From the NCBI GenBank assembly GCA_949282845.1, contig CASDQF010000025.1, positions 1-46,141 on the forward strand: a stretch of 46,141 nt of DNA, given 5' to 3'. Position 1 is the first letter of the stretch, and every line of letters starts with the position of its first letter. The DNA is from an uncultured Alphaproteobacteria bacterium. Its GTDB lineage: Bacteria > Pseudomonadota > Alphaproteobacteria > CAAHEQ01 > UBA3637. The notes beneath the pieces were generated by a model, which did no database searches, was not told where the DNA came from, and saw only the letters and a program-made list of their open reading frames with translations. Below, in pieces: positions 1-46,141 of the stretch. A program made the position numbers and the translations under genes.

Positions 1-1367
1 ATGATGATTGTGGCTGTATAGCGGGCTGTGTAGAGAAGTGTCCAGGTTTAGTTTGTAATGAAGAATGCACTATACCGAACTATGAGACCTGCAGTTGTGA
101 ATATGATACAAGTTGCTGTCCAGAGTTTAATGGGTGTGAGGGTTGTACGGAAGAGACGGTCGATGAGAATGGTTGTCCGATTTGTAGTGAAGACAAGACG
201 ATAACAGTTTTTGGCGGTTCGTGTTGTTTAGATGAGGTGACATGTTGTCCGTTGACGGATGGAGGATGTACACCGAGTTGTACGCCTTCTGAGGATTGTG
301 ATGAATGTAGTGATGGTTATTTAGTAGAAGTAGCTTTATCAGAAGGCAATACGATAATAGGGACTGGTGGCGGTACTGTTGTGACGGACGGGGCGATATA
401 TTGTTGTTTGAATTCATCGATGGCCGGTTGTGGTGCGTGTTATCCAGTATATTATGTACCTGGGGAGATGACGGGGAATTGTGAAGGCTGTCCGGCAGGT
501 TTATATGAATCGAATAATGGGTTATGGATAGATTGTGTTGAGTGCACGGAAGATGGTCATTGTGATCCGAATAATTGCATTACATGCCAACGGAATAAGT
601 GTTCATTGAAGTGTGAAGCAGGCGAGACCTGTAATGGGAAAGGGGAGTGTTGTTCTGATGGTGTTGGGAATGATGGAGAATGTTGTCCTGCTTTGACAGA
701 TCCAGATTGTGAGACAGAAACAGATGAGAATGGTTGCACAGTGTGTAAGACCTCTTGTCCAGATGAAACACCTGTTCCTTGCTCTTTAAATGGAGAAAGT
801 TGGTGTTGCGCCGAAGGTAATACGTGCGGTTCTATGGTCGGAGAGTGTTGCTTGAATGGTGTTTGCTGCCCTGAAGGACAAAATGCTTATTACGGAACAT
901 ATTATACTACTGATGGATATAGTATTGACTATGGAGTAAAAAAATATTATGGAAATGCTTCTACAAAAACATTCTGTTGTTCAAACGATCCATCTGCAAG
1001 TGGTCAAGAACAAGTCTGTTGTGATATAGGACAAGTAGAACTATATAACTATAAATACGGTACTCCCGATTATGATTACAAATCTTATGCTTGTAGAGGG
1101 CAAGAATATTGTGATCAATTTAATCCTGGTTCAACCTGGACTCATGAGCTTCATGCTGATTTGAGGACGAAGAATGGCGGTTTTTTTAAAGAAGATGTGT
1201 ATGGTTGTGTTACATCTGATTATAAAAGAATCTCTTTATCTGAATTTTATTGTCCCTCAGATTCTGATTTTTATACAAAATGTGAAGGATGGTCATATGC
1301 TTATTGTTATTACTTTGAACCTGCAGGAGGAGAGATTTGTGATACACCACAATCCCCTCATTGGTAA
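1..1367 (+). CDS. Cysteine-rich secreted/surface protein, 5' end off window
   Basis: The reading frame is open from base 3 to the TAA at 1365-1367, giving 454 codons with no start in the window, so the gene begins to the left. The first ATG in frame (237) has no convincing ribosome site and lies inside the cysteine-rich repeats, so it is unlikely to be the true start. The protein has many Cys-Cys pairs and spaced cysteines, for example GECCLNGVCCPEGQ, TDENGCTVCKTSC and DENGCPICS. The last third is richer in Tyr, Ser and Asn. Such a pattern is typical of disulfide-bonded extracellular proteins; ligand and function are unknown. The C-terminus has no visible membrane anchor. It resembles in style, but is not clearly homologous to, the cysteine-rich protein at 36376. 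Confidence 0.75.
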   Translation, partial: DDCGCIAGCVEKCPGLVCNEECTIPNYETCSCEYDTSCCPEFNGCEGCTEETVDENGCPICSEDKTITVFGGSCCLDEVTCCPLTDGGCTPSCTPSEDCDECSDGYLVEVALSEGNTIIGTGGGTVVTDGAIYCCLNSSMAGCGACYPVYYVPGEMTGNCEGCPAGLYESNNGLWIDCVECTEDGHCDPNNCITCQRNKCSLKCEAGETCNGKGECCSDGVGNDGECCPALTDPDCETETDENGCTVCKTSCPDETPVPCSLNGESWCCAEGNTCGSMVGECCLNGVCCPEGQNAYYGTYYTTDGYSIDYGVKKYYGNASTKTFCCSNDPSASGQEQVCCDIGQVELYNYKYGTPDYDYKSYACRGQEYCDQFNPGSTWTHELHADLRTKNGGFFKEDVYGCVTSDYKRISLSEFYCPSDSDFYTKCEGWSYAYCYYFEPAGGEICDTPQSPHW

Positions 1368-1434
1368 TTTTAAAAGATGCGTTGTACTTAGTTAAATAAA
1401 AATTATTATATTTTCGTAAATATAAAAATAAAAC

Positions 1435-1456
1435 AATCCCCTCTTTCGAGGGGATT
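1435..1456. terminator. Bidirectional intrinsic terminator
   Basis: A perfect 9-bp stem (AATCCCCTC / GAGGGGATT) with a TTTC loop sits between the convergent cysteine-rich gene and thrS. T-rich sequence follows on both strands, so it can end both transcripts. Confidence 0.8.
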
Positions 1457-1460
1457 ATCT

Positions 1461-3392
1461 TTATTTATCCTGTGATGGCATCTCTGCTTCTTTTGCTAGG
1501 TTCGCCACAAACTCATCTAACTTCATCACTTCCTGTTTATCACTTCCCAATCGACGCACGGCAACCGTTCTATTTTCCTTTTCTTTCCCACCGACAACAG
1601 CAATAACAGGCACTTTTGATAATGAGTGTGTGCGAATCTTATAGTTAATCTTTTCGTTTGAACTATCAACAGAAGCAGACAAACCTACCTTTTTCAAAGC
1701 ATCCGCCACTTCCCTTGCATAATCGTCAAACTCTGAAACAATAGGTGCCACAACAACTTGCTCCGGAGATAGCCACAATGGCAAATGCCCGGCATAGTTC
1801 TCAATTAAAATCCCTAAAAAACGCTCTATAGAACCAAATAATGCTCGATGCAACATGACCGGCTGATGCTTTTCTCCATCCTCTCCGATGTAAGAAATAT
1901 CAAACCGTTGCGGTAAGTTCATATCCATTTGAACCGTCCCACATTGCCACTCACGTCCAATCGCGTCTTTTAAAATAAATTCCAGTTTCGGCCCATAAAA
2001 AGCGCCTTCTCCCGGATTGATTTCATATTTGTAGCCGTGATGCTCCAAAGCATTTGCCAATGCTTTTTCAGACATGTCCCAAATTTCATCAGAACCTATA
2101 CGATAAATACTATCCGGTCGAGTGGATAAATAGATCTTAACATCTTCAAAACCAAAGTCTTTATAAATGTCTAATATCAATTTAATCGTCCGAACACATT
2201 CTTCTTCCATTTGCTCAGGCGTACAGAAAATATGCGCATCATCCTGCGTAAATTCTCGCACACGCATCAACCCCATTAAAGAACCTGATGCTTCATATCG
2301 ATTCACCATACCAAACTCTGCCATACGCAACGGTAAATCTCGATAAGATTTAATCCCCTGTTTATAAACAAGCAAACCACCGGGACAGTTCATCGGCTTT
2401 ACACAGAACATCTTATCATCTTCTGTTTTACCGGAATAATTGTGAGCTCCGTATTTATCCCAGTGTCCGGAAGTTTCCCACAAGCATCTGTCCATAATTC
2501 GAGGCGTTGCGACTTCAATATAACCGTTATTTTCTTGACGCTTACGCATATACTCTATTAACTTCCGATAAATCTTATAGCCTTTATCATGCCAAAATAC
2601 CGCACCGGGAGCATATTCCGGCTCAAAATGGAACAAATCCATATCTTTTCCAATCTTACGATGATCCCGTTTTTCCGCCTCTTCCAACATGGTTAAGTAA
2701 GCTTTCAGCTCTTTATTATCGGCAAAGGCTGTTCCATAAATGCGTTGCAGCATTTCGTTTTTAGCATCTCCGCGCCAATAAGCTCCGGCAACTTTCATCA
2801 ATTTAAACGCTTTTCCCAATTTCCCAGTCGATGGTAAATGAGGTCCACGACACAAATCAATATAATCACCTTGACGATAAACAGAAATTTCTGCGTCTGC
2901 CGGTAAATCATTAATGATTTCAACTTTATAATGCTCACCTTTCTGGGTAAAATAAGCAACAGCTTTTTCTCGAGACCAGACTTCCCTCTCAATCGGCAAA
3001 TTTCTGTCAACAATCTCAGCCATCCGCTTTTCAATGCGTTCCAAATCGTCCGTACTAAATGGCTCTTTCTTCGCAAAATCATAATAAAAACCATTTTCAA
3101 TCACGGGACCAATGGTCACTTGTGTTCCAGGAAACAGCTCTTGAACGGCTTGTGCCATAATATGAGACGCTGTATGACGTAAAACATTTAATCCTTCTGT
3201 CGTTTTTGCGGTCACAATTGTCACAGTCGCATCTGTGGTAATCGGTGTCGTTAAATCTTGCAATTTCCCGTTAACTGTGACAGCAAAAGCGGCATCAGCC
3301 AATCCTTTACTGATTTTCATCGCAACATCTAACCCTGAAACGGGCTCCTCGAAAGAAAGGACCGAGGCATCCGGTAATTGAATTTTTATCAT
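1461..3392 (-). CDS. thrS: Threonyl-tRNA synthetase
   Basis: This cytoplasmic class II synthetase charges tRNA-Thr. The protein is 643 residues, full family length. It starts with a TGS domain (about 1-65), followed by the editing-domain motif HTASH. The catalytic core has class II motifs, including VNRYEASG, the nearby MRVREFTQDDAHIF segment and MLHRALFGSIERFLGILIE. The C-terminal anticodon-binding domain begins near VVVAPIVSEFDDYA. I chose the ATG at 3392, which follows an AAGGA site at suitable spacing. A GTG 18 bases upstream has no such site. It converges on the cysteine-rich gene and shares its terminator. Confidence 0.97.
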   Translation of the reverse strand: MIKIQLPDASVLSFEEPVSGLDVAMKISKGLADAAFAVTVNGKLQDLTTPITTDATVTIVTAKTTEGLNVLRHTASHIMAQAVQELFPGTQVTIGPVIENGFYYDFAKKEPFSTDDLERIEKRMAEIVDRNLPIEREVWSREKAVAYFTQKGEHYKVEIINDLPADAEISVYRQGDYIDLCRGPHLPSTGKLGKAFKLMKVAGAYWRGDAKNEMLQRIYGTAFADNKELKAYLTMLEEAEKRDHRKIGKDMDLFHFEPEYAPGAVFWHDKGYKIYRKLIEYMRKRQENNGYIEVATPRIMDRCLWETSGHWDKYGAHNYSGKTEDDKMFCVKPMNCPGGLLVYKQGIKSYRDLPLRMAEFGMVNRYEASGSLMGLMRVREFTQDDAHIFCTPEQMEEECVRTIKLILDIYKDFGFEDVKIYLSTRPDSIYRIGSDEIWDMSEKALANALEHHGYKYEINPGEGAFYGPKLEFILKDAIGREWQCGTVQMDMNLPQRFDISYIGEDGEKHQPVMLHRALFGSIERFLGILIENYAGHLPLWLSPEQVVVAPIVSEFDDYAREVADALKKVGLSASVDSSNEKINYKIRTHSLSKVPVIAVVGGKEKENRTVAVRRLGSDKQEVMKLDEFVANLAKEAEMPSQDK

Positions 3393-3475
3393 TTTCTTTT
3401 CCTTTTTCACTTTAAAACAAAGAAGGCTTGGATTTTACCAAACCTTCCTTAACTCGTCAAGAAAAACAACTGCTT

Positions 3476-4315
3476 TTATCGAGATAAGCCCGTTTTTCCC
3501 GACAACACATATGTTCGTGGTTTTGATAATTCTTTTTGAGCTTCCTCCAACGCTTGACGGCGAGACACATTGGTCTCTTCACGGACTCCTCTTTCTGGAT
3601 CAATCGTCGGATTTACTTTCGAAAACGTTGCCGGAGAAATATCCATATTCATAATGAAGTCTTTCCAGGCCTCTTGTGAAGCACTCACGGGTAATGATAA
3701 TGAATTTGCAGCCTTCAACAAATTATGATAAGAAGCTAATTTTCCTCCTGTCCGAATATAAACATCAGCTAAAGCTGCTCGAACAATCGCCGGTTTATGA
3801 GTATAATCCGGTACAAGCTTTTCAATTTCAGGCGTTATTTTACGCAAATAAGAAAGAGTATATGAACGAATAGCATTGTTTTCAATTTTAAAACTTGAAA
3901 ACTCATTTAACACTTTTTCTGGTAAGCCCGGAATAGGCTCTAATAAATGCTTATAAATCATCCTTTTAATTGCCGGTACATTTTTGCGTCCAAGTCCATC
4001 AAAACTGGATTTTAAAGAAACAAATTCCGCTTCTGAAATCGGCGTACCGAAACCAATCAGAATCGTAGGCTTATCCTGAAAAACGCCTTTTCGAGGATAG
4101 TAAGAAAAATGTCCGTTCAAGTCTCGTAACGCCTGATAAGTTGCCAACAAATGCTCGCGCGCCGGGTCCCGAGGACGAGAAACGGCTTTTTGCGTCTGTT
4201 GAGCCGGCTTAGATATCGAAGATGATGACTCTTTACAACCTGAAGCTGTTAGAACAGTTGCGGCTGCCAGCCCCACAGGTAAAACTGTTTTTAAAATCTT
4301 TCTTTTCAATGTCAT
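3476..4315 (-). CDS. Putative lipoprotein, unknown function
   Basis: The 279-residue product has a basic N-terminus, a hydrophobic stretch and a lipobox LTASGC with the acceptor Cys at residue 27, so it is probably a lipid-anchored envelope protein. A Ser/Gln-rich linker follows and then a mostly helical domain of about 230 residues. I recognise no catalytic motif. The segment GKLASYHNLLKAANSLSL and a charged C-terminus are the only notable local features. It lies directly upstream of thrS and 50 bases downstream of a lysozyme-like gene, in a run of exported proteins of the same orientation. Its role may concern the envelope, but the sequence does not say what it does. Confidence 0.65.
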   Translation of the reverse strand: MTLKRKILKTVLPVGLAAATVLTASGCKESSSSISKPAQQTQKAVSRPRDPAREHLLATYQALRDLNGHFSYYPRKGVFQDKPTILIGFGTPISEAEFVSLKSSFDGLGRKNVPAIKRMIYKHLLEPIPGLPEKVLNEFSSFKIENNAIRSYTLSYLRKITPEIEKLVPDYTHKPAIVRAALADVYIRTGGKLASYHNLLKAANSLSLPVSASQEAWKDFIMNMDISPATFSKVNPTIDPERGVREETNVSRRQALEEAQKELSKPRTYVLSGKTGLSR

Positions 4316-4366
4316 AATTATACCCTTTTTAGTTTTAAACTAAACTAGCAAATGTCTTTATTTTTG

Positions 4367-5236
4367 TCAAAGCCCAACATCTCGATTGACTTTTCTCATT
4401 GCTAATTGTTGCCGTGCTTCTTCCTTTTGTATCATGGTATCCAATGGAACAACTTGTCGTTTAGCTGCAAGATGGAACATTTCGGCAATCGCTTTATTAC
4501 GTTCCGGTGAAACAGATTTACGACTAGACTCTGCTGCCATTTTAGCATAATCTTTCTTTGCAACACCTAAGGTCCAAAAATTTTTAAAATTTTTTGTCGA
4601 AAAGCCACCCGGACCTAAGTTATATTCCATATCTATCATCGCATATTGAGCTTCATATGCTAAATCATGGAAACCGACCCCCACAGAACGACATTTGCGC
4701 TCTAAACTCGTAATACAAGCATAAAGTTTTTGTGTTTCTCTTTTTTCTAAACTGGCCGGCGTAACCTCATAAGGGCATAAGCTCTTATAATACACGGCTT
4801 TATAGTCAAAACCTTTTTGAGCCTGGATTTGACGTAATTTATACAGCTGCTTAAAATATTGCGCTTTTTGAGCTCTGGTTAACGTATGACCATCTTTTGT
4901 TTGAAAATCCAACCTATCAAATTCAGTCCATGTAGATACATTCAGTCCTCGACCAACGGTCAAATACCCTTTTGAATCAAAATAAGGATGTGGAATGCTT
5001 CCTTCATATTTAGGCAACTCTTGTTTTGTAAAAGCAACCAAAGAATCTCGTCGTTGAACTTTCATTTTTAACAACAAACTATAAGTGTTCTGAGCTTTTT
5101 GCTCTGTTTTAGGCGTTGCTTCAGAAGAGGGCTTTTCTGCACCTTGAGCCGTCATACCGGCGACACTGACCAAACCAGACAACATTACTGGCGCCAAACG
5201 TTTTAATCCTCTTTTTTTAAAGAAATCTTTTAACAT
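4367..5236 (-). CDS. Secreted GH24-type (T4 lysozyme-like) muramidase
   Basis: The 289-residue protein has a signal peptide (cleavage near AQGA/E, residue 33) and a lysozyme-like domain. The segment YEGSIPHPYFDSKGYLTVGR places Glu78, Asp87 and Thr93 at the same E-9-D-6-T spacing as Glu11/Asp20/Thr26 of T4 lysozyme, so the GH24 catalytic triad appears complete. Downstream, YAMIDMEYNLGPGGFSTKNF matches the conserved helix around the substrate cleft. A GAGGG site precedes the ATG. Unlike a phage endolysin it is exported by a Sec-type signal and is not near the phage cluster. It could be a peptidoglycan remodelling enzyme or an effector against other bacteria. Confidence 0.75.
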   Translation of the reverse strand: MLKDFFKKRGLKRLAPVMLSGLVSVAGMTAQGAEKPSSEATPKTEQKAQNTYSLLLKMKVQRRDSLVAFTKQELPKYEGSIPHPYFDSKGYLTVGRGLNVSTWTEFDRLDFQTKDGHTLTRAQKAQYFKQLYKLRQIQAQKGFDYKAVYYKSLCPYEVTPASLEKRETQKLYACITSLERKCRSVGVGFHDLAYEAQYAMIDMEYNLGPGGFSTKNFKNFWTLGVAKKDYAKMAAESSRKSVSPERNKAIAEMFHLAAKRQVVPLDTMIQKEEARQQLAMRKVNRDVGL

Positions 5237-5383
5237 TTGCCCTCTCTATAACATAATAAATATACCACAAAATTAAAAAAATATCAACTTTTAATATCAG
5301 TTTATGCACAAGCCTTGACTTTTTAATTACAAATACCAACATAAAGAAAGTATTTGTTTTTTTAATAAATAAGGGAGAAAAAA

Positions 5384-5587
5384 ATGGAAATTTTTACAAA
5401 AATTTGTCTATGGATCAGCTTAATTGGCGCATTCAGTTGGGGATTAATCGGTTTATTCGGAATTGATATGATTGCTCTTGTTTTCGGAACGATGTCTTTA
5501 GTCTCGCGTCTATTGTATATCGTTGTCGGATTAACCGCCATTTGGGTTGCCCTTAAAGAGCTTAATTTAATCCCAAGTCAAGATTAA
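5384..5587 (+). CDS. DUF378 small membrane protein
   Basis: The 67-residue protein consists of two hydrophobic helices separated by a short loop, with the pattern FSWGLIGLFGIDMIA. The second helix runs through LLYIVVGLTAIWVAL. This is the usual length and layout of the DUF378 (YuzA-like) family, whose function is unknown. A clear AGGGAG site precedes the ATG. It is a single-gene unit, divergent from the lysozyme gene and followed at once by a strong hairpin terminator. Confidence 0.8.
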   Translation: MEIFTKICLWISLIGAFSWGLIGLFGIDMIALVFGTMSLVSRLLYIVVGLTAIWVALKELNLIPSQD

Positions 5588-5590
5588 TAA

Positions 5591-5620
5591 AAAAAGCCGC
5601 TTGTTCAAAAGCGGCTTTTT
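5591..5620. terminator. Bidirectional intrinsic terminator
   Basis: A perfect 12-bp stem (AAAAAGCCGCTT / AAGCGGCTTTTT) with a 6-base loop lies between the convergent DUF378 gene and the 5622 gene. It has a T-run on either strand. Confidence 0.9.
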
Positions 5621-5621
5621 A

Positions 5622-6839
5622 TTAACCTCGCGCTCGAGAAGACGCCACCAACATCGTTAATTGAGGCTGGGTCTTTTGTCCCAAGCTATCAAAAAAAGAT
5701 GGCCCTAGTTGTTGTTTTTGCTCTGTCGTTAAAAGAGAAGGAAGCTGCTCTTGTAATTTCTTTAACTCTGTAGGCTTCAACTCTCCCAAATCCACTTGCT
5801 CGCCACTTTTATCGTATGTATAAACATTCGAAGAAACAGAACTTTTATTTAAAGAATCTGAAGGAGAAACATTAATTTCCACCTGATGTTGATCTTGCCT
5901 AAAACGTAAAATTGTTTGATCCGCATTCTTTTCAATTTGAACATCTGAAATATGATCAAATGTAGATAAAAATGGCGACTCTGTCTCTTTCTGAGGCATG
6001 TTTGCTTCTTCTTGAGATTGTTGAGCATCTTTTTGCCGATTATGAGCTAATAATTGTTCTTTATAAGCGTCAAAAAATTCCCTTTCCTGTGCTACTTCTT
6101 TCGGAAGTGCTTTCAAATAATCAACAAACTTACCTTCATAATTTTTACAAACACACCATAAAGCAAAATTCTGCATACTTTTTAAAAATAAAACATTCAT
6201 TCCTGAAGACAATGCCTCGCCTTTAGCACCCGGTATGCGTTCCGCATAGGTTTGCCCTATCTTCTTCAGGTCAATAATGTCTTCGCTGTTGCAAGCCGCA
6301 ACAGCATCGTATCCTTTATCAAGGAGAGTATCTAATTCATCTTCTTTTATCGGACGACGTTGTCCATTTTCTTCCACCACAATCTCCGGGCTATAAGGGC
6401 GAAACGACATGTCTTCCGGATTTTGAGGCGTTTCAAGGCGATATATCATACTAGCACTTTGTTTCCTGGCAACTAAATTTCCTAATAGCCATTCTATTGC
6501 TTCAGGACGCATTAAAACCAAAATTGTTTTATCCCCGTCCTTAACTTTTAAACCAGTTTCTCCGCCTTCCGCAAAAAGATCAACAGCTCCCAGGTCTGGA
6601 TTTGTTTTTTGCTTTTCTCGAAACAACGGCGTATCAAAAGACAAGCCATTCTCTGTAATTTTCTGATTATTTAAAAACTGCCCGAAAAGACTGGTGTCAT
6701 CAATCTTTTGAACAGAGACTGGTTGAGCTTTTACAGAAAAATCTTCTTGTGGGGCATCGGCTTCCATCGCACCAGCACCTAAACTCATCGCTGTTGAAGC
6801 AATCAAAAGATGTCTTTTTAAACCTTTTAAATCAGGCAT
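5622..6839 (-). CDS. Exported protein of unknown function, paralog A
   Basis: The 405-residue product begins with a basic stretch (KGLKRHLL) and a hydrophobic segment ending SLGAGAMEA, probably a signal peptide. I do not recognise the domain. It is clearly paralogous to the next gene (6988): they share GQFLNNQKIT, SFDTPLFREKQKTNPDLG, ACNSEDIID and ISDVQIEKNADQTIL at corresponding places, and both end in SSRARG/SLRARS. A Gln/Glu-rich, probably helical section sits near residues 250-285. A strong AGGAGG site precedes the ATG. An unusual Cys pair (WCVCKN) occurs here but not in the paralog. Confidence 0.7.
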   Translation of the reverse strand: MPDLKGLKRHLLIASTAMSLGAGAMEADAPQEDFSVKAQPVSVQKIDDTSLFGQFLNNQKITENGLSFDTPLFREKQKTNPDLGAVDLFAEGGETGLKVKDGDKTILVLMRPEAIEWLLGNLVARKQSASMIYRLETPQNPEDMSFRPYSPEIVVEENGQRRPIKEDELDTLLDKGYDAVAACNSEDIIDLKKIGQTYAERIPGAKGEALSSGMNVLFLKSMQNFALWCVCKNYEGKFVDYLKALPKEVAQEREFFDAYKEQLLAHNRQKDAQQSQEEANMPQKETESPFLSTFDHISDVQIEKNADQTILRFRQDQHQVEINVSPSDSLNKSSVSSNVYTYDKSGEQVDLGELKPTELKKLQEQLPSLLTTEQKQQLGPSFFDSLGQKTQPQLTMLVASSRARG

Positions 6840-6987
6840 AAAAACCTCCTTGTTTAATCTTACTTATTTTATCAAAAAAACTCTTTTTTGTCAAATGATC
6901 TCTCTTTCATCCAACAACTGAAACAAAGCTTCCGCATAAAACAATTCAGCTTTCAGATTCCTTTTTATACCTTAATATCGATAGTAT

Positions 6988-8193
6988 TTAACTCCGTGCA
7001 CGTAAGGAAGCCACAATCATACTTAATTGAGGTTGTGTTTTTTGATCAAAATCATTAAAAAATGAATCTCCCAACTGTCGTTTTTGTTCGACAGTTAAAA
7101 CAGAAGGAAGTTTCTTTTGTAATTCTTTCCACTCTTCAGGCTCTAAACCTCGTAGCCCTATTTGCTCCCCATTCTTATCATAAGTATAAACATTTGAAAA
7201 AATAGAACTTTTCTTTAAAGATGCTGACTGACAAACATTAATTTCTACTCGATGTTGACCTTGTTCAAACAGTAATATCGTTTGATCCGCATTCTTTTCA
7301 ATTTGAACATCTGAAATATGATTGAATGCAATTAAAGAAGCTTGACGCTCTGCTTCTTTTTGCGCCAACATTTGTTCTTCTTGAAGCCTTTTTTCTTCGC
7401 GTAGTTGATATAAGGCTACGGCTTTTGCTTTCTGTTCTTCAAACTCTTTTCTTTCTGCCGCCGACAACTCAGGAAATTTCTTTAAATAATCGACAACCTC
7501 TTTTTTATATCCCTTCCCAAAACTTTCTAAAAGAGTATTTTGCATGCTTTTAAAAAGCAATGCTTTCATACTTACAGCGAGAGCTTGTCCCTTAGCGCCT
7601 CCTATACGTTGAGCGTATTTCTGTATCATCTTTTTGGCGTCTATAATATCCTCACTGTTGCAAGCAGTAAAAGCTGCTAATCCTTTATCAAAAATAACAC
7701 CTAGCTCACTTTCGTGAATAGGACGCCTTTTGCCATTTTCCTCAACTAAAATTTCCGGATAAGAAGAATGAAATTTCCAATCATTTGGATTGTCCGAAAG
7801 TTTGGAAATAACAGCCTCTCCTTTATCCATTGCAATAAGCGCTCCTATTAAACGCTCAACTGTCTCCTTGGGCATCAACACCAAAATTGCTTTATTCCCA
7901 TCCTTAATTTTTAAACCGGTCTCTTCCCCTTCCGCAAAAAAATCAACATCTCCTAAGTCTGGATTTGTTTTTTGTTTTTCTCGAAACAATGGCGTATCAA
8001 AATATAAACCGTTATAAGTAATTTTCTGATTGTTTAAAAATTGATTTAAAAGACTATTTTCCTCAACTTTTTGAACAGAAACAGTCTCATGTGCCTGTTC
8101 TGGTGATGTATCCGTTTCCATTGCTCCAGCACCTAAGCTCATCGCTGCCGAAGCAATTAAAAGATGTCTTTTTAAGTTTCTTATTAAGGGCAT
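6988..8193 (-). CDS. Exported protein of unknown function, paralog B
   Basis: The 401-residue product is a paralog of the 5622 gene and shares its N-terminal signal-like region (RHLLIASAAMSLGAGAME), its central blocks and its C-terminal tail. The variable parts are the post-signal linker and the charged coiled section (about 255-290), here rich in Glu, Gln and Arg. Tandem duplication followed by divergence is the simplest history. A GGAGG site precedes the ATG. The 148-base gap to paralog A is AT-rich and shows no clear terminator, so the two may be co-transcribed. The function is unknown. Confidence 0.7.
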   Translation of the reverse strand: MPLIRNLKRHLLIASAAMSLGAGAMETDTSPEQAHETVSVQKVEENSLLNQFLNNQKITYNGLYFDTPLFREKQKTNPDLGDVDFFAEGEETGLKIKDGNKAILVLMPKETVERLIGALIAMDKGEAVISKLSDNPNDWKFHSSYPEILVEENGKRRPIHESELGVIFDKGLAAFTACNSEDIIDAKKMIQKYAQRIGGAKGQALAVSMKALLFKSMQNTLLESFGKGYKKEVVDYLKKFPELSAAERKEFEEQKAKAVALYQLREEKRLQEEQMLAQKEAERQASLIAFNHISDVQIEKNADQTILLFEQGQHRVEINVCQSASLKKSSIFSNVYTYDKNGEQIGLRGLEPEEWKELQKKLPSVLTVEQKRQLGDSFFNDFDQKTQPQLSMIVASLRARS

Positions 8194-8521
8194 AAATCCT
8201 CCTTTTTTATTTTACCAAAAAGGCTCTTTTTTGTCAAACGACACCCTCACACTAAAGCAAATGAAAAGAACTTTTCTTCAGAGGAAGCCTTTTACCACAA
8301 AAAACGTCTAAAAAAAACAGTATGTTAATTGAAAAAAATGAAGAAGACCTTCTTTTCTTCTTTTCGGCTGCTGCTTTCAGCATATTTGAAAAGAGAATCT
8401 CATTAATCTTTATTTTCAAACAAGCTAAGAATCGTTAATCCTTTATTTTTATTATTTTTTTTAAAAGATTTTATGCGAAATATAAATTACATCGTATATT
8501 ATGTTATACGGTTTTTTTATC
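8194..8521. other. AT-rich intergenic region
   Basis: About 330 bases between divergent genes. It is very AT-rich with several A and T runs. I see no RNA gene, no convincing promoter pair and no coding remnant. It presumably holds the promoters for paralog B and formerly for the VIT gene. Confidence 0.5.
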
Positions 8522-10783
8522 ATGAAAAAAATAATCTTCATCTTAGCCGACTTAATAATAAGTTTATCTGCGAATGCACAAGTATGGTTTCCTTTTATTC
8601 GTGTTCCGGGTAAGCAACAAGAAATGGTGTTAAAAGATTTGAATATTGATGTTCAAATTATGGGAGCTATTGCGACAACAACTTATGACATGGTATTTTT
8701 TAATCCAAACAAAAAAATATTAGAGGGTCAAATCATTTTCCCAATGACACCGAACCAAACAGTCGTTGCAATGGCCTTGGATATCAACGGTCGGATGAGA
8801 GCCGCTTCAGCCATAGATAAGGATGAAGCTCGTCGAATTTTTGAAGAGCAAGTCAGAAGCAATATTGATCCTGCTTTAATTGAAAAAGTAGCCGGCAATC
8901 AATATAAAATGCAAATTTATCCATTTTTACCAAAAAATACTCGTCAAATTCAAATAACAACGGAAGAAAATTTAAAAGTTATCAATAATGAAATGTCTTT
9001 ATCTATTCCCTTAACATATAATAAAAAATTAAACAGTTTCAGTGTTACGGTGAATGTTGCGCAAGACGCTTCAAAAAAGCCAAAAGTTAAAACAGATCTT
9101 GAAAATTTTATATTTACACAAAAAGAACAAAATTTAACAGCATCATTTAAAGTAAAAGATTATTTACTTAACAACTCATTGGAATTCACTTTTCCAGCGC
9201 CTCAAAAAGAAATCGTCTATACCGGTTCCAAAGCTGAAAAGAATTATTTTTATTCAAATATAAATGTAAAAAAATCTCAAAAAGATAAAACACTTCCAAA
9301 GAAAATTGCCCTAGTTTGGGATATTTCATCCTCTGGAAGTGAACGCAACTTGAAAAAAGAAAAAGAATGATTAAGTGCTTATTTAGAAAAAATCAAAACT
9401 GCAGATATTGATTTAATCACGTTTAATATTGAACAAAACGAATCCTCATCATTTCAAGTTAAACAGGGCAAGAGCTCCTCTTTATTCAAAGCTATTGACA
9501 AATTGTCTTATGACGGAGGAACTTATTTAAATAAAGTGGATTTGTCAAAAATAAAAGCAGATGAAATTTTGCTTTTCACAGATGGTATTGCAACCATTGG
9601 AGACAGTATAATAAAACCAGTTAAGACACCTGTTTACGTCATAACTTCATCGGATAAGAGCGAATTTTAATGTTATCCAATTTAGCAAACAAAACATTGG
9701 CTCGTTTAATCAACTTAAAAAATACTTCTGTTGAAGATGCTTTAAAACAATTGATACAAAAAAATTTACGTTTGATTGCTTATAAAACAGACACTGCACA
9801 CGATATTTATCCATTGCCGTCAGCTATTATTGACGAAAATTTTATTTTTACCGGAATATATGATGGTAAAGCCGCAGAAATTGAATTACTCTTTGGCTAC
9901 GACGATAAAAATATTACAGAAAAGAAAATTATTAAAATCGGCGCTAATCAAAAAAACCCGTTGGTTCCCAGACGAAGCAATTTTACAGTTAGGAAAAGAC
10001 TTTTCAATTTTGACTGAATATACATCTTTATTGGTGCTGGATAGTTTAAAGGATTATCTTCGGTATAAAGTAGCTCCAAAAGATGCGGATTTATTAGAAA
10101 AATACAATCGTTATGTGTATTTAAATGAACAAAAAAGCAAATACGCAGAAGAAAAAGAAAAACGTCGGGCAATTGTAGATTCTATTCGTATAGCAAATAA
10201 AATAAAAAAATGGTGGAAAAAAGATTTTAAACAAGAACCGCCACCGGCACCTAACGAACCTTGGAATTTTGAAAGAAAACCGAAAAATTTAGATAAAGAA
10301 AACCGATTAATAGGCAGCATAAGCACCCAGCCACTCAACGAACATGTACTTAGAAATGATAACGGCAATATTATAGGAAAAATTATTCCAACAAAAAATA
10401 TAAGTGAGCGTTTATCAACCCCGGTTCTAGAGGAAAAACAAACGGAAGCCAAAACCAAAATCAAACTAAAGAAATGGTCACCAAATACACCTTATATGAA
10501 AGAATTACGTAAGATCAAAGATGCTGATTTATATAAAGCATATTTAAAATTACGTAAAGAATATCAAGATATGCCAGCATTTTTCTTTGATGTAGCTGAT
10601 GAATTTGCTAAACGAAATATGGCTGATAAATCCACTTTGGTTTTAACGAATTTATTGGAGATGAAAATAGATAATGTTGAATTATTACGTGTAACAGCTC
10701 ATAAGTTACAATCCTATGGTCAATATCAAATGGCCGAAATCTTGATTCAAAAGAAAGGCTGTTTCAAGAGCATATTTCGATAA
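8522..10783 (+). pseudogene. Decayed VIT/VWA-domain secreted protein
   Basis: The start (ATG 8522) encodes a signal peptide ending SANA/Q, then a VIT domain (inter-alpha-trypsin/vault type; DEARRIFEEQ and QYKMQIYPFLP are typical). A von Willebrand A domain begins at KIALVWDISSSGS. The frame is broken at least three times. A TGA interrupts the VWA domain at 9368-9370. A TAA at 9668-9670 needs a shift to the frame that reads MLSNLANKTLARLINLKNTS. An A7 run near 9950-9956 shifts back to the frame reading RWFPDEAILQLGKDFS. The C-terminal helical region (YQDMPAFFFDVADEFAKRN) stops early at 10783. Similarity continues across every break, so this is one gene that has decayed, not several genes. Confidence 0.8.
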
Positions 10784-11300
10784 ACATAACGGGCAGTTAT
10801 CCGATGAAAGCAATCAAAACGAGTAAAGAAAATTGTTCAAAATGTCCTAATTATAACTATATCAATGGACTTTGCGTTGAAAAACCTCCTATAGAACCTT
10901 TTATGGCGGATTTTGACAATAGAAAATATTATGATTGTTCTGTGGAACTTTCTTTAAGTATTTCAAAAGAAGAGTGCGATAAATGTACTAATAGGATAAT
11001 GGTGGGAAATGCTTGTGTTATAAACGAATGTCCAGATGATAAACCGATTCAACTATCTGATGGACAATGTAGTTCCTGTCACAATAATTCAATGCTATCC
11101 ATCCCTAAAGAACTATGTGATAAATGTCCTAATCGAGTTATGCAGGGTCCATTCTGTATGTTAAAAGAATGTCCGAAGGAAACGCCTATGATTGGAGATA
11201 ATGGACGTGTGAAACAGATAGATTATTAGCTATTTCACAAACAGAATGTGCAAAATGCCCAAATCGCAAAATGAAAGGAAACTATTGTATTTTAAAATAA
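10758..11300 (+). pseudogene. Decayed cysteine-rich repeat protein remnant
   Basis: The longest open piece (10804-11229) has repeats of the form CDKCPNRVMQGPFCMLKECP, about four copies. Upstream, another frame reads RAYFDKHNGQLSDESN, which looks like the preceding repeat. Downstream, after the stop at 11229, a third frame continues with TECAKCPNRKMKGNYCILK to the TAA at 11298-11300. At least two frameshifts therefore break it, and no signal peptide is present. It abuts the truncated VIT gene, so a deletion probably joined two broken genes. Function would have been extracellular or metal-binding, by analogy only. Confidence 0.65.
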
Positions 11301-11610
11301 TGTTATTTAATCAAAGTATGAGCCCCCACTTTCTGCATAATTTTAAATCTGCTGAACACATATGGTCTCTTATCATCTCTCACACAGCATCATAAAAAAA
11401 TTCAAAAAATGATGTCGGTTTTATTTTAAAATCAGGATATGCCCGTTGGCTCATAGAAATGAGACTGAGATAAGGAAATCCCCACACTATATGGCAAGCA
11501 GATAACAACCATTTTCAGCTTTAACATCTTCTTGTAAATCTATTCTGTCTTAGAGAGGATTAAATATTGGAGTAAATTTTTTAATAGTCTTTATTTTGTA
11601 AGGTATTTCA
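11301..11610. other. Intergenic region without recognised genes
   Basis: AT-rich sequence between the pseudogene remnants and the tRNA terminator. I find no coding remnant, RNA gene or convincing regulatory site. It may be further decayed sequence. Confidence 0.5.
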
Positions 11611-11646
11611 AAAAAAAGACTCCGATATTTTTTTTGGAATCTTTTT
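11611..11646 (-). terminator. Terminator of tRNA-Gly
   Basis: On the minus strand the 11-base arms AAAAAGATTCC and GGAGTCTTTTT pair with one G-U wobble and are followed by more T. It lies about 30 bases past the tRNA 3' end. Confidence 0.6.
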
Positions 11647-11675
11647 ATAAGCACTTAATAAACAAGCATTTTAAT

Positions 11676-11750
11676 TGGAGCGGGCGAAGGGATTTGAACC
11701 CTCGACATCAACCTTGGCAAGGTTGCGCTCTACCCCTGAGCTACACCCGC
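11676..11750 (-). tRNA. tRNA-Gly (GCC)
   Basis: The minus strand folds as a complete tRNA. The acceptor stem is GCGGGTG/CGCCCGC, the D-arm contains GTAGCTCAGGGGTAGAGC, and the anticodon stem CAACC/GGTTG carries loop TTGCCAA (anticodon GCC). The T-arm is GAGGG TTCAAAT CCCTT. CCA is encoded at 11676-11678. An apparent reading frame across it (RRDLNPRHQPWQGCALPLSY) is the usual false protein read from a tRNA. Confidence 0.97.
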
Positions 11751-11878
11751 AAAATAGAATGTCCTCTTTATGACACACCTTTCCTAAAAAATCAAGCTTT
11801 TTTTCGAAAATTTTCTCAAAAATAATCAACCCTTTGTTTTTAAAGCATTTTTAAACCTATAGTTCCTCTTTTTTCCTG

Positions 11879-11906
11879 TTGAAAAAAAAACAAAAAAGCG
11901 TATAAT
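11879..11906 (+). promoter_or_regulatory. Sigma70-type promoter of mnmG
   Basis: TTGAAA, a 16-base spacer and a consensus TATAAT stand 25 bases before the mnmG start codon. Confidence 0.65.
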
Positions 11907-11930
11907 GACCGCCTTACGAAGGAAATAAAA

Positions 11931-13793
11931 ATGGATTTTGATGTTATTGTTGTCGGCGGCGGTCATGCCGGTTGTGAAGCGGCTGCAGCTGCTGCTCGTG
12001 TAGGTGCCAAAACAGCCCTAATTACACATAAAATTAAATCAATCGGTGACATGTCTTGTAATCCGGCTATTGGTGGTTTAGGAAAAGGAACTGTTGTCAG
12101 AGAAATTGATGCCTTAGATGGCTTAATGGGACGTATTATTGATGCTGCCGGACTACAGTTTCGCATGTTAAACCTCTCCAAAGGTCCCGCCGTTCAAGGT
12201 CCAAGAGCTCAAGCGGATAAAGACCTTTATAAACAGCTGATGCAAGAAGCTTTATTAAATTACCCAAATTTAACCCTCATCGAAAACGCTGTTGAAGGTA
12301 TCTTGTTTAATCAGGATACATTAACTGCTCAAGGTGTCCGATGTGCTGATGGAACAGAACTGACCTGTCATGCCGTCGTCATCACAACAGGAACCTTTTT
12401 AAACGGACTGATGCATCAAGGTGAACAAAAAACAATTGGCGGACGTTGGGGAGACCCCTCTTGCGTTGGTATTACACCGGATTTGAAGCGCATGGGATTA
12501 ACAGTCGGTCGACTTAAAACAGGAACGCCCGCTCGATTGGAGCGAGACAGTATTGACTGGGCACAAACAACGGAACAACCGGGAGACTCTTTTCCGCAGC
12601 CATTTTCTTATTTAACAAAAGCGATTATCCAACCTCAAGTCTCTTGTTTCTTAACTCACACAACGTCGGAAACGCACAAGATTATTCAAGCGAATTTATC
12701 TCGAGCACCCATGTATTCCGGTCAAATTAAATCTATCGGACCACGTTATTGCCCAAGCATTGAAGACAAAATTGTTCGCTTTGCCAATAGAGATAGTCAT
12801 CACATTTTCTTAGAGCCTGAAACACGAAATGGTCCTTCTATCTATCCGAATGGGATTTCAACCAGCTTGCCTGTTGATGTACAAGACGCCTTCTTACGCA
12901 CGATACCGGGGCTTCAAAATGTCCGGGTCATTCGTTATGCCTATGCGATTGAATATGATTTCGTCGATCCCCGTGAGGTTAAGAGAACTCTTGAAACAAA
13001 GAAAATCAAAAAACTCTTTTTAGCCGGACAAATCAACGGAACAACCGGCTATGAAGAAGCGGCCGGACAAGGTTTACTGGCAGGCGTTAATGCTGCGCTT
13101 AAAGCTTTGGGAAGTGATAAAGAGCTCACCTTTGACAGAACAAACAGCTATATTGGTGTGATGGTGGATGATATCACGACTTTTGGTGTGGATGAACCTT
13201 ATCGATTGTTTACCTCCCGAGCAGAATATCGTTTAACGATTCGAGCTGATAATGCGGATTTACGATTAACACCGCTGGGAATTGCCGTCGGCTGTGTATC
13301 TGAGGAGAGGCGCCAAGCTTTTGAAGCTAAAAAGAAAGCGTATGATACCTTAAAATATGATTTAACACATTCCTTTGTCAGCCCAAAAGAGTTATTAACG
13401 CAAGGGTTTGATGTTCCTGTTCGAGGGGCAAAGCATAGTTTATTTGGTTTGTTAAGCTATCCCGAAGTTTCTTGGGAGATGATGGGACGTGTTTTTCCTC
13501 ATCTGGCAGATTACCGAGCAGATGTTGTTCAACAAATGATGATTGAAGGACGTTATCAAGGGTATTTATCTCGACAAGAAGCAGATATTGAAGCTTTCAA
13601 AAAAGACGAGTCCGTTAAGATACCAGAAGATTTAAATTACGATGAAGTCGGTGGACTTTCCATTGAAATTCGAGGACGTTTAACGCGGGCAAAGCCGGCT
13701 ACAATCGGTGTAGCTGCTCGTTTACCGGGTATGACACCGGCCGCAATTACCGCTTTATTAGGTCATTTAAAAAGCAAAAAAAAGGGGAATTAA
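11931..13793 (+). CDS. mnmG: tRNA U34 carboxymethylaminomethyl synthase, FAD subunit
   Basis: MnmG (GidA) works with MnmE to modify the wobble uridine of several tRNAs. The protein is 620 residues, family length. It begins with the FAD-binding Rossmann motif [19 protein letters not shown], followed by [15 protein letters not shown]. The second signature is near [11 protein letters not shown], and the FAD-contacting segment [19 protein letters not shown] is conserved. The C-terminal helical MnmE/tRNA-binding part ends at about 600-620. AAGGAA precedes the ATG. The GT8 gene begins one base after the stop, so the two are probably co-transcribed, an unusual partner. Confidence 0.97.
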
Positions 13794-13794
13794 A

Positions 13795-14640
13795 ATGTCT
13801 GTTGCTTTAGTTTACATTACGGATAATGTGTATGTTTTACCAACTGTTGTCAGCATAAGCTCTGCCATCCAGAACAAAAATCCGGAGACCATTTATGATA
13901 TTTATGTCATCGGCTATCATTTAAGCCAAGGCTTAGAGGAAGCTTTTCCTTTACTCAATACTGAAAATGTGCGTATACATTATTTAGCTTATAAAGAAGA
14001 TCCCGTTTTAGAAAAAATTAAACCGGACATTTATGTAACCAGTACAGCTCTTTTAAAATTTAAAATTGCTGATTTACTACCCAATGTAGATAAAGCAATT
14101 TATATCGATGGTGATACTTTGGTTCAAAAAGATTTAACACAAATGTATGAAATTGCTTTGGAAGATAAAGCTATCGGCGCTGTTAAAGATTATGCTTGCG
14201 TTGAATTATTCCACGATAATCTTAACTTACCAACCTATTTCAACAGCGGCATTCTTCTGATGAATTTAGCTCTTTGGCGAAAAAAAGACTTTGGAACACA
14301 GCTGATGGAGCTGAAAAAAGAACGTCCTGAATTAAAATATATGGATCAAGATGCCTTTAATATGTTTTTTCAAGATAATTATAAAAAATTACCTGTTATT
14401 TATAATGCAATGATGCCTAATTTTCGAGGATATTCCGTTCCTATGTCGAACTTAAACGCTTTTTATGACTCTCACTTCTCGGATTATCAGAACATTTTAG
14501 AAAATGCCGTGATTATTCATCTGACCAACTCATACAAGCCTTGGCTTTTCAAGGGTGTTTATTTATCTGACCTTTGGATGAGCTACCTTCAAAAAAGTCC
14601 TTTCCGAGATATTCAGTTATCACTGGCCGAACCAAAATAA
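13795..14640 (+). CDS. GT8-family glycosyltransferase (LgtC-like)
   Basis: The 281-residue cytoplasmic enzyme matches the GT-A fold of family GT8 (LPS galactosyl/glucosyltransferases). It has the metal-binding DxD motif in AIYIDGDTLVQKDL, then YFNSGILLMNLALWRKKDF and the DQDAFNMFF motif that positions the acceptor. IIHLTNSYKPW carries a late His typical of the family. GGGGA just before the ATG overlaps the end of mnmG. It may add a hexose to lipopolysaccharide core; the sugar cannot be told from the sequence. It converges with the acyltransferase gene and overlaps its 3' end by 28 bases. Confidence 0.85.
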   Translation: MSVALVYITDNVYVLPTVVSISSAIQNKNPETIYDIYVIGYHLSQGLEEAFPLLNTENVRIHYLAYKEDPVLEKIKPDIYVTSTALLKFKIADLLPNVDKAIYIDGDTLVQKDLTQMYEIALEDKAIGAVKDYACVELFHDNLNLPTYFNSGILLMNLALWRKKDFGTQLMELKKERPELKYMDQDAFNMFFQDNYKKLPVIYNAMMPNFRGYSVPMSNLNAFYDSHFSDYQNILENAVIIHLTNSYKPWLFKGVYLSDLWMSYLQKSPFRDIQLSLAEPK

Positions 14641-15557
14641 TCATAAAATTGGAAAAAAGCCAATGGATAATTTAAAATCAGCTCCTCTAAAAAAGAGGTA
14701 TAAGCTGAAACAATTCCTTTGATCGGTGCCTGACGCGTAAATAATGTATATGTATTTGGTGCTGTTTTGATACACGCGATAAAGAAAATAGGACTTTCCA
14801 TCAAACGAGCAAAAGTAAACGCTCCATGAGGCAAAGAGATGTATTTATCCAATAATACCACCTTCTCTTGTCGTCCTGAAACATTTTTAGAAATTCGATC
14901 AGCTGCCATCATAACTAACTCACCCTTTTCTAAAAAACTCTTCATCTCTGCCGCTGTCGACATATCAATCTCATCCGTTGGATGGATAAACACACTTGGA
15001 TCATGACAATGAGCTCGATAGAACTCAAAGAAGATTTGGCTTTGCGTTGTATCTTGAAACGCATGCATAATCCGTGGAGGAAAAGCGCGAACTTGAGTAT
15101 AAAGACTTTGCAAGATTTCAATACTGCCGACATGAGAACATAAAAAAAAGATTCCTTCTTTTGCTTGTATCCTTTTTAACAATAAAGAAAAATCACCCTT
15201 TTGATCAATTTCAAGTCGTAATTTTTGTTTACACAACGCTGCCGCATCCACTTTATCAAACAAAGCTGTCACATAAGACATAATATGAGCATGACTTGTA
15301 AAAGAAACAGGTTGAAGTCCTCTTTTTTTACGGGCCGTATTCAAAACATCACGATAAGCGCAAGATGCTTTTCTGGCAGGATCGGCAAAAATCCAAATAC
15401 ATGTTCCGACGATAAATAAGGCGCCTCGGAATAACCAAAGCGGACAAAATCGATAAATAGTCCACAATATGGCTAATCGTCCACGACCGACACTTTGTTC
15501 TTTTTGAACAAACCAAGCTTGCGTTTGTTTGTTTTTTCGTTTACAGTCCTTTGTCAT
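14613..15557 (-). CDS. LPLAT-superfamily acyltransferase (LpxL-like, COG4261 type)
   Basis: The 314-residue protein resembles the lysophospholipid/lipid A acyltransferase superfamily. The N-terminal AWFVQKEQSVGRGRLAILW and the following hydrophobic helix fit the COG4261 group. The catalytic HX4E motif is HVGSIE, and later PHGAFTFARLMESPIFF fits the family. I prefer the ATG at 15557; a TTG at 15593 would add 12 residues. Neither has a Shine-Dalgarno. Its start codon lies in the same CATG as the start of the divergent phosphopantetheinyl transferase. COG4261 enzymes often occur with acyl-carrier-protein pathways such as aryl polyenes, but no such cluster is visible here. Confidence 0.7.
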   Translation of the reverse strand: MTKDCKRKNKQTQAWFVQKEQSVGRGRLAILWTIYRFCPLWLFRGALFIVGTCIWIFADPARKASCAYRDVLNTARKKRGLQPVSFTSHAHIMSYVTALFDKVDAAALCKQKLRLEIDQKGDFSLLLKRIQAKEGIFFLCSHVGSIEILQSLYTQVRAFPPRIMHAFQDTTQSQIFFEFYRAHCHDPSVFIHPTDEIDMSTAAEMKSFLEKGELVMMAADRISKNVSGRQEKVVLLDKYISLPHGAFTFARLMESPIFFIACIKTAPNTYTLFTRQAPIKGIVSAYTSFLEELILNYPLAFFQFYDYFGSASDN

Positions 15558-16227
15558 GGAAGTTTTTATAGCAGATTTAGACGCTGTCGGCAAGGAAGAA
15601 GAACAAGCTTACGCCGCATTATTAAACTCGGATGAAAGAGTTCGTTCAGAGCATATGTCCGTGCAACGACGCAAAACTTTCTTGACCGGACGAGCCTTAG
15701 CACGAGACGTGCTTGGACAAATCTTAGGAGAACCGCCACAGCAAGTTGATTTTAAATTGTTGGCCAGTGGCGCACCGGCTTTAAAAAAAGAAGGACCTTT
15801 TTTTAATTTATCACATAGCGGACATTTTATTTTAATGGCAGTCGATGACCATCCTGTCGGTGTGGATATTGAACATATCAGTAAATCCAGAAATATAGAC
15901 GCTATTGTTCGTGAAAATTTTGATGAAGCAGCAAAAAGAGCTTATTTTGTCTTAGATTTAGCAGAACGACGCCCTTTTTTCTATCGATTGTGGACAATGA
16001 AAGAAGCGGCTTTAAAGCTAAAAGGATGCGGAGGAGACACACTTCCTCTTCTTCAAGGACTGAAAGAAAGTCCCGCCGAACCTATCCATTTTTATTCCGG
16101 TTCTTTATTCGATTATTTTTTTGCCGTTGCCGGAAAAGAGCCCCTTCGAACAATGCAATTTATCCTAAAAACACCGCTTAAAGGAAGAGAAAGCTTTTTA
16201 ACACCGGAAAACACTCTCTTAAGCTAG
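15556..16227 (+). CDS. 4'-phosphopantetheinyl transferase, Sfp type
   Basis: This enzyme moves phosphopantetheine from CoA to carrier proteins. The 223-residue product has the Sfp-type motifs: FLTGRALARDVLG, FFNLSHSGHFILMAV, the Mg-binding GVDIEHI and the catalytic helix FYRLWTMKEAALKLKG. The start is the ATG at 15556 (MEVFIADLD). An upstream TTG at 15529 is possible but would add a non-conserved extension. There is no ribosome site, so leaderless translation is possible. The context suggests an ACP-dependent lipid or secondary product made with the divergent acyltransferase; this is inference. Confidence 0.88.
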   Translation: MEVFIADLDAVGKEEEQAYAALLNSDERVRSEHMSVQRRKTFLTGRALARDVLGQILGEPPQQVDFKLLASGAPALKKEGPFFNLSHSGHFILMAVDDHPVGVDIEHISKSRNIDAIVRENFDEAAKRAYFVLDLAERRPFFYRLWTMKEAALKLKGCGGDTLPLLQGLKESPAEPIHFYSGSLFDYFFAVAGKEPLRTMQFILKTPLKGRESFLTPENTLLS

Positions 16228-16523
16228 AGTGTAAACATCTGAGTTAAAATATGGCTAATTTCCTGATGACTATTTTCCGGTAAAATACCGATTTTACGCA
16301 TCAATGCCGTCTTTCTAATTGTGCGAAGTTTATCCAAAGCAATCTGTGCGTCTCGTCCTTTCATTTCAATCATAACCCGATAAGGTAAAGGACGAATATG
16401 ACTGATAATCGGCGCAATCATCACATAAGGTAAAGCGGTATTCAGTTCATTCGGAGATACGACAACACAAGGTTTTTGAACTCCTTCATCCTCTGTTTCA
16501 TAAACCATAAAACGTTTTACCAT
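16224..16523 (-). CDS. MazF/PemK-type endoribonuclease toxin
   Basis: The 99-residue product fits the MazF/PemK fold: KPCVVVSPNELN near the N-terminus, MIAPIISHIRPLPYRVMI in the middle and LDKLRTIRKTALMRKIG near the C-terminus. Such toxins cut mRNA at short sequences. The ATG at 16523 has a strong AGGAGG site located inside the antitoxin gene and overlaps the antitoxin 3' end by 7 bases, the typical layout. The loop after strand one is shorter than usual, and the commonly conserved Arg before PCVVVS is Lys here. Confidence 0.85.
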   Translation of the reverse strand: MVKRFMVYETEDEGVQKPCVVVSPNELNTALPYVMIAPIISHIRPLPYRVMIEMKGRDAQIALDKLRTIRKTALMRKIGILPENSHQEISHILTQMFTL

Positions 16524-16735
16524 TCCCAATCTCCCTCCTCTTGCCATGGCGCTGTTTCGTTCTCTAAAACGGATAACTCTTCCCAACCGCGTCGCGTTGT
16601 ATCCGCTGCCGTTAAAACTAAAGAACGACCTTTTACTTCAACATTTAACATCTCTTCAAATCGGCATTGTTTAATTAAAGAGGAGGGAATACGTATCCCT
16701 TGTGAATTCCCTATTTTAATTAAAGGCAACTTCAT
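16517..16735 (-). CDS. MazE-type antitoxin (AbrB/SpoVT fold)
   Basis: The 72-residue protein starts PLIKIGNSQGIRIPSSLIKQ, the swapped-hairpin AbrB/MazE DNA-binding motif. The C-terminal tail, rich in Trp and Glu (WEELSVLENETAPWQEEGDW), would bind the toxin. An AGGAGG site precedes the ATG. Its start overlaps the stop of the preceding membrane coiled-coil gene as ATGA, so all three genes are translationally coupled. By analogy the TA complex should repress its own promoter, but here that would lie upstream of the 18294 gene. Confidence 0.88.
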   Translation of the reverse strand: MKLPLIKIGNSQGIRIPSSLIKQCRFEEMLNVEVKGRSLVLTAADTTRRGWEELSVLENETAPWQEEGDWEW

Positions 16736-18294
16736 GCGGCGCCTCCTTTCTTCCCTAAAGCTTGTTTTAAAATCATATAAAGTCGACCGGCGTCAGAACC
16801 AATTAAAACCGGCAGAAGAACATCTTTTTTCTCATTATTCTTTGCTTTCTGCGCCAACGCATCAAACTCTGATAAATAACGTGTGACCGCTACACGAACC
16901 GCATTGTTCTCTTGATAAAGCGCTTTAAATTTATCCAACTTTTCTTTCGGAAGAGCCGTTATCAGATAACGCATAAACGCTCCATTATCTCCAGCATAGT
17001 ACTTTTTCCACTGCTCTTCTTCCGCCTTAGGCGTAAATACATGCACAATGTCAATCGAAAACAAAGAAAGATGCTCTAAAATTAATCGCGCGTCTTTCAT
17101 AAACTGATCTGTTTGTGTAGAAGCAAAATCTGCTTTCAGTTCTTTCAAATAGGCCTCCGTCGAACGACTGACCTCCAAAAGATTTTCTGCTTGCTTTTCT
17201 AAGCCTAATGTCCCCAACTCATGTAATTTAGAATCCACAGAGGTTAACGCTTCTCCTAATAAATCAGCCTGTGTTGCAAATTGCGCTCCGACATCGCCTA
17301 AATGATGGATTGCTTTATCTGAAAGTTCAAAAACTGCGTGTGTTTGTTCAGCCGCATGTTCTGCTGCACCCGTCAACTTATGAAGCGTCTTTTCAACTTC
17401 TTGATCCAATAAAGCACCTTGGGTTTTCAAAATCGTTAAAATCTTCTCTGCATTTGCAAATAAGCGCTCATTATAAGTTTGTGTTTGGACTTCGTATTGA
17501 CTTAAAATACCTTCCAGTCTATCCATATGGGTTTGAAAATGAACCGCCGTCCCATCTGCTGAGACAACGATTTGCTGCGTTTTTTCCGCCGCCTCTTTTA
17601 ACGTATCCGTCACACGGTCAATTGATTTCATATTTTCCGTTAAAAGCCCCGCAACACCCGTCATTGTTCGCGCGACCTTTTCAGATGTCGCTTGTAAAAC
17701 CATCGCTCGTTCAGATAAGTCTTCTGTAATCCCACGAGTACTCTCGTTCGCTTTCTGAGTTGACTTTGCAAGAACTTGAACATGATGGGCCATTTCTTTA
17801 ATAGAAGTCAATGTCTGTGTGTCAACATGATCGATAACTGTCGCCAAATCTTTAATCCATAATTTCAAATCATCCCGAACGCTGTTCGTTTGATCCGCCA
17901 CCTCTGCAAAAACTTTTTTAAACTCTCTTATCTGTGCACGCAACGCGTCTGTCAGAGACTTTGTATAAATCGCTCCTTCTTCCGTCGGATACATCAGTTG
18001 ATTCATATAGCGACGAAGGGTCTGTGTCTCTTGTCGAAGTTGATTGCGACGCTCTATCCACGCCACGACAAACCAAATTAAAGCAAAAGGAACTAACTGG
18101 CTGAGAACCATACCCATAAACTCAGCCGGAACCAATCGATACCGATTTGACCACCAAGCCGTTTCAATAAAATAATCTACAGCCACCAACAACCATAAAA
18201 GACTCAGTCCAATGCCGATCCAATAAATCGGTTTGCGATACCACGCAAAACGCTTTTTGAAATTTGTTTCATCAAAATTATCTTGTTGACGCAT
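16732..18294 (-). CDS. Inner-membrane coiled-coil protein, unknown function
   Basis: The 520-residue product has two N-terminal membrane segments (about residues 23-46 and 63-82) separated by a short loop. Some 300 residues of amphipathic helix follow, with heptad-like spacing and repeated ATQ/TQT phrases, resembling methyl-accepting or apolipoprotein-like coiled coils. A small C-terminal domain of about 110 residues (MRYLITALPKEKLDKFKALY) ends the protein. I see no HAMP or MCP signalling tip. Similar membrane/coiled-coil proteins are common in alphaproteobacteria, where some are polarity factors, but I cannot assign this one. It is the first gene of an operon with mazEF. CCTCCT on the opposite strand marks its ribosome site. 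Confidence 0.7.
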   Translation of the reverse strand: MRQQDNFDETNFKKRFAWYRKPIYWIGIGLSLLWLLVAVDYFIETAWWSNRYRLVPAEFMGMVLSQLVPFALIWFVVAWIERRNQLRQETQTLRRYMNQLMYPTEEGAIYTKSLTDALRAQIREFKKVFAEVADQTNSVRDDLKLWIKDLATVIDHVDTQTLTSIKEMAHHVQVLAKSTQKANESTRGITEDLSERAMVLQATSEKVARTMTGVAGLLTENMKSIDRVTDTLKEAAEKTQQIVVSADGTAVHFQTHMDRLEGILSQYEVQTQTYNERLFANAEKILTILKTQGALLDQEVEKTLHKLTGAAEHAAEQTHAVFELSDKAIHHLGDVGAQFATQADLLGEALTSVDSKLHELGTLGLEKQAENLLEVSRSTEAYLKELKADFASTQTDQFMKDARLILEHLSLFSIDIVHVFTPKAEEEQWKKYYAGDNGAFMRYLITALPKEKLDKFKALYQENNAVRVAVTRYLSEFDALAQKAKNNEKKDVLLPVLIGSDAGRLYMILKQALGKKGGAA

Positions 18295-18352
18295 AGATAA
18301 ATCCTCCTTAACAAGAGAAGCTTAACGTCCTTTTTTTCTTTTGGCAAGAAGA

Positions 18353-18367
18353 AATTACATTGTAATT
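18353..18367. promoter_or_regulatory. 15-bp palindrome, possible operator
   Basis: AATTACA T TGTAATT is a perfect palindrome 59 bases upstream of the coiled-coil/mazEF operon. It lies within the divergent intergenic region shared with the XRE gene. Its binding protein is unknown. Confidence 0.45.
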
Positions 18368-18500
18368 ACATTTTTATAAAATACCCTCTTAAATAAGCTT
18401 CTCGCAAATAAAAAACTAAAAAAGCTTTTTATCCACATTTTAAATATATTTTTCTTCTTCTTTTTCATCCTAAACTATGAGTCAAATAAGCACTTTATGG

Positions 18501-18529
18501 TTGACTTATCTTTTTTGCATACATATACT
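18501..18529 (+). promoter_or_regulatory. Sigma70-type promoter of the XRE gene
   Basis: TTGACT, a 17-base spacer and TATACT lie 45 bases before the start codon. Direct repeats ACTATGAGT occur at 18474-18482 and 18530-18538, flanking the promoter, and may be operators. Confidence 0.65.
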
Positions 18530-18573
18530 ACTATGAGTTGTAATCATACAAGCTTAAGACAGAGGAGAGAAAA

Positions 18574-19071
18574 ATGAAAAAGAAATCTTTACGCGGTCGT
18601 GTCGATGGAGCACCCAATCCGATTGATATTCACGTTGGTAACCGCGTTCGAATGTGTCGGACTTTAATGGGAATGAGCCAAGAACGTTTAGGGCAAGCTC
18701 TGGGCTTAACCTTTCAGCAAGTCCAAAAATATGAGCGAGGAATGAATCGTATTGGAGCCAGTCGCTTATGGGATATCAGTCAAGTTTTAAATACTCCTAT
18801 TTCTTTTTTTTATGAAGGCATTTCAGAAGATGCAGAAAATTTATCTCCTCGTCACATTAATGAAAATACATCTTCGACAAAATCCGTTCAAGATGTTATG
18901 CTGACATTAGATACAAATCCTCTAAATCGAAAAGAAACATTAGAACTTGTTCGGGCTTATTACCGTATTCCAGATCGAAATGCTGCTCATCGGATTTTTG
19001 ATTTAATCAAATCTCTAGCCCCTCCTGAAGACGACGAACAAGAAGATATGGAAAAATCGAACGAAGAATAA
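18574..19071 (+). CDS. XRE-family HTH transcriptional regulator
   Basis: The 165-residue protein has one N-terminal helix-turn-helix domain (about residues 22-77: VGNRVRMCRTLMGMSQERLG, then LTFQQVQKYERGMNRIGASR). The SQERLGQALGLTFQQVQKYE recognition unit and the trailing ISFFYEG phrase are typical of a group widespread in alphaproteobacteria. The C-terminal half lacks a ligand-binding or protease motif and ends in a Glu/Asp-rich tail. GGAGAG precedes the ATG. It is divergent from the coiled-coil/mazEF operon, and the flanking repeats around its promoter suggest autoregulation. It may control neighbouring genes, but nothing shows a specific link to the phage cluster. Confidence 0.88.
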   Translation: MKKKSLRGRVDGAPNPIDIHVGNRVRMCRTLMGMSQERLGQALGLTFQQVQKYERGMNRIGASRLWDISQVLNTPISFFYEGISEDAENLSPRHINENTSSTKSVQDVMLTLDTNPLNRKETLELVRAYYRIPDRNAAHRIFDLIKSLAPPEDDEQEDMEKSNEE

Positions 19072-19147
19072 TCTTTGGTATATAATCCTTTTACTATCTG
19101 GTTTTTCTTGGATAAACAGAGTATTCTATACAAAGAGGAATGGAAAA

Positions 19148-19363
19148 ATGAAATATACAGATCTTTCAGAAACATTACAAGAATCATTAGATGCTTTAGA
19201 AGCTCTGTCTGAAGAAGGGCTGATGGTTGTTCCAACGGTTCCAACACCGGAAATGATCTCAGCAGCCATGCGTGTTTCTGATTTAACTGAAGAAGAAGTT
19301 CGCAAAATTTATTATGCAATGATTACTTTTTCTGATGAAGATTTGGTTCTATCCAGAAACTAG
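19148..19363 (+). CDS. Small acidic protein, unknown function
   Basis: The 71-residue product has a good GAGGA site, no signal peptide and many Glu and Asp residues (SETLQESLDALEALSEEG; DLTEEEVRKIYYAM). It is predicted mostly helical. The spacing from the XRE gene (76 bases) allows co-transcription, and a strong terminator follows. I do not recognise the family. A second helix with the pattern LTEEEVRKIYY is the most conserved-looking part. Confidence 0.6.
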   Translation: MKYTDLSETLQESLDALEALSEEGLMVVPTVPTPEMISAAMRVSDLTEEEVRKIYYAMITFSDEDLVLSRN

Positions 19364-19385
19364 AGCTCCCTTTCTCTCCTTTTTG

Positions 19386-19417
19386 ACCGGCTTGATTTCT
19401 TATCGAGCCGGTTTTTT
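19386..19417 (+). terminator. Intrinsic terminator after the XRE unit
   Basis: ACCGGCTTGA pairs with TCGAGCCGGT (one G-U) around a 7-base loop and is followed by six T on the plus strand. It separates the XRE unit from the convergent phage operon. Confidence 0.85.
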
Positions 19418-19485
19418 AGAAAAAAAGCTAAAGATAATTAAAAAACCTTTTAAAATAATCATTAAAAATTTCATTTTTTTACTCC

Positions 19486-19773
19486 TTAAAGCCATTTATT
19501 AAAAAAAAGCTCCGCTGCTGCCAGACAAAAAGCACTGAATGTTGTCGCAGCCACGACAGACAACACAGCCTTAATCGGAGCAATTTCAGCTCGTGTAATA
19601 AACTTTTTTTCCATATCTTTCATCACATCCGAAGAAAAAGCCGCCAGTTGAGTTGTCAAACGGGACAATTGTCGGTTTGTATCATCCATTCCTTTTTTCA
19701 GCTCTTCTATTTGAGCAGCCAATCCATCCACACGAGCCATTAATTTTCCTATTTCTACTTGAAATGTAGGCAT
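19486..19773 (-). CDS. Holin-like / phage lysis accessory protein
   Basis: The 95-residue product has an N-terminal amphipathic coil (VDGLAAQIEELKKGMDDTNR) and a single C-terminal hydrophobic helix (about residues 69-90, VLSVVAATTFSAFCLAAAEL). This plan, with the position next to a cell-wall hydrolase at the end of the particle operon, fits a holin or other lysis membrane protein. The family itself is not recognised. The ATG at 19773 follows GGAGG and overlaps the stop of the hydrolase gene. It could also be a plain membrane protein of unknown use. Confidence 0.5.
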   Translation of the reverse strand: MPTFQVEIGKLMARVDGLAAQIEELKKGMDDTNRQLSRLTTQLAAFSSDVMKDMEKKFITRAEIAPIKAVLSVVAATTFSAFCLAAAELFFNKWL

Positions 19774-20201
19774 CAAAACACCTCCCGATAGAATAAAAGC
19801 CGACCAAACTCAGCCACCGGAACAAGACGTCTTGCCCAAGCCGGTGAAACATCTTTACGATGATAATGTGTCGCTCCATTCACACTATCCGGAACAAATC
19901 CTTTTAACGCGCGTCCGGCCGTCCTTCGACACAATCGATAAAAAGGATCTGATACATTGATATGGACAGCGCGTTCAAAAGAAGAGCTTTCCGGTGTCCA
20001 ACACATAAATTGAAAAGGTTTCAAACAAACTTCCGCAGGTGTCTTCCCCCATACCGTTCCAGGATATTCTTTTGCCGCATGAACTCGATTCAAAATCACG
20101 GAAACAATACCTTCTATGCCAAGTAATCCCTCCCCTTCGGCCTCGGCATATAATGTGCGTGCTACAATATCAGCTTCACTAAAGCGATCATCTGTTTGCA
20201 T
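19773..20201 (-). CDS. SleB-type cell-wall hydrolase (Hydrolase_2)
   Basis: The 142-residue protein matches the SleB/Hydrolase_2 peptidoglycan hydrolase fold. It has ARTLYAEAEGEG with the catalytic Glu, then IVSVILNRVHAAKEYPGTVW, the CLKPFQFMCW signature and ATHYHRKDVSPAWARR near the end. No signal peptide is present, so export must be by a holin or in particles. The ATG at 20201 has an AGGAGG site; a GTG at 20216 is less likely. Its gene overlaps neither neighbour by more than a few bases and lies in the tail end of the particle operon, where a lysis enzyme is expected. Confidence 0.85.
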   Translation of the reverse strand: MQTDDRFSEADIVARTLYAEAEGEGLLGIEGIVSVILNRVHAAKEYPGTVWGKTPAEVCLKPFQFMCWTPESSSFERAVHINVSDPFYRLCRRTAGRALKGFVPDSVNGATHYHRKDVSPAWARRLVPVAEFGRLLFYREVF

Positions 20202-20209
20202 ACATCCTC

Positions 20210-21664
20210 CTAACACGTTATTTCTTCTAAGTTTAAAATCGGAAAGTCATGTCCAAATCGCCAATCTGGTTTCAAAGAAAAACCTTTGGAAACTCGTGGC
20301 AAACGAACAGGCTCCGTTAATAAACATCCTGCAACGGCATCCAACCCATCATCATGTTTGTTCGCCCCAGGACACCATTCCCGCATTTCCGTTAAAAATG
20401 GAGTTGATTGAACGCTTTTATGCACATAAAGACCACCTGCGGCTAATAAAGCATCAAAAGCTTCCAAAATACGTTCTGTTTTCGGTTGTGTGCTGTGTTT
20501 TCCTAAAATAGAGGCGGATAAGTGCTTCAAATTAAATTCTCGCCTTAACAACTCCGGCAAAAATTTACCAATACCATTTGTCTCAAGTGACAAAGAAGGC
20601 AGATGATACTTTTGAACAAAAGCCGCTGCCGCTTGACACTGAAAGGCCGCTGATTCCGAACCAGAAGGAACTTTTAAATACTCAACCGCATGCAGATAAT
20701 ACCGCCCTTCCTCATCCGTAAAAACACAAGCCAAAACACTGGAATCTCCTTTTTCCGGCTTTCCAAAAGAAGGATCCCACCATGCACTGGCTGAAACCAT
20801 TTTCTTATTTCCGATTTTTAACTCAGCTGATAAATTCGTCTCATGATAAACGATTTCATCCTCATAAAATAGCAACTTATCCGGGTTCAGTCGACTTTCC
20901 TCTTGAGGAACGGGAGCCAACATCATCTGGCTGGAAAATTTCCGAGGTCCGCTCCGACGACGGATCTCTTCGATTTTAGAAAGGCTGAATCGTTCAGGCC
21001 ATACACTTTTTCCTTCTGTCGTTAAAAGAGGCAAAAATAAACGTTCAAAGCCTTGCAAATATCCACCGGGACCCGTATTATAAATTGTCTCATATGCATG
21101 AGGTGTCCCGACAAACAGTTGCAATCCACCCGGCACTAAAACAAAAGCCAATTCACTTAAACGTTGTCTTAAATCAGCTCTCTTTTGCGGCGTATCACAG
21201 GTGTTCGGAACTTCAACATCATCACATACGATTATATCGGCTCGAGAACCTGTGATATTCGCTCCTAATCCTCTGGCCAAAACAGATGGATCTCGAAGTT
21301 CTGCATCCCGACGAATCGTAAATCTGTCCGAAGCCCACTGGTCCTTTTCTTTCGGCTTCATCCCCTGTGTTAAAGGATGACGCTCGATAATACGTTTAAT
21401 GTTTCGGACCATTTTTTTGGCTAAATCCCAATCCGCAGATAAAATCAAAATACGCGTTTCCGGACGGCATAATAAAACCCAAGCACAAAATAACCCAACA
21501 ATGGTTGATTTCCCTGAATCTCGAAAAGCCATCATTAAAGCTTGATGTTTTTCATCATTCAAAACCTGCGTTAAAAAACGACACATTTGTCGATGATGAC
21601 GCGGCGTCTTTTGATGTTGTGTTTCATTCCAAACCCAAACGAACTCAGTCAAAGTCACTTTCAT
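20210..21664 (-). CDS. Phage terminase large subunit
   Basis: This DNA-packaging motor has an ATPase domain and a nuclease domain. About residue 50 it has the P-loop-like FRDSGKST, then RILILSADWDLAKKMVRNIK and a Walker B-like ADIIVCDDVE. The C-terminal RNase H-type nuclease carries WWDPSFGK...GDSSV, LSLETNGIGKF and HDDGLDAVAG, so the acidic residues expected for cleavage are all present. The length (484) suits podoviral/T7-like terminases. The ATG at 21664 or 21667 follows GAGG; ATG 21676 is also possible. It looks fully functional, which argues that packaging is retained. Confidence 0.92.
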   Translation of the reverse strand: MKVTLTEFVWVWNETQHQKTPRHHRQMCRFLTQVLNDEKHQALMMAFRDSGKSTIVGLFCAWVLLCRPETRILILSADWDLAKKMVRNIKRIIERHPLTQGMKPKEKDQWASDRFTIRRDAELRDPSVLARGLGANITGSRADIIVCDDVEVPNTCDTPQKRADLRQRLSELAFVLVPGGLQLFVGTPHAYETIYNTGPGGYLQGFERLFLPLLTTEGKSVWPERFSLSKIEEIRRRSGPRKFSSQMMLAPVPQEESRLNPDKLLFYEDEIVYHETNLSAELKIGNKKMVSASAWWDPSFGKPEKGDSSVLACVFTDEEGRYYLHAVEYLKVPSGSESAAFQCQAAAAFVQKYHLPSLSLETNGIGKFLPELLRREFNLKHLSASILGKHSTQPKTERILEAFDALLAAGGLYVHKSVQSTPFLTEMREWCPGANKHDDGLDAVAGCLLTEPVRLPRVSKGFSLKPDWRFGHDFPILNLEEITC

Positions 21665-21920
21665 CATTTTCCTCATCTAAAGCCTGCCGAGCCGCTTGTA
21701 TCCAATCTTGCGGAACAGAAGGCGTTTGATTTTCAGACTGTAAACATGTCTCCAGTTTTAATAATAAAAGCAAATGAGCCAACGCACTTTTAGCTGCTTG
21801 TTGATACTGAATAAACGCTTTTGCCTCAACCGGAGGCGGCTCGGTCGTAAACGCATCATATTGATTAACGGTTTGTATAATTTTTTCCGGTAAAAGACGT
21901 AAAATAACCTCTTTGGTCAT
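21645..21920 (-). CDS. Phage-cluster protein, candidate small terminase
   Basis: The 91-residue product is helical, with no membrane segment: EVILRLLPEKIIQTVNQYDA followed by a run of Ala and Leu and an acidic C-terminus (DEENDESDFD). It overlaps the terminase gene start by about 20 bases and shares an ATGA with the preceding gene. A position just before the large subunit is usual for the small terminase, but no DNA-binding motif is evident, so this is only a candidate role. Confidence 0.5.
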   Translation of the reverse strand: MTKEVILRLLPEKIIQTVNQYDAFTTEPPPVEAKAFIQYQQAAKSALAHLLLLLKLETCLQSENQTPSVPQDWIQAARQALDEENDESDFD

Positions 21921-22285
21921 GAGCCCGTCATACCGTCCAAAAGGTTTTTACCATAACTCGCCCCAACCTGTAGCCATTTTTTCTTTTGAGCTCTTTTATT
22001 GGACTTTAACGTGTCTTGTAATTCTTGATCAATCGCCGCATTTTTCAAAGCCGTCTCTTCTTTATAACCTTCTTTAACCGCCGCGGCAGATCCTTGATCA
22101 GGATCAATCCCCATAGAAGCCATTTGTGCTGAATAACTCCCTAAAGTTTCATCCAACAAATTTTGATTTGTTTGCTTTTCGAGTGCCGCTTTCCGACGAG
22201 CACTTTTATTTGCTGCTTTTGTTTCACCCGTTAACTTGTCTAAAATTAAGTCACTTAATTCCGTGCTGTTTGTTAAACTTCCCAT
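21917..22285 (-). CDS. Phage-cluster protein, unknown function
   Basis: The 122-residue product is rich in Lys, Ala and Gln and probably helical (SARRKAALEKQTNQNLLDET; NKRAQKKKWLQVGASYGKN). The basic C-terminus ends in a short Gly-rich tail. It lies where T7-type genomes carry internal virion proteins, but it is far too short for those. The ATG at 22285 follows a purine-rich stretch; a GTG at 22294 is possible. Possible roles are an internal virion or head-completion protein. No family is recognised. Confidence 0.5.
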   Translation of the reverse strand: MGSLTNSTELSDLILDKLTGETKAANKSARRKAALEKQTNQNLLDETLGSYSAQMASMGIDPDQGSAAAVKEGYKEETALKNAAIDQELQDTLKSNKRAQKKKWLQVGASYGKNLLDGMTGS

Positions 22286-22286
22286 C

Positions 22287-24188
22287 TTATTCACTCACTT
22301 TCATTTCAGTTGTCACAGAAACAATTTTACAAGGACGAGGTAAATCACTTTGAATGCGCCACAAAGGCGTTATGCCGTTGCGTATCCACCCTAACGCATG
22401 AATACAAACATCCGTTGTTTGAGGCTGAGATACTTCATCCAACTTCAAATCATCAGAAAAACGAGAGACAATCGTTTGCGTTATGCCGTTGCCAACATCA
22501 ACTTCCAAGGATTGTGTATTAACAACACGAAATCGTGCCTCGATTAAACGAACGGCTTTTAAAGGCAACGCTCCGGCTGAAGTCATGGAAACCGGCGGTA
22601 ATGGAACGATCTCATGAGAAAAACCCAATCCGATTTCTACATTTTTCGCTTCATATGGTAATGTGATGCTGTCTCCATTGATGATTACATCATCTCGAAT
22701 AACATCATCTGCCACAACTTTGGCAGAAAAACCATCTAAAGCTTCTATGCCGGACCAGGTAAAATGAGGTGTTTCCGCCTCTCCTAAAAGAGCAGAATCC
22801 GTATGCACTTCATCATCAAAAGTTTCTAAACGAATGCTACCGTCTCGTTCCACTAAGACATATACATCATCATAAACAACACAAACGGCTTTAAAAAGAC
22901 CTTGCGTTTCTTGAGCACTCCATGCTAACACATCTTCACTTCGATAATTTGTCAAAGTGGCCATCGTTCCGTCTGACATAACCACATACACCAACCGTCT
23001 GAGTTGATCATATGCCATATCTACCGGATTGCGGATTAAATGACTCGATAATAAAGAAACATTTGTTGCTTGATAAGCTTGTTCCAAATCAGCAAATAAA
23101 AATTCTCGAATTTCTCGTCCGCTGGCCGAAGCAAATAATGTCGCTCCTGAGACATCAACCGGTGGAACATATCGATAAGTCGGAGAACCTATTCGTGTTT
23201 GACGCTTCAACTGAATGTTCCTCGGTGTCAAAGGTTCTCCGGAAACCATCCATTCAGAACCAGAAGTAAATACCTGTAAATGACGACCGCTCATTAAACT
23301 ACGAATAGCATTGACTTGATCCGACAATATCGTAAATTCTATCGCTTCATCATCATTACCTGTTCCTAAATCAAAATTCATAATATGAAAGCTTTTAGAT
23401 AACCACAATCGATTGGGCAAATCTCGCGAGCCACCGATGACCAAGCGACCTTGATAAAAAGTTACCGTTGCCGGCCAACCGCGTAATGGTGAAAAGGCTT
23501 GTTCTTTCCAATCAAAAGAAGCAGCCCCCGTTGTTAAAGCTTTTGTTATTTGTCCGATAGCTATTGTCGGACTTTTTACTTCAGTAATACAGATCTCACC
23601 ATCATTCAACCGTAGATATAATCCGATATAATCATCCGTAAACAAATCTTCAGAGGCTGTCAAAGTCGTCAAACCGGCGACAACATTAGAAGAAAGTGAA
23701 ATATCATTTCGGAAACCGGCATATGGTTGCATTAAAGCGCCACCTTCACTGTCGTATGTCCATCCTTCCAACAACCAGCTGCCATCTGCTTGACGTGTCA
23801 ATTTTCTCGGCTCATAGTCCGGATGAACCAACAAAAGTGTGTCAGCACTTTGTGTCCAAGAAATTTGTTCTATATCCTCTGCTAACCACGGTGTCGTTAT
23901 CTCTGTCACCAACTCTTCGCTCTGATAAATCGACATCTTATTGGGCGATAAAACAATTAAATAGGTTTGCTCGGTATTAAAAGTAAAAGAAATTAAACGT
24001 CCGGCATTCGGTATTTTTGCCACAAATCGAAGTCCTGCTCGACGAGAAACACCACCTATGGGATCAATAAAAACATTCTTTAATGTTGAAGCCCCATTCT
24101 CATAAGCTTTTAAATCTGACCGCCCTAAAACGTCCATAGACACTTCACCTGCGGTAAAATTCGTTTTATGATTAAAAATATTACTCAT
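22287..24188 (-). CDS. Phage tail tubular protein B (T7 gp12-like)
   Basis: The 633-residue protein starts with NHKTNFTAGEVSMDVLGRSD and NVFIDPIGGVSRRAGLRFVA, the hallmark N-terminus of gp12-like tail tube/nozzle proteins. The rest is mostly beta, including WLSKSFHIMNF and VYVVMSDGTMATLTNYRSED, as in this family. T7 gp12 is longer (about 790). Its start overlaps the tail tubular A stop by ATGA-like spacing. In podoviruses it forms the tail nozzle together with protein A and carries fibres. No fibre gene follows here. Confidence 0.88.
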   Translation of the reverse strand: MSNIFNHKTNFTAGEVSMDVLGRSDLKAYENGASTLKNVFIDPIGGVSRRAGLRFVAKIPNAGRLISFTFNTEQTYLIVLSPNKMSIYQSEELVTEITTPWLAEDIEQISWTQSADTLLLVHPDYEPRKLTRQADGSWLLEGWTYDSEGGALMQPYAGFRNDISLSSNVVAGLTTLTASEDLFTDDYIGLYLRLNDGEICITEVKSPTIAIGQITKALTTGAASFDWKEQAFSPLRGWPATVTFYQGRLVIGGSRDLPNRLWLSKSFHIMNFDLGTGNDDEAIEFTILSDQVNAIRSLMSGRHLQVFTSGSEWMVSGEPLTPRNIQLKRQTRIGSPTYRYVPPVDVSGATLFASASGREIREFLFADLEQAYQATNVSLLSSHLIRNPVDMAYDQLRRLVYVVMSDGTMATLTNYRSEDVLAWSAQETQGLFKAVCVVYDDVYVLVERDGSIRLETFDDEVHTDSALLGEAETPHFTWSGIEALDGFSAKVVADDVIRDDVIINGDSITLPYEAKNVEIGLGFSHEIVPLPPVSMTSAGALPLKAVRLIEARFRVVNTQSLEVDVGNGITQTIVSRFSDDLKLDEVSQPQTTDVCIHALGWIRNGITPLWRIQSDLPRPCKIVSVTTEMKVSE

Positions 24189-24754
24189 CCTCTGACTCCG
24201 ATTAAGGGAAAATCTTCTATGGCATTTGGTATGGCTTGTTGTGCATCAATCAGTTTTGCTTGTTGAAATTCTTCGTTCGCTAGCTTGTTTAAAAATTCGG
24301 CACGAGACGTGCTTTCTGTTAAAGGTAAACAAAATTCTGCTGCCAGCCTGGAAATAATAACCTGGTCAAAAAAAGGAGGAAAAGCTTGCTCCTCCGGTCT
24401 AAATAAATAAGTTAACATCACATTTTCGGCATTCGTGTGTAGCTTATTTTCATGAATTCTATAATCTATCCCCTGTCCTTTTCGTCCTGTTCCGGCAGAC
24501 AACACCCGTAAAAAATCAACCGGCAATTGATATGCGTAATCATAGTCCGCTGCCGGTTTCTGAGCTAGTCGAGGCAAAGTCGCTTGCGCCATTGCAAAAC
24601 GCCATGGATGTGCGGATAAAAGAGCATCCCGAACTGAACTGTAAAGATGCATGGCAACTTCTGACTCGGCTGTGTTTTCGTTAAATGAAACAATCCCTTT
24701 TGCTCCAATTTTGATCAATGCTCTGGAACAGAGCGATATCGCTGTCATAGCCAT
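24185..24754 (-). CDS. Phage tail tubular protein A (T7 gp11-like)
   Basis: The 189-residue product has the characteristic SLCSRALIKIGAKGIVSF beginning and a central DALLSAHPWRFAMAQATLPR, then YDYAYQLPVDFLRVL, all typical of gp11-like gatekeeper proteins. These bind under the portal and connect to the nozzle. An AGGAG site stands just past a terminator-like hairpin. Length matches the family (about 190). The reading frame is intact and overlaps the start of the gp12-like gene. Confidence 0.9.
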   Translation of the reverse strand: MAMTAISLCSRALIKIGAKGIVSFNENTAESEVAMHLYSSVRDALLSAHPWRFAMAQATLPRLAQKPAADYDYAYQLPVDFLRVLSAGTGRKGQGIDYRIHENKLHTNAENVMLTYLFRPEEQAFPPFFDQVIISRLAAEFCLPLTESTSRAEFLNKLANEEFQQAKLIDAQQAIPNAIEDFPLIGVRG

Positions 24755-24772
24755 TCATATTCTCCTTTAATG

Positions 24773-24797
24773 AAAAAGGCGGCTCATAAGAGCCGCC
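24773..24797 (-). terminator. Intrinsic terminator between capsid and tail tubular A genes
   Basis: GGCGGCTC and GAGCCGCC pair perfectly around ATAA, followed on the minus strand by five T. Phage T7 also has a terminator just after its capsid gene. Confidence 0.8.
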
Positions 24798-24803
24798 CTA
24801 TGA

Positions 24804-25631
24804 TTAGTCCTTCGCCACAATCTTAATGACACCCTTTGCGTCAATTAAACAAGCTCCTTGGCTCATCATATTGTTAACGAAATGGGCAGCATAATCACCA
24901 TGCCAGGTAATATCCGTTTTAATATCCAACCCAACGGCATGGCCAACAGCATTCTTGTGGTAAATGTAGCAAGTATGGGTTCCACCCTCGGCATCAGCCG
25001 GAAGCCCTGTGTGCATGATCCAGTTAATACCTAACCATTTACGACTTTCACAACCGGCAACAAAAGGAGTTTTTTCGCCGACATAATCAGCGGAAGAAAA
25101 CTCTTCAATGCTCAATAATTGGTTCCACTGAGCCGGTGCAACTAAAGCATAACGTTCTCCGTCATCCGGAATATCGCTTTCATTTAATTTTGTAAAGGCT
25201 TGCAAAATTAAATCTTTTGTCAGCTTTGTACTTCCATCACCAACACTCGTTGTAGTCTTGCCAAGCGCCGCAATAATCAACTCATCCGTTTTACGTCCCA
25301 AAGCATAGGCACCGGCTTGAGCAACGGCTCGACGTTCATCATGACCTGTTTTTAACTCATCTAAACTATCTACCCACTCACCGGCATAATAATCTGATAA
25401 ACTACACTCAACCGCTGTATGAGCAATATTCATCACAGGAACTTGACCGTTGCGTGTCTTTGACGCAGCTGTGCCGGTCCCTATTTTTTGGAAAGTCGTA
25501 GAGGCTCCTTTAATGTCGCCTTTAGACCGAACCGTTGATTTTAATTTAGATCCCATTTGCTGATACGCCGTCACAACTTCCGCTTGGAAATGTTTAATAA
25601 ACGATGTATCAATTGTATTTGTTGTACTCAT
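24804..25631 (-). CDS. Major capsid protein
   Basis: The 275-residue protein forms the particle shell by inference from its place and features. It has an N-terminal SFIKHFQAEVVTAYQQMGSK arm, VDSLDELKTGHDERRAVAQA as the likely spine helix, GERYALVAPAQWNQLLS and KWLGINWIMHTGLPADAEGG. These phrases fit phage capsid proteins that go with T7-like connectors. The ATG at 25631 has a GGAGA site; the upstream start at 25661 would place the ribosome site inside the gene. Terminators flank it on both sides. Confidence 0.85.
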   Translation of the reverse strand: MSTTNTIDTSFIKHFQAEVVTAYQQMGSKLKSTVRSKGDIKGASTTFQKIGTGTAASKTRNGQVPVMNIAHTAVECSLSDYYAGEWVDSLDELKTGHDERRAVAQAGAYALGRKTDELIIAALGKTTTSVGDGSTKLTKDLILQAFTKLNESDIPDDGERYALVAPAQWNQLLSIEEFSSADYVGEKTPFVAGCESRKWLGINWIMHTGLPADAEGGTHTCYIYHKNAVGHAVGLDIKTDITWHGDYAAHFVNNMMSQGACLIDAKGVIKIVAKD

Positions 25632-25645
25632 TTTTTCTCCTTTAA

Positions 25646-25670
25646 TAAAAAAACCCGCCAAAGCGGGATT
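25646..25670 (-). terminator. Terminator-like hairpin in the capsid leader
   Basis: CCCGC and GCGGG pair around a 4-base loop and are followed on the minus strand by a run of T. It stands immediately before the capsid ribosome site (ATTAAAGGAG), leaving no room for another promoter. Confidence 0.7.
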
Positions 25671-25744
25671 AAACAGCTTTTCAAAGGTTATGGAAAAAAC
25701 CGCCTTTTAAAAGCACTTACCATAAAAGGTCCGAAGATTGTCTT

Positions 25745-26449
25745 TTATGAATTAGAACCTGGATAGAGCCGACGAAATCCGTCTGAAACTTTCTTAAGTG
25801 TTGCCGGATCTTGCTCTCTCCAATATTTTGGGGACATCATTAGTTTTTTTAGCCCTTCTTCATCTAAAATTTCTTCAGAGGACGAGGATGAGCGCATTAA
25901 ACCAGGCTCACCACTCTGCATCATATTGTAAAGCGCCATCACGCCTTCATATGTCGTTGCCATCGCATCAACAACTTGTGTCGGTAAATGTCCTTTGGCC
26001 CAAGCAGCAATTTGTCGCGATACTTCACACCATCTTTCATTCCCACCAAAATATTGAACTAAAGCGGCACGCTGATGAGACGCTTCATATTCTTGGGCTA
26101 AATCTTGAATAACCGGCATAATCTTCTCTGCCGCCAAATCATAAACCGCTTGAACTTGTTTATTCGTAAAGCCTAAATTAAATAAATATTGATTAACCTC
26201 AGGATCAGAAGCCATCAACTCGTTTTTGACCTCAATTTGATAAGCTTCCGGTGTTTCCGGAACACCTAGGCGACGATAAAACGCCTGCTTTTCTTCCGGA
26301 GCCGCATCTTCAGTAGGAACTTGGACCATATGGCTCATTTTTTTCTCCAGCTCTTGATAAGACTTTAACAGCTCATTCACCCGAAGTTGACCGTTTTCAT
26401 CCTGAAATTTAGATGGAATAACCATCTTTTCAATTAGATTTTCAACCAT
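25745..26449 (-). CDS. Capsid scaffold/assembly protein
   Basis: The 234-residue protein sits between portal and capsid, where podoviral scaffold genes lie. It is helical and charged. It begins VIPSKFQDENGQLRVNELLK and has PEEKQAFYRRLGVPETPEAY, a phrase frequent in phage scaffold proteins. A Ser-rich linker (MRSSSSSEE) precedes a short C-terminal helix (KKVSDGFRRLYPG), which could contact the capsid. AGGAG precedes the ATG. It is not expected in mature particles. Confidence 0.8.
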   Translation of the reverse strand: MVENLIEKMVIPSKFQDENGQLRVNELLKSYQELEKKMSHMVQVPTEDAAPEEKQAFYRRLGVPETPEAYQIEVKNELMASDPEVNQYLFNLGFTNKQVQAVYDLAAEKIMPVIQDLAQEYEASHQRAALVQYFGGNERWCEVSRQIAAWAKGHLPTQVVDAMATTYEGVMALYNMMQSGEPGLMRSSSSSEEILDEEGLKKLMMSPKYWREQDPATLKKVSDGFRRLYPGSNS

Positions 26450-26684
26450 TTATTTCTCCTTTGTCCGTTGAAAGAGTGGCGCCTTGTTTTCCTTCCTCTA
26501 TCAAACGAGCGAGATGCGCCACAAGCGCTCGCTGTCCTTCCAAAAATCGTAATTCTGCATCCGTCGCGCCGGAACCCAAAACGCGCGCTCGTGTTATTCC
26601 TTCCAAGTAAGACAACACGCGCTTGCCAGAGGGCGTCTTAAAGCAACGAACGCACGCTTTTGCTACTTCCGATCTCACCATCAT
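26442..26684 (-). CDS. Bbp19-like phage protein
   Basis: The 80-residue product fits small Bbp19-like proteins: a CFKTPSGKRVLSYLEGI start and RFLEGQRALVAHLARLIEEG near the end. Its role is unknown, though such genes commonly lie between portal and scaffold. The ATG at 26684 overlaps the portal stop as ATGA, which decides the start. An upstream 42-residue extension in the same frame is an artefact reading through the portal gene. Confidence 0.7.
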   Translation of the reverse strand: MMVRSEVAKACVRCFKTPSGKRVLSYLEGITRARVLGSGATDAELRFLEGQRALVAHLARLIEEGKQGATLSTDKGEING

Positions 26685-28129
26685 CCTTGAGCCTCTTTGC
26701 TCAGTAAATCCGCCGGAACGCCTAATCGAGAAGCTAGCCATCTTGCAAAAGCCGGACCATTTAAATAACCAAGAGCTTCTTGACCTAATGAAGCGAGCTG
26801 AGTTAACCAACTTAATGCATTTTGTGCCTCTTGTTCGGCCTGCATTCGTGCAATAGGAGATTTATAATGGACATCCGCTAATCGACCATCTAAATAAATT
26901 TCCGGAATTTCTCCCCGTCGACGCAAAATATAAACGGCTCGCTCAATCAACGGATACAATAATTCACATTGAAGACGACCATATGTCGCACCCAATACTC
27001 GAACCATCTCCGCCGTCCGTTCCAAGACTTCCGTCGCCGTCATCTGAGGCGCGTCAACTTGCCCTAACTTATCTGCCAATAAAGCATGCCGTATCCGATT
27101 GCGCAAATCTTCTAAAACCAATTGAGAAACATCAAAATTACCCGCCGCTTCCAGTGGCGTTAAGCCCTTTGAACCAACCGCTTTCGGAATAATCGCTCCG
27201 GGAACAAGCCGAATATTAGCCGGATTTAAAACACCGTCATCCTCTGCTTGCCATATCCCCGTAACGGCTATCGTTGCATTCTTCAGGATCAATTCAACAA
27301 CTTTGTTCGCCGTCTTTATATCCGGTAAAGCTTTCATAACCGGTGAGCGACCATAAATCTCTCCGGGCGTCTTTTGCCAACGAAACGTGATAAATGGAGA
27401 ATTTTCAAAGTACCCCGTCTTTAAAACAGGAAAATCTGAAGCCCCGAATATATGATCTGTATCATTCTCGATAAAAACCGTATAATCATATCCTCCGTTA
27501 TCTCGCGGAACAACACACTCAATCACAGAAAAAAGACGATCTTTTAACTCTGATGATAAATGTCGGTCCTTTTCTTTAAAACGAGACAAAATTTGAGAAG
27601 CTGTCATTCCTGTCCGTCGAAAAGTCGTATCCGGTCGACCGGAAGGACCTTCATCAATATAAATCTCTGCCAACGGAACTGCCGTGAATTTAAAAGCACT
27701 CTTCGCACCAATTTTATTCTCTTCAAAAAGCAAACAGGCCGTCCCAACCGTTACCAAATCTAAAAAACATTGATGAACTTCAACACCAAATGAAGAACGG
27801 TCCAAATGAGAACGAATAATCTCGGAAATTTTTTCTAATTGACTTGAAACTTCCCCGGCTTCTTTTTCCGAAACTTCCGTTCCTGTCATTAAATCAAACC
27901 ATTGGCTCCAAGGCGGCGTCAGTTCTGAAAACATAGAAGCCGATACTTGATCAACACTGTCCGGAGCCGTCCCATCATATAAATGATCCGTCTGACTGAA
28001 TGAACCAGAAAATAACCCTTCTCGCTGCGGAAGAGCATAAGCATAACATTCTCTCCAAGTATTCTCTAACACTTCTCGACGAGAAGCCAATCGACGAAAC
28101 TTCTCATAAAGTTCTTCTGCTTGTTTCAT
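26681..28129 (-). CDS. Portal / head-to-tail connector (T7 gp8-like)
   Basis: The 482-residue protein forms the dodecameric DNA portal. It has LENTWRECYAYALPQREGLF, YDGTAPDSVDQVSASMFSEL and TPPWSQWFDL, characteristic of the head-tail connector family. Further matches are FRWQKTPGEIYGRSPVMKAL and MTATEVLERTAEMVRVLGAT. Length fits the family. GGAGAG precedes the ATG, and the gene follows the 62-residue ORF directly. The frame is intact. Confidence 0.93.
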   Translation of the reverse strand: MKQAEELYEKFRRLASRREVLENTWRECYAYALPQREGLFSGSFSQTDHLYDGTAPDSVDQVSASMFSELTPPWSQWFDLMTGTEVSEKEAGEVSSQLEKISEIIRSHLDRSSFGVEVHQCFLDLVTVGTACLLFEENKIGAKSAFKFTAVPLAEIYIDEGPSGRPDTTFRRTGMTASQILSRFKEKDRHLSSELKDRLFSVIECVVPRDNGGYDYTVFIENDTDHIFGASDFPVLKTGYFENSPFITFRWQKTPGEIYGRSPVMKALPDIKTANKVVELILKNATIAVTGIWQAEDDGVLNPANIRLVPGAIIPKAVGSKGLTPLEAAGNFDVSQLVLEDLRNRIRHALLADKLGQVDAPQMTATEVLERTAEMVRVLGATYGRLQCELLYPLIERAVYILRRRGEIPEIYLDGRLADVHYKSPIARMQAEQEAQNALSWLTQLASLGQEALGYLNGPAFARWLASRLGVPADLLSKEAQG

Positions 28130-28130
28130 C

Positions 28131-28319
28131 TTACTCTCCTAATAATTTTTTGCGCTTTGGCGCTTCATCTGTTTGATCTAACAATCCGCGCATAGAAGTT
28201 TGAACCGTCTGAAGACCCGCTTGACGCGCACGATAACTCTCATCATCTTCCGTCGTTGTTTCCTTAGATATATGCTCTTCTTTGTCTTCAATCCCTATGA
28301 TTTGCTTGACCTCTTTCAT
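28131..28319 (-). CDS. Small phage-cluster protein, unknown function
   Basis: The 62-residue product is hydrophilic and mixed-charge (MKEVKQIIGIEDKEEHISKE; ends EAPKRKKLLGE). It is the first gene after the leader terminator and precedes portal by one base. A strong AAAGGAG site lies 6-7 bases before the ATG. It has no recognised family. Position suggests a structural or regulatory partner of the portal, but this is only guesswork. Confidence 0.55.
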   Translation of the reverse strand: MKEVKQIIGIEDKEEHISKETTTEDDESYRARQAGLQTVQTSMRGLLDQTDEAPKRKKLLGE

Positions 28320-28344
28320 AAAGCCTTCTCCTTTCTGACTGAAA

Positions 28345-28376
28345 TAAAAAAAATCCCCCGATCCACATCGGGGGAT
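28345..28376 (-). terminator. Strong leader terminator before the particle operon
   Basis: A perfect 10-bp stem (ATCCCCCGAT / ATCGGGGGAT) with loop CCAC is followed on the minus strand by eight T. It ends the upstream pair of genes and stands 26 bases before the first structural gene, with no further promoter in between. Confidence 0.88.
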
Positions 28377-28410
28377 GAATTAGATATACCTCTTGCCTTT
28401 AACAAAAATC

Positions 28411-28439
28411 ACTTTAGCATATTTTTGTTTCTTTGTCAA
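28411..28439 (-). promoter_or_regulatory. Candidate promoter of the particle operon
   Basis: On the minus strand, TTGACA, a 17-base spacer and TAAAGT. Its -35 adjoins the AGGAAAATAATCCT dyad. It lies inside the 3' end of the 28414 gene. Confidence 0.5.
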
Positions 28440-28827
28440 GGATTATTTTCCTATTTTTCGTCAAAAAAAGATACAACTGATACGGCGTCCAAACGTTCGG
28501 CGCATCAAGCCCTAAAAAACGCTTAGCTGTTTCAACACAGGTATAAGGTCGTAAACGAAAATGCCTCAACGGCTCTTCTAAAAAAACACGCAAAGTCTGA
28601 TATCCTTGCTTATGCAAAAACTTTTCTACATCTCCGTCGTCTATAACTATCGTATCCGTATAATGCAATAACGGATCTATTAAAATCCACTGACGCTCTG
28701 CACCTATTGCAATTACACAATGATAAAAACCTTTCTTTAAAAAGCGCATCCACCATAAAGTAGGAGTCCCTCCAAAACCAATCACAGCTTGTTCATATCG
28801 ATAACCATGACATTTCTCTTGTTTCAT
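28414..28827 (-). CDS. Putative permuted papain-like (NlpC/P60-related) protein
   Basis: The 137-residue product contains GFYHCVIAIGAERQWILIDP, then LRPYTCVETAKRFLGLDA. In this order, His first and Cys later before a helix, it resembles circularly permuted NlpC/P60 (YiiX/LRAT-like) hydrolases. The match is by eye, and no family is certain. Its start overlaps the stop of the preceding gene as ATGA, so the two are coupled. It is followed by the leader terminator. It may process peptidoglycan or another substrate, or may be unrelated. Confidence 0.5.
   Translation of the reverse strand: MKQEKCHGYRYEQAVIGFGGTPTLWWMRFLKKGFYHCVIAIGAERQWILIDPLLHYTDTIVIDDGDVEKFLHKQGYQTLRVFLEEPLRHFRLRPYTCVETAKRFLGLDAPNVWTPYQLYLFLTKNRKIILDKETKIC
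28439..28452. promoter_or_regulatory. 14-bp dyad operator candidate, copy 1
   Basis: AGGATTATTTTCCT (arms AGGA/TCCT) is identical to the copy at 29241-29254. It overlaps the last base of a candidate -35 box. Confidence 0.55.
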
Positions 28828-29195
28828 GCTACCAGCCCTTTCGATAATATACCTTTTTTAAACAAGACCTCCGTCAATGCTTCCATCGCTTCGCGCCATA
28901 AACGACAAGAAGCTAAGCTATCTCCGCTATTCACATGCGGCGGCATTTGCTTTAAACCATAACGTGACATGACCCTTAAATGTATCTGGCCCAACCGTTT
29001 TTCTCGAACAAGGCGCTTTACTACCAAAGAAATATCTGATGTCTCACAAGGACGAACTATAGAAGAAGATGATCCACGTCCTCGCTCCGAGCCTAAACTT
29101 TCACAAAAGCAAAACCAAAACCAAGCCTCTTCAGCACTTTCAAATAATGTTGTTTCTCGATAATCTGCTCGAAACGGACCTCTTTTTATTTGCAT
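28824..29195 (-). CDS. Conserved-looking protein of unknown function
   Basis: The 123-residue protein begins MQIKRGPFRADYRETTLFES, followed by an aromatic EEAWFWFCFCESLG, then SDISLVVKRLVREKRLGQIH and HLRVMSRYGLKQMPP, a mostly helical and basic middle. LWREAMEALTEVLFKKGIL follows. The ATG at 29195 has a GAGGGAGAG site and is better than the upstream frame opening. It is the first gene downstream of the divergent promoter region, and the two-gene unit ends at the leader terminator. The basic helical core could bind nucleic acid, so a regulatory or antitermination role is one option; there is no direct evidence. Confidence 0.6.
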   Translation of the reverse strand: MQIKRGPFRADYRETTLFESAEEAWFWFCFCESLGSERGRGSSSSIVRPCETSDISLVVKRLVREKRLGQIHLRVMSRYGLKQMPPHVNSGDSLASCRLWREAMEALTEVLFKKGILSKGLVA

Positions 29196-29235
29196 TTTTC
29201 TCTCCCTCAAAATGCCGTTAAAAATCTTCCTCTTT

Positions 29236-29264
29236 TGTATAGGATTATTTTCCTTTAATGTCAA
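29236..29264 (-). promoter_or_regulatory. Sigma70-type promoter of the phage-module early unit
   Basis: On the minus strand, TTGACA, a 17-base spacer and TATACA. The spacer is mostly filled by the AGGAAAATAATCCT dyad, a classical repression site. Confidence 0.75.
29241..29254. promoter_or_regulatory. 14-bp dyad operator candidate, copy 2
   Basis: AGGATTATTTTCCT, identical to the copy at 28439-28452. It lies in the spacer of the minus-strand promoter. Confidence 0.6.
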
Positions 29265-29276
29265 GCATATTTTTCT

Positions 29277-29308
29277 TTATTTTCCTATTTACATTGCTTT
29301 ATTCCTAT
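29277..29308. promoter_or_regulatory. TTATTTTCCTAT-type repeats before the S24-like gene
   Basis: TTATTTTCCTATTT (29277-29290) matches the right part of the 28.4-kb site. A second TTCCTAT begins at 29302, exactly 20 bases after the first at 29282, about two helical turns. They stand 38-64 bases before the S24-like start codon, suited to autoregulation. Confidence 0.5.
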
Positions 29309-29345
29309 GATACCCTTCTAAAAAGAACACCAAAAGGAGAAAAAA

Positions 29346-29987
29346 ATGACCCTATCTTATTTCGAAATCTGGAGAGGTATCGATAATCTCGCTGCTCAAA
29401 AAGGATTATCCCCCTCCGCCTTAGCCCAAAAAGCCGGATTAGATCCAACCTCATTTAACAAAAGTAAACGAGAAGGCCCGGACGGAAGAAAACGTTGGCT
29501 ATCCATGGAAACGCTCAACAAAGTCCTCGCTGCAACAAACACCAGCTTTTTAGACTTCATGATGCTGGCCGGAGATAAAATAACACAACCGCTCTCCTCA
29601 ACCGGACTTCCTCTTATCAATTTTTCAGACAATCAAAAAGAAAATTTATTTAACAGGAATGCAATGCTTGATGAAGAACAAAACGTCGGAAAAATTGATT
29701 TTCCCTGTTTTTTTAAGCCGGGGATGTGGGCTTTGGAAATGACAACAGAAACTTATGACCCTGTTTATCCCAAAGGTTCTCTTTTGTTGATAGATCCACA
29801 AACTGAAATTCGACGTCATGATCGAATTGTCGTTCAAATGGAAAAAGGACCTATGCTTTTAGGTGAATTCTTGGGAAAGACAAATGAAATATTAGATTTG
29901 AAAACATTAACAACTGAGAGAACTCTTCTTTCTTTAAAGAAAGCTCAAATCGCTTTTGTCGCCAGAATTTTATGGGTTAGTCAATAA
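29346..29987 (+). CDS. HTH regulator with S24 (LexA/CI-like) C-terminal domain
   Basis: The 213-residue protein has an N-terminal helix-turn-helix (GLSPSALAQKAGLDPTSFNK; KRWLSMETLNKVLAATNTS) and a C-terminal S24-like fold (GMWALEMTTETYDPVYPKGS; HDRIVVQMEKGPMLLGEFLG). In LexA/CI proteins a Ser in G-D-S-M and a later Lys form the autocleavage pair. Here the Ser position is Thr136 (TETYDP) and the Lys position is Gly173, so self-cleavage seems lost. It is divergent from the particle module with operator-like repeats between them, so it is the best candidate regulator of the module. AAAAGGAG precedes the ATG. Confidence 0.85.
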   Translation: MTLSYFEIWRGIDNLAAQKGLSPSALAQKAGLDPTSFNKSKREGPDGRKRWLSMETLNKVLAATNTSFLDFMMLAGDKITQPLSSTGLPLINFSDNQKENLFNRNAMLDEEQNVGKIDFPCFFKPGMWALEMTTETYDPVYPKGSLLLIDPQTEIRRHDRIVVQMEKGPMLLGEFLGKTNEILDLKTLTTERTLLSLKKAQIAFVARILWVSQ

Positions 29988-29995
29988 ACGCCTCT

Positions 29996-30922
29996 TCAAC
30001 GAGCTTGACGATACTCCTCTTTCGCAAAGCGATGATGTATCCAGAGCCACTGTTCTGGATGTTCCCGAATCCACCCCTCTATAACTGCGTTGATCTGTGT
30101 TAACAGAGCCAAAATATCTGCGTTTTTATCTCCGCTATCGGGTTTTTCTAACGGCGGAAGAACTTCTATCCGATAATGAGCGCCTTTTATTCGAATGGAA
30201 CGAGCCGGATAAATAGGAACATCCATTTTATACGCCAGTTGCGCAATTGCAGAAGCCGTTTTGGCCGGATAACCAAAAAAAGGAACATCCAATCCTTCTC
30301 GCATTTTCTGATCACATAAAATACCTATATGCTCGCCTTGCTTTAACAACTCTATCATCCGCCGCGCACCTTCCGTTCCTTTCGGTATCAACTGTGTTCC
30401 GTTCAATCGACGACGTTGATAAAGCAATTTTTCCGCCCAAGGATTATTGGCCGCACGATAGACTAAATGAAGAGGAAAACCATATTGATTCGTCACAGAA
30501 CCATAAAGCTCCCAATTGCCCAAATGCGCAGAGCAAAAAAAACAACCTTTTTCCGATGATGCTGCTTGACGAAGATATGAGGCTCCCTTTAATTCTGCAG
30601 TCCGCGCCAATTTATCTCCATGGGGAAGTTCTCCCATCATGCGCCCAAAATGTCGCCACATTCCACAAACAATTCGTCTATGTTCAGAAGCTCCCAACTC
30701 CGGCAAACATTTCTGTAAATTATAATAGGCTATTTTATTTTTACCTTGCATCACACATCCCAAAACAGTGCCTAATCCAGCACCTAAAAATGAAGATACG
30801 CTCACAGGTAAAAATTTAAAAATATACCACAGAATAAAAACCAAAATACCCGTAACGGGATCAGAAAAAAAACGTTGAAAAAATGTCCGCTTGTGTCCGG
30901 CACGAATAGCTTTACCACTCAT
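29996..30922 (-). CDS. lpxL: Lipid A biosynthesis acyltransferase (LpxL/HtrB-like)
   Basis: The inner-membrane enzyme adds a secondary acyl chain to Kdo-lipid A. The 308-residue protein has an N-terminal hydrophobic anchor (about residues 23-40), the HX4E catalytic motif in CSAHLGNWELYGSV, YRAANNPWAEKLLYQRRR and PKGTEGARRMIELLKQGEHI. WLWIHHRFAKEEYR near the end is conserved in the family. The start at 30922 overlaps the lpxK stop as ATGA and follows GGAGGA. Operon waaA-lpxK-lpxL. Confidence 0.92.
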   Translation of the reverse strand: MSGKAIRAGHKRTFFQRFFSDPVTGILVFILWYIFKFLPVSVSSFLGAGLGTVLGCVMQGKNKIAYYNLQKCLPELGASEHRRIVCGMWRHFGRMMGELPHGDKLARTAELKGASYLRQAASSEKGCFFCSAHLGNWELYGSVTNQYGFPLHLVYRAANNPWAEKLLYQRRRLNGTQLIPKGTEGARRMIELLKQGEHIGILCDQKMREGLDVPFFGYPAKTASAIAQLAYKMDVPIYPARSIRIKGAHYRIEVLPPLEKPDSGDKNADILALLTQINAVIEGWIREHPEQWLWIHHRFAKEEYRQAR

Positions 30923-31872
30923 AACCATTCCTCCAAAACACGTAACCACTCTTTTTTATTGTCTAAAACAAACGCAATGTCTACTTGTGTTAAATGTGCC
31001 TTTAAACGATCCGGTATTTTTACAGCATCTTTTGCCGTCGTAAAAACAGGCAACCCTGTCTTTATCAGCGCTTCCACTTCTTCATCCTTATAAACATAAT
31101 GATCCGGATAAGCAATTTTACGCTCTAAACTAACCCCCTCTTTTTCCAGCATACTAAAAAATTTTTCCGGCTGACCTATCCCGGCAAAAGCAATCCCATG
31201 AACACCTTTGAGTGCTAAAGTCGGTTCGATATGACCTTTTAAAATCGGCATATCCGGAACAACGGCTTTAACCTGAGCCGTTAAACCTGTTTTATCCGAA
31301 CCAATAATAACAACGGCGTCTGCACGTTTTAAGCCTTGTGCTAAAGGCTCTCGCAAAGGACCGGCCGGTAAACAATGCCCATTCCCTATTCCTCTTTGCC
31401 CATCAAAAACAAGTAATGATAAAGTCTTAATAACGGAAGGATTTTGAAAACCGTCATCCATTAAAATAACATCAGCCCCTAAACTTTCCGCTTTAGCCGC
31501 TCCGCGCCCACGGTTCTTGTCAACAATTGTCGGACCCTTCGTCGCCATCAACAGCGCTTCATCACTGACTTGTCCATCCTGATGCGTCCTTAAATCAACT
31601 AAAATACCTTGTAGCTTGCTTTTATATCCATGATTTAAAAAGTAAACTTGCTTACCGGCCGCAAAAAATAAATCAGAAAGCGCTAAAGTCACAGGCGTTT
31701 TACCCGTCCCGCCGACATTTATATTACCTATACAAATAACGGGAACAGAGGGTTGATACGGATGACCTCGTAATAAGCGCAACCGCGTTATCAAACCATA
31801 AATCCACCCCAGCGGTGATAAAAAATATCCCAACAAAGAATTCTCTTTTGACCAAAATGCCGGTTGCTTCAT
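30919..31872 (-). CDS. lpxK: Tetraacyldisaccharide 4'-kinase
   Basis: LpxK phosphorylates the 4' position of the lipid A precursor at the inner membrane. The 317-residue protein has the P-loop INVGGTGKTPVTLAL and MDDGFQNPSV, a family signature, then LVFDGQRGIGNGHCLPAGPL and PDHYVYKDEEVEAL. An N-terminal hydrophobic helix (residues 10-22) fits membrane association. Its start overlaps waaA by ATGA, and its stop overlaps lpxL likewise, a translationally coupled trio. Confidence 0.95.
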   Translation of the reverse strand: MKQPAFWSKENSLLGYFLSPLGWIYGLITRLRLLRGHPYQPSVPVICIGNINVGGTGKTPVTLALSDLFFAAGKQVYFLNHGYKSKLQGILVDLRTHQDGQVSDEALLMATKGPTIVDKNRGRGAAKAESLGADVILMDDGFQNPSVIKTLSLLVFDGQRGIGNGHCLPAGPLREPLAQGLKRADAVVIIGSDKTGLTAQVKAVVPDMPILKGHIEPTLALKGVHGIAFAGIGQPEKFFSMLEKEGVSLERKIAYPDHYVYKDEEVEALIKTGLPVFTTAKDAVKIPDRLKAHLTQVDIAFVLDNKKEWLRVLEEWL

Positions 31873-33119
31873 GCGTCAATCCATGGTTTCAAAACAGTTA
31901 TAACACGATCAAGAACAGCTGTTTCTCCAGAAGCAAATGTTCGACCTTTCTCAGAAATTTGTTGACGATCCGAATGCTTATTCATCAGAACATCTAACGA
32001 AACCTCCAATCCATGAATATCCGGAACTTCAATCAATCCACCCGCCTTTTTAGCACGTTCAACTATTTCCCGAAAATTAAACGCATACGGACCTATCAAT
32101 GTGCAAGCTCCCGTCCGCATCGGTTCCAACATATTCTGTCCGCCAAAAGAAACCAATGAACCACCGACGAAAACCAAAGGCGCCAAACGATAAAACAAAC
32201 CCATTTCTCCCATCGTGTCGCCTAAATAAATATCCGCGTTGACATCCTCTCCTCGAGAACGACGATGAACTGTCAAACCTTTTTTAATAAGCTGACGCTC
32301 TATTTCATCACATCGATTCGGATGACGAGGGACAAGAACCGTTAAAAGAGACGGATATTTTGCTTTCAATCGAATATGCATCTCACCTATTTGTTCTTCT
32401 TCATTACTATGCGTTGAACCTGCAACCCACGCCGGTCGATCACCTATTGCATTCCGCATAGCAACCAACTCATCCTCATCAATCGGTGGCGGAACAGCTG
32501 CAAACTTAATATTACCGACACACGCCGCCTTAGGAGAACCTAAAACCGTCAGCCGACGAGCATCTTCTTCCGTCTGCCCTAAAGTCAAAGAAAAACAGCT
32601 TAAAAGCGGACGAATAAACCAACGAACTCTTTTCCACCGACGAAAAGATTTATCCGAAATTCGACCATTCAATAAAACAAGAGGAATACCTTGTCGACGC
32701 GCTTCTTGTAAAATATTTGGCCAAAAATCTGATTCAATAAAAAAACCAACATCCGGATGAAAATGTTTAAAGAATCGACGAACATAAACAGGATAATCGA
32801 CCGGAACATATTGGTGAAAAGCCCCTTTTGGCAATCTTTTTTCCATCATCGCCGCACTCGTCACTGTCCCGGAAGTCACCATTACTTGATGTCCTCTTTT
32901 CACTAAAGTCTCAATTAACGGCATATGAGACAAACACTCCCCCACACTGGCACCATGGATCCAAATCAACCGACCCGTCGGACATTCCTTTGTATAAAGC
33001 CCCAAACGTTCTGAGCCACGGACAGCATCTTCTTTTCCTTTATATCGCCGCCATGCTAAAAAAACTTTCAAAAATGGGTACGTCGCATAGCTGAGTGCCC
33101 GGTAAGTACCTAAAATCAT
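31869..33119 (-). CDS. waaA: Kdo transferase
   Basis: WaaA (KdtA) adds Kdo from CMP-Kdo to lipid IVA. The 416-residue form from ATG 33119 starts MILGTYRALSYATYPFLKVF, a membrane anchor. It contains WIHGASVGECLSHMPLIETL with the catalytic Glu, ESDFWPNILQEARRQGIPLV, PRHPNRCDEIERQL and PLVFVGGSLVSFGGQNMLEP. Upstream in-frame ATGs at 33185, 33191 and 33224 lack ribosome sites, while AGGA precedes 33119 at a longer spacing. kdsB in this window makes its CMP-Kdo substrate. Confidence 0.94.
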   Translation of the reverse strand: MILGTYRALSYATYPFLKVFLAWRRYKGKEDAVRGSERLGLYTKECPTGRLIWIHGASVGECLSHMPLIETLVKRGHQVMVTSGTVTSAAMMEKRLPKGAFHQYVPVDYPVYVRRFFKHFHPDVGFFIESDFWPNILQEARRQGIPLVLLNGRISDKSFRRWKRVRWFIRPLLSCFSLTLGQTEEDARRLTVLGSPKAACVGNIKFAAVPPPIDEDELVAMRNAIGDRPAWVAGSTHSNEEEQIGEMHIRLKAKYPSLLTVLVPRHPNRCDEIERQLIKKGLTVHRRSRGEDVNADIYLGDTMGEMGLFYRLAPLVFVGGSLVSFGGQNMLEPMRTGACTLIGPYAFNFREIVERAKKAGGLIEVPDIHGLEVSLDVLMNKHSDRQQISEKGRTFASGETAVLDRVITVLKPWIDA

Positions 33120-33222
33120 CGTATCCCAGATCCTTTCTGTTCTTTTTCTAAAAAAAGCCTCGCCTTTTTTCTTTTTATCATACATACTCATTATAAAAAA
33201 GCAAGTCATTTGAGGTGTAGAC

Positions 33223-33846
33223 ATGTTGTTATTATTTTGTCAAAATCCGCTGTTAAAGCAGACCTTTCAAGATATCGTGAAACCTTTAAACGGTCTTGTG
33301 GTTGAAAATGAAAAAGATTTTTGGGAAAAACTCCCTGAAGCTAAATTGGTCGCTATTGATGAAAATGAAAAACTTTTTCTTGCCGCTAAAGAAAAAAATT
33401 TAACACAAACTTTCTTATTCTTGGGTCAAAATAAGCCAAGCGGAAATGATGATGTTCATTTTCTTAAAAAGCCTTTTCCCATTCTCCAGCTAGTTCATCT
33501 TCTCAGTCTATTGCTTGCTTTTGTAAGACGAGGATTAACTTTATCTTTTGAAACGGCTGATTTTCGCTTTAACGGAACCAATAGAACATTAACCAATATT
33601 CAAAACAAAACAGAAGTTCATTTAACGGAAAAAGAAACAGAGCTTATTCAATATCTTTTTGATAATCGCCATCGTATTGTTCCAAAAGAAGAACTATTAG
33701 AACAGATTTTTGGTTACCGTGAAGGTGTCGAAACACATACTTTAGAAACACATATTTATAAACTTCGCCAAAAAATGGGCTCGGCTAATGAAACTTTTTT
33801 ATTAACGATTGACGGTGGATATCAACTTCAGGGTATTTTAGAATAA
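33223..33846 (+). CDS. OmpR-type regulator with atypical receiver
   Basis: The 207-residue protein has a short receiver-like domain (1-95) and a clear C-terminal winged helix (LTEKETELIQYLFDNRHRIV, EELLEQIFGYREGVETHTLE, HIYKLRQKMG, TIDGGYQL). In the receiver the candidate phosphate site is Asp46 and the Lys-Pro pair is K83-P84. The acidic pair of strand one is absent (LLLFCQNPLL), so normal Mg-dependent phosphorylation is doubtful. No sensor kinase gene is nearby. GAGGTG precedes the ATG. Confidence 0.82.
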   Translation: MLLLFCQNPLLKQTFQDIVKPLNGLVVENEKDFWEKLPEAKLVAIDENEKLFLAAKEKNLTQTFLFLGQNKPSGNDDVHFLKKPFPILQLVHLLSLLLAFVRRGLTLSFETADFRFNGTNRTLTNIQNKTEVHLTEKETELIQYLFDNRHRIVPKEELLEQIFGYREGVETHTLETHIYKLRQKMGSANETFLLTIDGGYQLQGILE

Positions 33847-33849
33847 AAA

Positions 33850-33871
33850 AACGCCCCGAAGGGCGCTTTTT
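33850..33871. terminator. Intrinsic terminator between convergent genes
   Basis: CGCCC/GGGCG stem with loop CGAA, flanked by A and T runs, so it can act on both strands. Confidence 0.75.
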
Positions 33872-35117
33872 AAAACTCATATTGAGCTTGGAGACCTATC
33901 AAATTCGCCTGCATTTTATACTTAGCGTCTAAGTAAGAACCGGAAGCATAATTATGCGTTTTTGAAGATTTGACAAACATATGCGAATATCCTAAATCAA
34001 TTGTCGCATTTTTATATTTATAAGAAACACCGACGGAAGCCCACCAACGATTATTGTCAGGAATACGAGCTGTACGATATTCTGCATTTTTAACCGGAGA
34101 TTCATCATAAGAAAGACCTAATCTAAATGTCCAATTATCGTCGTGATAATAGTCCATACCTAAGCCTAACATCCAAACATTCTCCCATTTTTCAACTGTA
34201 GAACTAACGCCATTTTGGAAGTTATCCGAATAAATGTCTAATTGGTCAAAACGACTCCATCTTGTCCACTTAGCGGAAGCAGCTAAACCAATTTTATCAA
34301 TCCGATGGTAAGCGGATAATAAAAGATGTTCAGGCAAGGTTATCTTTGCTCGACCAACGGTCGTCCCGTTTTGGAAAGGAATACCTGGAAGAGCCGGCAT
34401 GGCAGAACCTTCAACTGTATGTTTTCCTTTTAAATTATGCGTTACTTTAGAACGATATGAAACACCAAAACGCGTATCTTTCCAAGGCTCATACATCAAG
34501 CCTAATGTGTATCCATAAGCCCAATCATCACCTTCTACTTTATTATAACCGCCACCGGCAGCCATTGGTAAATCATTGGTCAATTTAGCATCTGCTCGTT
34601 CAAATAAAATTGAACCACCTAATGTTAAATTAGAAAGAACTTTATATGACATTGTTGGCGCAAAATCCATCACACCAATATAAGACTTTAAAGCATGGGT
34701 ACGACCAAACCAGTCTTCATTATAAATCGTTGACAAGCCAAACGGCGCATATGCACCAAACCCGAAATCAAACTTGTCATTGATTTTATACTGTGTAAAG
34801 AAATGAGGAATCCAATTACGTAAACGAATGTCACCTTCTTTTCCCTGATTGATGCCACCGTTCACTGTTTCACCTTTTACATCTGCTTTAATCATAACAA
34901 GCGTCATTCCGGCTTGAGCTCCTGATTTTTTCAAACTCATGCCAGCCGGGTTAAAAGCGATTGCAGAATAATCATCTCCGACAACACCGGCACCGTTAAA
35001 AGCACGTCCCAAGTTCGCAGCACTAAATTCTGATAATTGAAAACCAGCTGCTGAAGCTGTCGTCGCAACGGATGTTAAACATAAAGCAAATGTAGCTTTT
35101 TTTATAAAATGCATCAT
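33870..35117 (-). CDS. FadL-family outer-membrane lipid transporter
   Basis: The 415-residue protein has a signal peptide ending SAAG/F or ASAA and the typical N-terminal GFQLSEFSAANLGRAFNGAG with AFNPAGMSLKKSG (the NPAG motif). The rest is a run of amphipathic beta-strands ending in an aromatic C-terminus (LQAQYEF), as required for BAM recognition. FadL proteins take up long-chain fatty acids or other hydrophobic compounds. A GAGG site lies upstream, and it shares its terminator with the convergent OmpR-type gene. Confidence 0.92.
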   Translation of the reverse strand: MMHFIKKATFALCLTSVATTASAAGFQLSEFSAANLGRAFNGAGVVGDDYSAIAFNPAGMSLKKSGAQAGMTLVMIKADVKGETVNGGINQGKEGDIRLRNWIPHFFTQYKINDKFDFGFGAYAPFGLSTIYNEDWFGRTHALKSYIGVMDFAPTMSYKVLSNLTLGGSILFERADAKLTNDLPMAAGGGYNKVEGDDWAYGYTLGLMYEPWKDTRFGVSYRSKVTHNLKGKHTVEGSAMPALPGIPFQNGTTVGRAKITLPEHLLLSAYHRIDKIGLAASAKWTRWSRFDQLDIYSDNFQNGVSSTVEKWENVWMLGLGMDYYHDDNWTFRLGLSYDESPVKNAEYRTARIPDNNRWWASVGVSYKYKNATIDLGYSHMFVKSSKTHNYASGSYLDAKYKMQANLIGLQAQYEF

Positions 35118-35326
35118 TTTCCTTCCTCTTTTTATGAAAAATTTGATATTTTTATATGCACATTTATATTCTTAATCAATTTTTTTTTATTAAAAAGAAT
35201 GTTTTGTCATATTTATGACTTATTAATAAAATTATTAAAAAAAAATTAAAAAAGGGGCTTGCCTTCCAACCAAAAGTATGTCAAGTTGATGAACGCTAAA
35301 TGTTTTTTACAAAAGGAGATTAAATT

Positions 35327-36250
35327 ATGGTGACTAAAAAAAATAAAAAGCCGGTTCAAAAAACAGCTCATCCTTCTGTAGCTGCTCAACCGACGCCGGT
35401 TCAAAAAGAAGAATGCGCTTGCGGTGCTGATTGCAAGTGTGGATGTAATTCAGGATGTAAATGTGAAAAACTATTACCTTTCTTTGGTATGGTTTTAATT
35501 GCTTTATCTGTTATAGCTTCTCCATTTATTCGTCCTTATGCTACAGGTTTTAATAAACCTGCTGCTCCAACAGCAAAAATGACTGAAAATGCTATTCGCG
35601 ATTTCATTAAGGCTAATCCAAAAGTTATTTTAGATTCTGTCAACAGCTATTATCAAAAACAACAAGGAAAACAAGCTGGTAGAAAAGCGCCTCCTAAAAA
35701 AGCAGACAGTAAAATGATTGCTGAAATTTTAGCAGACAAAACAAATACCGTGCTTGGTAATCCAAAAGGAACTTTTGTTATCATTGAATTCTTTGATTAT
35801 CAATGCGGCTATTGCAAAATGATGAATAAGAAGTTAGCCGAAGCGATTAAGAAAAGTGACAACATCCGTTGGGTTTTAATGGATAATCCTATTTTCGGTG
35901 AAAAATCAGAAATAATTGCTCGCTATGCAATGGCAGCAGATAAACAAGGAAAATTTGCTGAGTATCATGAAGCTTTAGGCGAGAATAAGGATATGTCCGA
36001 AACTGGTTTAATTGCTTTAGGTAAAAAGTTAGGATTAAATACAGATAAGTTAACAAAAGATGCTAACTCTAAAGAATTAAAAGATAAGCTTTTAAAAACA
36101 CGTGAATACACGAAAGAATTAAACTTAAGCGGTGTTCCGATGTTTATTATCGATGGCGATGTTCAACCAGGCGCGTTCCAAGACGCTCAATTGGAAGAAT
36201 ACATTAAAAAAGCCAACGATATGAAAAAGACGAAAAAAGCTAAGAAATAA
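35327..36250 (+). CDS. Membrane-anchored DsbA-like thiol oxidoreductase
   Basis: The 307-residue protein has a short N-terminal cytoplasmic region, a membrane helix (about 49-66) and a periplasmic thioredoxin-fold domain. The active site is CGYC (C160/C163) in FFDYQCGYCKMMN, and the cis-Pro loop is SGVPMFIIDG. A helical stretch (about 85-125) precedes it, as in ScsC/Com1-like proteins. The region before the membrane helix has seven cysteines in 17 residues (CACGADCKCGCNSGCKC), unusual for a DsbA and possibly metal-binding. A perfect AAAGGAG precedes the ATG. It could fold or oxidise the cysteine-rich secreted proteins nearby. Confidence 0.85.
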   Translation: MVTKKNKKPVQKTAHPSVAAQPTPVQKEECACGADCKCGCNSGCKCEKLLPFFGMVLIALSVIASPFIRPYATGFNKPAAPTAKMTENAIRDFIKANPKVILDSVNSYYQKQQGKQAGRKAPPKKADSKMIAEILADKTNTVLGNPKGTFVIIEFFDYQCGYCKMMNKKLAEAIKKSDNIRWVLMDNPIFGEKSEIIARYAMAADKQGKFAEYHEALGENKDMSETGLIALGKKLGLNTDKLTKDANSKELKDKLLKTREYTKELNLSGVPMFIIDGDVQPGAFQDAQLEEYIKKANDMKKTKKAKK

Positions 36251-36268
36251 TCGCTTTTAGATATCATG

Positions 36269-36298
36269 AAAAAGCTCCTCAAATGAGGAGCTTTTTTT
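36269..36298 (+). terminator. Intrinsic terminator after the DsbA-like gene
   Basis: AGCTCCTC / GAGGAGCT stem with AAAT loop and a seven-T tail. Confidence 0.9.
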
Positions 36299-36332
36299 AA
36301 AGCTAAAAAAAACATCTAGACAAGTCAACTAT

Positions 36333-36409
36333 AAATTTGTTATGCTTATTTTACAAACGAAATAAGGAGTCTCAGATGTTCATTTCTAACAAAATTACCC
36401 CCCCCCCCC
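36333..36409 (+). repeat. Poly-C leader cassette, copy 1
   Basis: From AAGGAG through the ATG, eight codons and the C12 tract (about 36364-36409) this is identical to the right-edge copy. An AAATTTGTTAT box (36333-36343) occurs upstream of both, at a different spacing, and may be part of the promoter. Confidence 0.85.
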
Positions 36410-37029
36410 ATGTTTTATCTAATCTTTTGATATATTTAATACTTTTCTCCTCTTTTTGCTTAACCGCAAACGCAAAAACAGTTAACCGACAAGCTTATAA
36501 AGTCTGTAAAACGAATGAAGAAGCTTATTGGAATGGCTCTTCCGCTCAATGCTGTGATACAACGACCCATAAACTTGTCAAAAATTATACAAATGGCATT
36601 GGTGAAAACGGTTATGCCTGTTGTCCTGTCCAGGAAAATATAAATGAAAATACCGTTGAAAATGGGGTGGTTCACAGATCTAGTTCCAAAACAGGCTGGA
36701 CTATTGCCGGCGCCACGAATGGTTCTTGCTGTGGCGGATATACCGACAGCTCGGGTTCTGTAACTTACGATGATATTGGTTATCAACAATGGAGCTCAAA
36801 TAGTTACACTTTTAACATTCAAGAAAATGGTGGTGTATATTATTGCGCATCAAACATGACGGACAGCGGTGGCGATAGTGAAGGTGAAGGGTCTTCTTGG
36901 AGTTGGAGCTTTTATTATGCCAGTAATAATAAATACTGTATGGATCAAAGGCCCGCGTATCCACTGATCTGTTATTGTTCAGAGAAAGGAGATCCACAAA
37001 AAGGAACTTGTTGCGAAGGTCCTTGTTAA
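36376..37029 (+). CDS. Phase-variable cysteine-rich secreted protein
   Basis: The 217-residue product starts MFISNKITPPPHVLSN; 12 consecutive C (36398-36409) encode Thr-Pro-Pro-Pro and the first base of His. A signal peptide core (LLIYLILFSSFCL, cleaved near TANA/K) follows. The mature part is rich in Cys, with CC pairs (SAQCCDTT, YACCPVQ, SCCGGY, GTCCEGPC). Loss or gain of one C shifts the frame: 11 C reads PPPMFYLIF then stop, 13 C reads PPPPCFI then stop. Only 12 (or 12 plus/minus 3) gives the full protein, so the tract can switch expression on and off. AAGGAG precedes the ATG. Function unknown; a surface role is likely. Confidence 0.85.
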   Translation: MFISNKITPPPHVLSNLLIYLILFSSFCLTANAKTVNRQAYKVCKTNEEAYWNGSSAQCCDTTTHKLVKNYTNGIGENGYACCPVQENINENTVENGVVHRSSSKTGWTIAGATNGSCCGGYTDSSGSVTYDDIGYQQWSSNSYTFNIQENGGVYYCASNMTDSGGDSEGEGSSWSWSFYYASNNKYCMDQRPAYPLICYCSEKGDPQKGTCCEGPC

Positions 37030-37030
37030 G

Positions 37031-38857
37031 TTATTCTTCGCGGCGACGTTCTGCTTTGCGGCGCTCATTATAATCCAACAACTTTTTACGCAACCGAATG
37101 TTATGTGGTGTCACTTCAACCAACTCATCATCATTAATGTAAGCTAAGCTTTCTTCCAAGCTCATAACAACCGGTGGCGTCAAAAGAATATTATCATCTT
37201 TACCCGCAGCACGCATATTTGTTAGTTTTTTTCCTTTAATCGGATTGACATCAATATCTCCAGGCTTTGCATTCTCTCCAATAATCATCCCGGCATAAAC
37301 CGGCGTATTATGCGTCACAAAAAGCTTTCCTCTGTCTTGGATATTAAACAAGGAATAAGCAACCGCTTTACCTGTTTCCAATGAAATCAAAGCGCCATTA
37401 TGCCGCCCCGGAATTGGCCCCTTATAAGGTCCATACTCACTAAACAAACGGTTCATAATCCCTGTTCCGCAAGTATCTGTTAAAAATTCAGAATGATACC
37501 CGATTAAGCCCCGAGAAGGTGCTTTAAAAATCAAACGTGTCTTACCGGCTCCGGAAGGATGCATCTCCATTAAATCCGCTTTTCGTTCACTCATTTTATT
37601 AACAACAACACCCGAATAAGCGTCATCCACATCCACAACAACTTCTTCATACGGTTCGGTCCGTGTTCCATTTTCATCTACATGGAATAAAACACGTGGA
37701 CGAGAAATAGACAATTCAAAGCCTTCTCGACGCATTGTTTCAATCAAAATACCAAGTTGCAATTCGCCACGTCCAGCAACTTCAAACGAATCTGCGCTGT
37801 CTGTTTTAGCTATTCGCAGAGCAACATTCCCTTCGACTTCTTTTTGCAAACGCTCCCAAATCATCCGAGAAGTGACTTTATCACCATCCTGCCCGGCAAA
37901 AGGAGAAGTGTTTATTGAAAAAGTCATTGCTAATGTCGGTGGGTCTATTGGTTGAGACGGAATAGCTTCCGTAACACTACTATCACATAAAGTATCCGCC
38001 ACCGTCGCTTTAGAAAAACCCGCAACACTGACGATATCTCCTGCGTGAGCTTCTTCCAAGGCTGTCCGTTTTAAACCTCGAAAAGCCATAATCTTAGAAG
38101 CTCGAGCGGTTTCTAATGTTTGCCCATCTCGGGACAAAGCTTTAATCATTGAATTAACTTTCAATGATCCGCTTTCAATACGCCCCGTCAAAATACGTCC
38201 GACAAACGGATCATACTCCAAGGTCGTCACCAACATAGAAAATGGCGCTGTTAAATCACATTTTGGTTCCGGAACATGTGTTAAAATTTTTTCAATCAAT
38301 GGCTTGATGCTCGTTCGAGGATCTTTTTCTAAATCATAAACCGCCCATCCTTCTCGACCTGAAGCATACAAAACAGGAAAATCTAACTGTTCATCTGTTG
38401 CGCCCATATTGGCAAACAAATCAAAAACTTCATTTAATACTTCGTTTGGACGAGCATCAGGACGATCCGCTTTATTGATAACAACAATAGGACGCAAGCC
38501 TAATTTTAAAGCTTTACCGACCACAAATTTTGTCTGGGGTAAAGGTCCTTCCGCAGCATCAACCAACAAAATAACACCGTCTACCATACTTAAAATACGT
38601 TCAACTTCTCCACCAAAATCAGCATGTCCCGGTGTATCCACTATGTTAATCCGCGTATTTTCCCATTCAATAGAAGTACATTTTGCTAAAATTGTAATAC
38701 CACGTTCTCGCTCAATATCTCCGCTATCCATCACACAAGTCGCCACCGCTTGATTATCTCGAAAAGTGCCGCTTTGCTTTAAAAAAGCATCTACAAGAGT
38801 TGTTTTCCCATGGTCAACGTGTGCGATGATCGCAATATTTCGAATAGATTCTGTCAT
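37031..38857 (-). CDS. typA: Ribosome-associated GTPase TypA/BipA
   Basis: The 608-residue translational GTPase has the EF-Tu-like G1 motif IIAHVDHGKTTLVDAF, G3 DTPGHADFGGEVERI and G4 NKADRPDA. Domain II follows, then the EF-G-like domains and the BipA-specific C-terminus (YHSEFLTDTCGTGIMNRLF, KLTNMRAAGKDDNILLTPP). It binds 70S ribosomes and assists assembly under stress. Its 3' end lies one base from the stop of the convergent poly-C gene. Confidence 0.97.
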   Translation of the reverse strand: MTESIRNIAIIAHVDHGKTTLVDAFLKQSGTFRDNQAVATCVMDSGDIERERGITILAKCTSIEWENTRINIVDTPGHADFGGEVERILSMVDGVILLVDAAEGPLPQTKFVVGKALKLGLRPIVVINKADRPDARPNEVLNEVFDLFANMGATDEQLDFPVLYASGREGWAVYDLEKDPRTSIKPLIEKILTHVPEPKCDLTAPFSMLVTTLEYDPFVGRILTGRIESGSLKVNSMIKALSRDGQTLETARASKIMAFRGLKRTALEEAHAGDIVSVAGFSKATVADTLCDSSVTEAIPSQPIDPPTLAMTFSINTSPFAGQDGDKVTSRMIWERLQKEVEGNVALRIAKTDSADSFEVAGRGELQLGILIETMRREGFELSISRPRVLFHVDENGTRTEPYEEVVVDVDDAYSGVVVNKMSERKADLMEMHPSGAGKTRLIFKAPSRGLIGYHSEFLTDTCGTGIMNRLFSEYGPYKGPIPGRHNGALISLETGKAVAYSLFNIQDRGKLFVTHNTPVYAGMIIGENAKPGDIDVNPIKGKKLTNMRAAGKDDNILLTPPVVMSLEESLAYINDDELVEVTPHNIRLRKKLLDYNERRKAERRREE

Positions 38858-39045
38858 GTTTGTTCTTCTTCTTTATCGATTCTTTTTGTAAGGCAAAAAG
38901 TATACTCTTTTTTTAAAAAAAAGATAGTAAAAAATAAAATTGTCTTTTTCCGCTTTTTTTAATCTCACCATCTGAGCTCAACAAAGAAAATACTTGAAAA
39001 AAAGCGCTTTGTCCTATAACCTAAAGACTAGGTAAGGAGAAAAAC

Positions 39046-39672
39046 ATGAAAAAATTACTGTTCACAACTCTGTTTTGGTTAGGAGGATTAACAGGAGCAA
39101 TGGCTGCTGATGATCGTGTTTATCAATATCCTGTTTCAACAAATAATTCTATTTCTGAAACTCAACCAGCTCCCGTTGTCCAAAACAAAGCACAAAAAAC
39201 TAAACGCTTTTATGCCGGTGGACGCCTTGGATATGGTTATACCTCTATCGAACCAAAAGATTTATCTACAGCTGTCGGAGGAGCCATGGTCGGCGTCAAA
39301 GTTGGAGATTTCCGTTTTGAAACGGATGTCACCTATATGGCTCAAACAGAATTGACGCATGACATTAAATACGAACAGTTTACTTTTTTATTAAATGCTT
39401 ATTATGACTTACCTCTTGGAAAGTTCAAACCCTTTATCGGCGTAGGAGCTGGAGCTGCTTATTCTATTGCTACCCGTGAATATAAACGCCATGGATGGAC
39501 ACATGAAGAGCGCTGGGATGACACCAATTGGGCTGTCGCTGCTATGGGCGGTGCTTCATATGACATTACCCCCTCCATAACGGCAGAAGCCATGTTCCGC
39601 TATATTTATGTAGATTTGCATGAAGATGCTTATAATCTTCAAGCAATAGGTGGTGTTCGATATAATTTTTAA
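39046..39672 (+). CDS. Outer-membrane beta-barrel protein (opacity/porin type)
   Basis: The 208-residue product has a signal peptide ending AMAA/D, a short linker and an eight-stranded barrel (AGGRLGYGYTSIEP; KPFIGVGAGAAYSIATREYK; MFRYIYVDL; QAIGGVRYNF). The last residue is Phe, as BAM substrates usually require. GGAG precedes the ATG. It resembles the small OmpA/OmpW-like membrane proteins of alphaproteobacteria; ligand unknown. A candidate -10 TATAAC lies at 39015-39020, but the -35 spacing is short. Confidence 0.85.
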   Translation: MKKLLFTTLFWLGGLTGAMAADDRVYQYPVSTNNSISETQPAPVVQNKAQKTKRFYAGGRLGYGYTSIEPKDLSTAVGGAMVGVKVGDFRFETDVTYMAQTELTHDIKYEQFTFLLNAYYDLPLGKFKPFIGVGAGAAYSIATREYKRHGWTHEERWDDTNWAVAAMGGASYDITPSITAEAMFRYIYVDLHEDAYNLQAIGGVRYNF

Positions 39673-39684
39673 AAGGAAAAATAA

Positions 39685-40068
39685 ATGCGTTTTTATGGCT
39701 TATTAGGCTTCGTTTTAGGGCTTTTTTTAACAGCTTGTTCTACAACCTTACCGCCGATTGCGGTTGAACAAGGCGTCATCTTTGGCTCTCCATCTCAAGA
39801 GCAAGTTGCTCAAACCATCGCTCAGGCCGCTATTCGGTCTCGTTGGCAGGTGCGAGGACGATCAGAAAACACTTTAGATATTGCTTTTACTCATAAAGGA
39901 TATGTATATACGGCTCAAATCAGCTTTACAACACAAACTTATCGCATTGATTTTATCTCAAGTGATGGCTCTGTTCATGACGAGGAAGATGTAATTGTCT
40001 ACTACAACAAACAAGTGCGTCGGTTAAATACAAACATCAATCGCTTTTTGACAAAAGCTTTTTATTAA
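39685..40068 (+). CDS. Small putative lipoprotein
   Basis: The 127-residue product has a lipobox-like FLTAC with Cys18, then Thr/Ser. The mature domain (VEQGVIFGSPSQEQVAQTIA; GYVYTAQISFTTQTYRIDFI) is a small alpha/beta fold of unknown family. It lies 12 bases after the barrel gene with AAAGGA before its ATG, so the two are co-transcribed, and it may help the barrel or the outer membrane. Its 3' end overlaps the convergent cPRR gene by 4 bases. Confidence 0.75.
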   Translation: MRFYGLLGFVLGLFLTACSTTLPPIAVEQGVIFGSPSQEQVAQTIAQAAIRSRWQVRGRSENTLDIAFTHKGYVYTAQISFTTQTYRIDFISSDGSVHDEEDVIVYYNKQVRRLNTNINRFLTKAFY

Positions 40069-40370
40069 AAGCGAGATTTTAAATAATCTCCCAATACTCG
40101 TTCAGTTAAAGCTTTGCCGTCCGGTGCGGAAGAATGGCTATCAAAAGCAAAACCCATTGGAATAAGTGCCCCTTTTTGCCGACGATCCTCTTCTATCAAC
40201 CAATTGATAAAAGGCATAACCGTTGCCCCTCCGGACAAACAATAATCTAATGAAATATACGGCGGACAACCATTTAACATAATATAATCAATTGCTTCAC
40301 TCGTCGAACGCGCCACGTCCCATGTCGTATCCGGGGGCTGACGCATATCATCTAAATATAATTTCTTCAT
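40065..40370 (-). CDS. Cyclic-phosphate processing receiver-like protein (cPRR)
   Basis: The 101-residue product begins KKLYLDDMRQPPDTTWDVAR and has YISLDYCLSGG, patterns typical of the cPRR group of receiver-like domains, predicted to act on cyclic phosphates in RNA repair or nucleotide signalling. The usual second acidic residue after SLDHD appears as Tyr-Cys here. Its start overlaps the hisS stop as ATGA. The partner enzyme is not visible nearby. Confidence 0.7.
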   Translation of the reverse strand: MKKLYLDDMRQPPDTTWDVARSTSEAIDYIMLNGCPPYISLDYCLSGGATVMPFINWLIEEDRRQKGALIPMGFAFDSHSSAPDGKALTERVLGDYLKSRF

Positions 40371-41656
40371 GGTAAAAAATTCCTATCTAACTCCGTCAAA
40401 CAGTGATTCTTTTGCTCTCCTGTTTGCATATTTTTAATTGCAATTTCGCCTTTTGCATACTCTTCCGGAGCAAGATAAGCCGCAAATTTTGCATGTCGCT
40501 TATTTGCCATTGTGAAAAATTTCTTTGGATTTTGAACAGACAACATAAAATCTGTTTTAATCCCGAGTTCTATTGCTTTTTGAACAAATTCCATTGCTGG
40601 TTTTTGCAAGCTTTCATCATAATAACCAACTATCATATCAACGCCTTCATAGGTCTCCGGATAGCCAAATTTCGCTGTATAAAGCTCGCGAATAACACCA
40701 TCGCCAAAACCGAGACCACACGCCGGAATATCCTTTCCTGTCATACGAGAAAACAACGCATCATATCGACCGCCTCCGAACAAAGCTCTAAATTGTCTTT
40801 GTGTATCGAAAGCTTCAAAAACAATCCCCGTATAATATGATAACCCTCGAATAATAGACGGATCCATTTGCAAATATTCACGATATCCCAATGCTTCTGC
40901 AAAACTAAATAATTTTTGTAAATTCTGATAGTCAACATTCTCAGAACCGACTAAATTTCCAATTTCTGCCGCATCATGCGTTTCTAAAAGAGTAAAAAGA
41001 CGTTCTATTTGCTCTGTGGTTAGTCCCAATGCCGCCATTTCTTCTTTCAGCCAACCGGCATCTACTTTTTCTTTTTTATCAATTAACGTCATTAAAGCTG
41101 CATGTCGTTCATGTGTAACGCCGATTTTCAATAAAAAACCCGATAATAAAGCGCGGCTGGAAACACGAATTTGATAATCTTTTGCATCAAATCCTAATTC
41201 CTTCATTACCTCAACCGCGGTAAACAAAATCCAAGCTTCAGCAGAAACATCTGCTTCTCCCATAATATCAATATTCCATTGAAAATGCTCACGATAACGC
41301 CCTTTCGTCGGTCGTTCATAACGAAAGCATTGACCAAAAGACCAAATCTTTGCAGGAAACGGCAGAGTTTCCTTTAAGCCCATATAAAGACGCACCATTG
41401 TCGGTGTGATTTCGGGACGTAAAGCTAAATGTCGATCTGATTTGTCTCTGAATTCATAAATTTGATCGGATAATTCTTCTCCGGCTTTTCTTTCAAAAAG
41501 CTCATAACTATCAACAACCGGCGTTTCATATCGTAAAAAACCCGTCTTTGTGGAAGCTTTGTCAAACGCCGCTAACAATTTTTTACGAAAAACCCAATCT
41601 ACAGGCGTAAAATCTCGCATTCCCCGTAACGGAGCAACATCTAATTTTTCTGTCAT
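40367..41656 (-). CDS. hisS: Histidyl-tRNA synthetase
   Basis: The 429-residue class II synthetase has RGMRDFTP at its start, motif 2 RYERPTKGRYREHFQWNID, the HisA-type RGLSYYTGIVFEAFD and motif 3 GGGRYDALFSRMTG, then a C-terminal anticodon domain (DMIVGYYDESLQKPAMEFVQ). AAGGAG stands six bases before the ATG at 41656; an ATG one codon upstream is the alternative. The longer frame begins with TTG and is not used here. It forms a coupled pair with the cPRR gene. Confidence 0.96.
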   Translation of the reverse strand: MTEKLDVAPLRGMRDFTPVDWVFRKKLLAAFDKASTKTGFLRYETPVVDSYELFERKAGEELSDQIYEFRDKSDRHLALRPEITPTMVRLYMGLKETLPFPAKIWSFGQCFRYERPTKGRYREHFQWNIDIMGEADVSAEAWILFTAVEVMKELGFDAKDYQIRVSSRALLSGFLLKIGVTHERHAALMTLIDKKEKVDAGWLKEEMAALGLTTEQIERLFTLLETHDAAEIGNLVGSENVDYQNLQKLFSFAEALGYREYLQMDPSIIRGLSYYTGIVFEAFDTQRQFRALFGGGRYDALFSRMTGKDIPACGLGFGDGVIRELYTAKFGYPETYEGVDMIVGYYDESLQKPAMEFVQKAIELGIKTDFMLSVQNPKKFFTMANKRHAKFAAYLAPEEYAKGEIAIKNMQTGEQKNHCLTELDRNFLP

Positions 41657-41707
41657 CATAACTCCTTTTGTTCCCTTCTTACACTTTTTTGCAGGGAAAA
41701 TCAAGTC

Positions 41708-42727
41708 TTACATCGCACGAAGACGACGAATGCGCTCGCCAATAGGAGGATGCGTACTCGACAGAGAAGAAAGAGCCAATCGACCATTAGAAGAAGGATC
41801 CGCTATACAGGCTGTTGCCATAACAGGTTGTTGATCTAAAATTTCCACTCGTGCATCTGTGCTGATTTTCATCAAAGCATCCGCTAAGGCACCCGGATTA
41901 TGAATGATTTTAGCTCCGGTGGCATCTGCTGCATATTCTCGAGAACGAGAAACCGCTAGCCGAAGCAAAGGCGCAATTAAATAATGAAAAATCATTAAAG
42001 CGATTTGAACAAAAAACACTAAAATAAGAAGTTGATTGGCTTTTTCATTTCGTTGATTTTTGCCGATAAAATGAATGCGAACACCTTCTGCCAAAAAACC
42101 AAATATAGAAATCCCCGTAATAATCAATAAATTTAATCGTATGTCTCGATTACCGATATGCGCCATTTCATGAGCAATAACAGCTTCTAATTCTAATGGC
42201 GTCAATTTTTTTAAAAGACCTGTCGTAACGGCGATAGAGGCTGTTTTTGGACTATGCCCTGTCGCAAAAGCATTCATTGACTCATCATCGATTTCATAGA
42301 CCTTTGGCATGGGTAATCCGGCGGCAATCGCTACATTCTGAACAGAACGATATAATTTTTTGTTGTCTTTTAATTCTATCGGCTTTGCCCCGGAAAAACC
42401 CAACATCATCTTATCGCCGAAATAGTAAGAAATCGCCATCCATCCCAAAGCAATCGCAAATAACGGCACTAAAAAGGATATCCAATACCCCGATGCAGCA
42501 AAAAAATAAATATTACTCTCGTTTATTTTTCCCGCCATATCTGGAAACCAGTATAACCATTTAGAAACACCATCCATCGTAAAAATATCAATTGAAATGA
42601 AATGAACAGCAGCATAACAAGCAATCCAGACTAAAATCGAAACAGAGACTGGAAACATCAAAACTAAAAAAGCTGTTTTTAGATTATTACGACTAATATG
42701 GTCATAAACAGTCAACGGTTTTGCCAT
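41708..42727 (-). CDS. htpX: M48-family zinc metalloprotease (HtpX-like)
   Basis: The 339-residue integral-membrane protease has several hydrophobic segments (about 20-45, 73-101, 198-220, 230-250) and the zinc site HEMAH (186-190) with the following Glu-rich SREYAADATGAKI. It degrades misfolded inner-membrane proteins. It forms a head-to-tail pair with lemA, a common arrangement. GAGGA precedes the ATG, and its 3' end is 51 bases from hisS. Confidence 0.93.
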   Translation of the reverse strand: MAKPLTVYDHISRNNLKTAFLVLMFPVSVSILVWIACYAAVHFISIDIFTMDGVSKWLYWFPDMAGKINESNIYFFAASGYWISFLVPLFAIALGWMAISYYFGDKMMLGFSGAKPIELKDNKKLYRSVQNVAIAAGLPMPKVYEIDDESMNAFATGHSPKTASIAVTTGLLKKLTPLELEAVIAHEMAHIGNRDIRLNLLIITGISIFGFLAEGVRIHFIGKNQRNEKANQLLILVFFVQIALMIFHYLIAPLLRLAVSRSREYAADATGAKIIHNPGALADALMKISTDARVEILDQQPVMATACIADPSSNGRLALSSLSSTHPPIGERIRRLRAM

Positions 42728-42736
42728 TATATCCTC

Positions 42737-43294
42737 TTAAAAAGAAACTTTAGGAGCTTCAGCAACTTGCTTTTTTTCCTCTTCTGTTAATTCGAAGAAA
42801 GGTTCTTTTTCAAATTTAAAATGAGAAGCAATTAAATTAGACGGAAAAGCTTCAATTTGTGTATTCATTGCCATAACATTTGAGTTATAAAAACGACGAG
42901 AAGCCTGAATTTTATTCTCCGTATCCGTTAATTCTTGCATCATTTCCAAATAATTTTGGTTAGCTTTTAAATCCGGATAAGCTTCTGATAAAGCAAACAC
43001 GCTTTTTAAAGCATCTGTCAACATATTTTCTTTAGCCGCTTTATCTTCTCCGTGTCCTTGAGTTTTCATTGCGGCAGACCGAGCTTTTACGACATTTTCC
43101 AATGTTTCTTTTTCGTGCTTAGCATATCCCTTTACGGTTTCAACCAAATTTGGAATTAAATCATATCGACGTTTTAATTGCGTATCAATATCACTCCATG
43201 ACTCGCGAACGCGTTGACGTAAAGTGACCAAGCGGTTGTAAAGTATGACTAAATAAAAGACAACCAAAGCCGCAATAATTAAAAACCAAATCAT
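42737..43294 (-). CDS. lemA: LemA-family protein
   Basis: The 185-residue protein has one N-terminal membrane helix (IIAALVVFYLVILYNRLVTL) and the LemA signature WSDIDTQLKRRYDLIPNLVE, then coiled helices ending ENKIQASRRFYNSNVMAMNT. Its role is unclear; it commonly pairs with membrane proteases, as here. The ATG at 43294 has AAGGAG; the upstream ATG at 43312 would place the ribosome site inside the gene. Confidence 0.92.
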   Translation of the reverse strand: MIWFLIIAALVVFYLVILYNRLVTLRQRVRESWSDIDTQLKRRYDLIPNLVETVKGYAKHEKETLENVVKARSAAMKTQGHGEDKAAKENMLTDALKSVFALSEAYPDLKANQNYLEMMQELTDTENKIQASRRFYNSNVMAMNTQIEAFPSNLIASHFKFEKEPFFELTEEEKKQVAEAPKVSF

Positions 43295-43359
43295 TTTTAT
43301 CTCCTTTTTCATTAAAACAATATTGGTAGTTTAAACAAGAATGCATAAAAACACAAGCC

Positions 43360-43388
43360 TTGATTTCTAAAAGAAAAACATATATCCT
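43360..43388 (+). promoter_or_regulatory. Sigma70-type promoter of ppa
   Basis: TTGATT, a 17-base spacer and TATCCT, 26 bases before the ppa start. Confidence 0.5.
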
Positions 43389-43414
43389 GATATCATTTTA
43401 AAAGGAGACAAAAA

Positions 43415-43981
43415 ATGCATCCATGGCATGATGTAGAAAAAGAAAAAAATTCACCGCAAGTTGTCACAGCCGTGATAGAGGTGCCGAAAGGTTCAAAAAC
43501 AAAATATGAACTGGACAAATCAAGCGGATTATTACGCGTTGACCGTATTTTATACAGTTCGGTTCACTATCCGGCGAACTATGGTTTTATTCCCAAAAGC
43601 TATTGCGATGACAACGACCCGTTAGATATCTTAGTTTTAGGTCAAGAAGTCGTTGTTCCTATGTGTTTAATGCGTGCTCGTCCTATCGGTATCATGAAAA
43701 TGATTGACCAAGGACAAGAAGACGATAAAATTATTGCGATTCATGTGGACGATCCTGAATACATTCACTATCATGATATTGATGAATTACCTCCTCATTG
43801 CTTACGCATGCTGAAGCGTTTTTTTGAAGACTATAAAATTTTGGAGCAAAAAGAGGTTAAAATCGAAGAATTCTTAGGACACGAAGAAGCTTTTAAAACG
43901 ATTGAAAAAGCCTTTGATTTATATGAACAAGAAAAAGAAAATTTAGTAGGATATCGTGCCTCATGCCCATGCAACAGATAA
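43415..43981 (+). CDS. ppa: Inorganic pyrophosphatase
   Basis: The 188-residue enzyme hydrolyses pyrophosphate and drives biosynthesis. It has [17 protein letters not shown] and the active-site [12 protein letters not shown], plus [20 protein letters not shown], as in family I enzymes. GGAGA precedes the ATG. The HAD gene overlaps its 3' end by 19 bases, so the two are probably coupled. Confidence 0.95.
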
Positions 43982-44829
43982 CATCTTTAATGGAACTTGC
44001 CGATAGCGTAGATGCTTTTTTTATTGATGTCTATGGCGTTTTATGGGATGGAGAAGCTTATTATCCTTCTGCTTTGCGTATCTGCGAACAATTAATAAAA
44101 GCTGGAAAAAAAATTATTGTTTTATCTAATGCAACAACAATTAGCTCTTATTTTAAGGAAAAACATACATTACGTGGCTTTATTGAAGGCATCCATTACA
44201 CAGATGTGATTACTTCCGGAGATGTCTTAAAAGAAAAATTGGAAAAAGAAAACTTTTTAGATAAAGTAACCGGCTCTCAAAATGGGCTTTACACAATTAT
44301 CGGAAGAGAAAATGATCGTTTACTTGCTTCTGTTTTAGCTCGACAAACGCTCGATATGAATAAAGCCGCCGCCGTTTATTTAGGTGCTTTACAAAAAGAA
44401 GGGCATTTTTTTACAACACTTGATCCTTATTTACCGAGTGCACAACATGCTTTACAAAAAGGATTACCCGTTATTTGTGCTAATCCGGACTATTTTGCGT
44501 TCAACGGCCAACAAAAACATGTTGTCCAAGGCTCTCTCGGACGGTGGTATGAAGGACAAGGTGGAACCGTTTATTGGATTGGAAAACCTTATGCTGAAAT
44601 TTATCATTACGCTCTTCAAAAAATAGGCTTATCAGATCCGGCACGCGCCGTTATGGTTGGAGATACTATTAGAACGGATATTGTCGGAGGAAAAAATGCT
44701 GGCTTGAAAACAGTTTTAATTGTTGGAACAGGCATTACGGCAGATTTAATCGCTTCCGGTAAAGAATTGATGCAAATTGCCGATTCTGAAGGTGCTGTTC
44801 CGGATTATTTATTAGAAAGGCTTTCATAA
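43963..44829 (+). CDS. HAD-superfamily class IIA hydrolase
   Basis: The 288-residue protein has the nucleophile motif [27 protein letters not shown] and, near the end, the Lys and acidic motifs [13 protein letters not shown] and [17 protein letters not shown]. This fits the TIGR01459-like group, whose substrate is unknown. It begins within ppa (ATG 43963; a second ATG two codons later is possible). AGGA lies upstream at a longish distance. Confidence 0.88.
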
Positions 44830-45239
44830 TGTTTGAACTTCATCCTTCTTTACAAAAAAAAGATTACATTTGTGATTTAGATTTATGTACTGTTTTATTC
44901 GAAGATAACAAAAATTATCCCTGGATTTTTTTAGTTCCTCAATTAGAAAATATCAAAAGTATGCGCGATTTAACGCATGAGCAACGTCTAAAACTAATGA
45001 CGGAAATAGAAAAAGCAGAAACCGTCATGGCAGATTTATTTCATCCGACACAAACGAATGTCGCCATGATTGGAAATATGACACCTCAATTACATGTTCA
45101 TATTATTTGCAGATTTGAAGGAGACCCTGCGTGGCCCGGAACAGTTTGGAGTGAAAAAGCTGTTCCTTATTCCCCGCAAGAAAAAGAAAATACCATTTTA
45201 AAAATTAAACAAGCTTTAAAAGGAGAAGTAAATGTCTAA
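44829..45239 (+). CDS. HIT-family nucleotide-binding protein
   Basis: The 136-residue product has NMTPQLHVHIICRFEGDPAW, a HIT motif with Gln in the first position, as usual in this bacterial subgroup. HIT proteins are nucleotide hydrolases or transferases; its substrate is unknown. Its start overlaps the HAD stop (TAATG) and its end overlaps kdsB by 8 bases, so four genes from ppa to kdsB form a tight operon. Confidence 0.88.
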   Translation: MFELHPSLQKKDYICDLDLCTVLFEDNKNYPWIFLVPQLENIKSMRDLTHEQRLKLMTEIEKAETVMADLFHPTQTNVAMIGNMTPQLHVHIICRFEGDPAWPGTVWSEKAVPYSPQEKENTILKIKQALKGEVNV

Positions 45240-46005
45240 AGTTGCTGTTTTAATTCCAACGCGTTTGAAATCAACACGTTTACCCAATAAACCGCTTGCA
45301 ATGATCAACGGTAAGCCCTTAATACAACATGTTTATGAACATGCCATAGCTGTTCATCCAGCGGAAGATGTTTACATTGCTTCCGGAGATCAAGAAATTA
45401 TAGATGTTGCGCGAAGTTTTGGAGCGCAATGTGTTTTAACAGATCCTTCCTTACCATCTGGTACGGATAGAATTTCCGCTGCGTTAAAAGAAATAGATCC
45501 GGAAGGCAGTAAATATGATATTATTGTTAATTTTCAGGGAGATGGTATCAATGTTGATCCTCGGTTAGATTTAGAACTCATTGATATTATGGAAAAAACG
45601 GGAGCCGATATTGTAACGGTAGGAAAAAGGATTTCAGATGAAAAAGAAATCAATAATCCGTCCTATGTTAAGATAGCGATGGGTTTAAAAGAAGGGGAAG
45701 ACACGGGTAGAGCTTTATATTTTTCACGAGCTCCCATACCGTATAACAGAGACTTAGAGAGCACTCAGAAGCCCTGTTATTGGCACATAGGGATTTATGT
45801 TTACAATGCGGTTTCATTAAGGCGATTTGTATCACTACCCGTAGGTAAATTAGAGGGTATTGAGAAGTTAGAGCAACTACGTGCATTAGAGAATGGGATG
45901 ACAATTTATGCGAAAATTGTTGATTCAATTAAGCTAATAGAGGGTGCTCCAGCGGACATTAACACGCCGGAAGAGTTAGCGGAAGCACAAAAATATATGA
46001 AATAA
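45232..46005 (+). CDS. kdsB: CMP-Kdo synthetase
   Basis: KdsB makes CMP-Kdo for WaaA. The 257-residue protein starts VLIPTRLKSTRLPNKPLAMI, the nucleotide-binding motif, with DPSLPSGTDRISAALKEIDP and NFQGDGINVDPRLDLELIDI, then LYFSRAPIPYNRD and HIGIYVYNAVSLRRFVSLPV. An AGGAG site overlaps the HIT gene. It ends the ppa-HAD-HIT-kdsB operon. Confidence 0.96.
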   Translation: MSKVAVLIPTRLKSTRLPNKPLAMINGKPLIQHVYEHAIAVHPAEDVYIASGDQEIIDVARSFGAQCVLTDPSLPSGTDRISAALKEIDPEGSKYDIIVNFQGDGINVDPRLDLELIDIMEKTGADIVTVGKRISDEKEINNPSYVKIAMGLKEGEDTGRALYFSRAPIPYNRDLESTQKPCYWHIGIYVYNAVSLRRFVSLPVGKLEGIEKLEQLRALENGMTIYAKIVDSIKLIEGAPADINTPEELAEAQKYMK

Positions 46006-46077
46006 TTTAACCGCAAATAATTTTTAGCTTGAATTATTCTTTATAAATAAACTATTCTGAAATTATAAGTTTATTTT

Positions 46078-46141
46078 AAATTTGTTATAAATAAAAAGGA
46101 GTCTCAGATGTTCATTTCTAACAAAATTACCCCCCCCCCCC
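46078..46141 (+). repeat. Poly-C leader cassette, copy 2
   Basis: AAATTTGTTAT (46078-46088), then AAGGAG and the same leader, ATG and first eight codons as copy 1, and at least 12 C to the window end. Identical over the leader, codons and tract. Confidence 0.9.
46108..46141 (+). CDS. Poly-C leader gene, cut by the right edge
   Basis: The ATG at 46108 begins MFISNKITP, the same as the 36376 gene, followed by the C-tract (46130-46141, continuing past the edge). The rest lies outside the window. Its reading state depends on the unknown tract length, so expression cannot be judged. AAGGAG precedes the ATG. It is the second member of a family sharing the leader. Confidence 0.75.
   Translation, partial: MFISNKITPPP

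Follow-up and report, generated by a model that had tools for sequence, protein, structure and literature searches.

A poly-C tract behind the start codon of a cysteine-rich protein gene, a probable phase-variation switch with counterparts across a family of uncultured Alphaproteobacteria

In Neisseria, the porA and opc genes are switched by homopolymers located within promoter spacers. Tracts of poly-G inside coding sequences cause phase variation of HmbR and HpuA in Neisseria meningitidis (PMC3786947), and phase-variable genes with G/C tracts have been described in Campylobacter jejuni (PMC8355987). Listeria inlA and Bacillus swrA are switched by poly-A at the 5' end of the gene (PMC2831843), and Helicobacter pylori sabA carries repeats in both its promoter and its coding sequence (PMC2715451). 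The variation of badA in Bartonella is attributed to recombination, possibly with slipped-strand mispairing in long repeats, and not to tracts of this kind. Why many-locus phase variation seems restricted to pathogens, and whether or not this reflects database bias, is put forward as a major open question in a 2025 review (PMC11868660).

The window analyzed here, a stretch of 46,141 nucleotides, is contig C25 of a 1.185-Mb draft genome (G000) of an uncultured alphaproteobacterium, assembled in 72 contigs. The following features of the window, all on the forward strand, are relevant:

3..1367, +, large Cys-rich protein cut by the contig start, at least 454 C-terminal aa retained (ORF reading)
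35327..36250, +, DsbA/thioredoxin-like protein directly upstream of the C12 gene (DsbA-type models matched weakly, none reaching cut-off)
36364..36369, +, Shine-Dalgarno (SD) sequence AAGGAG of the putative phase-variable gene (sequence; the order GGAG-ATG-polyC is retained in relatives)
36376..37029, +, gene of a 217-aa Cys-rich secreted protein in its open (ON) frame (ORF, frames, family alignment)
36398-36409, +, C12 tract, the proposed frameshift switch (sequence and frame computation)
36410..36474, +, predicted signal peptide core 3' of C12, LSNLLIYLILFSSFCLTANA (sequence; hydropathy maximum at residues 17-31; helix 11-31 in the structure model)
46096..46141, +, second SD, ATG, leader and C12, an exact match to the first, cut by the contig end (sequence comparison)

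The ATG of the 217-aa gene occupies positions 36376-36378 and is separated by 19 bases from C12, which is held within codons 8-12. A first-pass annotation of this DNA had correctly placed the tract just 3' of the ATG, but it counted seven further codons before the tract, which in fact begins at the second base of codon 8, after the ATG and six codons. In the computed frames, lengths of C9, C12 and C15 give open frames of 216, 217 and 218 aa, and C10, C11, C13 and C14 end after 14, 17, 15 and 18 aa, respectively. These values agree with the annotation, which had the frame open for 217 residues at C12 and a stop within seven or four codons past the tract at 11 C or 13 C. The loss or gain of a single base at C12 truncates the product, as in SSR-mediated translational phase variation, another mark of which is a homopolymer longer than expected by chance inside a coding region. 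The earlier statement that such a run is very unlikely by chance was borne out: C/G runs of at least 12 bases are expected ∼0.0007 times in the 46-kb window and two were seen, while 8-C runs numbered 10 as against 0.38 per dinucleotide shuffle, a count of 10 being reached in 0/100 shuffles. No C runs of 6-11 bases are present in the window, which sets the two C12 runs clearly off from all shorter ones. As CCC makes up only 10.6% of the Pro codons in the long ORFs of the window, codon habit does not account for the purity of the tracts.

The second C12 (46130-46141), which is absent from the first-pass annotation, is preceded by an identical AAGGAGTCTCAGATGTTCATTTCTAACAAAATTA and, together with its SD, constitutes the last 46 bases of the window. 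Contig C43 of the same genome opens just past the tract position with another Cys-rich paralog, which could be the other half of the gene cut off at the 3' end of the window. Since the window starts within the partial large Cys-rich protein, whose C-terminal end resembles by eye the product of the Cys-rich gene of contig C15, both contig ends break in Cys-rich genes.

The 217-aa product contains 15 Cys residues, 14 of them past the predicted signal peptide, and would presumably be located at the cell surface. It matched no Pfam or NCBIfam family. Its structure model (mean pLDDT 81) consists almost entirely of strands after residue 60 and resembles no PDB fold (best Foldseek E 0.23). The DsbA-like neighbor could possibly act as disulphide oxidant for this protein. 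The window also encodes, at 39046-39672, a small outer-membrane beta-barrel-like protein, which matched the model of the Rickettsia adhesin Adr weakly (29 bits, well short of the cut-off).

A profile search gave 11 matches to the Cys-rich family in G000, 28 in G001, 16 in G002 and few in other genomes, so the expansion is essentially genus-level. The paralogs are alike in their 5' part and diverge toward the 3' end, where recurring modules are found. Within G000, contig C39 carries a C12 tract in the ON frame heading a 217-aa Cys-rich paralog, contig C15 a C10 tract out of frame (OFF) with a 204-codon frame of a Cys-rich secreted protein behind it, and contig C6 a C12 tract, also OFF, before a prepilin-like protein with GRSMIEMLGVLVVIGVL. 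The last protein and its relatives possess the prepilin N-terminal G-x-x-x-x-E motif; the matches to N_methyl (E 0.036) and IV_pilin_GFxxxE (E 0.046) were both below cut-off. Tractless Cys-rich paralogs are present on contigs C29, C36, C37 and C39 (at 648) of the same genome. In addition, contig C40 contains at position 1177 (L018) a C14 run in a short ORF without a Pfam match, open at C12 or C15, which is possibly a further switch or a decayed gene.

The recurrence of this arrangement was examined with the pattern GGAG-(4-14)-ATG-(1-30)-non-C-C9, the reversed pattern serving as a control. The pattern was found in 13 of the 43 genomes of the family, representing 5 of its 13 genera, and with a C8 threshold in 3/3 genomes of the genus; the control gave 0 everywhere except in G001 (4). 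The start-codon tracts number as many as 17 in a single genome of the family, and the poly-C10 runs as many as 69. The leaders vary among genera, and the position and purity of the tract are kept. The genes behind the start tracts encode Cys-rich proteins (within the genus) or prepilin-like proteins (in several genera). Like the HmbR/HpuA and C. jejuni systems, these loci combine a G/C tract within the coding sequence, a frame that shifts when one base is gained or lost, surface-related targets and many loci per genome. They differ in belonging to uncultured Alphaproteobacteria, in having prepilin-like proteins and an undescribed Cys-rich family as targets, and in the position of the tract, which is almost always 5' of the signal peptide or of the prepilin core and mostly falls 19-31 bases from the first base of the ATG. 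As in inlA and swrA, the tract lies at the extreme 5' end and an out-of-frame length leads to a short dead peptide; unlike the short poly-A runs of those genes, it is poly-C, mostly of 9-15 bases, in AT-rich genomes.

The frame was determined at 44 loci having an ATG in front of the tract and a confirmed Cys-rich or prepilin motif behind it; three tract-bearing Cys-rich loci without a clean start were left out. Fourteen loci were ON and 30 OFF, a distribution across loci and species rather than within one locus of one species, with 9/18 Cys-rich and 5/26 prepilin-like loci ON, the latter share taken by itself being a point against a switch. If the length changes freely, one third of the loci should be ON, and with a fixed coding tract ∼100%, so 14/44 fits a random frame (binomial P = 1.0 against 1/3; P = 3e-20 against 90% ON, a value that is illustrative because many of the loci are paralogs and not fully independent). 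Among the tracts of at most 10 C, which are more reliable in short reads, one was ON and nine were OFF. Long open frames are kept behind OFF tracts (e.g., 204, 271, 406, 418 and 452 codons), so that across loci and species there are alleles of either state, ON and OFF, and the reading frame persists past the OFF tracts, as in phase variation. The dN/dS ratios behind OFF tracts were 0.47 and 0.27, based on few substitutions. Early stops in the OFF frames were considered as a selected trait and rejected: they came after a mean of 4.0 codons as against 20.9 under a same-gene null, but resampling of synonymous codons took away most of the effect (P = 0.07).

Tract length also differs between close relatives, another property of phase-variable genes. 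The Cys-rich gene of contig C15 (C10) and its ortholog on contig C19 of G002 (C12) share 97% amino acid identity within 2.4 kb of DNA that is 96.7% identical, and both are OFF. In the prepilin ortholog pair of contigs C6 (G000) and C22 (G002), the tract is C12 in both. In G002, contig C17 (ending in C13 plus 115 bases) and contig C26 (starting with C12) overlap by 127 bases, the k-mer size given in the contig name, which hints at coexisting C12 and C13 reads, although noisy reads past the tract could have the same effect. For this reason, contig breaks at tracts were rejected as proof of length variation.

Many further poly-C runs in the relatives are located between genes. Their complementary strand presents TTGAC(A/T), up to nine bases, G10-19 and a TATNNT-like box, i.e., poly-G apparently within the spacer between -35 and -10, as in TTGACAgatgccG11TATCAT with a spacer of 17. 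This pattern was found at 22 places, distributed over 6 genomes, and its reversed form at none; the apparent spacers, judged by consensus match, measure 10-25 as against a spacer near 17. The pattern is absent from the window and its genome. Several of the spacers lie upstream of prepilin-like genes (spacer loci in G009, G001 and G011 include L122, L126, L128, L133, L135, L136, L142, L175 and L176), and at least one upstream of an ankyrin-like protein, identified by eye. The apparent position of poly-G between -35 (TTGACA) and -10, where it would set spacer length, is that of porA and opc; the difference lies in the genes downstream, which are prepilin-like. As with sabA, both levels of SSR control would act on one class of surface protein, but here the two levels are seen on separate genes of a protein family and not together on one gene.

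The proposal of the first-pass annotation that the tract gene is phase-variable is thus supported by the comparison, through the mixture of ON and OFF loci, the promoter-spacer tracts and the C10 and C12 orthologs, the last being the genome-to-genome difference in length that it had named as a check. Judged from sequence, C12 is very probably a slipped-strand ON/OFF contingency switch, one of a family-wide set on surface-protein genes. Slipped-strand mispairing during replication would add or remove C residues between the start codon and the signal peptide; with 9, 12 or 15 C the full Cys-rich secreted protein would be made, and at other lengths translation would end at 14-18 residues. Tracts of the same kind at the head of paralogous Cys-rich and type IV prepilin-like genes would form a family-wide set of switches, and poly-G in the -35/-10 spacer would add a transcriptional switch to prepilin-like genes of the relatives. 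Switching may be ongoing within the population, and its benefit may be bet-hedging toward host, phage or immune system.

The main rival to a phase switch is transcriptional slippage or ribosomal frameshifting at poly-C, by which an in-frame product would be obtained from all alleles and tract length would be near-neutral, tuning the level of expression without ON and OFF states. We consider this unlikely, even though it would likewise yield one third of loci in frame. It leaves unexplained the poly-G in the promoter spacers of the same protein family, which argues that tract length at the DNA level is the regulatory variable, and the tractless Cys-rich genes of contigs C29, C36 and C37 speak against it. 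Known cases of slippage and frameshifting concern A/T runs, a further point against it. In its favor is slippage at poly-A in Buchnera, discussed in PMC2831843. Also in its favor are genomes G063 and G194 (f22, another family of the class; L180-L188), in which nine genes carry an ATG, a leader and C9 before a pilin-like protein (GSITVEAIIMLGLIA): all nine tracts have this one length and are OFF, a result that random switching would hardly lead one to expect. Such uniformity might come from programmed frameshifting, from a recent origin in common or from a start other than the ATG considered here.

An artefact of sequencing or assembly, with homopolymers miscalled and true lengths constant and in frame, is very improbable. 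The genomes are fragmented drafts, several contigs end at or just past tracts, some of them in C-rich junk, and contig C68 of G000 (L009) ends in a low-complexity poly-G tail, probably a two-color Illumina artefact and a warning about homopolymers at contig ends. Against this, many tracts are internal to contigs and flanked by normal sequence 5' and 3', G000 and G002, which were assembled separately, have tracts at orthologous places, and nine of the ten short tracts are OFF. Least credible of all is a fixed Pro-rich leader (Thr-Pro-Pro-Pro) selected in the protein, e.g., for ribosome pausing before export, since, although ITPPP or VTPPP occurs in many members, the tracts are pure C despite the low share of CCC among Pro codons, tractless family members lack PPP and two thirds of the loci are out of frame, an ON/OFF split that already contradicts it.

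Beyond the switch itself, the Cys-rich loci may exchange their tails. In the sister species, G002, the gene directly 3' of the DsbA-like gene is a Cys-rich one that differs in its 3' part, with an RNase E-like gene (by eye) next in order, and the 3' part of the window gene, with TypA, is located on another contig, whose overlapping neighbor has a ParC-like gene (by eye). In this exchanged synteny (window 35327-38857 against L084, L054 and L058), the join falls in the shared 5' segment of the Cys-rich gene, which suggests recombination between Cys-rich loci within that segment; misassembly is a possible alternative. More tentatively, these small-genome Alphaproteobacteria might possess a large phasome, with a single type of homopolymer acting at two levels on the same surface families and with the shared 5' segment as a site of recombination at which divergent tails are reassorted, so that phase and antigenic variation would be combined outside the known pathogens.

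The mechanism is already known from Neisseria, Campylobacter and Helicobacter, and its lineage-wide extent and target families appear to be new. In the open-licence papers searched, SSR phase variation at multiple loci is nowhere described for Alphaproteobacteria, in line with the earlier remark that coding phase variation of this kind seems little described for this class. Many-locus tracts, seen here in draft genomes of an uncultured alphaproteobacterial family without cultures, bear on the question of pathogen restriction raised in the 2025 review, which would become directly testable in metagenomes if reads confirm switching. Tract frames also offer a way to call ON and OFF states of surface proteins per sample in uncultured bacteria.

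No relatives were found in viral contigs. Loss of mismatch repair was rejected as a cause of the tracts, there being no clear link (mutS1 is present in G009 and absent from G001). The mutS1 gene was matched in 40 of the 43 family genomes, including that of the window, where mismatch-repair loss therefore implies no raised slippage rate. Genome G001, 94% complete, is the one with 17 start-codon tracts, the most in the family, and G009 the one with 69 poly-C10 runs.

Finally, in genomes G217 and G312 of another family of the class (L189-L196), tracts of C13-C20 are located a few codons past the ATG, four of them ON and four OFF. Several of these genes encode lipoprotein-like products (LLRLTLIAFSLTLLVACGGGG), and the tracts apparently represent a separate use of the same switch.
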